Shown: piece after piece, positions 1 through 46,192 of the stretch
Numbering within the stretch: position 1 is the stretch's first letter
Layout of the letters: each line of letters starts with the position of its first letter
From: Clostridia bacterium
GTDB lineage: Bacteria > Bacillota > Clostridia > Lutisporales > Lutisporaceae
Reading direction: 5' to 3'
NCBI GenBank assembly: GCA_035628995.1
Contig: DASPIR010000025.1
Span: forward strand, 1 to 46,192
DNA length: 46,192 bases
Notes under the pieces: generated by a model
Told to the model about the DNA's origin: nothing
What the model saw: only the letters and a program-made list of their open reading frames with translations
The model's database searches: none
Made by a program: the position numbers and the translations under genes

Positions 1-418
1 GTCCTGAACTTCTTCTCTTTTATATTTCTTAATATAAACTTGAATATAACTCCCATATGGCACCCCTAACCTAAAATATAAAATCTTCCCACTTTTATAT
101 AACCAAATGTATATACGGATGCTATATGCAAAAGTATTCAAAAAAAAGCAAAAAAAAAAGCTATGGGGGAGATACCAATAGCTCAAAAACTGGTTTTATG
201 TAATTAGGTCCGTTATTAACTATTTGTTTCAAAATCCATTTTGAATTTTTTGTCGAATACTTATTCAAAATTTAGAATTTTTAGATTAGTTAATAAACTA
301 GGTTTATTATACTATCCCCTTACAGCAACTGTCAATACAGTTTTGGGTATGTTAAAAAATTGACAGTTTTTATTTTGCCCGCTTCATATACAAAAAAGAT
401 AGGTGTAAAACCTATCTT
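1..418. other. AT-rich gene-free stretch with several hairpins
   Basis: I find no convincing reading frame here. The stretch holds four terminator-like hairpins. On the minus strand there is one at 390-419, after the 60-aa gene, and one at 150-183 (AGCTAT arms, then a run of ten T). On the plus strand there are inverted repeats at 228-245 (TTCAAAA/TTTTGAA, then TTTTTT) and at 327-368 (AACTGTCAAT/ATTGACAGTT, 22-nt loop, then TTTATTTT). Terminators facing both ways, with no gene between them, could bracket a small RNA or be the remains of lost genes. Confidence 0.5.
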
Positions 419-419
419 T
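390..419 (-). terminator. Rho-independent terminator of the 60-aa gene
   Basis: Read on the minus strand, a 10-bp stem (AAAGATAGGT/ACCTATCTTT) is followed by a T run. It touches the stop codon of the gene ending at 419. Confidence 0.75.
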
Positions 420-601
420 CATAATTCTCTTCTGTTTTTGAAGCTCACCCTTAAGAGCTGCTTTAACGGTACCGGGTGAAGCTTTCCGGGCCTTTTAACG
501 CAAAATACGAAGGCAGTGTCCCCATACATTTTATCGATTATGCCGTACATGCCGTGCCAATCAGTGGCATCGTTCACCTTTACAATGTCTCCCACTTTCA
601 T
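419..601 (-). CDS. hypothetical 60-aa protein, KOW/SH3-like
   Basis: I do not recognise a family for this small basic protein. It opens with MKVGDIVKVND and continues with alternating hydrophobic and polar residues (GMYGIID, TAFVFCVKRPG), the pattern of a small SH3-like or KOW-type beta barrel such as those that handle nucleic acid. The start is the ATG at 601, with a weak AGGA upstream. The gene has its own terminator overlapping the stop codon, which argues that it is a real transcription unit. It lies downstream of the Spo0E-like gene in the same direction (82 bp away) and may be co-transcribed with it. The function is unknown. Confidence 0.6.
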   Translation of the reverse strand: MKVGDIVKVNDATDWHGMYGIIDKMYGDTAFVFCVKRPGKLHPVPLKQLLRVSFKNRREL

Positions 602-683
602 AATCCTGACTCACCGCCATTGTATATGATACGACACTATTAAAACGTCTATTACATTATATAAAATAATGCTTGTATGGGTT

Positions 684-878
684 CTATTCCATCCCTTCCT
701 TTAATATTCCGTATCCTCTCATGCTCAGCACCCTGTAATATTGGATCAGAACCTTGTCCAGGGATTGACTTGCTTTAACAACCTTAGGGTCAACGAGGTC
801 TTTTTCCTCTTCAATGACTACTTTCAGATCCTTACGAAGCTCTTCGATTCTTATTGACAACGTCTCTACCCTTTTCAT
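684..878 (-). CDS. Spo0E-like aspartyl-phosphate phosphatase
   Basis: This small (64 aa) helical-hairpin protein resembles the Spo0E family. Members of that family remove phosphate from Spo0A~P or related response regulators and so hold back sporulation. The family signature S-x-x-L-D appears as SQSLDKVLIQYY in the second half. It is preceded by a first helix rich in Glu, Lys and Leu (RIEELRKDLKVVIEEEKD), as expected. I place the start at the ATG at 878, because the AAGGGGCG ribosome site lies 8 nt before it. An ATG at 884 is only 2 nt from that site. Its presence supports a spore-forming Firmicute. Which regulator it acts on cannot be read from the sequence. Confidence 0.8.
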   Translation of the reverse strand: MKRVETLSIRIEELRKDLKVVIEEEKDLVDPKVVKASQSLDKVLIQYYRVLSMRGYGILKEGME

Positions 879-989
879 AATCATCGCCCCTTATGGTTTA
901 TTAAACATTACTTAATATATTTCTATATTGACAAGAAATTTCCTCTAAATCTGAGTATATTTTTTACATTTCTCCACAATTTGTCATAA

Positions 990-2888
990 TCATACCCTTT
1001 GCGCAAGCTCCTGCCATATTTCATATGTGTCCTCCAAAGCCGATTCCTTATCTGCAAGCTTTGCACCCATCTCCTGCAGGAACACATAATCTGCAGCCTT
1101 TTCAACATCTCCCATGGCTTCTTTTATGCTCTTGATCTCTTCTTCTAAAGACGCTATGACGCCCTCAACCTGTTCAAGCTTATTCCTGTCACTATCTGCC
1201 TTCTGCCGTGGCTTCTTTTCTGAAGCTGCCGGTTTGATATCCTTTTTCTTTTCTTCATGTTTGATTTCCTTGGGTCGCTTATCCTTGAAATAGTCATAAT
1301 TCCCGCAGTACTCTATGAGGGCATGATTCTCAATGCTGTACAGTCTGTCGGCCAGCCTGTTGATAAAATATCTGTCATGGGATATGAATACTATTGTACC
1401 CTCATAATCCTCCAATGCTGCTTCAAGGGCTTCCCTGGTGTCAATATCCAGATGGTTGGTAGGCTCATCAAGTATCAGCAGGTTAATATCACTGTACATC
1501 AGCTCTGCAAGCTTGAGCCTTGTCTTCTCGCCGCCGCTCAGGCCAGACAGCCTTTTAAACACTGAATCCTTAAAAAAGAGAAACCTTGCCAGTCTGCCTC
1601 TTGCTTCACCTTCGGTCAGATTAAGGCTTTCCTTGAACTCCTCCAGTATTGTCCTGCTCTCATCCGCAAAGCCTATGCTCTGCTCCAGGTAGCCTATTTT
1701 TACATTGGAGCCGGTTCGAACACTTCCGCCCTCTGGGTTCTCATGTCCCATTATCATCTTTATCAGTGTACTTTTACCAGAACCATTAGGTCCAATTAAA
1801 CCTACACGCTCCCCAAATCTTACAAGCATACCTGCTTTCCTAAGCAGCAGCTTGGAATCATAAGCCTTTGTAATTTCTTCGCAGACCACAGCATCCTTAC
1901 CGCTTCTGCCGGCTGCTTCAAAGTTTAAGAATACACCTTTCCTATCCAATATAGGCTTGTTGATTTTATTCATCCTGTCAAGGGCTTTTTGGATGCACGC
2001 TGCCTTCCGGAAGAATTTTTCATTGTCTCCCCTGTTCCCCCAATCCCTCAGGCGCTTTATCGTGTCCTCCATCTTTTTTATTCTCTTCTGCTGGTCTTGA
2101 TAGTTGTCGAATTCTACAAGGAGTCTTCTCTCCTTTTCTTTGACATAATACGTATAATTCCCTTCGTAGCTTTCGCACTCCCCGTCTTCCACCTCAATTA
2201 TTCTGCCTACTGCCCTGTCGAGGAAATACCTGTCATGGGATATTATCAGCACAGTGCCTTTATAATCCCTGATAAAGCCTTCCAGCCACTCGATCGAATC
2301 TGTATCAAGATGGTTGGTTGGCTCATCCAGAAGCAGCAGCTCAGGCTGGGATATCAATATACGGGCAAATAATATCCTGGTCTTTTCTCCTCCGCTTAAG
2401 TCCTCAAAATGCATGCTGTACATGCCCCTCGGTATCTGAAGTCCAGTTGTCACCATGTCCACACGGCTCTCAATACTATAGCCATCCATGCCTTCATATT
2501 GAGCAGTCAGCTTTCCATATCTGGCTACCAATTCCTCAAGCAAACTATCGTCCTTCTCAAAAGACATCCTCTTTTCCAGTTCGGTCATCTGAGCTCTGAG
2601 CTCCATCACTTCCTCCACACCGCCCTGAAGCACGTCGTATACGCTGCTTCCTTCAAACCCACCGGGAACCTGCTCCAAGTAACCGATCTTAATGCCCTTC
2701 TTTAATGCCAGCATACCCTTCTCATATTTCTCGGTACCTGCTATGAGCCTGAATAATGTGGTTTTACCACAGCCGTTTCTTCCTACAATTGCAGCCTTTT
2801 CTCCTTCGTTTATCTCAAATGTGACGCTGTGCAACACCTTGTTGGCAGCATAATATTTTTCTATTTCCTTCATTGATAATGCTATCAT
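990..2888 (-). CDS. ABC-F family ATPase (ribosome-associated type)
   Basis: The 632-residue protein has two ABC ATPase domains and no membrane segment, which defines the ABC-F group of translation factors and ribosome-protection proteins. Domain 1 has a Walker A at about residues 36-43 (GRNGCGKT), an LSGGEKTR signature and LLLLDEPTNHLD. After a charged linker of about 80 residues, domain 2 repeats these (GPNGSGKST, LSGGEKTRLK, LLILDEPTNHLD). The C-terminal 70 residues are a Lys/Glu-rich coiled coil, as in Uup/YdiF-like members. The start ATG at 2888 has AAGGAGAGAT in front. The long structured leader upstream (2889-3204) suggests regulation by attenuation, as is known for antibiotic-resistance ABC-F genes. 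Whether this one confers resistance or is a housekeeping factor is not clear. Confidence 0.93.
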   Translation of the reverse strand: MIALSMKEIEKYYAANKVLHSVTFEINEGEKAAIVGRNGCGKTTLFRLIAGTEKYEKGMLALKKGIKIGYLEQVPGGFEGSSVYDVLQGGVEEVMELRAQMTELEKRMSFEKDDSLLEELVARYGKLTAQYEGMDGYSIESRVDMVTTGLQIPRGMYSMHFEDLSGGEKTRILFARILISQPELLLLDEPTNHLDTDSIEWLEGFIRDYKGTVLIISHDRYFLDRAVGRIIEVEDGECESYEGNYTYYVKEKERRLLVEFDNYQDQQKRIKKMEDTIKRLRDWGNRGDNEKFFRKAACIQKALDRMNKINKPILDRKGVFLNFEAAGRSGKDAVVCEEITKAYDSKLLLRKAGMLVRFGERVGLIGPNGSGKSTLIKMIMGHENPEGGSVRTGSNVKIGYLEQSIGFADESRTILEEFKESLNLTEGEARGRLARFLFFKDSVFKRLSGLSGGEKTRLKLAELMYSDINLLILDEPTNHLDIDTREALEAALEDYEGTIVFISHDRYFINRLADRLYSIENHALIEYCGNYDYFKDKRPKEIKHEEKKKDIKPAASEKKPRQKADSDRNKLEQVEGVIASLEEEIKSIKEAMGDVEKAADYVFLQEMGAKLADKESALEDTYEIWQELAQRV

Positions 2889-2916
2889 CTTATATCTCTC
2901 CTTAATCTTACATATT

Positions 2917-2959
2917 GCGAAAAAATAAAGCCATGAACAAATAAAATCTGCTCATGGCT
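2917..2959 (-). terminator. terminator/attenuator hairpin before the ABC-F gene
   Basis: On the minus strand an 11-bp stem (AGCCATGAGCA pairing with TGTTCATGGCT, one G-U) with a 9-nt loop is followed by TTATTTTTT. It lies about 30 nt before the ABC-F start codon and just after the stop of a 52-codon leader ORF. It could therefore either end the small gene or act as a conditional attenuator. A CATGG in the last codons of the leader ORF could pair with CCATG of the 5' arm, giving a short possible anti-terminator. Confidence 0.65.
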
Positions 2960-2977
2960 CTTCATAATCCGTTGAAA

Positions 2978-3136
2978 TTAGTATGTTCCATGCAAAGACT
3001 CGTACTTGCTTAGTTGACTTATTCTATTAAAAATGGGCAGACTTATCCCGTTAAACTGGTTTACATATGCTCTTCCAGTTACTACAAAGGAATTCAAAAG
3101 TCTTTCTTTCCTGTCAACCAAGTAGTATATATTCAA
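2978..3136 (-). CDS. 52-codon leader ORF upstream of ABC-F
   Basis: A frame of 52 codons opens at a TTG (3136) preceded by a near-perfect ribosome site, AAAGGTGGTG, with a 6-nt spacer. It runs to TAA at 2978-2980. It starts about 40 nt downstream of a strong promoter and ends 18 nt before the terminator hairpin. The predicted product begins MNIYYLVDRKERLLNSF and ends SKYESLHGTY. I do not recognise a family. Position, spacing and the following terminator fit a regulatory leader peptide, but it could also be an independent small protein. A TTG start is uncommon and lowers certainty. Confidence 0.5.
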   Translation of the reverse strand: MNIYYLVDRKERLLNSFVVTGRAYVNQFNGISLPIFNRISQLSKYESLHGTY

Positions 3137-3175
3137 TCTTTGCACCACCTTTCCGATAGCATTCTTTACATAATC

Positions 3176-3204
3176 ATTTTATTATTGCATGCAATAATTG
3201 TCAA
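3176..3204 (-). promoter_or_regulatory. sigma-A promoter with palindromic operator in the spacer
   Basis: On the minus strand, TTGACA (3199-3204) and TAAAAT (3176-3181) are separated by 17 bp. The spacer lies within a perfect 18-bp palindrome, ATTATTGCATGCAATAAT (3181-3198), a likely repressor site. The promoter would drive the leader ORF and, by read-through, the ABC-F gene. Confidence 0.7.
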
Positions 3205-3226
3205 TCACTTAGTTACTGAAGGATTG

Positions 3227-4162
3227 TTATATTAATACTTCTCTGATTACTCTTTCAGCGTTCTTATATGATATTTTGTCTATTTCCCCTGCAGTAAAGC
3301 CCGCTTTTTTCAGTTCGTCAAATAGTTTGCCCATACAGCCAATATCTTTTATTGCCGTCAGTGGGCTGGTGCCATCAAAATCAGTACCTATAGCTATTAC
3401 GTCTATGCCTGCCACATTTCTCATATGACTTATTTGATTTGTCATAGCTTCCACGGTGCCCTCATTCCCAAGGAAAATAGGCTCCAAATTTATACCTGTT
3501 ACCCCGCCTTTTTCAGCCAGAACTCTCAGCATGTCGTCTGCCAGATTCCTGGAGTGGCCTTCTACAGCTCTGGCGTTTGAATGAGAGGCAACAAAGGGTT
3601 TACTGGACAGCTTTGCAACATCGTAAAAGCCCTTGTCCGAAAGATGAGCTACATCTATAATCATACCCAGCCTGTTCATCTCGGCCACTACCTCTTCTCC
3701 AAAGGGAGTAAGCCCTTTATCCTTATGCTTCCATTCGAAGTTCGGATAACCTATGCAGTTGGGATAATTCCATGTAAGTGTAATAAGCCTTACCCCTAGC
3801 CTATGAAGGTTCCTGAGGTTCTGAAGCTTTCCTTCTATTGCTCCGCCCTCTTCAACAGTTAGAAAAGCCGATATCCTTCCCTCCGACCTGTTCTTTTCCA
3901 TATCTGCGATGTTTCCTGCAAATGCGATATCAGCACTGTTTTCCTCTATTTCATTATAGAAATTGTCTATCATGTCCAGGCACCTGTCCATAGGCTCGAA
4001 ATCCTTGTCCAAGTCTACATACATTGCAAAAAACTGTGCAAGGGAACCCGCTTTCTTAAGCTTTTGTACATCTATGCAGAGATCGTTCTTCTGTAATTTA
4101 ATCTCACCATTTGAATCTATGCATCTTAAAATGGTATCACAGTGCAAATCAATCAGTTTCAT
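3227..4162 (-). CDS. membrane dipeptidase family (peptidase M19)
   Basis: This 311-aa protein belongs to the M19 dipeptidase family, zinc enzymes with a TIM-barrel fold that cleave dipeptides, often with relaxed stereochemistry. The N-terminal metal motif H-x-D is at residues 7-9 (DLHCDT). The bridging Glu follows in LTVEEGGA. The later metal His residues are in IDVAHLS and VASHSNAR, and the Asp in IGTDFDG closes the active site. Bacterial members of about 310 residues are typical, and no signal peptide is visible, so it is probably cytoplasmic. The start ATG at 4162 has AGGAGA in front. The gene stands alone, divergent from the NimA-like gene. The substrate is not evident. Confidence 0.92.
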   Translation of the reverse strand: MKLIDLHCDTILRCIDSNGEIKLQKNDLCIDVQKLKKAGSLAQFFAMYVDLDKDFEPMDRCLDMIDNFYNEIEENSADIAFAGNIADMEKNRSEGRISAFLTVEEGGAIEGKLQNLRNLHRLGVRLITLTWNYPNCIGYPNFEWKHKDKGLTPFGEEVVAEMNRLGMIIDVAHLSDKGFYDVAKLSSKPFVASHSNARAVEGHSRNLADDMLRVLAEKGGVTGINLEPIFLGNEGTVEAMTNQISHMRNVAGIDVIAIGTDFDGTSPLTAIKDIGCMGKLFDELKKAGFTAGEIDKISYKNAERVIREVLI

Positions 4163-4297
4163 AGTATTCTCCTAACATAATGTGGTATATTAGTGTCACA
4201 ATGTCATTTTAACAGATATATAGATATTTTTGAATAATAATGGAAATATTCTATTTTAAATTTTCTCTTTTTGATATCATAGTAAAGAGGAGATGAT

Positions 4298-4765
4298 TTG
4301 ATGTTTAAAGAAATGAGAAGACAGGATAGAAAGATAGATAATTCAGAAGCGATACGTGTACTAGAGGCCGGTCAATACGGCATACTCTCTACCACAGGCA
4401 GTGATGGCTATGCATACGGTATACCCATTAGTTATACATATAGTAATGACAGCATATACTTCCACTGTGCCGTGGAAGGGCAAAAGCTGGAGAATATAAA
4501 GCACAGCAACAAGGTATCCTTCTGCGTAGTAGGAGAGACAACTCCTCTACCCCAAAGCTTCAGTGTGAATTACGAAAGCGTAATAATATTCGGCAAGGCC
4601 GTTGAGATATTTGAAAGCGAAAAGCAGGCAGCTCTGGAAGCTATAGTTGCAAAGTACTCTGCAGCTTTCACAAAAGAGGGCTTGGAGTATATAAAGAAGT
4701 CTTCCGGTGATACCAGGTTGTTTAAAATAGAAATAGAAAATATTACCGGTAAAGCACGAAGGTAG
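4298..4765 (+). CDS. pyridoxamine 5'-phosphate oxidase family flavoprotein (NimA-like)
   Basis: The 155-residue protein has the split-barrel FMN-binding fold of the pyridoxamine-phosphate-oxidase-like group. The typical start is seen (MFKEMRRQDRKI, then YGILSTTGSDGYAYGIPISY), followed by YFHCAVEGQKLENIKHSNKVSFCVVGE, which is the flavin-binding strand-turn region of NimA and related proteins. Family members include nitroimidazole reductases and proteins of unknown substrate. The start codon follows AAAGAGGAGATG. It ends only 29 bp before the start of hgcA, so the three genes may share a transcript. Whether it has any part in mercury methylation is unknown. Confidence 0.88.
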   Translation: MMFKEMRRQDRKIDNSEAIRVLEAGQYGILSTTGSDGYAYGIPISYTYSNDSIYFHCAVEGQKLENIKHSNKVSFCVVGETTPLPQSFSVNYESVIIFGKAVEIFESEKQAALEAIVAKYSAAFTKEGLEYIKKSSGDTRLFKIEIENITGKARR

Positions 4766-4794
4766 TTAAAATCAGCTGTTGGGAGGTATGTGCT

Positions 4795-5958
4795 ATGACA
4801 GAAGTAAAAAAGCAAAACTGCTGAGATACTTCACAGCAAGCAGTTGGGTCCAACTGCTCAGCAACCATGGAAAATGCATACGATTATTTAAAGGTCTTGG
4901 AGCCCGCACCTGATTGGATAGTTGGGTACATAGAGACTCCTATTGCTAAGATTCCGATAATAAGCACAGCACTTAGTTCGACTGACAAGGCAGGCACGAT
5001 AAAAATAAGGCTTGGTATCGGCAGGGATAACTATAAAGTACCGCCCGGTATATATGCCGTCGGCAAGCCTGACAATACCTCTCCCATACTGGTTACAGCC
5101 AACTACAAGCTTACCTTTGACAGTCTGAGATGTGAGCTGACCGGTCTAAATGCCTGGATTGCAGTCGTTGACACCAAAGGTATAAACGTGTGGTGTGCAG
5201 CAGGAAAAGGTACTTTTGGCACCACAGAGCTGTCGGGCAGGATAAGCGCCTTGAGATTGGGGAGGCTTGTAACACACAATGTGCTGATACTTCCGCAGCT
5301 TGCCGCACCCGGAGTAGCCGCTCAGGTCGTGTTCAGGTTATGCGGCTTCAGAGTTGTATACGGTCCTGTAAGAGCAAGTGACATAAAAGAGTTTCTAAGT
5401 AATGGAATGAAAGCAACTGTAGAAATGAGAAAGGTAAGCTTTGGGCTTAAGGAGAGAGTTATACTCACTCCGATAGAACTGGTGCATAGCATAAAACCCA
5501 TGCTGTTGATATTTCTTGCATTGCTTGCACTCAATCTCATAGTTGGAAAACATCCATCCATATCCACAGCAGCTTATACGGCGTTCCTGAATTTCATACC
5601 ATACCTAGCAGCTTTCCTAATTGGCTGTGTTGTCGTGCCGGTGCTGCTTCCCTGGATACCCTTCCGTTCCTTTGCGTTGAAAGGTCTATTGGTGGGATTG
5701 CTACCGGCAGTTTATGCACTGCTTTATCCTGAGGTCTTCGGATATTATAGCGCCAGCTGGCTTATCAGAACCGCTTACATGCTTATTATACCGGTGGTTG
5801 CTTCCTTCCTGAGCTTAAGTTTTACAGGCTCAACCACCTATACCTCCTTATCGGGGGTAAAAAGGGAAATGAACTATGCACTTAAGCCTTATATTGCAGC
5901 TGTGGCATTAGGACTGATATTTTTAGCCACAGACAGCATAATACGGCTGCTGTATTGA
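4795..5958 (+). CDS. hgcA: mercury methylation corrinoid protein HgcA, putative selenoprotein
   Basis: HgcA transfers a methyl group from its corrinoid cofactor to Hg(II), producing methylmercury at the cell membrane. The cap-helix motif NVWCAAGK is at residues 131-138, where Cys134 is the expected cobalt ligand. It is followed by GTFGTTEL and a C-terminal part with about five membrane helices. I start at ATG 4795, which has GGGAGG 8 nt upstream. The first unbroken ATG (4867) has no ribosome site. The longer frame contains one in-frame UGA at codon 10 (4822-4824), directly after Cys9, and the following hairpin fits a SECIS, so I read codon 10 as selenocysteine. The product is then 387 aa and begins MTEVKKQNCU. 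The alternatives are a sequencing error in a Cys codon, or translation from 4867 giving 363 aa. HgcA identity is certain; Sec is an inference. Confidence 0.96.
4822..4858 (+). other. UGA codon and candidate bacterial SECIS hairpin in hgcA
   Basis: The in-frame TGA is at 4822-4824. After 14 nt, a perfect inverted repeat spans 4839-4858 (arms AGCAGTTGG and CCAACTGCT). Folded, it gives 8 bp and a GGUC tetraloop, with the first loop G 23 nt after the UGA. The distance and the GGU in the loop resemble the E. coli fdhF SECIS, whose loop G and U are read by SelB. The stem lacks the bulged U of fdhF. The bases also encode protein in the hgcA frame. Confidence 0.75.
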
Positions 5959-5970
5959 TGAGGTATTGTT

Positions 5971-6267
5971 ATGGAGCATAAATATATCAAAAATGTTTCC
6001 ACTCTAAAGCTTGATAGTGAAAAATGCATAGGCTGCGGCGTGTGTGTAGATGTATGCCCGCACCAGCTGCTTGTCATGAATAATGGCAAGGCAGCCGCCA
6101 TAGACATTGATATGTGCATGGAATGCGGTGCCTGTGCGAAAAATTGCCCCGCTTCAGCCATATCAGTGGAATGCGGTGTAGGCTGTGCAATAGCTATATT
6201 GAACGGACTTTTCAGGAAAAGCAGTCCTACCTGCGAATCTGGCAGAAAAGGCAAGGGCTGCTGCTAA
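5971..6267 (+). CDS. hgcB: mercury methylation ferredoxin HgcB
   Basis: HgcB is the ferredoxin partner that keeps the HgcA corrinoid reduced and is thought to hand over mercury through cysteines. The 98-aa protein has two [4Fe-4S] motifs: C19-x2-C22-x2-C25-x3-C29-P and C49-x2-C52-x2-C55-x3-C59-P. It also has the HgcB-specific ECGVGCA segment (C68, C72) and the hallmark C-terminal Cys pair (C97-C98). The start ATG at 5971 is 12 bp after the hgcA stop, in the usual hgcA-hgcB order. The gene is complete. Just downstream lies a 104-bp palindromic element that may stabilise or end the transcript. Confidence 0.96.
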   Translation: MEHKYIKNVSTLKLDSEKCIGCGVCVDVCPHQLLVMNNGKAAAIDIDMCMECGACAKNCPASAISVECGVGCAIAILNGLFRKSSPTCESGRKGKGCC

Positions 6268-6286
6268 CGAGACTTCAAAACAAGGC

Positions 6287-6390
6287 TACGGGTACCACTG
6301 AAGACACTGAAATCCACTGAATACACGGCAGGAAATATAAATCATACCGTGAAATTCCGTGGAACATCCGTGTGTTCCGTGGTACCCGTA
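6287..6390. repeat. 104-bp long imperfect palindrome (REP/MITE-like)
   Basis: The ends form a perfect 12-bp inverted repeat (TACGGGTACCAC at 6287-6298, GTGGTACCCGTA at 6379-6390). The interior also pairs imperfectly, with repeats of CCACTGAA/ACACTGAA against TTCCGTGG/CCGTGTG. No coding potential is seen. It lies between hgcB and the convergent pepF. It may be a mobile palindromic unit that doubles as a transcription end. Confidence 0.7.
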
Positions 6391-6403
6391 ATCTATTTTT
6401 TAC

Positions 6404-8173
6404 CTATCTAAGTTTTATAAACTTCTCAATGTCTTTTCTTATAAGCTCTAGTGAGCTTCTCCAGAAGTCCACCTTTCTTACATCGATATTCATGACCTTT
6501 GCCACATCGACAATATTCATCTTGCCAGTCACAGACAGCATCTTATCGTAATCTTTCACAAATTCCTTGCCGCGTTTCAGGTACTCGGCATACAAGCCCT
6601 TTGAGAAGAGCAGTCCGAAGGCATAGGGGAAGTTGTAGAAGTTGAAGTCCGCATTGTAATAATGAGGCTTGCAAAGCCACATATACGGGTGCAGCCAATC
6701 ATGATCGAGTCCATTGCCGTATGCTTCTTTCTGTGCGTTCAGCATGATTTCCTTCAATTGGTTCACTGAAAGCGAGCCTGATTCCCTTCTCTTGAATACT
6801 TCACTTTCAAAAATGTATCTGCTCAAAATATCCACAATGACCTGCGCTGAATCTGATATATCATTTTCCAGTATAGAGAAAGTCTCTTCCTCATTTGCTG
6901 TTTTTAATGCCGCTTCCTTTACAATAGTCTCACAGAATATCGAGGCTGTCTCTGCTATAGGCATTGGATAATCTGAATTAAGAAATGCCTCCTTCATCAG
7001 ACATGCTCCATGGTATCCGTGGCCTAGCTCATGGGCTAAGGTGGTCACATTGCTGAAGCTTCCATCAAAGTTTGAGAGTATCCTGCTCTCCCCTATTGCA
7101 TGAAGATTTTCGCAGAAAGCCCCTCCACGCTTACCCTCTCTTGGCTCCGCGTCAATCCACCTTTTATCAAAAGCATTGGCCGCAAAGTCCGCCAGAGAGT
7201 CGCTGAAGGTCCTGAAGTTGGCAACTATATAGTCTCTGGCTTCCTTATAGCTGAACTGCATATCCACATCCCCCATGGGCGCAAACATATCGTAGAAAGG
7301 CAGTCCCTTCTTATAGCCCATAAGCTCCGCTTTCTTCCTGAAGTATCTGTGGAAGTCCGGCAGACTTTCACGCATTGCGGTAAGCATTGCTTCCAGCGTT
7401 TCCATATCCATCCTTGCATCCAAAACTGTCTTTTCCAGAGGAGACTTGTAGCCCTTCATTTTGGATACAGTAATTACTTCGCCTTTTATTCCATTAAGAC
7501 ACGCCGCTACTGACTCGTCGACCTTGAGATAAGTCTTAAGCTCTGCTTCATAAGCTGTCTTTCTGAGCTTGGCATCCTTATTATATGCCATATTCCTGAC
7601 TACTGGCAGTGGAAGCTGCTTTGCCTCCCCGTCAATTGTTATATCCACAAGAAGTGTTGAAGTTAAAAGCTCCTGGAGCTTTTCCCATGCAGCAGAGCCA
7701 GTTGTCTGCATTTTTGAAATCAGCACTTCTTCCTTGTCGCTTAAAAGGTATTTGCTTTTTTTCAGGCTTTCACGGAAATAGAACTGGAACTCGCTCAGGT
7801 AGCTGTCAGACTTGATAAGCTCATCTATATTACTTATGCTTCCAAGCCACTTTTCAAAGTTTACCTGGGGTTTTGTAAGCTCTGTAGCTCTTTCCTCCAA
7901 ATTTTCAACTACTTTCAAAGCCTTCTCATTCTTAGCTTCAACACTCATAGTGAGCTGTGCAAAGCTGTAAAGACGGGTATAAAGCAGATAGAACTCATTA
8001 AGAGTCTTAACATACTTCTTCATCTTATGGACTGCATTTGTAGAATCCTTAAGATTGCTTTCTGCCCACTCCTTTATACTTTCGATTTCTTTCACACACT
8101 TCTCATAGTCTTTTTTAAACTTTTCGGACTCAAAGGATTTGTATAGTTCATCCAAACTCCATCTCTGATTCAT
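6404..8173 (-). CDS. pepF: oligoendopeptidase F (peptidase M3B)
   Basis: This zinc metallopeptidase of family M3 cleaves oligopeptides in the cytoplasm. The catalytic motif HELGHGYH lies near residue 381, followed about 25 residues later by the third zinc-ligand region (IAETASIFCETI). The length of 589 aa matches PepF enzymes (about 600). I choose the ATG at 8173 because GTGGAGGT lies 7 nt upstream; a longer start at 8191 would overlap that site. The telA-like gene ends 31 bp upstream in the same direction, so the two probably form an operon. No signal peptide is seen. Confidence 0.94.
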   Translation of the reverse strand: MNQRWSLDELYKSFESEKFKKDYEKCVKEIESIKEWAESNLKDSTNAVHKMKKYVKTLNEFYLLYTRLYSFAQLTMSVEAKNEKALKVVENLEERATELTKPQVNFEKWLGSISNIDELIKSDSYLSEFQFYFRESLKKSKYLLSDKEEVLISKMQTTGSAAWEKLQELLTSTLLVDITIDGEAKQLPLPVVRNMAYNKDAKLRKTAYEAELKTYLKVDESVAACLNGIKGEVITVSKMKGYKSPLEKTVLDARMDMETLEAMLTAMRESLPDFHRYFRKKAELMGYKKGLPFYDMFAPMGDVDMQFSYKEARDYIVANFRTFSDSLADFAANAFDKRWIDAEPREGKRGGAFCENLHAIGESRILSNFDGSFSNVTTLAHELGHGYHGACLMKEAFLNSDYPMPIAETASIFCETIVKEAALKTANEEETFSILENDISDSAQVIVDILSRYIFESEVFKRRESGSLSVNQLKEIMLNAQKEAYGNGLDHDWLHPYMWLCKPHYYNADFNFYNFPYAFGLLFSKGLYAEYLKRGKEFVKDYDKMLSVTGKMNIVDVAKVMNIDVRKVDFWRSSLELIRKDIEKFIKLR

Positions 8174-8204
8174 CGGGTAACCTCCACTCATTTCTTTTTA
8201 TGTA

Positions 8205-9293
8205 TTATGCATTACCAATAAGCTTCTGCTTGAGCTCCTTTTCTATTGTGACAAGCTCAGCTTCAGCCTGCTGTCTCTTGAGTCTGCCTTCCTTCTGGAT
8301 GTTAAGAGTCTCATCAATTGTAGCAATAAGATCCACATTTACCTTCTTCAGAGTTTCTATATCCACCACTCCGCGTTCTGTTTCCCTCGCCAGGTCAATT
8401 GAGCCAGTCTTCAGCATCTCTGCATTCTTTAACAACAGGGTATTGGTAGTATCAGTCACTTCCTTCTGCACTGCCAAAGCATTCTTCTGCTTAAGAAGGC
8501 TTATTGCAATAACAATCTGGTTTTTCCACAGGGGTATGGTATTTAATATAGAGCTCTGTATCTTTTCCACCAGCACCTGGTTGTTGTTCTGAATAAGCCT
8601 TATCTGCGGAGCTGTCTGCAGGGATACCATCCTGCTGAGCTTCAGATCATGTATCTTCTTCTCAAACCTGTTTGCCATCTGTATAAGGTCGTTCAGCTTC
8701 TGAGCATCTACAGGGTCGTTGGTTTCCTTCACCTTCGCCTGCATTTCGGGGATTATCTTTTCGCTTATTTCCTTAAGCTTCAAGGTTCCTGCCATTATGT
8801 AATAGTTGAGATTGCCGAGGTATTCAAGGTTTTTCTCAAAAAGGTAGTCCAGCAGTGTAATATCCTTCAGAAGCTGCATCTTTGACTTGTCAAGCTCATC
8901 AACAATCTTCTCTATCTCGGTGCTTAGCTTCTGATATCTTGCTGCAAACTTCTGAGTGCTGTTCACAAGGGACCCGATAAACGGGAATTTTGACATGAAG
9001 CTTTTCCCAGAGCTCACTCCGTCAACATCCAGCTCCTTTACCTTCAGCATAAGGTCAGTGAGTATGTCGCCTACATAGCCGCCATCCTTTGATCTTACCT
9101 CGCTTACAACATTATCAGCAAAGCCTGCAATCTGGCTTTGGGCTCCCACCCCGTACTGAAGTATGAACTGGGAATCCTCCAAATTAATGGTCTTCATTAT
9201 TTCTTCCAGCCTTTGCCTCTGCTCAACCGTAAGCTTGGAAATTTCAACTTCCTCCAGCTTGGTTTCCACAGCTTTATATTTTTCAGTTTCCAT
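8205..9293 (-). CDS. TelA/KlaA family protein (toxic anion resistance)
   Basis: This 362-aa, strongly helical and charged protein belongs to the TelA family, named for tellurite resistance and often found with stress (Ter-type) genes. The biochemical role is unsettled. Recognisable features are the conserved centre (MAGTLKLKEISEKIIPEM, MANRFEKKIHDLKLSR, APQIRLIQNNNQVLVEKIQSS) and the long coiled coil to the C-terminus. The start ATG at 9293 follows GGAGGAGGAG; a GTG two codons earlier is less likely. It is transcribed before pepF. No ter genes lie nearby, so a role in tellurite resistance should not be assumed. Confidence 0.88.
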   Translation of the reverse strand: METEKYKAVETKLEEVEISKLTVEQRQRLEEIMKTINLEDSQFILQYGVGAQSQIAGFADNVVSEVRSKDGGYVGDILTDLMLKVKELDVDGVSSGKSFMSKFPFIGSLVNSTQKFAARYQKLSTEIEKIVDELDKSKMQLLKDITLLDYLFEKNLEYLGNLNYYIMAGTLKLKEISEKIIPEMQAKVKETNDPVDAQKLNDLIQMANRFEKKIHDLKLSRMVSLQTAPQIRLIQNNNQVLVEKIQSSILNTIPLWKNQIVIAISLLKQKNALAVQKEVTDTTNTLLLKNAEMLKTGSIDLARETERGVVDIETLKKVNVDLIATIDETLNIQKEGRLKRQQAEAELVTIEKELKQKLIGNA

Positions 9294-9481
9294 AAGCACT
9301 CCTCCTCCGTATGATTATATATACGTAAATTTGCAATTTTCTACTAACGGAATATAATATCATTTTATCATTATTTTCTCAAAAATGTATACGCAATATC
9401 AATTTAACTTCCATTTTATGTACAATCAGCCTCCGGTGTAATATAATTACTTATATCGTACATCCGAGAGGAGATGCTAAA

Positions 9482-10348
9482 ATGATTGCTTATAGAAAGC
9501 TGACACATGAGGATTATAATGATATAGTTGATATTTGCAGGGATATTTGGGAAGGTACCGATTATCTGCCTGAGCTTTTCCATGCATGGGTTGATGATAA
9601 AGGCTTGTTTTTAGGAGCTGTAGACACTGATACTAATAAGGTCATCGGAACGGACAAATATTCGGTGCTTTACGACGGCACAGGCTGGCTTGAAGGTTTG
9701 AGAACCCATAAGGATTACCGTGGAAAGGGAATAGGAAAAGAGCTTGCCTTGAGAGTGTTCAAAGAGGCTTTGGATGACCTTGGCGGGGACAAGATAAATA
9801 AAATTGCCTTTGCTACCCACATTTCCTCTGTTGAGAGCATCAGCATGATGAAAAAGCTGGGCTTCAAGCTTGAGCAGGAATACATATTTGTACAGAAGAA
9901 CTATGAGGATGTGAAGGATACTCCGAGCAGCAAGGACTTCTCCATAGAAAGCTGGGAACCTACTTATGAGGAATTTAAAGAGCTTCCTTATATTAAAAGA
10001 AGAAATGGCATACTGCCCTTTGCTTTTTACTTCCAGATGCCCACTCCCGAACTATATAAAGAGCTGGTTGCGGATAAATGCTTCATATCAGTAAACGGTT
10101 ATAGGGGAATGCTCAAATTGAAAGGCGAGCCTCACTTCATAGTATTTGATGAGAGCATTGAGGGCATAAATGCTTTTATGGATTACTCATTACTGATGTT
10201 TAAGGACAAATGCCCCTCTCCGCCTCTGACCTCAGTCATGCCAGAGGACTCGGAGCTGATTGAGTTGTTAAAAGCTGCTGGATTTGGCACAATGGCATCC
10301 TGGTCTTGTGATTATCTCTATTTTATATATTCAAGCAACAGGGCATAG
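9482..10348 (+). CDS. GNAT family N-acetyltransferase
   Basis: The N-terminal 140 residues are a GNAT domain. They include the acetyl-CoA pyrophosphate-binding loop RGKGIGKELALR (after LRTHKDY) and a C-terminal MMKKLGFKLEQEYIF strand. A further 145 residues form an accessory region of unknown function (IKRRNGILPFAFYFQMP and onward), as in two-part GNAT proteins of Firmicutes. The ATG at 9482 follows GAGAGGAGATG. It is divergent from the TelA-like gene and has its own terminator. The substrate cannot be predicted. Confidence 0.88.
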   Translation: MIAYRKLTHEDYNDIVDICRDIWEGTDYLPELFHAWVDDKGLFLGAVDTDTNKVIGTDKYSVLYDGTGWLEGLRTHKDYRGKGIGKELALRVFKEALDDLGGDKINKIAFATHISSVESISMMKKLGFKLEQEYIFVQKNYEDVKDTPSSKDFSIESWEPTYEEFKELPYIKRRNGILPFAFYFQMPTPELYKELVADKCFISVNGYRGMLKLKGEPHFIVFDESIEGINAFMDYSLLMFKDKCPSPPLTSVMPEDSELIELLKAAGFGTMASWSCDYLYFIYSSNRA

Positions 10349-10357
10349 CACCTATGA

Positions 10358-10386
10358 AGCGCATACAAATGTATGTGCTTTTTTGT
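10358..10386 (+). terminator. Rho-independent terminator after the GNAT gene
   Basis: A 10-bp stem (AGCGCATACA/TGTATGTGCT, one G-U, two-base loop) is followed by TTTTTTG, 10 bp after the stop codon. Confidence 0.8.
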
Positions 10387-10466
10387 ATGCAAAATATGTG
10401 AAAAATCAGCGAAATATGATAACATATTTATATAATTATGTTAAATAAAAGAAATGAGGACTTCCT

Positions 10467-13400
10467 ATGATTCATTCTTTTTTCGATAAGTCATTTAAAG
10501 CCATTTTACTTTTGGCTTTGATTTCATCTGCATTCATTCTGCCGCTTTTTATAATGGTCCAGCCACCTCACCCCACTGCGGTTTCCGAAGTCTGGCAGTA
10601 CCGTTATGGAGATTCCGAGAAAAATGCTCAAGGTATTCCTCTATGGGTTTACGACAAAAATGAGGATCCGAGCTGGAAGTCCTTTTCTTACCCCGGCCAG
10701 CCACCAGTCAAACCTGACACAGGTGATGTATGGCTTCGCACTCAGCTTCCTGCCAAGGATTGGGAAATTCCACGCATAATGTTCACAACCAATGACCAGC
10801 TCTTCGAGGTCTATTTGGAGGACAAGCTGATTTATAAGTTTGGGAACATAGAGCAGCATGATGACCGGATTGCTCCCGGATCTCCCTGGCATATAATAAA
10901 ACTTCCTGAAGACTATCATGGCAAAACAATATTCTTAAGGATGCATACCCCCTTTAATAGAAACCTTGGGCTTGTAAGAAGGTTTGAAATTGGGTCGGAA
11001 AACGAGCATTACTCTTATCTTGTAGCTAATGAAATTGATAATTTGCTGCTGACAACACTTTTCACCTTCCTTGGCTTCAGCCTGGTATTCATATATATGC
11101 TGAGGAGAAGTGTCAACTACGAGTTCCCTGCACTGGGCTTGTTCTCCATAAGTATTGGTGTCTGGCTGCTTGCAGAGACCAACTTCAAACAGTTGTTCCT
11201 GGACGCCCCCAGATTTTGGCTTTACGTAGCCTTTCTGTCCTTCTATCTTATGCCGGTAGGTTTTATGATATTTGTGGAAAGAGTGTTTTCCCCCGGCAAT
11301 ATTTATATGAAGATGATGTGGAGGCTCAATACATTCTTTGCTGCAGTCACTCTTTTACTGGATGTAACCAGGATGGTTCCTTTCATATTCACGCTTCAGG
11401 CTTTTTATATAGTACTTTTTCTAAGCGCCATAACTATTTTTGTTACCATTGCTAAGGCTGCAAAGGCCAACAGCTATGAGACAAAGGTTTTCCTATGGGG
11501 TTTCACACTGTTTTTGCTGTTTGGTTTTTATGACATATTAGGAATGTACTTTAGAATCGTGCCTTGGTCTCAGTACATTATACCCTATGGAATGTTCATA
11601 TTCCTGCTTTCCATGATATATATACTAGGCCGGAGGTTCACAGAGGTATATGACAAGCTGAAGGTGTACTCCGAGGATATCAAAGCCAAAAACGAAGCAC
11701 TTCATCATGCATATGAGGAAGTTAATGAGTCAAAGGATAAGCTGTCGGAATGGAATAGAGGTCTGGAGCAGACTATTCAAAAGAGAACCGCTTCGGTAAG
11801 AAACCTTCTGGATCATGCAGGTCAAGGCTTCCTGACTTTTGGAGCAGACCTTGCGGTAGGAGCGGAGTTCAGCTCAGAATGCTATAATATTTTCGGCTGC
11901 AATATCAATGGCATGACCTTTCCCGAGCTAATATACCCTGATAATGCTGAAGAAAGGGACTTTCTAAAAGCTCTTATCGGGAAAATACTTGAAAAAGAGG
12001 ATGATGCTCAGAGGAGTATATATATTACTCTCCTACCCGAGGAAGTATCCTTTGGCAGTAAATGCATCCAAATAAGCTATAAAATAATAACAGATAAGGA
12101 CTTAGACATCTCCGAGATGTTCATGGTCATCCTGACCGATATCACATATAAGCGCATGCTGGAGGATAAGGTGGAGCAGGAGCGCAATGTTCTAAAGATG
12201 GTGGTAAAGGTAGTTACCAGCTATAACGATTTCCTGGAAACCATCAAGGATTATAAGGAGTTCTGCAGATCCACGCTTCCCTATCTCTTGGACTGCAAGC
12301 AGCCTTTTGATGAGGTTGTTTACGAAATTTGCCGTACAATCCATACCTTTAAAGGTACTTTTAGTTTGTTTGATATGTCAAATATCATTGTAAAGCTTCA
12401 TGGCTTTGAAACGGAAATATCGAATCTCAAGGACAATAAGGCTCCATCCAGCATGGATAGGCTGAAGGAGTATGTTTCAGAGCAAGATACTGAAAGCTGG
12501 CTTGAAAATGATATTAATATACTAAAAAATATATTGGGCGACCAATTCTTAAATAAGGAAGATACAATTGTTATTGAGAAGAGCAGACTGTTGTCAATAG
12601 AGGAGAAGATGCTCCTAATGCTCCCCTCGGCTGAATGCAGGCTGCTCCTACCCGATATCAGGAAGCTCAGGCAAAAACCTTTCAAAGAGGTTCTCAGCGG
12701 GATGTCCGACTATGCTCAAAAGCTAGCTGACAGACTGGATAAGATGATGAATCCTGTTGAGATTGATTCAGATAGTATACTTGTTGACATGGATAGATAT
12801 CAAGGTTTTTCAAAAGTTCTAATCCATGTTTTCAGAAATATTATTGACCACGGACTGGAAACGCCGGATGAAAGACTGGAGCTGGGCAAACCAGAATACT
12901 GCAATATACATTGTGAGATAAAGCTTGTTGATAATAATATCAGCTTAATAATATCTGATGATGGAAGAGGCTTCGACTTTAAGAAAATCAGACAAAAGAT
13001 TATTGATCGGGGAATTCTAGCGGAAGAAATAGCGTGCAGCCTTGCGGATAGTGAAACTGTCAGACTGATGATAGATAACCATATCTCAACCAAGGATGAT
13101 ATAACATACACCTCAGGTAGAGGATTGGGTTTATCGGCAGTAAAGGAAGAAACGGAAAAACTGGGAGGAACCTTCAGAATAGATGCTCACAGCGGGAATG
13201 GTACACGCTTCTTATTCCAGCTCCCTTATGAAGCAGCAATTGAAGTGCCAAATTTGTCTGCTGCCGCAATAATGGATCCCTTGGTCGAAACAGCGAAGGA
13301 TTTCATGATCAATGAGTTGAAATGTGAGAACATTAGGTCATATAAAAACAGTTTCAGCAAGCTTGAAAGCATTTTACTCAAGGACTTCACTTGTTCTATC

Positions 13401-13766
13401 GGAATAAAGGGAATAGTATTTGGCAGATTTGTCTTTACAATGGATAGAAGGCTTGCAGAGAATCTCTTGGAGAATATTGTGATAGACGAATTGTCCAAGG
13501 AAGAAATTGATATTTATATCGAGGATGTAATTGCTGAGACCTCAAATATTATAGTTGGAAACTCCATAAAGAAATTCCCAGGGCTTGAAGATCTTATAGT
13601 TATCGAGCCGCCTATAGCCATAAGGCTTCCTGATGCAGTGATACGGTTTATAGATTCGACCGCTTGGAGCTGCAGAATCGAATCAGAGTACGGGAATATG
13701 AATATAAGCTTTATAGTGCCCTATGATAGCAGCTTTGAACCAAATGAAAATAAGGAACCTTCCTAG
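10467..13766 (+). CDS. membrane CheA-like histidine kinase with 7TM sensor, HPt and CheX-like domain
   Basis: This large (1099 aa) signalling protein has an unusual domain order. A membrane anchor (12-31) and an extracytoplasmic region (40-185) resembling 7TMR-DISM extracellular domains come first. About seven membrane helices (190-392) and a coiled coil (395-440) follow, then a PAS-like domain (445-560). Next is an HPt domain with the phospho-acceptor motif TIHTFKG (His626). The CheA-type ATPase has its N box at 791-796 (NIIDHGLE), G1 at 831-835 (DDGRG) and G2 at 883-888 (SGRGLG). The C-terminus (935-1090) has the CheC/CheX phosphatase signature, Glu1024 and Asn1027 in ETSNIIVGN. It probably phosphorylates a separate response regulator and may dephosphorylate it through the CheX part. 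No receiver gene is adjacent. The ATG at 10467 follows AATGAGGACTTCC, a modest ribosome site. Confidence 0.88.
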   Translation: MIHSFFDKSFKAILLLALISSAFILPLFIMVQPPHPTAVSEVWQYRYGDSEKNAQGIPLWVYDKNEDPSWKSFSYPGQPPVKPDTGDVWLRTQLPAKDWEIPRIMFTTNDQLFEVYLEDKLIYKFGNIEQHDDRIAPGSPWHIIKLPEDYHGKTIFLRMHTPFNRNLGLVRRFEIGSENEHYSYLVANEIDNLLLTTLFTFLGFSLVFIYMLRRSVNYEFPALGLFSISIGVWLLAETNFKQLFLDAPRFWLYVAFLSFYLMPVGFMIFVERVFSPGNIYMKMMWRLNTFFAAVTLLLDVTRMVPFIFTLQAFYIVLFLSAITIFVTIAKAAKANSYETKVFLWGFTLFLLFGFYDILGMYFRIVPWSQYIIPYGMFIFLLSMIYILGRRFTEVYDKLKVYSEDIKAKNEALHHAYEEVNESKDKLSEWNRGLEQTIQKRTASVRNLLDHAGQGFLTFGADLAVGAEFSSECYNIFGCNINGMTFPELIYPDNAEERDFLKALIGKILEKEDDAQRSIYITLLPEEVSFGSKCIQISYKIITDKDLDISEMFMVILTDITYKRMLEDKVEQERNVLKMVVKVVTSYNDFLETIKDYKEFCRSTLPYLLDCKQPFDEVVYEICRTIHTFKGTFSLFDMSNIIVKLHGFETEISNLKDNKAPSSMDRLKEYVSEQDTESWLENDINILKNILGDQFLNKEDTIVIEKSRLLSIEEKMLLMLPSAECRLLLPDIRKLRQKPFKEVLSGMSDYAQKLADRLDKMMNPVEIDSDSILVDMDRYQGFSKVLIHVFRNIIDHGLETPDERLELGKPEYCNIHCEIKLVDNNISLIISDDGRGFDFKKIRQKIIDRGILAEEIACSLADSETVRLMIDNHISTKDDITYTSGRGLGLSAVKEETEKLGGTFRIDAHSGNGTRFLFQLPYEAAIEVPNLSAAAIMDPLVETAKDFMINELKCENIRSYKNSFSKLESILLKDFTCSIGIKGIVFGRFVFTMDRRLAENLLENIVIDELSKEEIDIYIEDVIAETSNIIVGNSIKKFPGLEDLIVIEPPIAIRLPDAVIRFIDSTAWSCRIESEYGNMNISFIVPYDSSFEPNENKEPS

Positions 13767-13786
13767 TTAGGAAGGTTCCTTATTTT
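13747..13786. terminator. bidirectional terminator between convergent genes
   Basis: A 19-bp near-perfect stem (core AAGGAACCTTCCTA) with A-rich and T-rich flanks overlaps the stop codon of the kinase and faces the stop of the lipid kinase gene. It can serve both strands. Confidence 0.88.
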
Positions 13787-14665
13787 CTACGGCACGAATA
13801 CCTTTAGAAAGCGTTTCTTAACTTCTATATCCAAGGGGAGATTCGGCCCCCGCTCCCCGTCAATATCAGTCTCACAGCTTCCATCGCAGGCAATCATAAG
13901 CTTATCTGTATGAAAGTGATACAGATTTGGGTCTCCAATATGCTCTCCCCTTAATATTTTCAAAAATATAGAAAACATATTTGTGATATTGGTATTCTTT
14001 ATCGCGATGACATCCATAAGTCCGTCATCGATTTTTGCATGGGGTGCAAGTTTGTTGAAGCCCCCTGCAGAGCTGCCGTTTAATATCAGAAACAACAGGA
14101 AGCTGTCTTCAATTACATTACTTCCATACTGCAGTCTCATTTTAAATGGAGTAAACTTCGGTATTTCCTCTATACCCTTCATATAGTACGCCAATTTGCC
14201 AAGAGCATTTTTAAGGTTTGTATCGGTTTTATAAGCTACGTCCGTCAGCAGACCTGCACTGCATACATTTAAAAAGTAGCTGTCGTTAACTCTTCCGATA
14301 TCAACCTTTTTAATTTTTCCATTTTCTATAATATCGCAGCAAGCTTCAATGTCTCTGGGTATATTAATATGTGCGGCAAAATCATTGGCTGTTCCGAAAG
14401 GAAATATTCCAACCGGCAGGTCAAGCCTTCTGGATGCCATAATGTTTATGACACTGCTCAACGTACCATCACCACCGGAAATGCAAACAGCGTCATAATC
14501 TTCATGAATATCAAAGAATGCTTTTTCAAGAGTATTGATGTCGCTGCTTCTAAAGGGAACCATCATAAATCCGGATTTCTGGAATCTTTCAATCAGATAG
14601 TCCAGCTTATTCTTGAGAGTTCCATCTCCAGAGTAGGGATTATATATGAACTTCAGTTTTTTCAT
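13787..14665 (-). CDS. YegS/BmrU/DagK-family lipid kinase
   Basis: The 292-aa protein is a diacylglycerol-kinase-catalytic-domain enzyme that phosphorylates diacylglycerol or a related lipid at the membrane face. The family motifs are present: an opening KKLKFIYNPYSGDG, the nucleotide-binding GGDGTLSSVIN at about 80-90, and LPVGIFPFGTANDFA (GTxNDFA). Further on is the DGLMDV segment of the C-terminal domain, before the closing strands. The length matches the family (about 290-300). The ATG at 14665 follows GAGGTGAAAGC. It stands alone, with the shared terminator at its end. Confidence 0.92.
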   Translation of the reverse strand: MKKLKFIYNPYSGDGTLKNKLDYLIERFQKSGFMMVPFRSSDINTLEKAFFDIHEDYDAVCISGGDGTLSSVINIMASRRLDLPVGIFPFGTANDFAAHINIPRDIEACCDIIENGKIKKVDIGRVNDSYFLNVCSAGLLTDVAYKTDTNLKNALGKLAYYMKGIEEIPKFTPFKMRLQYGSNVIEDSFLLFLILNGSSAGGFNKLAPHAKIDDGLMDVIAIKNTNITNMFSIFLKILRGEHIGDPNLYHFHTDKLMIACDGSCETDIDGERGPNLPLDIEVKKRFLKVFVP

Positions 14666-14815
14666 GCTTTCACCTCATTAAACATCATTATAGCATTTAT
14701 AAAAGTATATTCTACTATTTTTTGTCATTTTCATCCTCTTTATGAAATAATAATTTATATATATCGGGAAAAACTAATTGCAGAACAAATTTTTAAATTT
14801 GAAAGGTAGGGAAAT

Positions 14816-14959
14816 ATGGAAAACCAAGAAAAACACAAAGGTACCTTTGAAAACAGCATTGCAACTCAGGAAGCGGACATAAAAAAAGCCCGTCTTGTCT
14901 CCAGTATTATGGAGAAAGCGGAGCAGGGTGATGAAGAAGAAAACAAAGGTAGAAGCTAA
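14816..14959 (+). CDS. small hypothetical protein, 47 aa
   Basis: A 47-codon frame starts at ATG 14816 with AGGTAGGG about 5 nt upstream and ends at TAA (14957-14959). The product begins MENQEKHKGTFENSIATQEA and is charged and probably helical, without membrane segments. I recognise no family. The ribosome site and the Lys/Glu-rich composition favour a real gene, but the short length leaves doubt. Confidence 0.45.
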   Translation: MENQEKHKGTFENSIATQEADIKKARLVSSIMEKAEQGDEEENKGRS

Positions 14960-15034
14960 ACTGCCTACCGGGTTCGAATCCGTGATATAAAAAAATCAGT
15001 GTCTTATTTAATACACTGATCATGAATTCTTTAA

Positions 15035-15127
15035 TGGCGGAGAAGGAGGGATTCGAACCCTCGCGCCAGTTTCCCGACCTACGCCCTTAGCAGGGGCGCC
15101 TCTTCGACCAAACTTGAGTACTTCTCC
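15035..15127 (-). tRNA. tRNA-Ser (anticodon GCU)
   Basis: A class II tRNA with long variable arm. The acceptor stem is GGAGAAG/CTTCTCC and the 3' CCA is encoded. The anticodon stem CGCCC/GGGCG holds the loop CTGCTAA, giving GCT, which reads AGC/AGU serine codons. The T loop is GGTTCGAATCC. It lies in the same direction as serS and another tRNA-Ser. Confidence 0.95.
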
Positions 15128-15162
15128 TTGGACTACTTCATTAAAATTATATGAAATTATTC

Positions 15163-15252
15163 TGGAGGAGAGAGAGGGATTCGAACCCTCGGACGCTTTA
15201 ACACGCCTCTGGTTTTCAAGACCAGCTCCATAAACCGCTCGAACATCTCTCC
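15163..15252 (-). tRNA. tRNA-Ser (anticodon UGA)
   Basis: A class II tRNA with acceptor stem GGAGAGA/TCTCTCC and encoded CCA. The anticodon stem CTGGT/ACCAG holds the loop CTTGAAA, giving TGA for UCN serine codons. It is not tRNA-Sec, which would need anticodon UCA and a longer acceptor arm. Both serine tRNA genes follow serS, a sensible clustering of enzyme and substrate. Confidence 0.95.
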
Positions 15253-15384
15253 TCGAGTGAACAATATCCATTATAACAAGATTATTTTTAAGTGTCAATA
15301 AACAAATGTTATGTTATATGGCAAATTAGTGTCAGTGATTCATTTATATGACAGCTTTATTTATATGCAGCTTTCAAGGTTGTT

Positions 15385-15415
15385 ATGCACGCCAAGCCAA
15401 CACTTGACGTGCATA
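15385..15415 (-). other. hairpin between serS and the tRNA-Ser genes
   Basis: A 12-bp imperfect stem (TATGCACG-CAAG against CTTG-CGTGCATA with one mismatch) lies just after the serS stop. There is no T run, so it may be a processing or stability element rather than a terminator. Confidence 0.5.
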
Positions 15416-15426
15416 GGATTTCACTG

Positions 15427-16698
15427 TTATTTTTTTATTCTATCTATTCCACCCATATAAGGTCTAAGTACTTCAGGTATCATTACACTGCCATCTCCTT
15501 GTTGGAAGTTCTCCAATATGGCTGCTACTGTCCTTCCTATAGCTAAACCTGAGCCATTAAGAGTGTGAATGAATCTTGGCTTTTCCTTGGGATCCGGTCT
15601 GAATTTTATATCTGCTCTCCTGGCTTGGAAGTCTTCAAAATTGCTGCAGGAAGAAATTTCAACATACCTTCCGTAGCTTGGCATCCATACCTCCAAATCA
15701 TAGGTCTTTGCGGACGAGAAGCCTATGTCGCCTGCACACAGGCACATCACCCGGTAAGGGAGCTTTAAGAGCTTCAATATGCCTTCTGCATCTGCAGTCA
15801 GCTTCTCTAATTCCTCATAGGAGTTCTCAGGGTCTGCAAATTTTACAAGTTCAACCTTGTTGAACTGATGCTGCCTTATGAGTCCTCTTGTATCCCTTCC
15901 GGCCGAGCCTGCTTCAGCCCTGAAGCAAGCAGTATAGGCTGTATGCTTTATGGGAAGTATTTTGCCATCAAGTATCTGTTCTCTGTACATATTCGTAACA
16001 GGCACCTCGGCAGTCGGTACAAGGAAGTATTCAGTGTTCTGAACCTTAAAGGCATCCTCTTCGAATTTTGGCAGCTGTCCTGTACCCATCATGCTTCTTC
16101 TATGAACCATAAATGGAGGGAATATTTCTGTATAGCCGTTTGCAGTATGAGTATCCAGCATCAAGTTTATTAGAGATCTCTCCAGCCTTGCTCCAAGTCC
16201 CCTGTAAAAGGTAAATCTTGCTCCTGTAACCTTTGCTGCAGTTTCAAAATCCAGTATGTTGAGATCTACACCGATGTCCCAATGGGCTTTTGGCTCGTAC
16301 TCAAATTTTGTTGGCTCTCCGTTCTTCCTGATTTCCAAATTGTCTGCGTCAGAACTGCCGTCAGGTATGCCATCATACGGGGTATTGGGGATTGTCAGTA
16401 GTATGCCTGTTATTTCTTCATCCAGTTCTCTTACCTTTTCATCCAATTCCTTTATCTTTTCAGATGCCTCCCTCATTTCCAGAACCATTTGTTCAGCATC
16501 CAGCTTCGCTTTCTTAAGCTTGGCAACCTCTTCAGATACTTTGTTTTTCTTGCTCTTAAGCTCCTCTACCTCGTAGATTACCTGTCTTCTTTTTTCATCA
16601 AGCTTCATGATGTCATCAATTCTGAAATCCTGTCCCCTTCTTGAGAGCTTTCTCTTTATCTCCTCAGGGTTTGATCTGATTGCTCTGATATCCAGCAT
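15427..16698 (-). CDS. serS: seryl-tRNA synthetase
   Basis: The class II synthetase charges tRNA-Ser, and also charges tRNA-Sec with serine as the first step to selenocysteine. The 423-aa length is standard. The N-terminal antiparallel coiled coil that grips the tRNA variable arm spans about residues 28-105 ([21 protein letters not shown]). The catalytic core has motif 2 ([24 protein letters not shown]) and motif 3 near the end ([19 protein letters not shown]). The start ATG at 16698 has AGGAGGTATAT in front. A T-box leader precedes it, so expression should rise when tRNA-Ser is uncharged. Confidence 0.97.
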
Positions 16699-16730
16699 AT
16701 TATATACCTCCTTTTGAAAAATTGGAAAAA

Positions 16731-16950
16731 TAAAAAAGCCTTCCGTCTCAAATACAAGGGACGGAGGCCTTCCGCGTTGCCACCCTAATTAGCAGTAATT
16801 ATTAATTACCACTCTCTCAAACATATAACGGCTGTGCCGGTACTGCTCCTCGCAGACTGCTCCAGGATGGACACATATAAGCTGTCTGCCGGCTTGCACC
16901 CACCGCCTGCTCTCTTAACGACACACTTATTGTTTTTCCCTTCAAAGCAT
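16731..16950 (-). promoter_or_regulatory. T-box riboswitch of serS
   Basis: On the minus strand the T-box sequence AGGGTGGCAACGCGG is followed by a terminator stem (GCCTCCGTC pairing with GACGGAAGGC) and TTTTTT just before the serS ribosome site. About 150 nt of stem-rich leader precede it. The element would sense uncharged tRNA-Ser, but I could not place the specifier codon with confidence. The T-box begins right after a truncated TetR frame. Confidence 0.93.
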
Positions 16951-16952
16951 TT

Positions 16953-17261
16953 CTAACATATATTGTATATATTTTTTAATAGTTTACTACTTATTATGCA
17001 CATATGCAACTGTTTTATGAAATAATTATGCTGCCTTGCCAATATATTTGCACCGGCAGCATACTTTTTGTCCAGATAACAATTGTCCTTTTCAAACTCC
17101 AAGTAAAATATATAGTCAACTATCTCTTTTTTGCTTTTGAAATATATAATTGTGCCTACTGCAATGCCTGCCTCTTCTGCAATTGTCTTGACCTTGGCAT
17201 TATGATAGCCATCTCTTGCAAATACCTCTAGCGCATGCTTTGCAATTAAATCCTTCTTCAC
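16953..17261 (-). CDS. TetR-family regulator, C-terminally truncated
   Basis: The first 50 residues are a TetR helix-turn-helix domain (ALEVFARDGYHNAKVKTIAEEAGIAVGTIIYF, then SKKEIVDYIF). TetR proteins are normally about 190 aa, but this frame stops after 102, so most of the ligand and dimer domain is missing. The stop lies about 3 bp before the serS T-box region, as if the original 3' part was lost. The start is GTG at 17261 with GGGGGATAAGG in front. It may be a pseudogene, or a short DNA-binding protein. If transcribed it would lead into serS. Confidence 0.65.
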   Translation of the reverse strand: MKKDLIAKHALEVFARDGYHNAKVKTIAEEAGIAVGTIIYFKSKKEIVDYIFYLEFEKDNCYLDKKYAAGANILARQHNYFIKQLHMCIISSKLLKNIYNIC

Positions 17262-17383
17262 ACCTTATCCCCCTTCATTATATATACTTTATTATATCAA
17301 TTTTTGCGTATATTTGTCTAACTGCAGGGCAATAATTCAGATATGCATGTTAATAAATGGAAGAAGGGAAAGGAGAGCATCAT

Positions 17384-17584
17384 ATGAATAAGCTTGATAT
17401 TATAAGTCAGCTTGCAGATTTGAAAGAGATAGACTACAAGAACACACTGGCAATAACCAGTATGATTGAGCTGCTTATAGAAAAAGGCGTTTTGGAAAGG
17501 CATGAAGTCGCTGTAAAAGCACAATTCTTGGAGGATCAAACTCTGGCAGAGATAAAAAGAAGCAATAGATTCGGTATTAGCTAA
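17384..17584 (+). CDS. hypothetical 66-aa protein
   Basis: This small protein starts at ATG 17384, behind a strong AAAGGAGA ribosome site. It begins MNKLDIISQLADLKEIDYKN and looks like two or three helices with no membrane segment or cysteine. I recognise no family. It ends inside a very strong terminator, so it is a complete single-gene unit placed before the LevR-type activator. The function is unknown. Confidence 0.7.
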   Translation: MNKLDIISQLADLKEIDYKNTLAITSMIELLIEKGVLERHEVAVKAQFLEDQTLAEIKRSNRFGIS

Positions 17585-17606
17585 TACCGAATCTATTGCT
17601 GTTTTT
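17561..17606 (+). terminator. terminator overlapping the stop of the 66-aa gene
   Basis: Bases 17561-17600 form a perfect 40-bp palindrome (arms of 20 bases starting AGCAATAGATTCGG) followed by GTTTTTG. The stop codon lies in its centre. Such a long uninterrupted stem is stronger than usual. Confidence 0.85.
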
Positions 17607-17667
17607 GACTAAAATATGGTAAATTATAATCAACACAATGACCTATTTTGCTTTGGGGGTGATCAGT

Positions 17668-20385
17668 GTGAAGAAAATCGAAGAAGTACTTCAAGCTTTG
17701 CATGAACTGGAGGTTAAAACAGAAAAAGGGGTTTCTGCCTCTGAGATAAGTAAAAGGATGAATATCGACAGGACAAATATCAGTCGATATTTGAACCAGC
17801 TTTATAGTGAAAAGAAGATTTTGAGAATTAACGGCAGACCTGTTCTGTATTGCTCAGTAAAGTGTAAAACAGCTGATATAACCCCAAACATGCGAGTTGG
17901 TGAAAATAGCCTGGATAAGATCGCAGGAATCCATCAGAGTCTTCAGGTGCCAGTACAGCAGGCAAAAGCAGCTATTTTGTATCCTCCTAATGGACTGCAC
18001 ACCTTGATTCTGGGAGGAACCGGTGTAGGAAAATCCATGTTTGCCGAGCTTATGTACCAATTTGCTGTAGAATCAGGGGTAATAGCTTCCAATGCACCTT
18101 TCATTCGTTTTAACTGTGCGGATTATGCAGATAACCCTCAGCTTCTTATATCTCAAATCTTTGGAGTTAAAAAAGGCGCCTATACCGGCGCCGATAAAGA
18201 TCGGGAAGGACTCTTGAAAAAGGCGGACGGAGGAATGTTCCTGCTGGATGAAGTGCACAGACTATCACCCCAGGGGCAGGAAATGCTTTTTACCTTTATT
18301 GATAAGGGCTTCTTCGAACCTTTGGGAGAGACGGAGAAAAAAGTATATGCAGATGTGCAGATAATTGCCGCCACTACAGAAGAACCTCAGTCCTTCCTAT
18401 TAAATACCTTTGCAAGAAGAATTCCTATGATTATAAATCTACCGTCCCTAAAAGACAGAGGGCTCAATGAACGTTTCTATCTTGTTGAAAGCTTTCTAAG
18501 ACAGGAATCAAAGAGAATCGGTAAAGGCATATATATTGACAAAAGCTCCATAACATCCTTTTTACTATACGATTGTCCAAACAATATCGGTCAATTGAAA
18601 AGTGACATACAGTTGGCTTGTGCCAGAGCATTTGTTAATTACAAATCAAAGAATGAAGACTATATGCTGGTTGCGCAAGCAGATCTTCCGCAGCACGTTA
18701 AAAAGGGTATGCTGAACCTCCAGAACAATAGAAACGAGGTTGATTACCTCCTTAAGAGCAAAGGGGATATCCTGAGATACAGCTATAAAGAGGAACAAGA
18801 ACAGAGTCCAGAATACCCTCATCAGGACAGTGAGGATTTTTACGATATTATCGAGAAAAAACTTCAGCTTCTTAAGGAATCAGGAATGAAGGAAGAAGAA
18901 ATCAATCATATTGTAAATATGGACATTGAAAGTCATTTTAAAAAATATATAGGAGAACTCCCTGAAAAGTTGAGAAGAAATGAGATTTCTAAAATTGTGG
19001 CCGCTGAAGTAATGGATTTAGTTATGGAAATAATCGAACTGGCACGGGAAAAACTCATGCGGGAATATGATGAAAAAATTCATTTCGGCTTGCTTTTACA
19101 TGTTAACAGCTTTATAGAAAGGGCAAGAAAAGGAATCAGTATATATCATCCAAAGCTCAATTCGATTCGTGTAGAATATCCTGATGAGTTTTTAGTTGCC
19201 ATGGAAGCTGCAAAGCTTATGGATAATAGATTGGGAATACATACGCCCCTTGATGAAATAGGATACTTGACAATGTTCTTAGCTTCAAACCCTTTAGAAT
19301 CAATCTCAGAAGAAAAGGACAAAGTAGGAATACTGGTAATCATGCATGGTAATTCAACTGCAAGCAGTATGGTTGAGGTATGCAATTCTCTGGTCGGGAC
19401 AACTCATACTGCAGCCTTGGACATGCCCCTTGCCATGAGCCCCCAGACAATGTATATCACCGCAAAAAATACTGTGCTGGAACTGGATAATGGAAAAGGC
19501 GTACTTCTGATGGTTGATATGGGTTCTCTTGTAAATTTCGGTGATATGATAAGCGAAGAAACCGGTTCATTGGTGAAGACGATTGATATGGTAAGCACAC
19601 CCCTTGTCATGGATGCCTGCAGAAAGGCTGTACTAGGTAGAGACCTTTACTATATTTATGACAGTATTAAAGAAGCTTATCAATTGAATGCATTGGAAAA
19701 TGCAAAGGGCGGCTCTGTGAAAAAAAGTATAATAATCACAGCTTGCTTTACAGGAGAAGGTGCATCCCTGAAGCTTAAGGAAATTATTGAGCATAAGCTG
19801 GAACAGCGGTATGAAACTGAAGTGATCCCTTTAGAGATTATTAATAAAAATGAGTTCTTAAGCAAGATAGAGCGCTATAGAGAAAGGTACAAGGTTCTGG
19901 CAGTTGTAAGTACAGTTGATGTAACCCTGGAGGATATTCCTGTGATTCCTGCAATAGAGATTCTTACCTATGAAGGAATAGGGCGGCTTGACAGTATAGT
20001 CAGGGAGGAGAACACCTACCTTGGAGTAAAGAAATCCCTGAAGGAGCATTTATCAGCCGTAGACTGTGAAGCCGCGGTAGATAATGCAAGGTACATTATT
20101 GACAACATTGAACAAAGCCTGAAAGTGCGGGTAAAAAGTGAAGTGAAGATAGGAATTATCCTTCATATGAGCTTCCTCTTGGACAAGCTTAAGCAGGGCG
20201 GGCGGGAGACTATATTCAATGACTTGGACAGCTTCAAAGAACTATATGGCCTTGAGCTTATGAAAGTCAGCCGCTGCCTGATACCTCTGGATAAGCACTT
20301 CGGCATTAAGGTAGGTGAAAATGAATCGGCCTATATATGTAAAATGTTTTTATCAAATAATGAACTTGAAGCAATAAGTGTGTAA
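17668..20385 (+). CDS. LevR/ManR-type sigma-54 activator with PRD domains
   Basis: The protein activates sigma-54 promoters of PTS operons and is itself tuned by phosphorylation from HPr and EIIB. I choose the GTG at 17668, with GGGGGTGAT in front, giving 905 aa. Domain order: a helix-turn-helix (about 20-65, SASEISKRMNIDRTNISRYL), then a AAA+ domain with Walker A GGTGVGKS (116-123) and the sigma-54 contact loop as GAYTGA (170-175). Walker B (MFLLDEVH) follows, then a first PRD (around HFGLLLHVNSF), an EIIA(Man)-like domain (GILVIMHGNSTA), an EIIB-like stretch and a second PRD (KIGIILHMSFLLDKL). It sits directly upstream of the PTS operon, whose -24/-12 promoter it should control. Confidence 0.93.
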   Translation: MKKIEEVLQALHELEVKTEKGVSASEISKRMNIDRTNISRYLNQLYSEKKILRINGRPVLYCSVKCKTADITPNMRVGENSLDKIAGIHQSLQVPVQQAKAAILYPPNGLHTLILGGTGVGKSMFAELMYQFAVESGVIASNAPFIRFNCADYADNPQLLISQIFGVKKGAYTGADKDREGLLKKADGGMFLLDEVHRLSPQGQEMLFTFIDKGFFEPLGETEKKVYADVQIIAATTEEPQSFLLNTFARRIPMIINLPSLKDRGLNERFYLVESFLRQESKRIGKGIYIDKSSITSFLLYDCPNNIGQLKSDIQLACARAFVNYKSKNEDYMLVAQADLPQHVKKGMLNLQNNRNEVDYLLKSKGDILRYSYKEEQEQSPEYPHQDSEDFYDIIEKKLQLLKESGMKEEEINHIVNMDIESHFKKYIGELPEKLRRNEISKIVAAEVMDLVMEIIELAREKLMREYDEKIHFGLLLHVNSFIERARKGISIYHPKLNSIRVEYPDEFLVAMEAAKLMDNRLGIHTPLDEIGYLTMFLASNPLESISEEKDKVGILVIMHGNSTASSMVEVCNSLVGTTHTAALDMPLAMSPQTMYITAKNTVLELDNGKGVLLMVDMGSLVNFGDMISEETGSLVKTIDMVSTPLVMDACRKAVLGRDLYYIYDSIKEAYQLNALENAKGGSVKKSIIITACFTGEGASLKLKEIIEHKLEQRYETEVIPLEIINKNEFLSKIERYRERYKVLAVVSTVDVTLEDIPVIPAIEILTYEGIGRLDSIVREENTYLGVKKSLKEHLSAVDCEAAVDNARYIIDNIEQSLKVRVKSEVKIGIILHMSFLLDKLKQGGRETIFNDLDSFKELYGLELMKVSRCLIPLDKHFGIKVGENESAYICKMFLSNNELEAISV

Positions 20386-20400
20386 ACCGAGAAAGTGTGT

Positions 20401-20434
20401 AAAAAGTGTGTAACTTGTTTTACACACTTTTTTT
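20401..20434 (+). terminator. terminator after the LevR-type gene
   Basis: A 13-bp stem (AAAAAGTGTGTAA/TTACACACTTTTT) with a 6-nt loop and a T run lies 15 bp after the stop codon. Confidence 0.87.
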
Positions 20435-20493
20435 ATCTAAAAAATCCGAATTTTCAAAAATCACACTTTTATAAAAGGCTGGAATTGCAGCAT

Positions 20494-20521
20494 ATTTGCA
20501 GGCATAAAATAATATGCAAAT
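20494..20521 (+). promoter_or_regulatory. candidate upstream activator site for the LevR-type protein
   Basis: The inverted repeat ATTTGCA (20494-20500) and TGCAAAT (20515-20521) is spaced by 14 bp and lies about 23 bp before the -24 element. The position suits an enhancer-type binding site. The assignment to this activator is inferred from adjacency. Confidence 0.4.
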
Positions 20522-20543
20522 TTTCTTAATCTTTCGCGTGGTT

Positions 20544-20559
20544 TGGCAGCAAATTTGCA
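20544..20559 (+). promoter_or_regulatory. sigma-54 (-24/-12) promoter of the PTS operon
   Basis: TGGCAG-N5-TTGCA matches the -24/-12 consensus TGGCAC-N5-TTGCA at all but one base. It lies about 47 bp before the HPr start, directly downstream of a gene for a sigma-54 activator. Confidence 0.85.
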
Positions 20560-20605
20560 AATATATAAAAATGACAAGAAGTAAAGGGAGGTGCATCAAG
20601 CGGTC

Positions 20606-20872
20606 ATGAAAAAATCAACTGTTATTGTAAATAGCGAATGCGGACTGCATGCAAGGCCAGCAAGTATGCTGGTAAGTACTGCAATGAACTTTTCTTCAGA
20701 TATTCTTATTAAGAAAAATGATAGGACAGCAAATTGCAAAAGCATCATGAGCATATTAAGCATAGGCGCCTCAAATGGAGACGAGTTAGAGATTGTCATC
20801 GAAGGTCCTGATGAAACCGATGCATTCAATACTATAAAGGATTTGTTTGACTTCCGTTTAGCAAATGCCTGA
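20606..20872 (+). CDS. HPr-family phosphocarrier protein
   Basis: HPr carries phosphate from enzyme I to PTS permeases. The 88-aa protein has the active-site motif GLHARPAS, with the phospho-His at about residue 15, and KSIM, with the regulatory serine at about 46. Length and fold pattern are normal. I place the start at ATG 20606, although the AAGGGAGGTG site is 12 nt away; a GTG at 20591 would overlap that site. It is the first gene of the sigma-54 PTS operon, so this system brings its own HPr. That HPr could also phosphorylate the PRDs of the LevR-type activator. Confidence 0.92.
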   Translation: MKKSTVIVNSECGLHARPASMLVSTAMNFSSDILIKKNDRTANCKSIMSILSIGASNGDELEIVIEGPDETDAFNTIKDLFDFRLANA

Positions 20873-20956
20873 CAAAAATATCTTGGCAAATAGGTAAACA
20901 TCCAGTGCGCAGTAATAGTTAGTGGTACAAGGAATTAGTAGAGGAGGGTGAAGATT

Positions 20957-21271
20957 GTGTTGAGGGTTATGCTGGTATGTTCCGCAGGCATGTCTACCAG
21001 CCTGTTGGTGACCAAGATGAAAAACGCTGCAGCAAAAGATGGTATTGACATTGAGATTTTTGCAGTACCGGAGGTTGAGGTAAAGGAAAGTATCGATCAT
21101 GCTGATGTAGTACTTCTGGCTCCACAGGTAAGATTTCTATTTAACAAAATGAAGCAGGAGCTTGAACCCAAGGGAATTCCTTTAGCAGTCATTGACGGTA
21201 TGAACTATGGGCTGATGAAGGGAGACGCTGTAGTTAAACAGGCGTTGGAGCTTACTGCTGCCACTAAGTAG
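20957..21271 (+). CDS. PTS lactose/cellobiose-family EIIB component
   Basis: EIIB accepts phosphate from EIIA on a cysteine and passes it to the incoming sugar. The P-loop-like active site VMLVCSAGMSTSLLV is at the N-terminus, and the rest (VLLAPQVRFLFNKMKQE, VIDGMNYGLMKGDAVV) matches the family of about 100 aa. I choose the GTG at 20957, which has GAGGAGGG 8 nt upstream and gives the normal short leader before the cysteine. It is followed 37 bp later by the EIIC gene. The sugar is probably a beta-linked disaccharide. Confidence 0.93.
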   Translation: MLRVMLVCSAGMSTSLLVTKMKNAAAKDGIDIEIFAVPEVEVKESIDHADVVLLAPQVRFLFNKMKQELEPKGIPLAVIDGMNYGLMKGDAVVKQALELTAATK

Positions 21272-21308
21272 CAGTATAGTCTTACAAATAATAAAAAGGG
21301 GGATTAAT

Positions 21309-22610
21309 ATGAAAAAGTTTCTGGAATTCATGGAAAAGTATTTTGTTCCAGTAGCTGGGAGGATCGGTTCACAAAGACACCTTGTAGCTGTACGTGACGG
21401 CTTTGTAAGCATCATGCCGCTGATACTTGCAGGTTCAGTGGCCGTATTGTTGAACAACACACTGTTCAAATGGGTGCCTGCACTAGGTATTTTGACAGGT
21501 ATTAACGGCAATGTATGGTGGGGTACCTTTGCCATTATGACCTTGGTAGTAGTATTCTCGATAGGTTATAACCTAGCTAAGAGCTATGGTGTAGATGCTT
21601 TGGCTGCCGGTTTGATCTCCGTTGCCTCTTTCATCACTGTTACACCTCAAGCCCACGGTAATGCAGGCTGGGGATATATTCACTGGGGATACTTGAACGC
21701 TTCGGGCTTATTTACAGGTATTATAGTTGCACTCATAGCAACTGAGATATTTGTTAAACTCATGAAAAGGAAACTTACAATCAACATGCCTGAAAATGTA
21801 CCGCCAGCGGTTGGCAGAGCCTTTGCCGCAGTTATACCAGGTATGGTGGCATTATACCTTTTCGCAATAGTTGGGCATATAATCACAACCGTTGGGGCAA
21901 ACAGCCTTTATGATATCATCTATAAACTCATTCAGGAGCCTCTTCAGGGTTTTAGCCAAGGATTAGGCTCAGCCATTACTCTTGCAATACTTATGAATGT
22001 ATTCTGGTTCTTTGGGCTGCATGGCGGCAACATTTTCGATCCAATAGTGAACTCACTATACCTGCCCGCTCTTGAAGCAAACGCAAGTGCTGTACAGCAG
22101 GGTGTCGCCGCTACTAACATCGTAACAAAGTCATTCTATGATTCCTTTGTTCACATTGGAGGCTGTGGTGCAACTTTAGCCCTTATTGTTGCCATATATA
22201 TAGCCACCAAGAAAAGGGATGAGTACAAACAGGTTGCCAAGCTGTCAGGACCTGCAGGGATATTTAATATCAACGAACCCATGATGTTTGGCTTGCCACT
22301 CATTCTCAACCCTATGCTTCTGATACCGTTTATACTTATACCGGGCGTACTGACCTTCATTGCTTATATCGCAACCGATTGGGGACTGGTGCCAAAGACA
22401 TTTGTGCAGATACCATGGATTACCCCGGTTGGAATAAGCGGGTTCCTGGCTACAGGTGGCAGTATCAGGGGAGGCTTGCTGTCAGTAGTAAACTTTGCAA
22501 TTGCAGTACTCATATACCTGCCTTTTGTAAAGCTGGCTGACAATATGGCAAGCGAACCTAATACAAGCCACAACGAGAAAAGTAATAAGTCAATAAATCA
22601 GAGCGCTTGA
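21309..22610 (+). CDS. PTS lactose/cellobiose-family EIIC permease
   Basis: This 433-aa integral membrane protein forms the sugar channel of the PTS. The start (MKKFLEFMEKYFVPVAGRIGSQRHLVAVRDGF) is diagnostic for the cellobiose/diacetylchitobiose EIIC family. About ten hydrophobic segments follow. The conserved WFFGLHGGNIF segment and the NINEPMMFGLPLILNP loop carry the expected sugar-binding residues. The ATG at 21309 follows AAAGGGGGATT. It is co-transcribed with the EIIB gene before it and the EIIA gene after it. Confidence 0.94.
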   Translation: MKKFLEFMEKYFVPVAGRIGSQRHLVAVRDGFVSIMPLILAGSVAVLLNNTLFKWVPALGILTGINGNVWWGTFAIMTLVVVFSIGYNLAKSYGVDALAAGLISVASFITVTPQAHGNAGWGYIHWGYLNASGLFTGIIVALIATEIFVKLMKRKLTINMPENVPPAVGRAFAAVIPGMVALYLFAIVGHIITTVGANSLYDIIYKLIQEPLQGFSQGLGSAITLAILMNVFWFFGLHGGNIFDPIVNSLYLPALEANASAVQQGVAATNIVTKSFYDSFVHIGGCGATLALIVAIYIATKKRDEYKQVAKLSGPAGIFNINEPMMFGLPLILNPMLLIPFILIPGVLTFIAYIATDWGLVPKTFVQIPWITPVGISGFLATGGSIRGGLLSVVNFAIAVLIYLPFVKLADNMASEPNTSHNEKSNKSINQSA

Positions 22611-22651
22611 TATTCAAGTGCTTCTGGCACTGAGCATGATTTAATATGTGG

Positions 22652-22680
22652 GAGGTAAGGGCGTGTATTTCCTTACCTCG
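22652..22680 (+). other. intercistronic hairpin between EIIC and EIIA genes
   Basis: GAGGTAAG and CTTACCTC form an 8-bp stem with a 12-nt loop and no T run. The element may mark a processing site or set the relative amounts of the two gene products. Confidence 0.45.
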
Positions 22681-22742
22681 TCACATTTATCCAAAATATA
22701 CTTTATCACTATCCAACAGTAATACGACAAGGAGTGTTTTTT

Positions 22743-23060
22743 ATGGATTTGGAAACTATGGTATTTACAATCATTGCACACAGTGGCGATGCAAGAAGCT
22801 CAAGTATGGAAGCGATCGGACATGCAAGAAATGGAGAGTTTGATAAAGCCAATGCATGTCTGGATGAAGCCAATAAGAAATTGCTGTTGGTACATTCAGA
22901 GCAGACAAAGCTCATTCAAGCAGAAGCACAAGGCCAGGAAACAAAGGTGTCCCTGCTGCTTGTACATGCTCAGGATCATCTTATGGGTGCAATGACTGTA
23001 AGGGATCTGGCAGGAGAATTCATTGAACTGTATAAAATAATGAATGCAAATAGGGGTTAG
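22743..23060 (+). CDS. PTS lactose/cellobiose-family EIIA component
   Basis: EIIA of the lactose family is a small helical trimer that takes phosphate from HPr on a histidine. The 105-aa protein shows the active-site segment LLVHAQDHLMGAMT in its second half and the typical start MDLETMVFTIIAHSGDARS. I choose the ATG at 22743 because AAGGAG lies 8 nt upstream. The separate EIIA, EIIB and EIIC genes are the usual arrangement for this family. It completes the permease together with the operon-encoded HPr. Confidence 0.94.
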   Translation: MDLETMVFTIIAHSGDARSSSMEAIGHARNGEFDKANACLDEANKKLLLVHSEQTKLIQAEAQGQETKVSLLLVHAQDHLMGAMTVRDLAGEFIELYKIMNANRG

Positions 23061-23099
23061 CCCTGCAGTAATATTCTTAAGTATATTGGGGGAACCGGA

Positions 23100-24185
23100 A
23101 TGAAACAATTAGGAATTTCAATCTACCCTGACAGAGCTAGCCAGGAAGAAAACAAAGCATACATTTCACTTGCTTCTCAATATGGCTTTACAAGGATATT
23201 TACCTGTCTTATATCTTCTGATGATGATATTGACATGGTTAAATCAAAATTCAGTGATATTACCAGTCACGCTAAGGGATTAGGAATGCAAGTTATTGCT
23301 GATGTCAGTCCCTCTATATTTGATATCTTTGGCATAAGCTACCAGGATTTGAGGTTTTTCTTTGAACTGGGGCTGTCCGGAATCAGACTTGATCTGGGCT
23401 TCAGCGGGCTTGAGGAAAGCATCATGACCTTTAATCCTTATGGGCTCAAGGTTGAAATCAATATGAGCAGTGGAACCAGATATTTAGATAATATTTTTTC
23501 TCATAAACCAAATGTGGAAAATCTTATAGGCTGCCATAACTTTTATCCTCACAAATATACAGGGCTCTCCAGGAAGCATTTCGAAAAGTGTTCCAAACAG
23601 TTTAAACAAAACGGGATTAGGACGGCTGCTTTTATCTCCTCAAAGGAAGCCGGTTTTGGACCATGGCCGGTGAGTGAGGGACTTTGCACGTTGGAGGAGC
23701 ACAGAAACCTGCCTGTTGCAGTACAGGCAAAGGACCTCTTCAATACCGATCTTATTGATGATGTTATCATTGCAAACGCCTTCGCGTCAGAAAGTGAGCT
23801 TATCGCCTTACACCACCTCGATAAAGAACTTCTGACCCTGGACGTACAATTGATTGAAGGCCTACCTGAAATCGAGAAAAAAATAGTCCTCGATGAGCTT
23901 CACTTTAACAGGGGAGATGTATCTGAATATATGATCAGATCTACTCAAAGCCGTGTAAAATATAGCATGCATAGCTTTAAGCTCTTTAATGCTCCAGCCA
24001 TAAGGCGCGGAGATATTATGATAGACAGCAGCCTGTACGAAAGATACGCCGGGGAATTGCAGATTGCTCTTAAGGATATGGAGAACAGCGGAAGAACAAA
24101 CGTTGTAGGCAGGATATCCGAGAAGGAAATATACTTGCTTGACCATATAGAACCCTGGCAGAAGTTTAGGCTTAAGTTGGAATAA
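23100..24185 (+). CDS. MupG/DUF871-family protein (6-phospho-glycosidase-like)
   Basis: The 361-aa protein belongs to the DUF871 family, which includes MupG, the 6-phospho-N-acetylmuramidase that splits imported MurNAc-6P disaccharides. The start MKQLGISIYPDRAS, the TIM-barrel pattern, GCHNFYPHKYTGLS in the middle and the C-terminal cyclophilin-like part (GRISEKEIYLLDHI) fit this family. As the last gene of a PTS operon it probably cleaves the phosphorylated sugar delivered by the permease. A cell-wall disaccharide is one option, but other beta-linked phospho-sugars are possible. No murQ-like gene is present in the window. Confidence 0.85.
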   Translation: MKQLGISIYPDRASQEENKAYISLASQYGFTRIFTCLISSDDDIDMVKSKFSDITSHAKGLGMQVIADVSPSIFDIFGISYQDLRFFFELGLSGIRLDLGFSGLEESIMTFNPYGLKVEINMSSGTRYLDNIFSHKPNVENLIGCHNFYPHKYTGLSRKHFEKCSKQFKQNGIRTAAFISSKEAGFGPWPVSEGLCTLEEHRNLPVAVQAKDLFNTDLIDDVIIANAFASESELIALHHLDKELLTLDVQLIEGLPEIEKKIVLDELHFNRGDVSEYMIRSTQSRVKYSMHSFKLFNAPAIRRGDIMIDSSLYERYAGELQIALKDMENSGRTNVVGRISEKEIYLLDHIEPWQKFRLKLE

Positions 24186-24201
24186 GAACTAATCCCTTAA
24201 T

Positions 24202-24243
24202 AATAAAGCTGACTATACTTGCGCAAGTATAGTCAGCTTTATT
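24202..24243. terminator. bidirectional terminator (42-bp perfect palindrome)
   Basis: A perfect palindrome with 21-base arms (beginning AATAAAGCTGACTATACTTG) lies between the convergent MupG-like gene and proS, 3 bp from the proS stop. A/T ends on both sides let it act in both directions. Confidence 0.88.
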
Positions 24244-24245
24244 AT

Positions 24246-25691
24246 TTAATATGCTTTTGCTACATAAACCATTTTTTCGGCCTTGCCACCGCAAACGAGG
24301 CATTTATCCCCTACATGCTCCTGATGGAAAGGCATGCACCTGATTGTTGCATTAGTATCTGCCTTTAGCTTATCCTCACAATCTCTGCTGCCGCACCACA
24401 TTGTCTTCACAAAACCCGGTGTCTCCTGCATTATCTTTTTGAACTCCTCGTAATCCGTAGTGGTATAGGTCTTTTCCTCCCTATTCTTGAGGGCTTTGTT
24501 GAACAATGTAGTATGAATATCATCCAGAAGCTTGGTGATAGTCTCTGTAAGATTATCCATCGGTACAGCAAACTTCTCAAGGGTATCCCTTCTGGCTATT
24601 GTAACCTGGTTATTTTCAATATCCTTTGGTCCGATTTCCATTCTTATCGGAACGCCCTTCATCTCCCATTCGTTGAACTTCCAACCTGGGCTGTAAGTGT
24701 CTCTGTCATCCATTTCAATTCTGAAGCTCTTATCCAGCTCCTCTTTTACTGCTCTGGCCTTGTCAAGAACTCCCTCCTTGTGGAAGGCAATAGGGATAAT
24801 AACAACCTGAACCGGAGCCACTCTTGGAGGCATTACAAGTCCTCTGTTGTCTCCATGCACCATTATTATTCCGCCGATAAGCCTTGTGGAAGTTCCCCAG
24901 GAAGTGGTCCAAGCATGTTTTTGTACTCCATCCCTGTCCAGGAATTTTATGTCAAACATCTTGGAGAAATGCTGTCCCAGGTTGTGTGATGTACCCGCCT
25001 GCAAAGCCTTTCCGTCGTGCATCATCGCTTCCATTGTATAAGTATCTAACGCTCCCGCGAATTTTTCCTTCTCACTCTTCTGTCCGAGTATCACCGGCAT
25101 TGCCAGCTCATCTTCAGCAACCTGCCTGTATATTTCAAGCATCTGCATTGTTTCCTTCTGAGCATCCTCATAATCTACATGAACGGTATGCCCTTCCTGC
25201 CACAAGAACTCAGCCGTCCTAAGGAACGGTCTCGTTGTCTTTTCCCAACGTACTACGTTGCACCACTGGTTTATCAGGAGTGGAAGATCTCTGTAGGACT
25301 GCACCCACTTGGAATACATATCGCAGATTATTGTCTCTGAAGTCGGCCTTATGAATAGTCTTTCAGCAAGCTCCTCGTTTCCCCCGTGAGTTACCCACAG
25401 CACCTCTGGGGCAAAACCTTCAAAATGATCTGCTTCCTTCTTCAAATAGCTTTCAGGTATCAAAAGCGGGAAATATGCATTCTTATGCCCCGTAGCCTTA
25501 AATCTTTTGTCGGACACTCTTTGAATCCCTTCCCATACACCATAGCCATAAGGCTTTATTACCATGCAGCCCTTGACCGGAGCATAATCAACCATATCAG
25601 TCTTTAGAATGACATCGGTGTACCACTGGGAAAAATCCACTTCCATAGGGGTTATCTCTTTTACAAATTCCTGCTGCTTCTTATCAGCCAT
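24246..25691 (-). CDS. proS: prolyl-tRNA synthetase, short (archaeal/eukaryal) type
   Basis: The class II synthetase charges tRNA-Pro. The 481-aa length without an editing insertion, and the C-terminal zinc-type domain (WCGSRDCEDKL ... KCLVCGGKAEKMVYVAKAY), identify the archaeal-like ProRS found in many Clostridia. The core has the class II motif 2 region (WCNVVRWEKTTRPFLRTAEFLWQEGHT) and motif 3 (STRLIGGIIMVHGDNRGLVMPP). The start ATG at 25691 follows AAGGAGAGATT. A T-box leader and a strong promoter precede it. Confidence 0.96.
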   Translation of the reverse strand: MADKKQQEFVKEITPMEVDFSQWYTDVILKTDMVDYAPVKGCMVIKPYGYGVWEGIQRVSDKRFKATGHKNAYFPLLIPESYLKKEADHFEGFAPEVLWVTHGGNEELAERLFIRPTSETIICDMYSKWVQSYRDLPLLINQWCNVVRWEKTTRPFLRTAEFLWQEGHTVHVDYEDAQKETMQMLEIYRQVAEDELAMPVILGQKSEKEKFAGALDTYTMEAMMHDGKALQAGTSHNLGQHFSKMFDIKFLDRDGVQKHAWTTSWGTSTRLIGGIIMVHGDNRGLVMPPRVAPVQVVIIPIAFHKEGVLDKARAVKEELDKSFRIEMDDRDTYSPGWKFNEWEMKGVPIRMEIGPKDIENNQVTIARRDTLEKFAVPMDNLTETITKLLDDIHTTLFNKALKNREEKTYTTTDYEEFKKIMQETPGFVKTMWCGSRDCEDKLKADTNATIRCMPFHQEHVGDKCLVCGGKAEKMVYVAKAY

Positions 25692-25743
25692 ATTAATCTC
25701 TCCTTATCTGAATATATTATTGAATCGTAGTACTTTCCTAAAA

Positions 25744-25988
25744 ATAAAAAAACCTTCGTCTTGTAAGGGACGAAGGTATACTCGCGGTACCACCCTATTT
25801 GAACGCACGTAATCAATACGTACATTCCTCTTAAACCTTTAACGCAGGTATACGATCGGAGTTCATCCATAGCTCTGAGGTCGGGTTCAATAAAAATGAG
25901 CCCGGAAAGCCTTCCAGCCGCTGAGCTTTCCTCTCTTTCAGCATCTTCTTATCTACTATTCCTCTTCATCACCTTGCGGTCTTAAGTT
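25744..25988 (-). promoter_or_regulatory. T-box riboswitch of proS
   Basis: On the minus strand the conserved T-box AGGGTGGTACCGCGAG is followed by a terminator (ACCTTCGTC/GACGAAGGT) and a run of seven T before the proS start. About 200 nt of structured leader lie upstream. It should allow read-through when uncharged tRNA-Pro is present. Confidence 0.94.
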
Positions 25989-25994
25989 AAAATC

Positions 25995-26023
25995 ATTATA
26001 TATTATACCCATATGAGTGTCAA
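25995..26023 (-). promoter_or_regulatory. sigma-A promoter of the proS T-box transcript
   Basis: On the minus strand TTGACA (26018-26023) and TATAAT (25995-26000) match consensus exactly, with a 17-bp spacer. They lie immediately before the T-box leader. Confidence 0.85.
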
Positions 26024-26179
26024 TATACCTTGGCGGGCTTTGGAAAATTTCTTCATATTTAACAACTAAAAGTTAGCGTTTTGTCAACCAATTAAGCAAA
26101 ATAAGAAGGATACTCGCGAATAATATCGAATTTATAAGTATATATTGAAGGTTAAATTTCTTCGCAAGGAAGTGTTCGC

Positions 26180-27592
26180 GTGTCAGGTTACAATGAAACA
26201 AAAGGCATTGATATGTTCGGTGAGGAAAATGGAGAACTCTTAAAGGTAATCCTTGACAGCATAAACGATGCCATCTGTGTAGTAGACGAAAACTGCATAA
26301 CCCGTTACTGGAATCTGGCAGCAGAAAAGCTTTACCAGATTGATAGTGATAAAATAATGGGCAAGCATATAAAGGAGTTCTTCCCAAACTCATTGCTTCC
26401 TAGAATCATAAGAGAAAGGAAGGCTTATGACAATATCTACAACAGTCCCAAAGAAGGCTGCTACAATGTCATTAGCGCTTCGCCGCTATATATAAACGGC
26501 CGCCTTGTGGGTGGAATAAGCTTAGACCGCGATGCTACAGAATTCATAAAAACCTCTGAGCTGCTTGTAAAGGCTCAGTCTAACCTTAACGTACTTGAGC
26601 ATGAAATATCAATAATCAATAAAAACCTATACTCCTTTTCTCAGATATTAGGCAACAACAAAACCTTCAGAGATAGCATCAGACTAGCCAGAGATATATC
26701 GAAATCGAATATAAATGTGCTTATAACCAGTGAGAGCGGTACAGGCAAGGAGCTTTTCGCCCGTGCTATACACATGGAAAGCGGGCGGAATGGTTATTTT
26801 GTACCTATTAACTGCAGTGCTATACCTAATGAGTTGATTGAAAGTGAGCTTTTCGGCTATTCAGCAGGAGCGTTCACCGGGGCTTTGAAAAGCGGCAAGA
26901 TAGGAAAAATAGAACTGGCACATAATGGTACGCTTTTTCTCGATGAAATTGGAGATATGCCTTTAAGCATGCAGCCCAAGATACTGAGAGTACTGGAAAA
27001 TGGAGAGATGACCAGGATAGGCAGCGAAAAAACCATAAAGGCTAATATAAGAGTAATTGCTGCTACTAACAAGGATTTGTCGGAAATGGTAGAAGCCGGC
27101 TTGTTCAGGAAGGACCTTTATTACAGACTGAACTCCGTTGTTCTTAACCTTCCGCCTTTAAGAGAAAGGAAGGATGACATCCCTTTGCTGGTAAACCGAT
27201 TTGTTGAGGATTACTGCATGGAATACGGAATTAATATTCTTGGGATCACCCCTGAGGTTATGGATATATTCATCAACCATAATTGGGAAGGAAATATAAG
27301 AGAGCTGAAAAATGTCATAGAGCGAATCGTGGTACTGGCAAGAAACAAAGACACCGAAGTTATTGATATCTCATTTCTTCCTCAGAATCTGAGCAAGAAT
27401 AAAAAATTACGCTCCGTCCCTAAGCAGGAGAGTTTATATGATCTGAATACCATATTGGACAATGCAGAAAGGGAAGCAATAATCACTGTAATGAGAATTG
27501 CAAAAAACAATAAATCCCATGCAGCGAAGCTATTGAATATTCCCAGAAGTACATTCTATTTCAAACTTAACAAGTATAATCTGGAAAAATGA
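26180..27592 (+). CDS. PAS-domain sigma-54-dependent transcriptional activator
   Basis: The 470-aa protein is an enhancer-binding activator. Residues about 20-130 are a PAS sensor domain (VILDSINDAICVVDENCITRYWNLAAEKLY). The AAA+ domain follows, with Walker A SESGTGKE, the sigma-54 contact loop GAFTGA, Walker B (GTLFLDEIGD) and the arginine-finger region (LYYRLNSVVLNLPPLRERKDD). The end is a Fis-type helix-turn-helix (SHAAKLLNIPRSTFYFKLNKYN). The start is GTG 26180 with AAGGA in front. The adjacent operon has a perfect -24/-12 promoter with three dyad sites, which are its likely targets. The PAS ligand is unknown; a substrate or product of the oxidase operon is the simplest guess. Confidence 0.94.
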   Translation: MSGYNETKGIDMFGEENGELLKVILDSINDAICVVDENCITRYWNLAAEKLYQIDSDKIMGKHIKEFFPNSLLPRIIRERKAYDNIYNSPKEGCYNVISASPLYINGRLVGGISLDRDATEFIKTSELLVKAQSNLNVLEHEISIINKNLYSFSQILGNNKTFRDSIRLARDISKSNINVLITSESGTGKELFARAIHMESGRNGYFVPINCSAIPNELIESELFGYSAGAFTGALKSGKIGKIELAHNGTLFLDEIGDMPLSMQPKILRVLENGEMTRIGSEKTIKANIRVIAATNKDLSEMVEAGLFRKDLYYRLNSVVLNLPPLRERKDDIPLLVNRFVEDYCMEYGINILGITPEVMDIFINHNWEGNIRELKNVIERIVVLARNKDTEVIDISFLPQNLSKNKKLRSVPKQESLYDLNTILDNAEREAIITVMRIAKNNKSHAAKLLNIPRSTFYFKLNKYNLEK

Positions 27593-27610
27593 AAAAGTCA
27601 TTATTGAAAC

Positions 27611-27688
27611 GTCAATATTTCGACATCAGTGTCAATATATTGACGTTTTTTGTATTGAAAATTAGTATAAGTGTCAATATATAGACAC
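27611..27688 (+). promoter_or_regulatory. three dyad sites, likely binding sites of the PAS/sigma-54 activator
   Basis: Three related dyads lie between the activator gene and the operon: GTCAATATTTCGAC (27611-27624), GTCAATATATTGAC (27631-27644, perfect) and GTCAATATATAGAC (27673-27686, extended to GTGTC/GACAC at 27671-27688). Start-to-start distances are 20 and 42 bp, about two and four helical turns, so all face the same side. They lie 60-140 bp before the -24 element, an ideal enhancer position. Confidence 0.8.
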
Positions 27689-27749
27689 CCAAAATTGCAA
27701 ATCGCTTTATAATGCCTGTTTTTGGCTTAATTTGATGTTCTTAAGCCTT

Positions 27750-27765
27750 TGGCACGCAAATTGCT
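27750..27765 (+). promoter_or_regulatory. sigma-54 (-24/-12) promoter of the oxidase operon
   Basis: TGGCAC-GCAAA-TTGCT is a full match to the -24/-12 consensus. It lies about 40 bp before the first start codon. Confidence 0.93.
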
Positions 27766-27806
27766 ATATAAATATATTATTGTAATTATTGAAAGGGGGA
27801 ACTCCT

Positions 27807-28112
27807 GTGAGGATTGACCAGCACCCTATTATTTCATTTAACAAAGGTAAGAAAGTGAAGTTCTCATTTGACGGAAAAGAGTATGAGGGCTATGAAAATG
27901 AGCCCATTGCAGCTGCTTTACATGCTGCGGGAATCAGAGTTTTAGGGCACAGTCACAAACTGGGAAGACCCAGAGGTTTTTATTGTGCTATAGGAAACTG
28001 CTCTTCCTGCCTTATGGTAGTAGATGGTGAGCCAAATGTAAGGATCTGCGTGGAGAAGCTTAAAGAAGGAATGATCGTGGAAACCCAGATAGGAAAGGGG
28101 GATCTAAAGTGA
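27807..28112 (+). CDS. [2Fe-2S] subunit of an HcnA/sarcosine-oxidase-alpha-like oxidase
   Basis: The 101-aa protein is a ferredoxin-like [2Fe-2S] subunit with ligands C60-x4-C65-x2-C68-x12-C81 (GFYCAIGNCSSCLMVVDG). It corresponds to the N-terminal domain of HcnA and of sarcosine oxidase alpha, here a separate gene. Complexes of this kind oxidise glycine, sarcosine, proline or hydroxyproline-type substrates. The start is GTG 27807 with AAAGGGGG 7 nt upstream. Its stop overlaps the GTG of the next gene by four bases, a sign of tight co-translation. Confidence 0.88.
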   Translation: MRIDQHPIISFNKGKKVKFSFDGKEYEGYENEPIAAALHAAGIRVLGHSHKLGRPRGFYCAIGNCSSCLMVVDGEPNVRICVEKLKEGMIVETQIGKGDLK

Positions 28113-29188
28113 AGCATACAGAAATAGTTGTAGTTGGCGGAGGTCCTGCCGGACTGTCTGCAGCCATAAATGCAGCAGCCTCTGGTGCTAAGGTTATGGT
28201 TATTGACAGGAGCAGCGAGCTTGGCGGGCAGTTGGTAAAGCAAACCCATATGTTCTTCGGCTCTCAGAAACAATATGCCTCTGTAAGAGGTATAGATATT
28301 GCAGCCATCTTAACCAATGAGCTTTTAAAATATCAGGACAAGGTAGAAATCATGAAGGATGCTACAGTGATAGGACTTTATGATGATGGAGTACTTTCAG
28401 TTGAAAAAGACGGAAAATACTTTAAGATAAAACCAGAATCAATAATTGTAACAACAGGAGCTTCAGAAAAGTTTCTCACTTTCCCAAATAACGACCTGCC
28501 GGGAATCTATGGAGCAGGGGCAGTTCAGACATTGATGAATGTACATGGTGTTGCACCTGGAAACAGCGTTATTATGGTAGGTGCAGGCAATATAGGACTT
28601 ATAGTAAGTTATCAGCTTATGCAGGCTGGAATTAAGGTGAAAGCCATAATAGATGCAGCTCCTCGAATAGGTGGATATCTGGTACATGCATCAAAAATAA
28701 GAAGAATGGGTGTGCCAATAATGACTTCCTGCTCTGTGAAATATGCTCACGGAAAAGATAAACTTGAAAAGGTCACAGTCTGGAAGCTGGATGAAAAATG
28801 GCAGCCGATACCAGGCTCAGAAACAGACATAGAAGCAGATGTAATGTGCATCTCCGTAGGTTTATCACCATTAGGAGAGCTTCTATGGCAAATAGGCTGT
28901 GATATGAAATTCATACCCGAGCTTGGCGGACATGTTCCCTACAGAAATGAAGAGTTGGAGACAAGCATTAAAGGCGTATATGTAGCAGGAGACGTTGCAG
29001 GTGTCGAGGAAGCAAGCAGCGCTATGGTTGAAGGGCGGCTTGCAGGTCTCTGTGCAGCAAAGAATCTTGGACACGCTGCAAAGGAATTCGAAACCTTAAA
29101 GAAGGATTATATAGAACAGCTGAATTCTCTAAGATCAGGCCCTGTAGGTGAAAAAACACGCAAGGGTCTTAACCAATTGGTAGTATAA
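28109..29188 (+). CDS. FAD/NAD(P)-binding oxidoreductase subunit (HcnB-like)
   Basis: The 359-aa flavoprotein has a dinucleotide-binding motif at the start (VVVGGGPAGLSAAINAAASG) and a second one in the middle (VIMVGAGNIGLIVSYQLM). The C-terminal FAD motif GVYVAGDVAGVEEASSAMVEGR completes a pyridine-nucleotide-disulphide-reductase-like fold. It matches the middle (FAD) portion of sarcosine oxidase alpha and HcnB-type subunits. The gene starts with GTG overlapping the previous stop and ends 13 bp before the next ATG. It probably passes electrons between the substrate-oxidising flavin and the Fe-S centres. The substrate is not evident from sequence. Confidence 0.9.
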   Translation: MKHTEIVVVGGGPAGLSAAINAAASGAKVMVIDRSSELGGQLVKQTHMFFGSQKQYASVRGIDIAAILTNELLKYQDKVEIMKDATVIGLYDDGVLSVEKDGKYFKIKPESIIVTTGASEKFLTFPNNDLPGIYGAGAVQTLMNVHGVAPGNSVIMVGAGNIGLIVSYQLMQAGIKVKAIIDAAPRIGGYLVHASKIRRMGVPIMTSCSVKYAHGKDKLEKVTVWKLDEKWQPIPGSETDIEADVMCISVGLSPLGELLWQIGCDMKFIPELGGHVPYRNEELETSIKGVYVAGDVAGVEEASSAMVEGRLAGLCAAKNLGHAAKEFETLKKDYIEQLNSLRSGPVGEKTRKGLNQLVV

Positions 29189-29201
29189 GGAGGTAAGTGA
29201 T

Positions 29202-29966
29202 ATGTTGGAAATAACCGGTATAGCAACTCCTGCGAATTTAGCTGATGTTACTCCTTCAGCGGAAAGAATGGCTAAAGGACCAGTTGCGGTGATAGAATGC
29301 TTCCAGAAAATACCCTGTAATCCATGCCAAACTGCATGTAAAAGGGGAGCAATAAAGGAATTTGAAGATATTAATAATAGGCCTGATATAGACCACGAAA
29401 AATGCAATGGCTGCACAATGTGTGTAAGCAATTGCCCAGGACTTTCTATTTTCGTAATTGATGAGACTTATTCTGAAAAGGAAGCACTGGTAAAGATTCC
29501 TTATGAATTCCTGCCGCTTCCTGAGGAAGGAAGTTTTGTTACAGGAGTAGACAGGGAAGGAAAGCCTGTATGCAGGGCAAAGGTGGGAAAGGTTCAGAAT
29601 ACAAAGGTTCAGGACAGAACACCAGTAGTATCGCTGGTCGTACCAAAGGAATTCTCCATGACCGTAAGATGCTTCAGCATAGAAGATTATTACAGCGATA
29701 ACACCATGATATGCAGATGTGAAGAAATAACTCTCGGGGAAATAAGAGAATATATAAGAAAAGGCTATCAGAGCGTGGATGAAATTAAGAGAATATCCAG
29801 AGCAGGAATGGGTCCATGCCAGGGCAGAACCTGCAGACAGCTTATAATGCAGGAGCTTGCTTCAGCAACAGGCAAGAAAATGTCTGAGCTCAAAATGTCT
29901 ACCTTTAGGCCACCAACAAAACCAATTAAATTAGGAGCTTTGGCTGGAGGTGAAGATAATGAATAA
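29202..29966 (+). CDS. Fe-S subunit with [4Fe-4S] and BFD-type [2Fe-2S] domains
   Basis: The 254-aa protein has two cysteine sets in its N-terminal third (C33, C39, C42, C46 and C68-x2-C71-x2-C74-x3-C78-P). The second is a clear [4Fe-4S] ferredoxin motif. Near the C-terminus, ICRCEEIT and GMGPCQGRTC form a BFD-like [2Fe-2S] domain, as in the alpha subunits of HcnABC-like and hydroxyproline dehydrogenase complexes. The ATG at 29202 follows AAGGAGGTAAG. Its end overlaps the start of the next gene by 8 bases. The protein probably wires the complex to a ferredoxin-type acceptor; the extra [4Fe-4S] domain suits an anaerobe. Confidence 0.88.
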   Translation: MLEITGIATPANLADVTPSAERMAKGPVAVIECFQKIPCNPCQTACKRGAIKEFEDINNRPDIDHEKCNGCTMCVSNCPGLSIFVIDETYSEKEALVKIPYEFLPLPEEGSFVTGVDREGKPVCRAKVGKVQNTKVQDRTPVVSLVVPKEFSMTVRCFSIEDYYSDNTMICRCEEITLGEIREYIRKGYQSVDEIKRISRAGMGPCQGRTCRQLIMQELASATGKKMSELKMSTFRPPTKPIKLGALAGGEDNE

Positions 29967-31107
29967 AACTGCAAGTGTTGTCATAATAGGTGGCGGCATA
30001 TCCGGCTGCGCTATAGCTTATAATCTGGCAAAGAAAGGTGTAAAGGATATAGTTGTCCTGGAGAAATCTTTCTTGTGCAGCGGTTCTACCGGCAGATGCG
30101 GAGCAGGAATCCGAATGCAGTGGGGAACTGAAATGAACTGTCGTCTTGCTAAGTTCAGTACCGAATATTATGAAAAAGCTAATGAAATGCTTGAATACGA
30201 GTATGATATAGGATTTAAGCAAGGCGGCTATCTTATAGTAGCTGCAACAGAAAAGGAAGATGAGCAGTTCAAAAAGAATGTTGAGCTTCAAAACAGGCTT
30301 GGTATCCCTACAAAATATCTTACTCCAAAAGAGGCAAAAGAAATTATTCCTTATATGGATGAAACAAAGATAATAAGCGCAACCTTCTGCCCTAAGGATG
30401 GTCATTTGAATCCTTTCCATACCACTCAGGCCTTTGCCAATGCTGCGGTGCGTCTTGGTGTGGAAATAATGAAATATACTACAGTTACCGGTATTAAGGT
30501 AGAGAATGGAAAGGTTGTTGGAGTTGAAACTGATAATGGCTTCATATCCACTCCTATTGTAGTAAATGCAGCCGGTGGGTACTCAAAGGGAATAGGCGAA
30601 CTGGCCGGAGTCGATATCCCGATTTATTCAGAAAGGCATCAGATACTTGTTACGGAACCTGTTGCACCTTTGCAGGGACCTATGTATATGGGTTTTTCAC
30701 TGAATATCTATATTCAGCAATCCCCTGAGGGGAGCTTCATCATGGGAAGAGGCGATGCCAATGAACCTAGGGATGGCAGGATAAATTCCAGCTGGCATTT
30801 TCTTGAGGAAATGGCCAAATCCACCACAGAGCTGCTGCCGCTTCTTGGAAAACTGAATGTTGTACGCCAATGGGCAGGTCTGTACTGTATGTCCCCCGAC
30901 CGACAGCCGATATACGGACCAGTGAAGGAAGTAGAAGGCTTCTATTTAGCTACCGGTTTCAGTGGTCACGGCTTCATGTTTGGCCCTGTTACAGGAGTGG
31001 TAATATCCGAGTCCATACTTGGAGAGACCCCTACTATACCGATTCACATGCTTGATAAGGACAGATTCATGCGTGGAGAACTTCTGCTAGAGCCATCGGT
31101 AGTATAG
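29959..31107 (+). CDS. FAD-dependent amine/amino-acid dehydrogenase subunit (HcnC/DadA-like)
   Basis: The 382-aa protein is a DAO-family flavoenzyme: N-terminal Rossmann motif VVIIGGGISGCAIAYNLAKKG, then SGSTGRCGAGIRMQWG near the flavin. The C-terminal part is WAGLYCMSPDRQPIYGPVKEVEGFYLATGFSGHGFMFGP, typical of sarcosine oxidase beta, HcnC and hydroxyproline dehydrogenases. It is the likely substrate-oxidising subunit of the four-gene complex. I choose the ATG at 29959, with GGAGGTGA upstream, over a GTG at 29950. The likely product is an imine or keto/aldehyde compound, which would link it to the downstream aldehyde oxidoreductase; this is inference. Confidence 0.9.
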   Translation: MNKTASVVIIGGGISGCAIAYNLAKKGVKDIVVLEKSFLCSGSTGRCGAGIRMQWGTEMNCRLAKFSTEYYEKANEMLEYEYDIGFKQGGYLIVAATEKEDEQFKKNVELQNRLGIPTKYLTPKEAKEIIPYMDETKIISATFCPKDGHLNPFHTTQAFANAAVRLGVEIMKYTTVTGIKVENGKVVGVETDNGFISTPIVVNAAGGYSKGIGELAGVDIPIYSERHQILVTEPVAPLQGPMYMGFSLNIYIQQSPEGSFIMGRGDANEPRDGRINSSWHFLEEMAKSTTELLPLLGKLNVVRQWAGLYCMSPDRQPIYGPVKEVEGFYLATGFSGHGFMFGPVTGVVISESILGETPTIPIHMLDKDRFMRGELLLEPSVV

Positions 31108-31214
31108 CATTTTTACAAATTGACTGATTATTAGGCTTATCAATATAGCCTTTTATTTGATATAATATTATAAATGGTATAAATAATCTTATTGTTTTGG
31201 GAGGTTATGTGGTT

Positions 31215-31592
31215 ATGAAGGTTTTGGGTAAAAAACCCGAGCTCTGTATACAGTGTCATGCTTGTGAAAGCACATGCTCCAATACATGGTTCAAGGAAGA
31301 TAATTCTCTTAAGTCCTGTATAAGAATTGGAGAGAATGAAAACGGGGACGCTGCAATCACCTCCTGCACCCAATGCGGGGAATGCATAGATATCTGCCCT
31401 GTTGAAGCTATAACAAGGGATAAGAACGGTATTGTCAGGATAAACAAAAGCATATGTGTCGGCTGCTTCATGTGCGTGGGCTACTGTCCCGAATTGGCAA
31501 TGTTTATGCAAGAAGAATATATAGAGCCTTTCAAATGTGTGGCGTGCGGCCAATGTGTCAAAAATTGTCCAACCAATGCCATATTTATATGA
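31215..31592 (+). CDS. AorA-like electron-transfer protein with four [4Fe-4S] clusters
   Basis: This 125-aa protein contains four complete C-x2-C-x2-C-x3-C motifs (C11-C21, C51-C61, C81-C91, C108-C118), an unusually cluster-rich small protein. AorA of the tungsten aldehyde oxidoreductase AorABC also carries four [4Fe-4S] clusters and sits before the catalytic gene, as here. The start ATG at 31215 follows GGGAGG with 10 nt spacing. It should carry electrons from the tungsten enzyme encoded next. A 107-bp gap from the oxidase genes could hold a promoter, but I saw only weak matches. Confidence 0.88.
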   Translation: MKVLGKKPELCIQCHACESTCSNTWFKEDNSLKSCIRIGENENGDAAITSCTQCGECIDICPVEAITRDKNGIVRINKSICVGCFMCVGYCPELAMFMQEEYIEPFKCVACGQCVKNCPTNAIFI

Positions 31593-31632
31593 GAAGCTTT
31601 TATTTGAAATATTAACGAAAGGGAAGCTTCTC
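31593..31632 (+). other. long-loop hairpin after the AorA-like gene
   Basis: GAGAAGCTT and AAGCTTCTC arms (about 11 bp with flanking bases) enclose a 24-nt loop and begin at the stop codon of the AorA-like gene. No T run follows, so read-through into the aldehyde oxidoreductase gene is likely. The hairpin may adjust relative expression. Confidence 0.45.
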
Positions 31633-31644
31633 ATGAAACTCGTT

Positions 31645-31685
31645 TACGGGGCATGACAAATTAATGTGGAATATATGCCCCTACT
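31645..31685. repeat. short palindromic element with flanking direct repeats
   Basis: GGGGCAT (31648-31654) and ATGCCCC (31675-31681) form the ends of a small palindromic element. The 7-bp direct repeat ACTCGTT flanks it at 31638-31644 and 31683-31689, like a target-site duplication. Its ends (TACGGGGC ... GCCCCTACTC) resemble those of the element at 41927-41955. Confidence 0.5.
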
Positions 31686-31723
31686 CGTTATAGTTCAGGA
31701 ATAAGCTTAAGGAGGAAGGTTCA

Positions 31724-33877
31724 ATGAATATTGAAAATTTGAAATCAGCTCACAAGCTGCTTTGCGAGTACAAATACGAGCTGAAGAAAATAGAAAAAGG
31801 CTACACCAATAGAACATTATATGTGAACCTCAGTGATAAAGAGGTCAAAGAAAAGCCTGTGACGCAAATGATGAAGGATAAGTTCATTGGAGGCAAGGGC
31901 TTTGGATTATGGTACCTCTGGAATGCAGTATCAGAGAAAACAAAATGGAACGATCCAGAAAATGAGATAGTAATAGCTACCGGTCCATTAGGTGGAATTA
32001 CACAATATCCAGGTTCCGGAAAGTCCCTTGTTGTAAGTCTTTCACCACTTACTGACATGCCTATTGACAGTAATGTTGGAGGATATTTTGGTCCCCTTCT
32101 TAAGTTCTCGGGCTTTGATGCTCTTGAGCTGCAAGGCAAGTCTGACAAGGATGTCATTATATTCATAGACGGCAATAATGGTGTGGTAAGAATAGAAGAA
32201 GCTCCTCTTGAGGCCATTGACAGTCATGTACTCGGCGAGCAGCTCACTGAAATGTACGCTGAAAATGAAGCAGACAAGAGAAATATATCTGTAGTATCTG
32301 CAGGTACCGCAGCGGAGCATACACATTTAGGCTTGTTGAACTTCACCTTCTATGATGTGAGGAGAAAAGCGACAAGACTGAAACAAGCCGGAAGAGGCGG
32401 AATCGGGACAGTATTCAGGGATAAGAGGATAAAGGCCCTTGTGGTTCGTTTCGAAGGCGTTAAGGGCAATCTCAATCACCCTGCTGATCAAGGCACATTA
32501 AACAGAACGGGCATTAAATTTCACAAGGAAATGCATGACCTTGACGATAAGCAAAACAGGATGCGACAGGTTGGAACCGCCAATATAATTGAGGTAATGG
32601 ATCAGTATGATTTACTTCCAACTCACAATTATAAATTCGGCTCCCATAAGAATACCGGAAAAATTTCTTCAAAGGTTTTTAAGGAGAAAATAACCCAGGG
32701 TATGGCTGACGGCTGCTGGTACGGCTGCAGCATGGCCTGTGCCAAGGCAGTAGACAATTTCGTGCTCAAAACCGGTCCATACAAAGGACAGAAAGTCATA
32801 GTTGATGGTCCTGAATATGAGAACGCTGCAGGACTCGGTTCCAACTGTGGAATATTCGATCCTGACGCAATACTTGAGCTTAACTTCTACTGTGATACTT
32901 ATGCCATTGATACCATTTCCTTCGGTACAATGACTGCCTTCATCATGGAGTGCTATGAAAACGGCATACTCAACAAAGAAAGGACCGGAGGCCTTGAGCT
33001 GAAGTTTGGCAATGCAGATGCAGCCCTGGAGCTTATACACCAGATGTCAAGGGGGGTCGGCTTTGGCAAGATAGCCGGACTAGGCACTAAGAAGCTGAAA
33101 GAATTTTTCATAAAGGAATTCAATACAGACCCGAGCTTTATAAATGACATAGGTATGGAACAAAAAGGGCTCGAGTTTTCTGAGTATATGCCGAAAGAAT
33201 CCCTTGCACAGCAGGGAGGCTATGGACTTACCAACAAAGGACCACAACATGATGAAGCATGGTTGATATTCATGGATATGGTTAACAATCAGATTCCTAC
33301 CTTTGAGAATAAGGCTGAAGCACTGCATTACTTTCCTATGTTCAGGACATGGTTTGGCTTAAATGGCCTTTGCAAGCTTCCTTGGAATGATGTAACGCCA
33401 GCAGACAATAAATATACAGATGAGCCCGCAAAGATTCCTGAGCATGTGCAGAATTACGTAGATATATTTAACGCAGTTACGGGAAACAGCATCGACAAGA
33501 ACCAGCTTATTACCCAATCAGAAAGAGTATATAATTTCCAGAGAATATTCAACATTAGAATGGGTAAAGGTAAGAGAATAAATGACAGAATACCTTATAG
33601 AGCTATGGGTCCTGTTACTGTGGAGGAATATGAATCACGGCAGGAAAGATATGATGGTCAGCTTAAGGAACTGCTTGGCTTCGACCCAACAGGAAAGAGC
33701 ACAGAAGCAAAGATAAAAGTAATGAGGGAATATAGGGAAGACCAGTATGAGAAGCTGACAGATGCTGTTTACAAGAGAAGGGGCTGGACAATGGACGGAA
33801 TTCCAACCCTGGAAAAGCTCAAGGAGCTTGGAATGGATCTTCCTGAGGTAGTTGAAGTTGTAAAGAGACATATCTAA
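31724..33877 (+). CDS. tungsten-dependent aldehyde:ferredoxin oxidoreductase family protein
   Basis: The 717-aa protein is of the AOR family, which oxidises aldehydes to acids (or the reverse) with a tungsten bis-pterin and one [4Fe-4S] cluster. The N-terminal cofactor domain shows FIGGKGFGLWYLW and IATGPLGGITQYPGSGKS. The cluster ligands are C331-x3-C335-x3-C339 (GCWYGCSMACAK) and C550 (GLNGLCKLPWN). It is longer than the roughly 610-residue archaeal enzymes, mainly at the C-terminus (650-717). The ATG at 31724 follows AAGGAGGAAGG. The genes before and after encode its Fe-S partner and a sulfur-carrier protein. The substrate aldehyde is unknown; a product of the upstream oxidase is attractive. 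Confidence 0.92.
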   Translation: MNIENLKSAHKLLCEYKYELKKIEKGYTNRTLYVNLSDKEVKEKPVTQMMKDKFIGGKGFGLWYLWNAVSEKTKWNDPENEIVIATGPLGGITQYPGSGKSLVVSLSPLTDMPIDSNVGGYFGPLLKFSGFDALELQGKSDKDVIIFIDGNNGVVRIEEAPLEAIDSHVLGEQLTEMYAENEADKRNISVVSAGTAAEHTHLGLLNFTFYDVRRKATRLKQAGRGGIGTVFRDKRIKALVVRFEGVKGNLNHPADQGTLNRTGIKFHKEMHDLDDKQNRMRQVGTANIIEVMDQYDLLPTHNYKFGSHKNTGKISSKVFKEKITQGMADGCWYGCSMACAKAVDNFVLKTGPYKGQKVIVDGPEYENAAGLGSNCGIFDPDAILELNFYCDTYAIDTISFGTMTAFIMECYENGILNKERTGGLELKFGNADAALELIHQMSRGVGFGKIAGLGTKKLKEFFIKEFNTDPSFINDIGMEQKGLEFSEYMPKESLAQQGGYGLTNKGPQHDEAWLIFMDMVNNQIPTFENKAEALHYFPMFRTWFGLNGLCKLPWNDVTPADNKYTDEPAKIPEHVQNYVDIFNAVTGNSIDKNQLITQSERVYNFQRIFNIRMGKGKRINDRIPYRAMGPVTVEEYESRQERYDGQLKELLGFDPTGKSTEAKIKVMREYREDQYEKLTDAVYKRRGWTMDGIPTLEKLKELGMDLPEVVEVVKRHI

Positions 33878-33895
33878 AGTACAAGGCGGTGCAGC

Positions 33896-34093
33896 ATGAT
33901 ACATGTGAATGGCAAGGAGTTGCAGTGGGAGGAAGGCATGACAGTCACCGAGATGCTTAAACGAAAGACCTATACCTACCATAAGATAGTAGTAAAAATA
34001 AATGATGTGGTAATACCCAACGAACAATTTGAGACTACAGTAATACATGACGGAGACGATGTTAAAGCTATTCATCTTTTAGCAGGTGGATGA
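33896..34093 (+). CDS. MoaD/ThiS-family sulfur carrier protein
   Basis: The 65-aa beta-grasp protein ends in the required Gly-Gly (HLLAGG), whose C-terminus is activated and thiocarboxylated. Sequence near the start (MIHVNGKELQWEEGMTVTEML) is ThiS/MoaD-like. It begins 18 bp after the AOR gene with AAGGCGGTG in front. MoaD-like genes are often linked to AOR genes and supply sulfur for the pterin dithiolene that binds tungsten. A thiamine role is less likely, since no thi genes are near. Confidence 0.88.
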   Translation: MIHVNGKELQWEEGMTVTEMLKRKTYTYHKIVVKINDVVIPNEQFETTVIHDGDDVKAIHLLAGG

Positions 34094-34094
34094 T

Positions 34095-34127
34095 AAAATC
34101 CGGAGGCCAAGACCTCCGGATTTTTTT
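34095..34127. terminator. bidirectional terminator after the AOR operon
   Basis: A 12-bp perfect stem (AAAATCCGGAGG/CCTCCGGATTTT) with a 6-nt loop and T run directly follows the MoaD-like gene and faces the convergent fusion gene. Confidence 0.9.
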
Positions 34128-34135
34128 ATATCTTT

Positions 34136-36622
34136 CTATATATCTTCCAGTATTATATCTTCATATTTAAGCAATCCAAGCTGGCTCAGCCTGATTCCTG
34201 CAATACTGTTCTTATAGGCAATCCCTGCTTGGGGGTGATATAAGAAAATCCACGGAGCATCATCAACTATCGTCTGCTGAATCTTCTTGTACATTTCTAT
34301 CCGCTTCTCAGGATTGATAATCTCCTTTGCTTTGTTCATATTCTCTGTAACTATTTCTTTTTTGTAACTTGAAAAATTCGTCTTGCTCTCAGAGTTAAAG
34401 AGAGGCTGCAGGAAATTATCCAGATCTCCGGTATCACCAATCCACCGGCTTATATAAATATCACACTTATGTATGCACTCTAAATTCAAGTACTGAGACG
34501 GCTGAACTCTAATAAACTCACATTCTATCCCTATTTCCATAAGATCCTTAACAATAAAGTCTGTCAGAGGGTTATAGATTGAAGTGTCGCTTTCTTCTCT
34601 TGCTAATATCTTCAGCTTCTGTCCGGTTTTGCTCAGCCCATTTTTTTGCAATATCTCTTTTGCAAGCCTTGGGTTGTAGCCATATCCTACATCATTTGTG
34701 TTGTCTATCATGCTTGGAGGGAACGGCCCCTTTGCTTCTATACCCATTCCACCTAAAAGCTCATCAATAATTATTTTTTTGTTGATTACCATATTCAGTG
34801 CTTTTCTTACTTCCTTGTTCTGAACATAGGGAGAGTCTGACAATAGGTTGAAGCCCACATAGTAAGTACCTATGATGCTTCTGGTTTTTAATGTAATGCC
34901 CTCTACTCCCCTTATTGAATTAATGGTGTCCTTCTTATCAGCTATTATATAGTCGTACCTGCCCCCTATAAGCTCTTCTGCTGCATTTACATCATCAAAC
35001 TTTACTATTATCTTCTTAATATAAGGCTCACCATTGTAAAAGTCCTTAAAAGCTTCAAGAGTAGCTCCAGAAGGTTGGATATCTACAAGCTGATAGGGAC
35101 CGCAGCCCGAAAAACTGCACTTTTGAATCTCCTCCACCGGTAGTATGGCTGTACAAAACTGTCCCAAATTTAGAAGAAAACCAGAGTATGGCAATGTAAG
35201 GCTCACGGATATACGATGCTTGTCAAGCACTTTTATACCCCTGACTCCCTTCTCCCTCCCACGATTGTACTCTTCTGCTCCATCCACGCACATAAGTGCC
35301 CAGCTGTTCGGAGAATTGAGCTCTGGACTCAGAACTCTTTCAAAGGAATACTTTACATCCTCTGCATTAATCACTCTTCCATTATGGAACTTTGCTCCCT
35401 TTCTCAGCTGGAATACCCAAGTCAGGCCATCTTCCTCAAGATACCAGTTCTTTGCAATACCCGGCATTATTTGACCGGAAGAGCTTACAGTAAGAAGTCC
35501 GCTGTTGATATTGGACATAATATGGCTTCCAATATACTCAAAAGACATATGTGGATCATAAGTCTGCAAAGAGCTTGGAATACAAGTTGTCACTACGGAG
35601 TCATAGGTGCTCGGACCAGCTATTTCATGAATCAGCTTATCCGTAGAGCCTTTCAAATCTGATGAAGTATTTTGCAGGGATTCCAGAGATGTCTTTGTAA
35701 ACTGTGTATATAGAGAAGCCTGCTCTACAGTTGAGATTAGTCTTTCAAAGGTTCTGCTCATTTCATGAGTGGAATTAACCACAGCTTCAAGATTAGATGT
35801 CTGCTTTATTATAGCGGTGTTTATCTCGTCAGATACACTGCTATTGTTGTCAACCGCTTTGATGATAGTATTGAATACCTCCATGGTATTCTTTGATATA
35901 TCCGTACCTTCCTTAACCTTATCGATGGTTGTATCCATCGAATCCAGGGCTGTTGCGACACTATCATTTATTTCATTTATTATATCATTTATAAATTTTA
36001 TAGAATCAACACTTCTCTGCGCCAGTTTCTTCACTTCCTGTGCAACAACAGCAAATCCTCTGCCGGACTCACCTGCTCTTGCAGCTTCAATAGCAGCATT
36101 GAGTGAGAGCAAATTTGTGCTATCTGCGATATCCTTTATAACATCAAGCATCTCATTAATGTTGGCAGCCTTGCTGCTCAGCATATTTACAACCTCTTTT
36201 GATTGCTGCACTGATGTTTCAATAACATTCATAGCTTTTATGGAATCATCAACCGCACTGCTTCCCTGCCTGGCAACACTCATTGTCTGTTCTGATATCT
36301 GCTTTGCATTTTCAGTGTTTGCAAATACCTCTTCTGCAAGTGCGGAATAATTGCTGATTTCGTCTACTAGCTTCTGAACTGAATCAATCTGTATTTCTAC
36401 AAACTTTGATATGTTTCCGGTAACATCTATCAAGCTGTCAACTACAAGACCGGCCTCCCCTATTTTATTATCAATTCTGTCTACTATGCATTTCTGATTA
36501 TTCTTACATAGTGCTATTTTATCATTATTTTCTTTCTCTAAAGCCAGATTATCCTTTACAGCATGATGTATGCGTGGTTCATCTTCAGATTTATTTTTTT
36601 TCGTAAGCTTCAGATTGAACAT
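34136..36622 (-). CDS. chemoreceptor signalling domain fused to family 5 solute-binding domain
   Basis: The 828-aa protein joins two normally separate parts. Residues about 50-340 are a methyl-accepting chemotaxis signalling domain, with its conserved hairpin tip around 163-205 ([20 protein letters not shown], then [18 protein letters not shown]). Residues about 345-828 are an SBP_bac_5 domain, as in oligopeptide-binding proteins OppA/DppA ([71 protein letters not shown]). There is no signal peptide or membrane helix, so the whole protein should be cytoplasmic. The likely role is sensing an internal peptide or other ligand and signalling to CheA/CheW, or to a CheA-like kinase. The start ATG at 36622 has AAGGAGGCCGG in front. 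It is a single-gene unit. Confidence 0.9.
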
Positions 36623-36707
36623 TTGCCGGCCTCCTTAATTATATTCTATAGCATTTTATTCGACAGCAATTACCATATTTCCTTTATTTATACACTGTTT
36701 AACCTGT

Positions 36708-36719
36708 TTTGTATACAAA
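36708..36719. promoter_or_regulatory. palindrome TTTGTATACAAA upstream of the ABC exporter
   Basis: A perfect 12-bp palindrome lies in the divergent gap between the fusion gene and the exporter. Further GTATAC cores occur nearby. It could be an operator for a small repressor; no regulator gene is adjacent. Confidence 0.35.
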
Positions 36720-36829
36720 CAAAATTACAGCCAGTATACCAAAAATCAGCTTTCCGCCTGGGAAGAAGTTCCTGACTGGCATCAAAAGTGCGCTTAAAAC
36801 AACTGTAAACATAAATACCCATTGTATAC

Positions 36830-36858
36830 TTGTAAACTTCACTTATTAGATATAAAAT
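36830..36858 (+). promoter_or_regulatory. possible sigma-A promoter of the ABC exporter genes
   Basis: TTGTAA (36830-36835) and TAAAAT (36853-36858) with a 17-bp spacer lie about 50 bp before the start codon. The -35 match is only moderate. Confidence 0.5.
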
Positions 36859-36908
36859 CTTTATATGTGGGTTTTTTTATTTTTTTTGGATATGTATGGG
36901 AGGGTTAT

Positions 36909-38660
36909 ATGCATACATTTGTTTATTTGAAGGAGTTCTTTCTGCAGCATAAATGGAAGTACATATGGGGTGTTGCTGTGCTGGTATTGGTAGATGCCCT
37001 TCAGCTTATAACACCCAAAATCCTTGGAAGGATTACAGATGAATTAGGGGCCGGCTCCCTTGCTATGAGGGATATATTTTACTATATAGCTGTTATTATC
37101 TCGCTGGCGGTGCTTATTGCAGTATGCAGATATATTTGGAGAATGCTGGTAATGGGGTCTGCAAGAAACTTGGAATACTGGCTCCGAAACAAGCTTTTTG
37201 CACATCTGGAGCTGATGGCACCCAACTTTTTCAACAACCACAAAACAGGTGATCTAATGGCCCATGCAACCAACGATATAAATGCCGTAAGAATGGCCTT
37301 CGGCCCTGGAATTGTCATGATAACCGATGCAATTTTTCTTACTTCGGCTACAGTAATCATTATGGTCACGACCATAGACCTGCGGCTTACTGCGGCTGCC
37401 CTTCTACCGCTTCCGATCATAGCAGCTCTCATGATTTTCTTTGGACGAATTGTTCAAAGCAAGTTCAAAGGTGTACAGGAAGCCTTTTCAGAGCTTACGG
37501 ACCGAGTTCAGGAGAGCATATCCGGAATTCGAGTTGTAAAATCCTTTGTCCAGGAAGACAGCGAAATAAAAAAGTTCTCTGCCTTCAATGATAATTATAT
37601 GAACAAGAATATGAGCCTTATAAAGGTTTGGGGGTTTATGTTCCCTGCAGTAGCCTTCATCGGAGCCCTTAGCTTCTTAATGGCCCTTTATTATGGCGGC
37701 CTTCAGGTCATTGATGATGAGCTGTCACTTGGCCAATTCGTATCCTTCATTTCATACCTTGGTCTTCTAACCTGGCCTATGATGGCCCTTGGCTGGGTTA
37801 TAAACATACTTCAGAGGGGAACTGCCTCTATGAAGAGAATCAACGAAATACTCAATATCTCTCCTGAAATATTCGATAAGGAAGACATCCTGGAAATCCA
37901 CGATTATAAACCCTCTCTTCAGTTTAGCAATCTGAGTTTTACCTATCCTGGTGCTTCTATTCCTGCTTTATCAGGAATCAATCTAAGAATTGAAGAGGGT
38001 AAAACCCTTGCTATAGTTGGCAAGACAGGCAGCGGCAAAACCACTCTGGTCAACCTGATCATGAGACTTTATAATACGGAACCCGGAGAGCTTCTTATAG
38101 ATGGAATTGATATTTATGATATACCTCTTAGGGAACTGAGAAAAAATATTGGGTATGTCCCTCAGGACAATTTTCTTTTCTCTGCATCAATAAGAGATAA
38201 TATTGCCTTTTCCGATACCTCCATGGATATGGAAAGAGTTGAAGCTGCAGCAAGAACAGCTCAGGTCTATGACAATATAATGGAGTTTCCCGGGAAGTTC
38301 GATACCATATTGGGTGAAAGAGGTGTGACCTTATCTGGAGGTCAGAAGCAAAGAGTTTCTATAGCAAGAGCTATAGCGAAGGATCCAAAAATCATAATAC
38401 TTGACGATTCCTTGTCTGCAGTGGATACAAAGACTGAAGAGCTCATACTTGGTGGTCTCAAGCGGGTAATGAGGAACAAAACTGCTATTGTAATTGCCCA
38501 TAGGATATCAACCATAAAGGATGCTGATGAAATAATAGTCCTTGATGAAGGCAGAATTATTGAGCAAGGTACCCATGAAGAGCTGGTGCAAGTTAAGGGA
38601 CTCTATAACAATATATATGAAAAGCAGCTGCTCGAAGAAAAAATTGAGCAACAATGTTGA
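36909..38660 (+). CDS. ABC exporter subunit, BmrC-like (degenerate ATPase site)
   Basis: The 583-aa half-transporter has six membrane helices (about 20-300) and one ATPase domain. The motifs are Walker A GKTGSGKTT, signature LSGGQKQR and Walker B IIILDDSLSAVD. In Walker B the catalytic Glu is Asp, a hallmark of the degenerate subunit in heterodimeric exporters such as BmrC/BmrD. I choose the ATG at 36909, with GGAGG 5 nt upstream; a longer frame from 36822 lacks a ribosome site. The partner gene follows after 120 bp. Substrates are likely drugs or other hydrophobic compounds, but that is by family only. Confidence 0.93.
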   Translation: MHTFVYLKEFFLQHKWKYIWGVAVLVLVDALQLITPKILGRITDELGAGSLAMRDIFYYIAVIISLAVLIAVCRYIWRMLVMGSARNLEYWLRNKLFAHLELMAPNFFNNHKTGDLMAHATNDINAVRMAFGPGIVMITDAIFLTSATVIIMVTTIDLRLTAAALLPLPIIAALMIFFGRIVQSKFKGVQEAFSELTDRVQESISGIRVVKSFVQEDSEIKKFSAFNDNYMNKNMSLIKVWGFMFPAVAFIGALSFLMALYYGGLQVIDDELSLGQFVSFISYLGLLTWPMMALGWVINILQRGTASMKRINEILNISPEIFDKEDILEIHDYKPSLQFSNLSFTYPGASIPALSGINLRIEEGKTLAIVGKTGSGKTTLVNLIMRLYNTEPGELLIDGIDIYDIPLRELRKNIGYVPQDNFLFSASIRDNIAFSDTSMDMERVEAAARTAQVYDNIMEFPGKFDTILGERGVTLSGGQKQRVSIARAIAKDPKIIILDDSLSAVDTKTEELILGGLKRVMRNKTAIVIAHRISTIKDADEIIVLDEGRIIEQGTHEELVQVKGLYNNIYEKQLLEEKIEQQC

Positions 38661-38709
38661 ATGCACATACGATTCTATTGAGTGTGGTGCGAATTCAACA
38701 AAAACAATG

Positions 38710-38759
38710 AAATGTTTACGCGAAATTTGAATGGCCAATGTAAAATGTTTTTCGCGAAA
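38710..38759. repeat. two direct repeats around GCGAAA in the ABC intercistronic gap
   Basis: AAATGTTTacGCGAAA (from 38710) and AAATGTTTttcGCGAAA (from 38743) are near-identical copies 33 bp apart. The second contains the palindrome TTTCGCGAAA. The role is unknown. Confidence 0.45.
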
Positions 38760-38780
38760 CAAATACATAGGGGTGTTGAA

Positions 38781-40814
38781 ATGAATAATAATCTCAAGGA
38801 AGAAGAAGCCCTCGGAAAAGCCTTTGATATGAAGCTTATGAAACGACTGCTTAAATACACCAAGCCTTATTGGTGGATGCTGCTCATTTGCATTTTTATG
38901 CTTACACTTATTACAGCCGCAGACCTTGCCAGGCCTTATCTCATAAAGATGGCAATTGATAATCATATATCAGCCTATGACGCACCAATGGCCGCATTCA
39001 ACAAAGAACCAGAATACCCCAGTGTTAAATATAAAGATAAATATTATGTAAGGGAAAGCCTGCTTGCAAAAGAACATAAGACAGAAGAAAGATATCAGCT
39101 AGTGAAGGTGGGAAAAGACTACTACCTTATAAATGGAGCTTTTGATAAAAACTCCGCGTCGGACTTGACAGCAGTGAAGGAAGGTAATTTCTATGGAGAG
39201 CTCTTATCAAAAGATGAGTATAAAGCTTTCCGGGAGCAGGATAAAACAGGTATAAAGAGGATTTCCATAATATTCTTGCTTATTATTCTGGGAAGCTTTA
39301 TTCTAAATTACATTCAGGTTTACATTTTGAACTATACCGGGCAGAAAATAATCTACAACATGCGTCAGGAGCTTTTTACGCATCTTCAGAAGCTGTCCCT
39401 CTCCTTCTTTGATCGGAACCCTGTAGGAAGGCTGGTAACCAGAGTAACAAGTGACATGGAAAATCTTAACGAGATGTATACCGCTGTGCTTGTGAACCTG
39501 TTCAAGGATGTGCTTATGCTCTGCGGGATAGTTATAATAATGCTTAAGATGAATGCGCAAGTGGCTCTGGTAAGCTTTATAATAATTCCTTTGATAATAT
39601 TATCTGCCTCAATTTTTAGGATTAAAGCAAGAAACGCTTATAGGCAGACCAGGGTCAAACTCGCCAAAATAAATGCCACATTAAGTGAAAATATATCCGG
39701 AATGCGTACTATACAGCTTTTCAATAGAGAGCACTATAACTACAAAGAATTTGAAAATATCAACAAGGAGTATCGCGAGGCAAGTATGCGAGAGCTTTTC
39801 GTTTTCGCTGTATTCAGACCATCCATGGACCTCATATATTCTTTGGCACTATCCCTGCTGATTTGGTATGGCGGCGCAAGGATGCTGTCAGGAACCCTCC
39901 CCTTTGGAGTACTGTTTGCATTTATAAACTATATTGAACAGTTTTTCCAGCCAATCAATGACCTGACAGAAAAGTTCAATATCCTTCAGTCAGCTATGGC
40001 TTCCTCAGAAAGAATCTTTCTTCTGCTTGATGAGAAGGAGACAATTAACAATCCTAATGTTCCAGATGCACTTGGAAGAATCAATGGTGATATTGAATTT
40101 AAGAATGTATGGTTTGCTTATGAGGGAGAAAACTGGGTCTTAAGAGATGTCAGCTTTAAAATCAACTCAGGAGAAACTGCAGCCTTTGTAGGAGCTACCG
40201 GAGCCGGTAAAACCTCTATAATAAGTCTGATCAGCAGGCTCTATGATATACAAAAAGGTGAAATACTTATAGATGGAAAGAATATTAAAAATGTAGATAA
40301 ATATGAATTGAGGTCACAGATTGGAACAGTACTTCAGGATGTATTTCTCTTCTCAGGAGATATAAAATCCAACATCAGACTAAACGAAGCAAGCATTGAT
40401 AATGAGGCTATAAAACGAGCTTCAAGCTTTGTAAATGCAGATAAATTCATAGAAAAACTGCCTAAAGGCTACGATGAAGAGGTTAACGAAAGAGGAACGA
40501 CCTTTTCTTCCGGCCAGAGACAGCTTCTGGCCTTTGCAAGGGCTTTGGCTTTTGATCCGGCGGTACTGGTGCTGGACGAAGCAACCTCCAATATCGATAC
40601 AGAAACTGAAATGCTCATTCAAGATGCAATAAACAAGGTTATCAAGGATAGGACCACTATAGTCATAGCCCATAGACTTTCAACCATACAGCATGCGAGC
40701 AATATAATAGTGCTGCATAAAGGAAAGGTCAGAGAAATGGGCACTCATCAGGAGTTACTGGACAAGAAAGGCATGTATTATGATCTGTATCTACTGCAGT
40801 ATAAGGAGAGTTAA
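38781..40814 (+). CDS. ABC exporter subunit, BmrD-like (catalytic ATPase site)
   Basis: The 677-aa half-transporter pairs with the preceding subunit. A large insert of about 100 residues lies between the first two membrane helices (about 55-160), as in BmrD/YheH (about 673 aa). The ATPase domain has Walker A GATGAGKTS and Walker B VLVLDEATSNID with the catalytic Glu. Its signature is FSSGQRQL instead of LSGGQ, so the two subunits together form one normal and one degenerate site. I choose the ATG at 38781 with AGGGGTG 5 nt upstream; an earlier ATG at 38682 lacks a ribosome site. Confidence 0.93.
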   Translation: MNNNLKEEEALGKAFDMKLMKRLLKYTKPYWWMLLICIFMLTLITAADLARPYLIKMAIDNHISAYDAPMAAFNKEPEYPSVKYKDKYYVRESLLAKEHKTEERYQLVKVGKDYYLINGAFDKNSASDLTAVKEGNFYGELLSKDEYKAFREQDKTGIKRISIIFLLIILGSFILNYIQVYILNYTGQKIIYNMRQELFTHLQKLSLSFFDRNPVGRLVTRVTSDMENLNEMYTAVLVNLFKDVLMLCGIVIIMLKMNAQVALVSFIIIPLIILSASIFRIKARNAYRQTRVKLAKINATLSENISGMRTIQLFNREHYNYKEFENINKEYREASMRELFVFAVFRPSMDLIYSLALSLLIWYGGARMLSGTLPFGVLFAFINYIEQFFQPINDLTEKFNILQSAMASSERIFLLLDEKETINNPNVPDALGRINGDIEFKNVWFAYEGENWVLRDVSFKINSGETAAFVGATGAGKTSIISLISRLYDIQKGEILIDGKNIKNVDKYELRSQIGTVLQDVFLFSGDIKSNIRLNEASIDNEAIKRASSFVNADKFIEKLPKGYDEEVNERGTTFSSGQRQLLAFARALAFDPAVLVLDEATSNIDTETEMLIQDAINKVIKDRTTIVIAHRLSTIQHASNIIVLHKGKVREMGTHQELLDKKGMYYDLYLLQYKES

Positions 40815-40848
40815 TCTCCCCGAGGTTAATAGGAAACCACCCAAAATA

Positions 40849-41064
40849 AGAACAGCCATATCATAGCCACATATGAGTATACAAAAATTGATGGCACTAA
40901 CTCACTACACCTAAGAAAAGTCTAACGCCTTCCAATATCCAGACCTGGACGTGTAAGGCTTGCTTCGGCGTCCTGCCTCGCATACGACTTTTCTAAGGCT
41001 CCGCTCCTAAGTGCCATTGACAATTTCTGTATAAGCACATTTAGGCTATTGATTTGGCTGTTCT
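40849..41064. ncRNA. long imperfect hairpin, structured element 1
   Basis: The two halves of this 216-nt stretch pair along most of their length. AGAACAGCC (40849-40857) pairs with GGCTGTTCT (41056-41064), ATCATAGCC with GGCTATTGAT, and TATACAAAAATTG with CAATTTCTGTATA. TGGCACT (40892-40898) pairs with AGTGCCA (41010-41016), and CTAAGAAAAGTC with GACTTTTCTAAG. The top is GC-richer. No reading frame is convincing. It may be a structured RNA or a palindromic mobile remnant; the strand is unknown. Confidence 0.5.
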
Positions 41065-41085
41065 ACCAATTAGCTACTCAGTAGA

Positions 41086-41341
41086 GGAAAGCTATGTATC
41101 GATATAGGGAAGCATTAGCTTTGTATATCAGCGAACACTTATAAGCCTTTGGGTAACAGAATAGAGCTTGATACGTAGGAAAACCCGTAAGATTTACGTG
41201 ATGTAAATCTAGCACATACCAACAGGACGTTGGGTTTATGTGCGTTAGAGTTTTACAAGTATCAAGCTCTAATTCTGTCCAAAGCTTATATTGTGTGAGT
41301 CGATATACAAAGCTAATGCAGCTTATGTAGCTATACATTGC
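41086..41341. ncRNA. branched long hairpin, structured element 2
   Basis: An outer perfect 18-bp pairing (GCATTAGCTTTGTATATC at 41112-41129 with 41302-41319) encloses a 12-bp pairing (AGAGCTTGATAC at 41163-41174 with 41259-41270). Inside are two separate hairpins: AGATTTAC/GTAAATCT (41190-41210) and GCACATACCAAC/GTTGG-TATGTGC (41212-41243). Bulges and internal loops give a branched shape typical of a functional RNA. It abuts the stop of the DJ-1-family gene. Confidence 0.55.
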
Positions 41342-41892
41342 TATCCCTGCACAATCATTCCTTCTCTTAGCTCCTCTGCCGCTTCCTTATCTGTCAGTAC
41401 CTCAACCAGTCTCAATGCGAAGTATATGGCAGTTCCGGGGCCTTTTGATGTTATGTAGTTTCCTTCCTGTGAAATAATATCCTCGCCAATAACCGCTCCC
41501 TTGAGTGTTTCTTCAAAGCCTGGAAAGCAAACTGCTCTCTTGCCGTCAAGGAGTCCTAATTTGCCCAGGATACTTGGAGCTGCACAAATTGCTGCAATGG
41601 GCTTGCTCCTATCTGCAAAACCAAGGATAACCTCCTTGAGACCTTTATGCTCTCCAAGATACCTGGTCCCTGGCATTCCGCCGGGAAGCACCATCATATC
41701 CGCTCCTAAGTTGTCCGCATTCTCAAACAACTCATCGGCTGTTACTGTAATACTATGAGCTCCTTTTACTTCCTTCTTACCCGTTATGGATATCATTCTT
41801 GCATCGATATCCGCTCTCCTTAAGACATCAACAACAGTAATGGCCTCAATTTCCTCAAAGCCCTCTGCCAAATAAACATTTACTCTTTTCAT
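41341..41892 (-). CDS. DJ-1/PfpI family protein
   Basis: The 183-aa protein has the DJ-1 fold. The start is MKRVNVYLAEGFEEIEA, with the conserved Glu of the active site. The nucleophile-elbow cysteine is in IAAICAAPSILGKLGLLDGK, and the typical C-terminal pattern is TSKGPGTAIYFALRLVEVL. Members include glyoxalase/deglycase-like and stress-related proteins and ThiJ/YajL homologues. The exact activity is uncertain. I choose the ATG at 41892, behind AAAGGAGAAGCAGG; a TTG six codons upstream would overlap that site. The 525-bp region beyond its stop holds the two structured elements. Confidence 0.92.
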   Translation of the reverse strand: MKRVNVYLAEGFEEIEAITVVDVLRRADIDARMISITGKKEVKGAHSITVTADELFENADNLGADMMVLPGGMPGTRYLGEHKGLKEVILGFADRSKPIAAICAAPSILGKLGLLDGKRAVCFPGFEETLKGAVIGEDIISQEGNYITSKGPGTAIYFALRLVEVLTDKEAAEELREGMIVQG

Positions 41893-41926
41893 ACCTGCTT
41901 CTCCTTTCAATACTTTTCATAGCCTG

Positions 41927-41955
41927 TACGGGCGATTCATGAATCGCCCCTACTC
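41927..41955. repeat. short palindromic element (GGGCGATTCATGAATCGCCC)
   Basis: A perfect 20-bp palindrome at 41930-41949 is flanked by TGTAC and CTACTCCCC, a compact REP-like unit. Its ends resemble those of the element at 31645-31685. It lies between the DJ-1-family gene and rnhC and could also act on transcript ends. Confidence 0.6.
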
Positions 41956-41976
41956 CCCGTGACCTCGCAACCGTTA

Positions 41977-42909
41977 TTATATCTTTTCCGTTATAACAAA
42001 GTGCAGCTTTGCGACATTCGAAAGTTTTTCTTTTCCATTAGATTGTACAAATTCTCGTGCTGCCTCGACCACCATTGATGAGCCACCCTTGGGGAGCTCC
42101 ATCCCATATTCCTCGGACAGTTTATTCATCGCCTTTACATACTCATTCCTTGCAAGGATGCTTGCAGCTGCTACCACCACATTTTCTTCCGCTCTTGGTC
42201 TTTGCTCCAAGTTAACCTTTCTTCCCTTCTCCATCAATGCATTTTTAATAAGCTCCGGATTTCCGAACTGGTCAGACAGTACATTGCTGCAATCCACTAA
42301 TTCCAGCACGTTCTCAATAACCTGCGCATGGCCCCAGGCAAGAAGCCTATTTAAGTTCTTGATTTCATTGTACATTTCGTTATATCTCTTATTATCTATG
42401 GAGACTACTGAGTACTGGCAGGTTTTAGTTATCTCTACAGCCAGCTTTTGAATTTTCGTGTCAGAAAGAGTTTTGCTGTCAGCAACCCCTATTTCCTTTA
42501 GCCTTTTCTTCATATCAGCATTTGCATATACTCCTGCAATTACAAGAGGTCCAAAATAGTCTCCCTTGCCTGATTCATCAGTGCCTATAAGCTCCATTTC
42601 CGAATCTTCAGCATTACTGGCTGCCTTGGCTTCTTTATGTTCTGATTTTATTAAGCTCCCCGTTCGAGTGACGCCCTCAATAAGCTTCAGACTCTCTTCA
42701 TCCTTTATCTGTGATAGGTCACATCTTACTCCATTTTTTTTACTTTCATAAATCCTTATTAAGCACTTTCTTTCATTGAGAACGATATTGAACTGCAGTC
42801 CATAGTTTATTTCACCATATGAACTTACTTCAGTCCCGTATTTCTCAAATGCATCCTTGAGGTATTCATAATAATCATATTTATCCTTTGCCTTGTACAA
42901 GCACATCAC
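41977..42909 (-). CDS. rnhC: ribonuclease HIII
   Basis: RNase HIII removes RNA from RNA-DNA hybrids. The 310-aa protein has the N-terminal substrate-binding extension of HIII (residues 1-90, including YGLQFNIVLNERKCLIRIYESKKNG). The catalytic domain opens with LIGTDESGKGDYFGPLVIAGVY (Asp-Glu pair) and continues with VADSKTLSD and SDQFGNPE. The start ATG at 42909 gives a standard length; a second ATG is the next codon. It lies upstream of the DJ-1-family gene in the same direction. No unusual residues are seen. Confidence 0.95.
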   Translation of the reverse strand: MMCLYKAKDKYDYYEYLKDAFEKYGTEVSSYGEINYGLQFNIVLNERKCLIRIYESKKNGVRCDLSQIKDEESLKLIEGVTRTGSLIKSEHKEAKAASNAEDSEMELIGTDESGKGDYFGPLVIAGVYANADMKKRLKEIGVADSKTLSDTKIQKLAVEITKTCQYSVVSIDNKRYNEMYNEIKNLNRLLAWGHAQVIENVLELVDCSNVLSDQFGNPELIKNALMEKGRKVNLEQRPRAEENVVVAAASILARNEYVKAMNKLSEEYGMELPKGGSSMVVEAAREFVQSNGKEKLSNVAKLHFVITEKI

Positions 42910-43070
42910 TCCATTGCATCATTTATTGCTCTACATATGTGAATTTCCTAATTTTACATATATATTATATCAATTTAACCTATATTTAAATAATTAATTT
43001 ATACTCTCCAAATTATACTGAATAACTTTCTCTAAAGAAGAAATAATAATAGTAGAAGAAAAAGTTCTAA

Positions 43071-43101
43071 ATAAAAATAGCCCTCCCCCCGGGGCTATTT
43101 T
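43071..43101 (-). terminator. Rho-independent terminator of the UPF0182 gene
   Basis: On the minus strand AAAATAGCCC and GGGCTATTTT form a 10-bp GC-capped stem followed by TATTTAG, 8 bp after the stop codon. Confidence 0.85.
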
Positions 43102-43108
43102 CATTTGT

Positions 43109-45934
43109 CTATTGATTATTCTGTGCCGGCGGTGTTTCGGGATTTGGGGCTCCACCAGTCAGTGAATTAAGTCTTCTTAGTATGTCTTCCAGCTCTGTAA
43201 TCTTTCCTCCATATTCTGCCCAGTTTCCAGCCTTCTGTGCATTTTGTGCAGCAGCAAATGTATCATTTGCCCTTCTTATGAGCTCCTCTACTGTAGCATC
43301 CTGGTTTTCAGTAGGTGCAGGAGTTGGAGTTGGCTGCTCCTCTACCTTTCCTTCTATCGGAAATATTCTTGCAAGGGCTTTTTCCAAAGAATCTTCCATA
43401 ACAACATTATTTCTGAAATATACAATTACCTTCTTTTGCTCTGGAAGTGCATTTGCATTTAATGCCTTTATATATATGGGCTCTACATACAGTATTGAAT
43501 CCTCAATAGGTATGGTAAGCATGTTTCCTCGTATGACCTGCGAATTTCCGCCTGTTGCAAGCAGATTTAGCTGCGGGCCAATTATAGTATCCTGACTGAC
43601 TATTCCTTCCACCTGCATAGGACCCTCTACAATCTTCCCCGATGGAAAATTGTAAAGCACTATCTGCCCATAATCTTCAATATCGTTCTTTACTGCCAGC
43701 CAGGATATCATATTGTTTTTTCCTTGTGGAGTATACGGAACCATCAGCAGGAACTCTTCCTTCTCGCTGCCCGGAAGTCTCATTATAAGATATGAAGACT
43801 CTACTGTTTCAGCATTTGCCTGGGCAGTACTTGCTCCATAAATTTGTGTGGATACATCCCAGACATCACTCTTGTTATAAAGCTCACGCGCACTCTTCAT
43901 ATGATATTTCTTATATATATCTGCCTGTATATCGAACTGCGTCTGGGGATATCTAACATGTGTTTTTAAGCCTTCCGGCATTTCGGCCAACGGCTTGAAT
44001 AACGTAGTGAATATTTTAGAGTATGTCTGTATCAATGGGTCATTTGCATCTGCAATATAAAATTCAGTGGTTCCGTTATAAGCATCTACTACAACTTTAA
44101 CAGAATTTCTTATATAATTTGTTGTTGTCTGGCTGTTGATGGGCTCTGAATAAGGATATCTGTTGCTGGTTGTATACGCATCTAGTATCCAGTATAGCTT
44201 TCCGTTGCTTACAACTACATATGGATCCTCATCATAGCTAAGGAATGGGGCAAGTTTACTAACCCTTTTGGTTATTTCCCTATTTATCAGTATTTTACTC
44301 TTTGAGCTTAAATCCTGGGACAGCAAGAAGTTGAGCTTTCCTTCCTTTACTGCAAAAAGCATCCTATTCAATAGGTTGAGCTTAATTCCACCTGTTCCAT
44401 TATACTCTGTCTCGACATTTGCATTAGTGGCGGGATAATCAAACTCCTTTTCCCTTGTGTTAACTATGACAAAATCCTTAGTAAGCTCTCCAAAATATAT
44501 CTGTGGAGTATCTATTTTAATATCAATATCTGATACTACAGGCATATCTCTAATAAACAGTCTTGGCTGACCCGAAGTAGTAACTTCGTTGACTGGTGAC
44601 ATTGCAACACCATATCCATGGGTAAATTTGAGGTATTTGTTTATCCATGAAGCTGCTTGGGCCTCTGTCTGCTTTGGTATATTGGCAGTTTGAAGCTCCC
44701 TTGCGGATACAAAGACATGCCGATAAACACCGTTTATCATATATCTATCTATATCAATGTCATTAAACTGATAGTAACTCTTCAACCCTTGTATTTGGTT
44801 GTATATGTCTTTTGCTGGTCTGTAATCATTTATAGGTATGTTGTTTATCGTTACCCTGTTGTTTTCGATATCCTTTCTGGTAAGATCCTGGTCTACGGGA
44901 AACTCTTTTTCCTGTACCTTATCAAGACCATATGCATAATTTGTGTAATTAATATTGTTCTGCAGGTATTTCTCTTCCTTTGCCAACTCGTTTGGAGCTA
45001 CAATTATGCTCTGGACTGATCCTGAAACGACTCCTGAAACAACCATTGCTACTATGAGGAGCAGTGGGCCAAAGGCAGCCAGTTTGATGCTTTTCTTATT
45101 TCTTGAAAGTATTAACAACACAGCGGTCAGTACACAGATACCCATGTAAATATAATATGATGGAAGGGCTACGTTAACATCAGTATAACCGGCGCCATAT
45201 GCAACTCCCCTTGGAGAATAAAGCAGGTCAAAGGTTCTCAGATAGAAACCAAAGGCCATTAGCAGGAAGAATACTCCTCCTAAAAACATCAGCTGTTTTG
45301 AGGCAGCACCAAGAATGTTCCTGTATATATCCTTGGGATTGTTAATTGGCCGTACATTTATATCAAAATGTTCATTGGTCACCTTTGTATTAAAGAAATT
45401 GAACATATTGAAAAGCAGAGTCAATACCGCAAATGCAAATACAAGCACCAACAAGAAGTTATATAGTTTATTAAGGAACGGAAGTGAAAATATAAAGTAA
45501 CCGATGTCTCTTGAAAATATTGGATCTGCTATCCCAAAAGCGGTTTTGTTCATAAAAATCAGAAAATCATACCATAAATCAACTACGAATATCAATGAGA
45601 GAATAAAGGACAGACCCAAGGAAGACAGAAGGAATACCTTCCTCCTAACCTTTTTTTCAACATTGGAAAGTACGACACCGCTGTGCTTTATAGAATGAGC
45701 ACTTATGGAATTAAGATACACATAAAATAAAACAAAAAGTACTATAAGTGAAGGAACAAAAAATTGCAATTGAGTAAAAAGCTTTTTAAAGAATACCTCT
45801 TTGTATCCAAGCTCTGAGAACCATTGATAGTCAATCAGATATACCGCTATATTACTAAAGAACGCTATTACCAGAACAAATATTGCCAGCAATATCGTAA
45901 TGCCCTTAGTTTTTAAACTGCCAAATCCTTTCAT
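43109..45934 (-). CDS. UPF0182 family large membrane protein
   Basis: The 941-aa protein belongs to UPF0182 (COG1615), whose function is unknown. The N-terminal 310 residues hold about seven membrane helices (ILLAIFVLVIAFFSNIAVYLI and others). A large extracellular domain of about 550 residues follows (YTNYAYGLDKVQEKEFP, THGYGVAMSPVNEVTTSGQPRLFIRDMP). A Pro/Thr-rich linker (EEQPTPTPAPTENQ) leads to a small C-terminal helical repeat region (TVEELIRRANDTFAAAQNAQKAGNW), as is common for the family. I choose the ATG at 45934 because GGGGAGGGG lies just upstream. It is a single-gene unit with its own terminator. Confidence 0.94.
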   Translation of the reverse strand: MKGFGSLKTKGITILLAIFVLVIAFFSNIAVYLIDYQWFSELGYKEVFFKKLFTQLQFFVPSLIVLFVLFYVYLNSISAHSIKHSGVVLSNVEKKVRRKVFLLSSLGLSFILSLIFVVDLWYDFLIFMNKTAFGIADPIFSRDIGYFIFSLPFLNKLYNFLLVLVFAFAVLTLLFNMFNFFNTKVTNEHFDINVRPINNPKDIYRNILGAASKQLMFLGGVFFLLMAFGFYLRTFDLLYSPRGVAYGAGYTDVNVALPSYYIYMGICVLTAVLLILSRNKKSIKLAAFGPLLLIVAMVVSGVVSGSVQSIIVAPNELAKEEKYLQNNINYTNYAYGLDKVQEKEFPVDQDLTRKDIENNRVTINNIPINDYRPAKDIYNQIQGLKSYYQFNDIDIDRYMINGVYRHVFVSARELQTANIPKQTEAQAASWINKYLKFTHGYGVAMSPVNEVTTSGQPRLFIRDMPVVSDIDIKIDTPQIYFGELTKDFVIVNTREKEFDYPATNANVETEYNGTGGIKLNLLNRMLFAVKEGKLNFLLSQDLSSKSKILINREITKRVSKLAPFLSYDEDPYVVVSNGKLYWILDAYTTSNRYPYSEPINSQTTTNYIRNSVKVVVDAYNGTTEFYIADANDPLIQTYSKIFTTLFKPLAEMPEGLKTHVRYPQTQFDIQADIYKKYHMKSARELYNKSDVWDVSTQIYGASTAQANAETVESSYLIMRLPGSEKEEFLLMVPYTPQGKNNMISWLAVKNDIEDYGQIVLYNFPSGKIVEGPMQVEGIVSQDTIIGPQLNLLATGGNSQVIRGNMLTIPIEDSILYVEPIYIKALNANALPEQKKVIVYFRNNVVMEDSLEKALARIFPIEGKVEEQPTPTPAPTENQDATVEELIRRANDTFAAAQNAQKAGNWAEYGGKITELEDILRRLNSLTGGAPNPETPPAQNNQ

Positions 45935-46002
45935 AGTGACCCCTCCCCTTATTTGCATATAATTAAATTATACAATTCACAACCAAAATATACAAACTGT
46001 TT

Positions 46003-46033
46003 CAAAGCAAAAGTGCAGGCACATGACCTGCAC
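46003..46033 (-). terminator. terminator of the partial GAF-like gene
   Basis: On the minus strand GTGCAGG and CCTGCAC form a 7-bp stem followed by TTTTGCTTT. It overlaps the stop codon of the partial gene. Confidence 0.75.
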
Positions 46034-46192
46034 TATAATGCCGCAGTCATGATGTCGGACAAAGTCTTCACATAGTTGTAGGTGCCCGCATCAAATTCCT
46101 TGTTCTTTATGGATGCAGAAAGATAAGCCACTCCCTTTAGCCTTCCCCTGTCTATCATCGGTACTGCTATTACCGACTGCCAGTCCGGCATT
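46033..46192 (-). CDS. partial C-terminus of a GAF-like domain protein
   Basis: Only the last 52-53 codons lie in the window. The visible part (DWQSVIAVPMIDRGRLKGVAYLS, then FDAGTYNYVKTLSDIMTAAL) looks like the last strands and helix of a GAF sensor domain. In such domains the phrase SVIAVPM-x-GxLxGVxYLS is common. The stop is TAG at 46033-46035 and a terminator follows. The rest of the protein is outside, so its full function cannot be told. Confidence 0.7.
   Translation of the reverse strand, partial: MPDWQSVIAVPMIDRGRLKGVAYLSASIKNKEFDAGTYNYVKTLSDIMTAAL

What the first reader, a model, noticed from the sequence alone, without database searches (positions are those of the whole stretch)
4795..4869. 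HgcA appears to be a selenoprotein with an N-terminal Cys-Sec pair
Seen: the hgcA frame extends 24 codons upstream of its first apparent ATG (4867) to ATG 4795, which has GGGAGG at 8 nt; 4867 has no ribosome site. The only interruption is UGA at codon 10 (4822-4824), right after Cys9. Fourteen nt later a perfect inverted repeat (4839-4858) folds into an 8-bp stem with a GGUC loop. The first loop G is 23 nt from the UGA, close to the geometry and loop of the E. coli fdhF SECIS. Known: bacterial Sec insertion needs UGA plus such a hairpin, and Cys-Sec dyads occur in redox and metal-binding proteins. Inferred: Sec has replaced the second Cys of an N-terminal Cys pair that I recall being common in HgcA proteins. 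A selenol binds Hg(II) far more tightly than a thiol, so it could bind mercury or shape delivery to the corrinoid. I know of no described selenocysteine HgcA.
Basis: partly seen in the sequence, partly recalled or inferred. Interest (0 to 1): 0.94.

Follow-up and report, generated by a model that had tools for sequence, protein, structure and literature searches.

The report
Selenocysteine HgcA, mercury-methylating protein

Summary
hgcA extends upstream to ATG 4795 (GGGAGG 8 nt before it), with one in-frame TGA (4822-4824) after Cys9 and a perfect 8-bp hairpin with GGUC loop at 4839-4858. The protein is HgcA by curated model, followed by hgcB. The genome has selA, selB, selD (itself with an in-frame TGA) and a tRNA-Sec. 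Ten further distinct HgcA genes, in Bacillota and delta-type genomes, have the same Cys-TGA; the TGA aligns with a Cys of the N-terminal Cys pair of other HgcAs. A positioned bSECIS-type hairpin follows the TGA in all 11 (10 at p<=0.03 against shuffles, the eleventh with one bulge), but in only 3 of 57 Cys-Cys homologues. So UGA is very probably read as Sec. The claim of novelty fails: a 2026 review lists HgcA (NF040863) as a selenoprotein with motif CU, citing Haft & Gwadz 2023, and HgcB (GVGU) too. What Sec does is untested. The model puts it on a flexible tail, compatible with binding Hg(II) and passing it to HgcB cysteines or the corrinoid. Many HgcAs lack the tail, so it is accessory. Verdict: real, mostly already explained, new member of a known selenoprotein family.

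The parts
4781..4786 (+). Shine-Dalgarno-like GGGAGG, 8 nt before ATG 4795
   Evidence: Sequence; no such site before ATG 4867.
4795..5958 (+). hgcA, 387 codons with UGA read as Sec at codon 10, stop included
   Evidence: NCBIfam NF040863 HgcA_corrinoid 422.9 bits against a cut-off of 275; NVWCAAGK corrinoid motif; alignment A1.
4819..4824 (+). Cys9-Sec10 (TGC TGA)
   Evidence: Column 10 is Cys or Sec in all 17 aligned HgcAs, which were chosen for having an N-terminal Cys-Cys or Cys-Sec; same Cys-TGA in 10 other distinct loci.
4839..4858 (+). bSECIS-type hairpin, 8 bp, loop GGUC, loop 22 nt after the UGA
   Evidence: 0 of 200 shuffles as stable under the bSECIS model; positioned hairpins in all 11 Sec genes and in 3 of 57 Cys homologues.
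4867..4869 (+). internal ATG, the start that ordinary gene calling would choose; probably not the true start
   Evidence: No ribosome-binding site; relatives conserve the upstream start and Cys pair.
5971..6267 (+). hgcB, 2x[4Fe-4S] ferredoxin with GVGC and C-terminal Cys-Cys (both Cys here, not Sec)
   Evidence: NF040864 115.5 bits against a cut-off of 99.

Best explanation
hgcA of this genome encodes a selenoprotein. SelB with tRNA-Sec, directed by the hairpin at 4839-4858, decodes UGA 4822-4824 as selenocysteine (supported by comparative sequence, not by protein data). The product is ordinary HgcA (corrinoid domain plus membrane domain) with a flexible N-terminal tail whose Cys-Cys has Cys-Sec in its place. 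Inferred: the tail's thiol/selenol pair binds Hg(II) and passes it between the cytosol, the HgcB cysteines and the corrinoid; Sec raises metal affinity and ligand-exchange rate. It tunes the reaction rather than forming the methyl-transfer site, which is the Co-ligating Cys of the NVWC motif (Cys134 here). The confidence given is for Sec insertion in HgcA; for the Hg(II)-handling role of the pair I would give about 0.5.
For: HgcA and HgcB identity over curated cut-offs. selB 372 bits, selA ORF beside it, selD with in-frame TGA in an SSGUAAK motif, tRNA-Sec 70.5 bits with anticodon TCA. Same Cys-TGA in 11 distinct HgcA genes; SECIS-type hairpin at p<=0.03 in 10 of 11 (eleventh with one bulge) against 3 of 57 Cys homologues, Mann-Whitney 4e-6 (that run also counted L131 as Sec, a false positive with an ordinary CC further on, which weakens the contrast rather than making it). 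Stem sequences differ between distant lineages while loop type and spacing are kept. Sec aligns with the second Cys of the N-terminal pair. selB in 10 of 11 Sec-hgcA genomes. hgcB follows hgcA in all Sec loci. Tail residues 1-27 have pLDDT under 50, i.e. probably flexible. The literature predicts the same motif CU in HgcA.
Against: No protein-level evidence. selB is also present in 15 of 19 genomes with non-Sec HgcA, so its presence alone does not discriminate. One Sec-HgcA genome (L084, MAG of 2.6 Mb) gave no selB. Many HgcAs (e.g. Desulfosporosinus) lack the Cys-pair tail altogether, so the pair is not essential to the family. Nothing here tests Hg binding.
Confidence: 0.93

Rival explanations
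1. UGA 4822 is a true stop; translation of functional HgcA starts at ATG 4867 (internal start or re-initiation after a nine-codon leader), giving a short-tailed HgcA like that of Desulfosporosinus.
For: The conserved core lies wholly downstream of 4867; tail-less HgcAs exist.
Against: No ribosome site at 4867; Cys-TGA plus positioned SECIS-type hairpin in 11 genes and not in Cys homologues; tail start and Cys pair aligned; Sec machinery present.
Confidence: 0.05
2. TGA is a sequencing or assembly error for TGC or TGT (Cys).
For: Most homologues with a tail have Cys-Cys at this place.
Against: Same TGA in ten other distinct genes from other assemblies, each with its own SECIS-type hairpin.
Confidence: 0.01
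3. Sec is inserted, but the Cys-Sec pair serves redox protection or thiol/disulfide regulation of HgcAB rather than Hg(II) binding.
For: Adjacent Cys-Sec pairs occur in redox proteins, and HgcAB chemistry needs strongly reducing conditions (both background knowledge, not tested here).
Against: The pair sits in a mercury-handling system whose HgcB cysteines 73, 94 and 95 are needed for activity (PMC11588087); no redox partner gene was seen beside it.
Confidence: 0.3

Closest known systems
Sec-containing HgcA, motif CU (NF040863; Haft & Gwadz 2023, listed in PMC13188914 with WP_250697417.1)
   Same: Same family model and same CU motif; the review describes the method as UGA-containing extensions of unexpectedly truncated proteins, which fits this case.
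   Different: Nothing found that sets this member apart; the original 2023 paper could not be read here. HgcB next door is all-Cys, whereas the review also lists a Sec HgcB.
Cys-Cys HgcA (e.g. Acetivibrio mesophilus, L044/L058)
   Same: Core, membrane domain, NVWCAAGK, adjacent hgcB, Cys-rich N-terminal tail.
   Different: Cys instead of Sec; Cys homologues as a group have no SECIS-type hairpin beyond chance.
Sec-containing HgcB, motif GVGU
   Same: Same operon type, also UGA plus SECIS-type hairpin; seen in 7 loci.
   Different: Other protein and position; Cys in this window.

Membership tests
HgcA (NF040863) | Curated model above cut-off | tested here: met
   422.9 bits against 275
HgcA (NF040863) | N(V/I)WCA(A/G)GK cap-helix motif with Co-ligating Cys | tested here: met
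   NVWCAAGK, Cys134, invariant in A1
HgcA (NF040863) | Adjacent hgcB | tested here: met
   NF040864 at 5971-6267
HgcA (NF040863) | Methylates mercury | not testable with these tools
   No assay
Bacterial selenoprotein | In-frame UGA aligned with conserved Cys of homologues | tested here: met
   A1 column of residue 10
Bacterial selenoprotein | bSECIS: hairpin loop 16-37 nt past UGA, small loop with G in first two positions (model quoted from PMC13188914) | tested here: met
   22 nt, loop GGUC, 0 of 200 shuffles as stable
Bacterial selenoprotein | selA, selB, selC, selD in the genome | tested here: met
   (selA recognised from its ORF beside selB, not scored with a model)
Bacterial selenoprotein | Se found in the protein | not testable with these tools
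   Needs mass spectrometry or 75Se
Sec-HgcA of Haft & Gwadz 2023 | CU motif in HgcA | tested here: met
   Motif CU in the review table; the 2023 paper itself was not held

The most novel reading that the evidence does not exclude
The Cys-Sec tail is a dedicated Hg(II)-loading arm of HgcA, and Sec and Cys have exchanged there several times (Bacillota and delta-type bacteria), sometimes together with Sec in HgcB, so that a subset of mercury methylators depends on selenium for the methylation pathway itself.
Probability: 0.3. Interest if true: 0.65.

Novelty: new member of a known kind. Interest (0 to 1): 0.38.

Why it matters
HgcA makes the neurotoxin methylmercury. A selenol on it would tie mercury methylation to selenium supply in some bacteria and gives a direct, testable place for the well-known Hg-Se interaction. 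Gene callers that stop at UGA truncate these proteins and hide the pair. The family has been predicted already; this analysis adds a control-based SECIS test, eleven distinct Sec genes in a sample of about 100 HgcAs, and evidence that Sec and non-Sec forms changed at least three times on the tree.

Tried and rejected
The general folding z-score does not single out the hairpin, so it was replaced by a bSECIS-model test with shuffles and Cys homologues as control. L131 first looked like a Sec-HgcA, but its CU is upstream noise and its real tail has CC; counted as Cys. L068's CU lies upstream of its start and was excluded. HgcB C-terminal TGAs in some loci (e.g. L011, L031, L014) were considered as hidden Sec, but may be ordinary stops; not pursued. 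Haft & Gwadz 2023 and Haft & Tolstoy 2025 are not in the library, so their member lists could not be compared. The 2008 GOS paper, also cited in the review for HgcA, does not name it in the searched main text. An order-wide search only repeated the family-wide one, as the order holds the same 22 genomes.

Full report
Observation. The sequence is as described: GGGAGG at 4781-4786, ATG 4795, Cys TGC 4819-4821, TGA 4822-4824, then a perfect 8-bp inverted repeat with loop GGUC at 4839-4858, and an open frame to 5958. The first apparent start, ATG 4867, has no ribosome site. The fold is -12.7 kcal/mol.

Identity. The protein is HgcA by NCBIfam NF040863 (422.9 bits, cut-off 275) and the next gene is HgcB by NF040864 (115.5, cut-off 99).

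Sec machinery. The genome has selB (372.5 bits) with a selA ORF just upstream, selD (393 bits) with an in-frame TGA of its own in SSGUAAK, and a tRNA-Sec (Rfam RF01852 70.5 bits; ARAGORN tRNA-SeC with anticodon TCA).

Relatives. A scan of species genomes and searches by family model gave about 100 distinct HgcAs. Reading upstream through TGA shows that most have CC or CCC near the N-terminus, some have no such tail, and 11 distinct genes including this one have Cys-TGA: window (L009), L011, L022, L034 (Anaeromonas frigoriresistens), L056, L070, L084 (Syntrophaceae), L091, L093, L130, L134. In a protein alignment of 17 HgcAs chosen for such tails the Sec column is Cys or Sec throughout. hgcB follows hgcA in all Sec loci.

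SECIS test with control. Using one model for all, a hairpin in the right place and with G in the loop was found at p<=0.03 in 10 of the 11 Sec genes (loops GGUC, UGA, GGU, GGA, AGGU, GGA, AGGU, AGUU, UGUA, UGA); L134 has one with a bulge and loop GUU. In 57 Cys-Cys homologues, cut at the codon of the first CC pair, 3 reached p<=0.05, the number expected by chance. The stems differ in sequence between distant lineages while position and loop type are kept. I take this as strong evidence for function as SECIS. The same test applied to HgcB found seven loci with GVGU, all with a hairpin at p<=0.04, against 3 of 78 for GVGC; in the window HgcB has Cys.

Distribution. selB is present in 10 of 11 Sec-HgcA genomes; the exception is a MAG of 2.6 Mb. 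It is also present in 15 of 19 genomes with non-Sec HgcA, so the machinery permits but does not imply Sec. On a quick tree of 99 HgcA cores, Sec against non-Sec needs 4 changes, at least 3 forced by well-supported branches; the direction of change cannot be told, and some Sec rows are long branches. Most Sec genes lie among divergent Bacillota HgcAs, and one pair lies among delta-type bacteria.

Mechanism. Supported by comparison: UGA decoded as Sec, in a tail that AlphaFold leaves without confident structure (residues 1-27, pLDDT under 50). From the literature: Cys93 of HgcA (the NVWC Cys; Cys134 here) ligates Co, and Cys73, Cys94 and Cys95 of HgcB are needed for methylation (PMC11588087). 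Inferred: the mobile Cys-Sec pair captures Hg(II) or exchanges it with the HgcB cysteines, with Sec giving tighter and faster-exchanging binding; a redox or protective role is the chief rival. The pair is accessory, as many HgcAs lack it.

Comparison with what is known. PMC13188914 (May 2026) lists 'Mercury methylation corrinoid protein HgcA, NF040863, CU, WP_250697417.1' and 'HgcB, NF040864, GVGU' among prokaryotic selenoproteins, citing Haft & Gwadz 2023 (J Bacteriol 205:e00259-22). PMC11588087 also says that hgcA and hgcB homologues may be selenoproteins. The 2023 paper is not held. The finding is therefore right about the biology and wrong about being undescribed: a new member of a known, predicted selenoprotein family for which I found no experimental test.

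Noticed in passing
L011, L034, L060, L070, L130, L131, L132 (hgcB): HgcB with in-frame TGA in GVGU, each followed by a SECIS-type hairpin (related GCUCAC...GUGAGC stems); in L011, L034, L070 and L130 both HgcA and HgcB carry Sec, in L060, L131 and L132 only HgcB does.
   Followed up: partly
L105 (genome contig C21, about 84085-85005): selD of this genome is itself a Sec gene (SSGUAAK), close to selA-selB.
   Followed up: partly
window 4298-4765: Gene just upstream of hgcA encodes a pyridoxamine-oxidase-like flavoprotein resembling Nim nitroimidazole reductases (124.8 bits, below the cut-off of 260).
   Followed up: no
same genus as the window, G001-G005: None of the five genus relatives held has a full HgcA, though several are incomplete, so hgcAB looks patchy within the genus; gain by transfer or loss is not resolved.
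   Followed up: no
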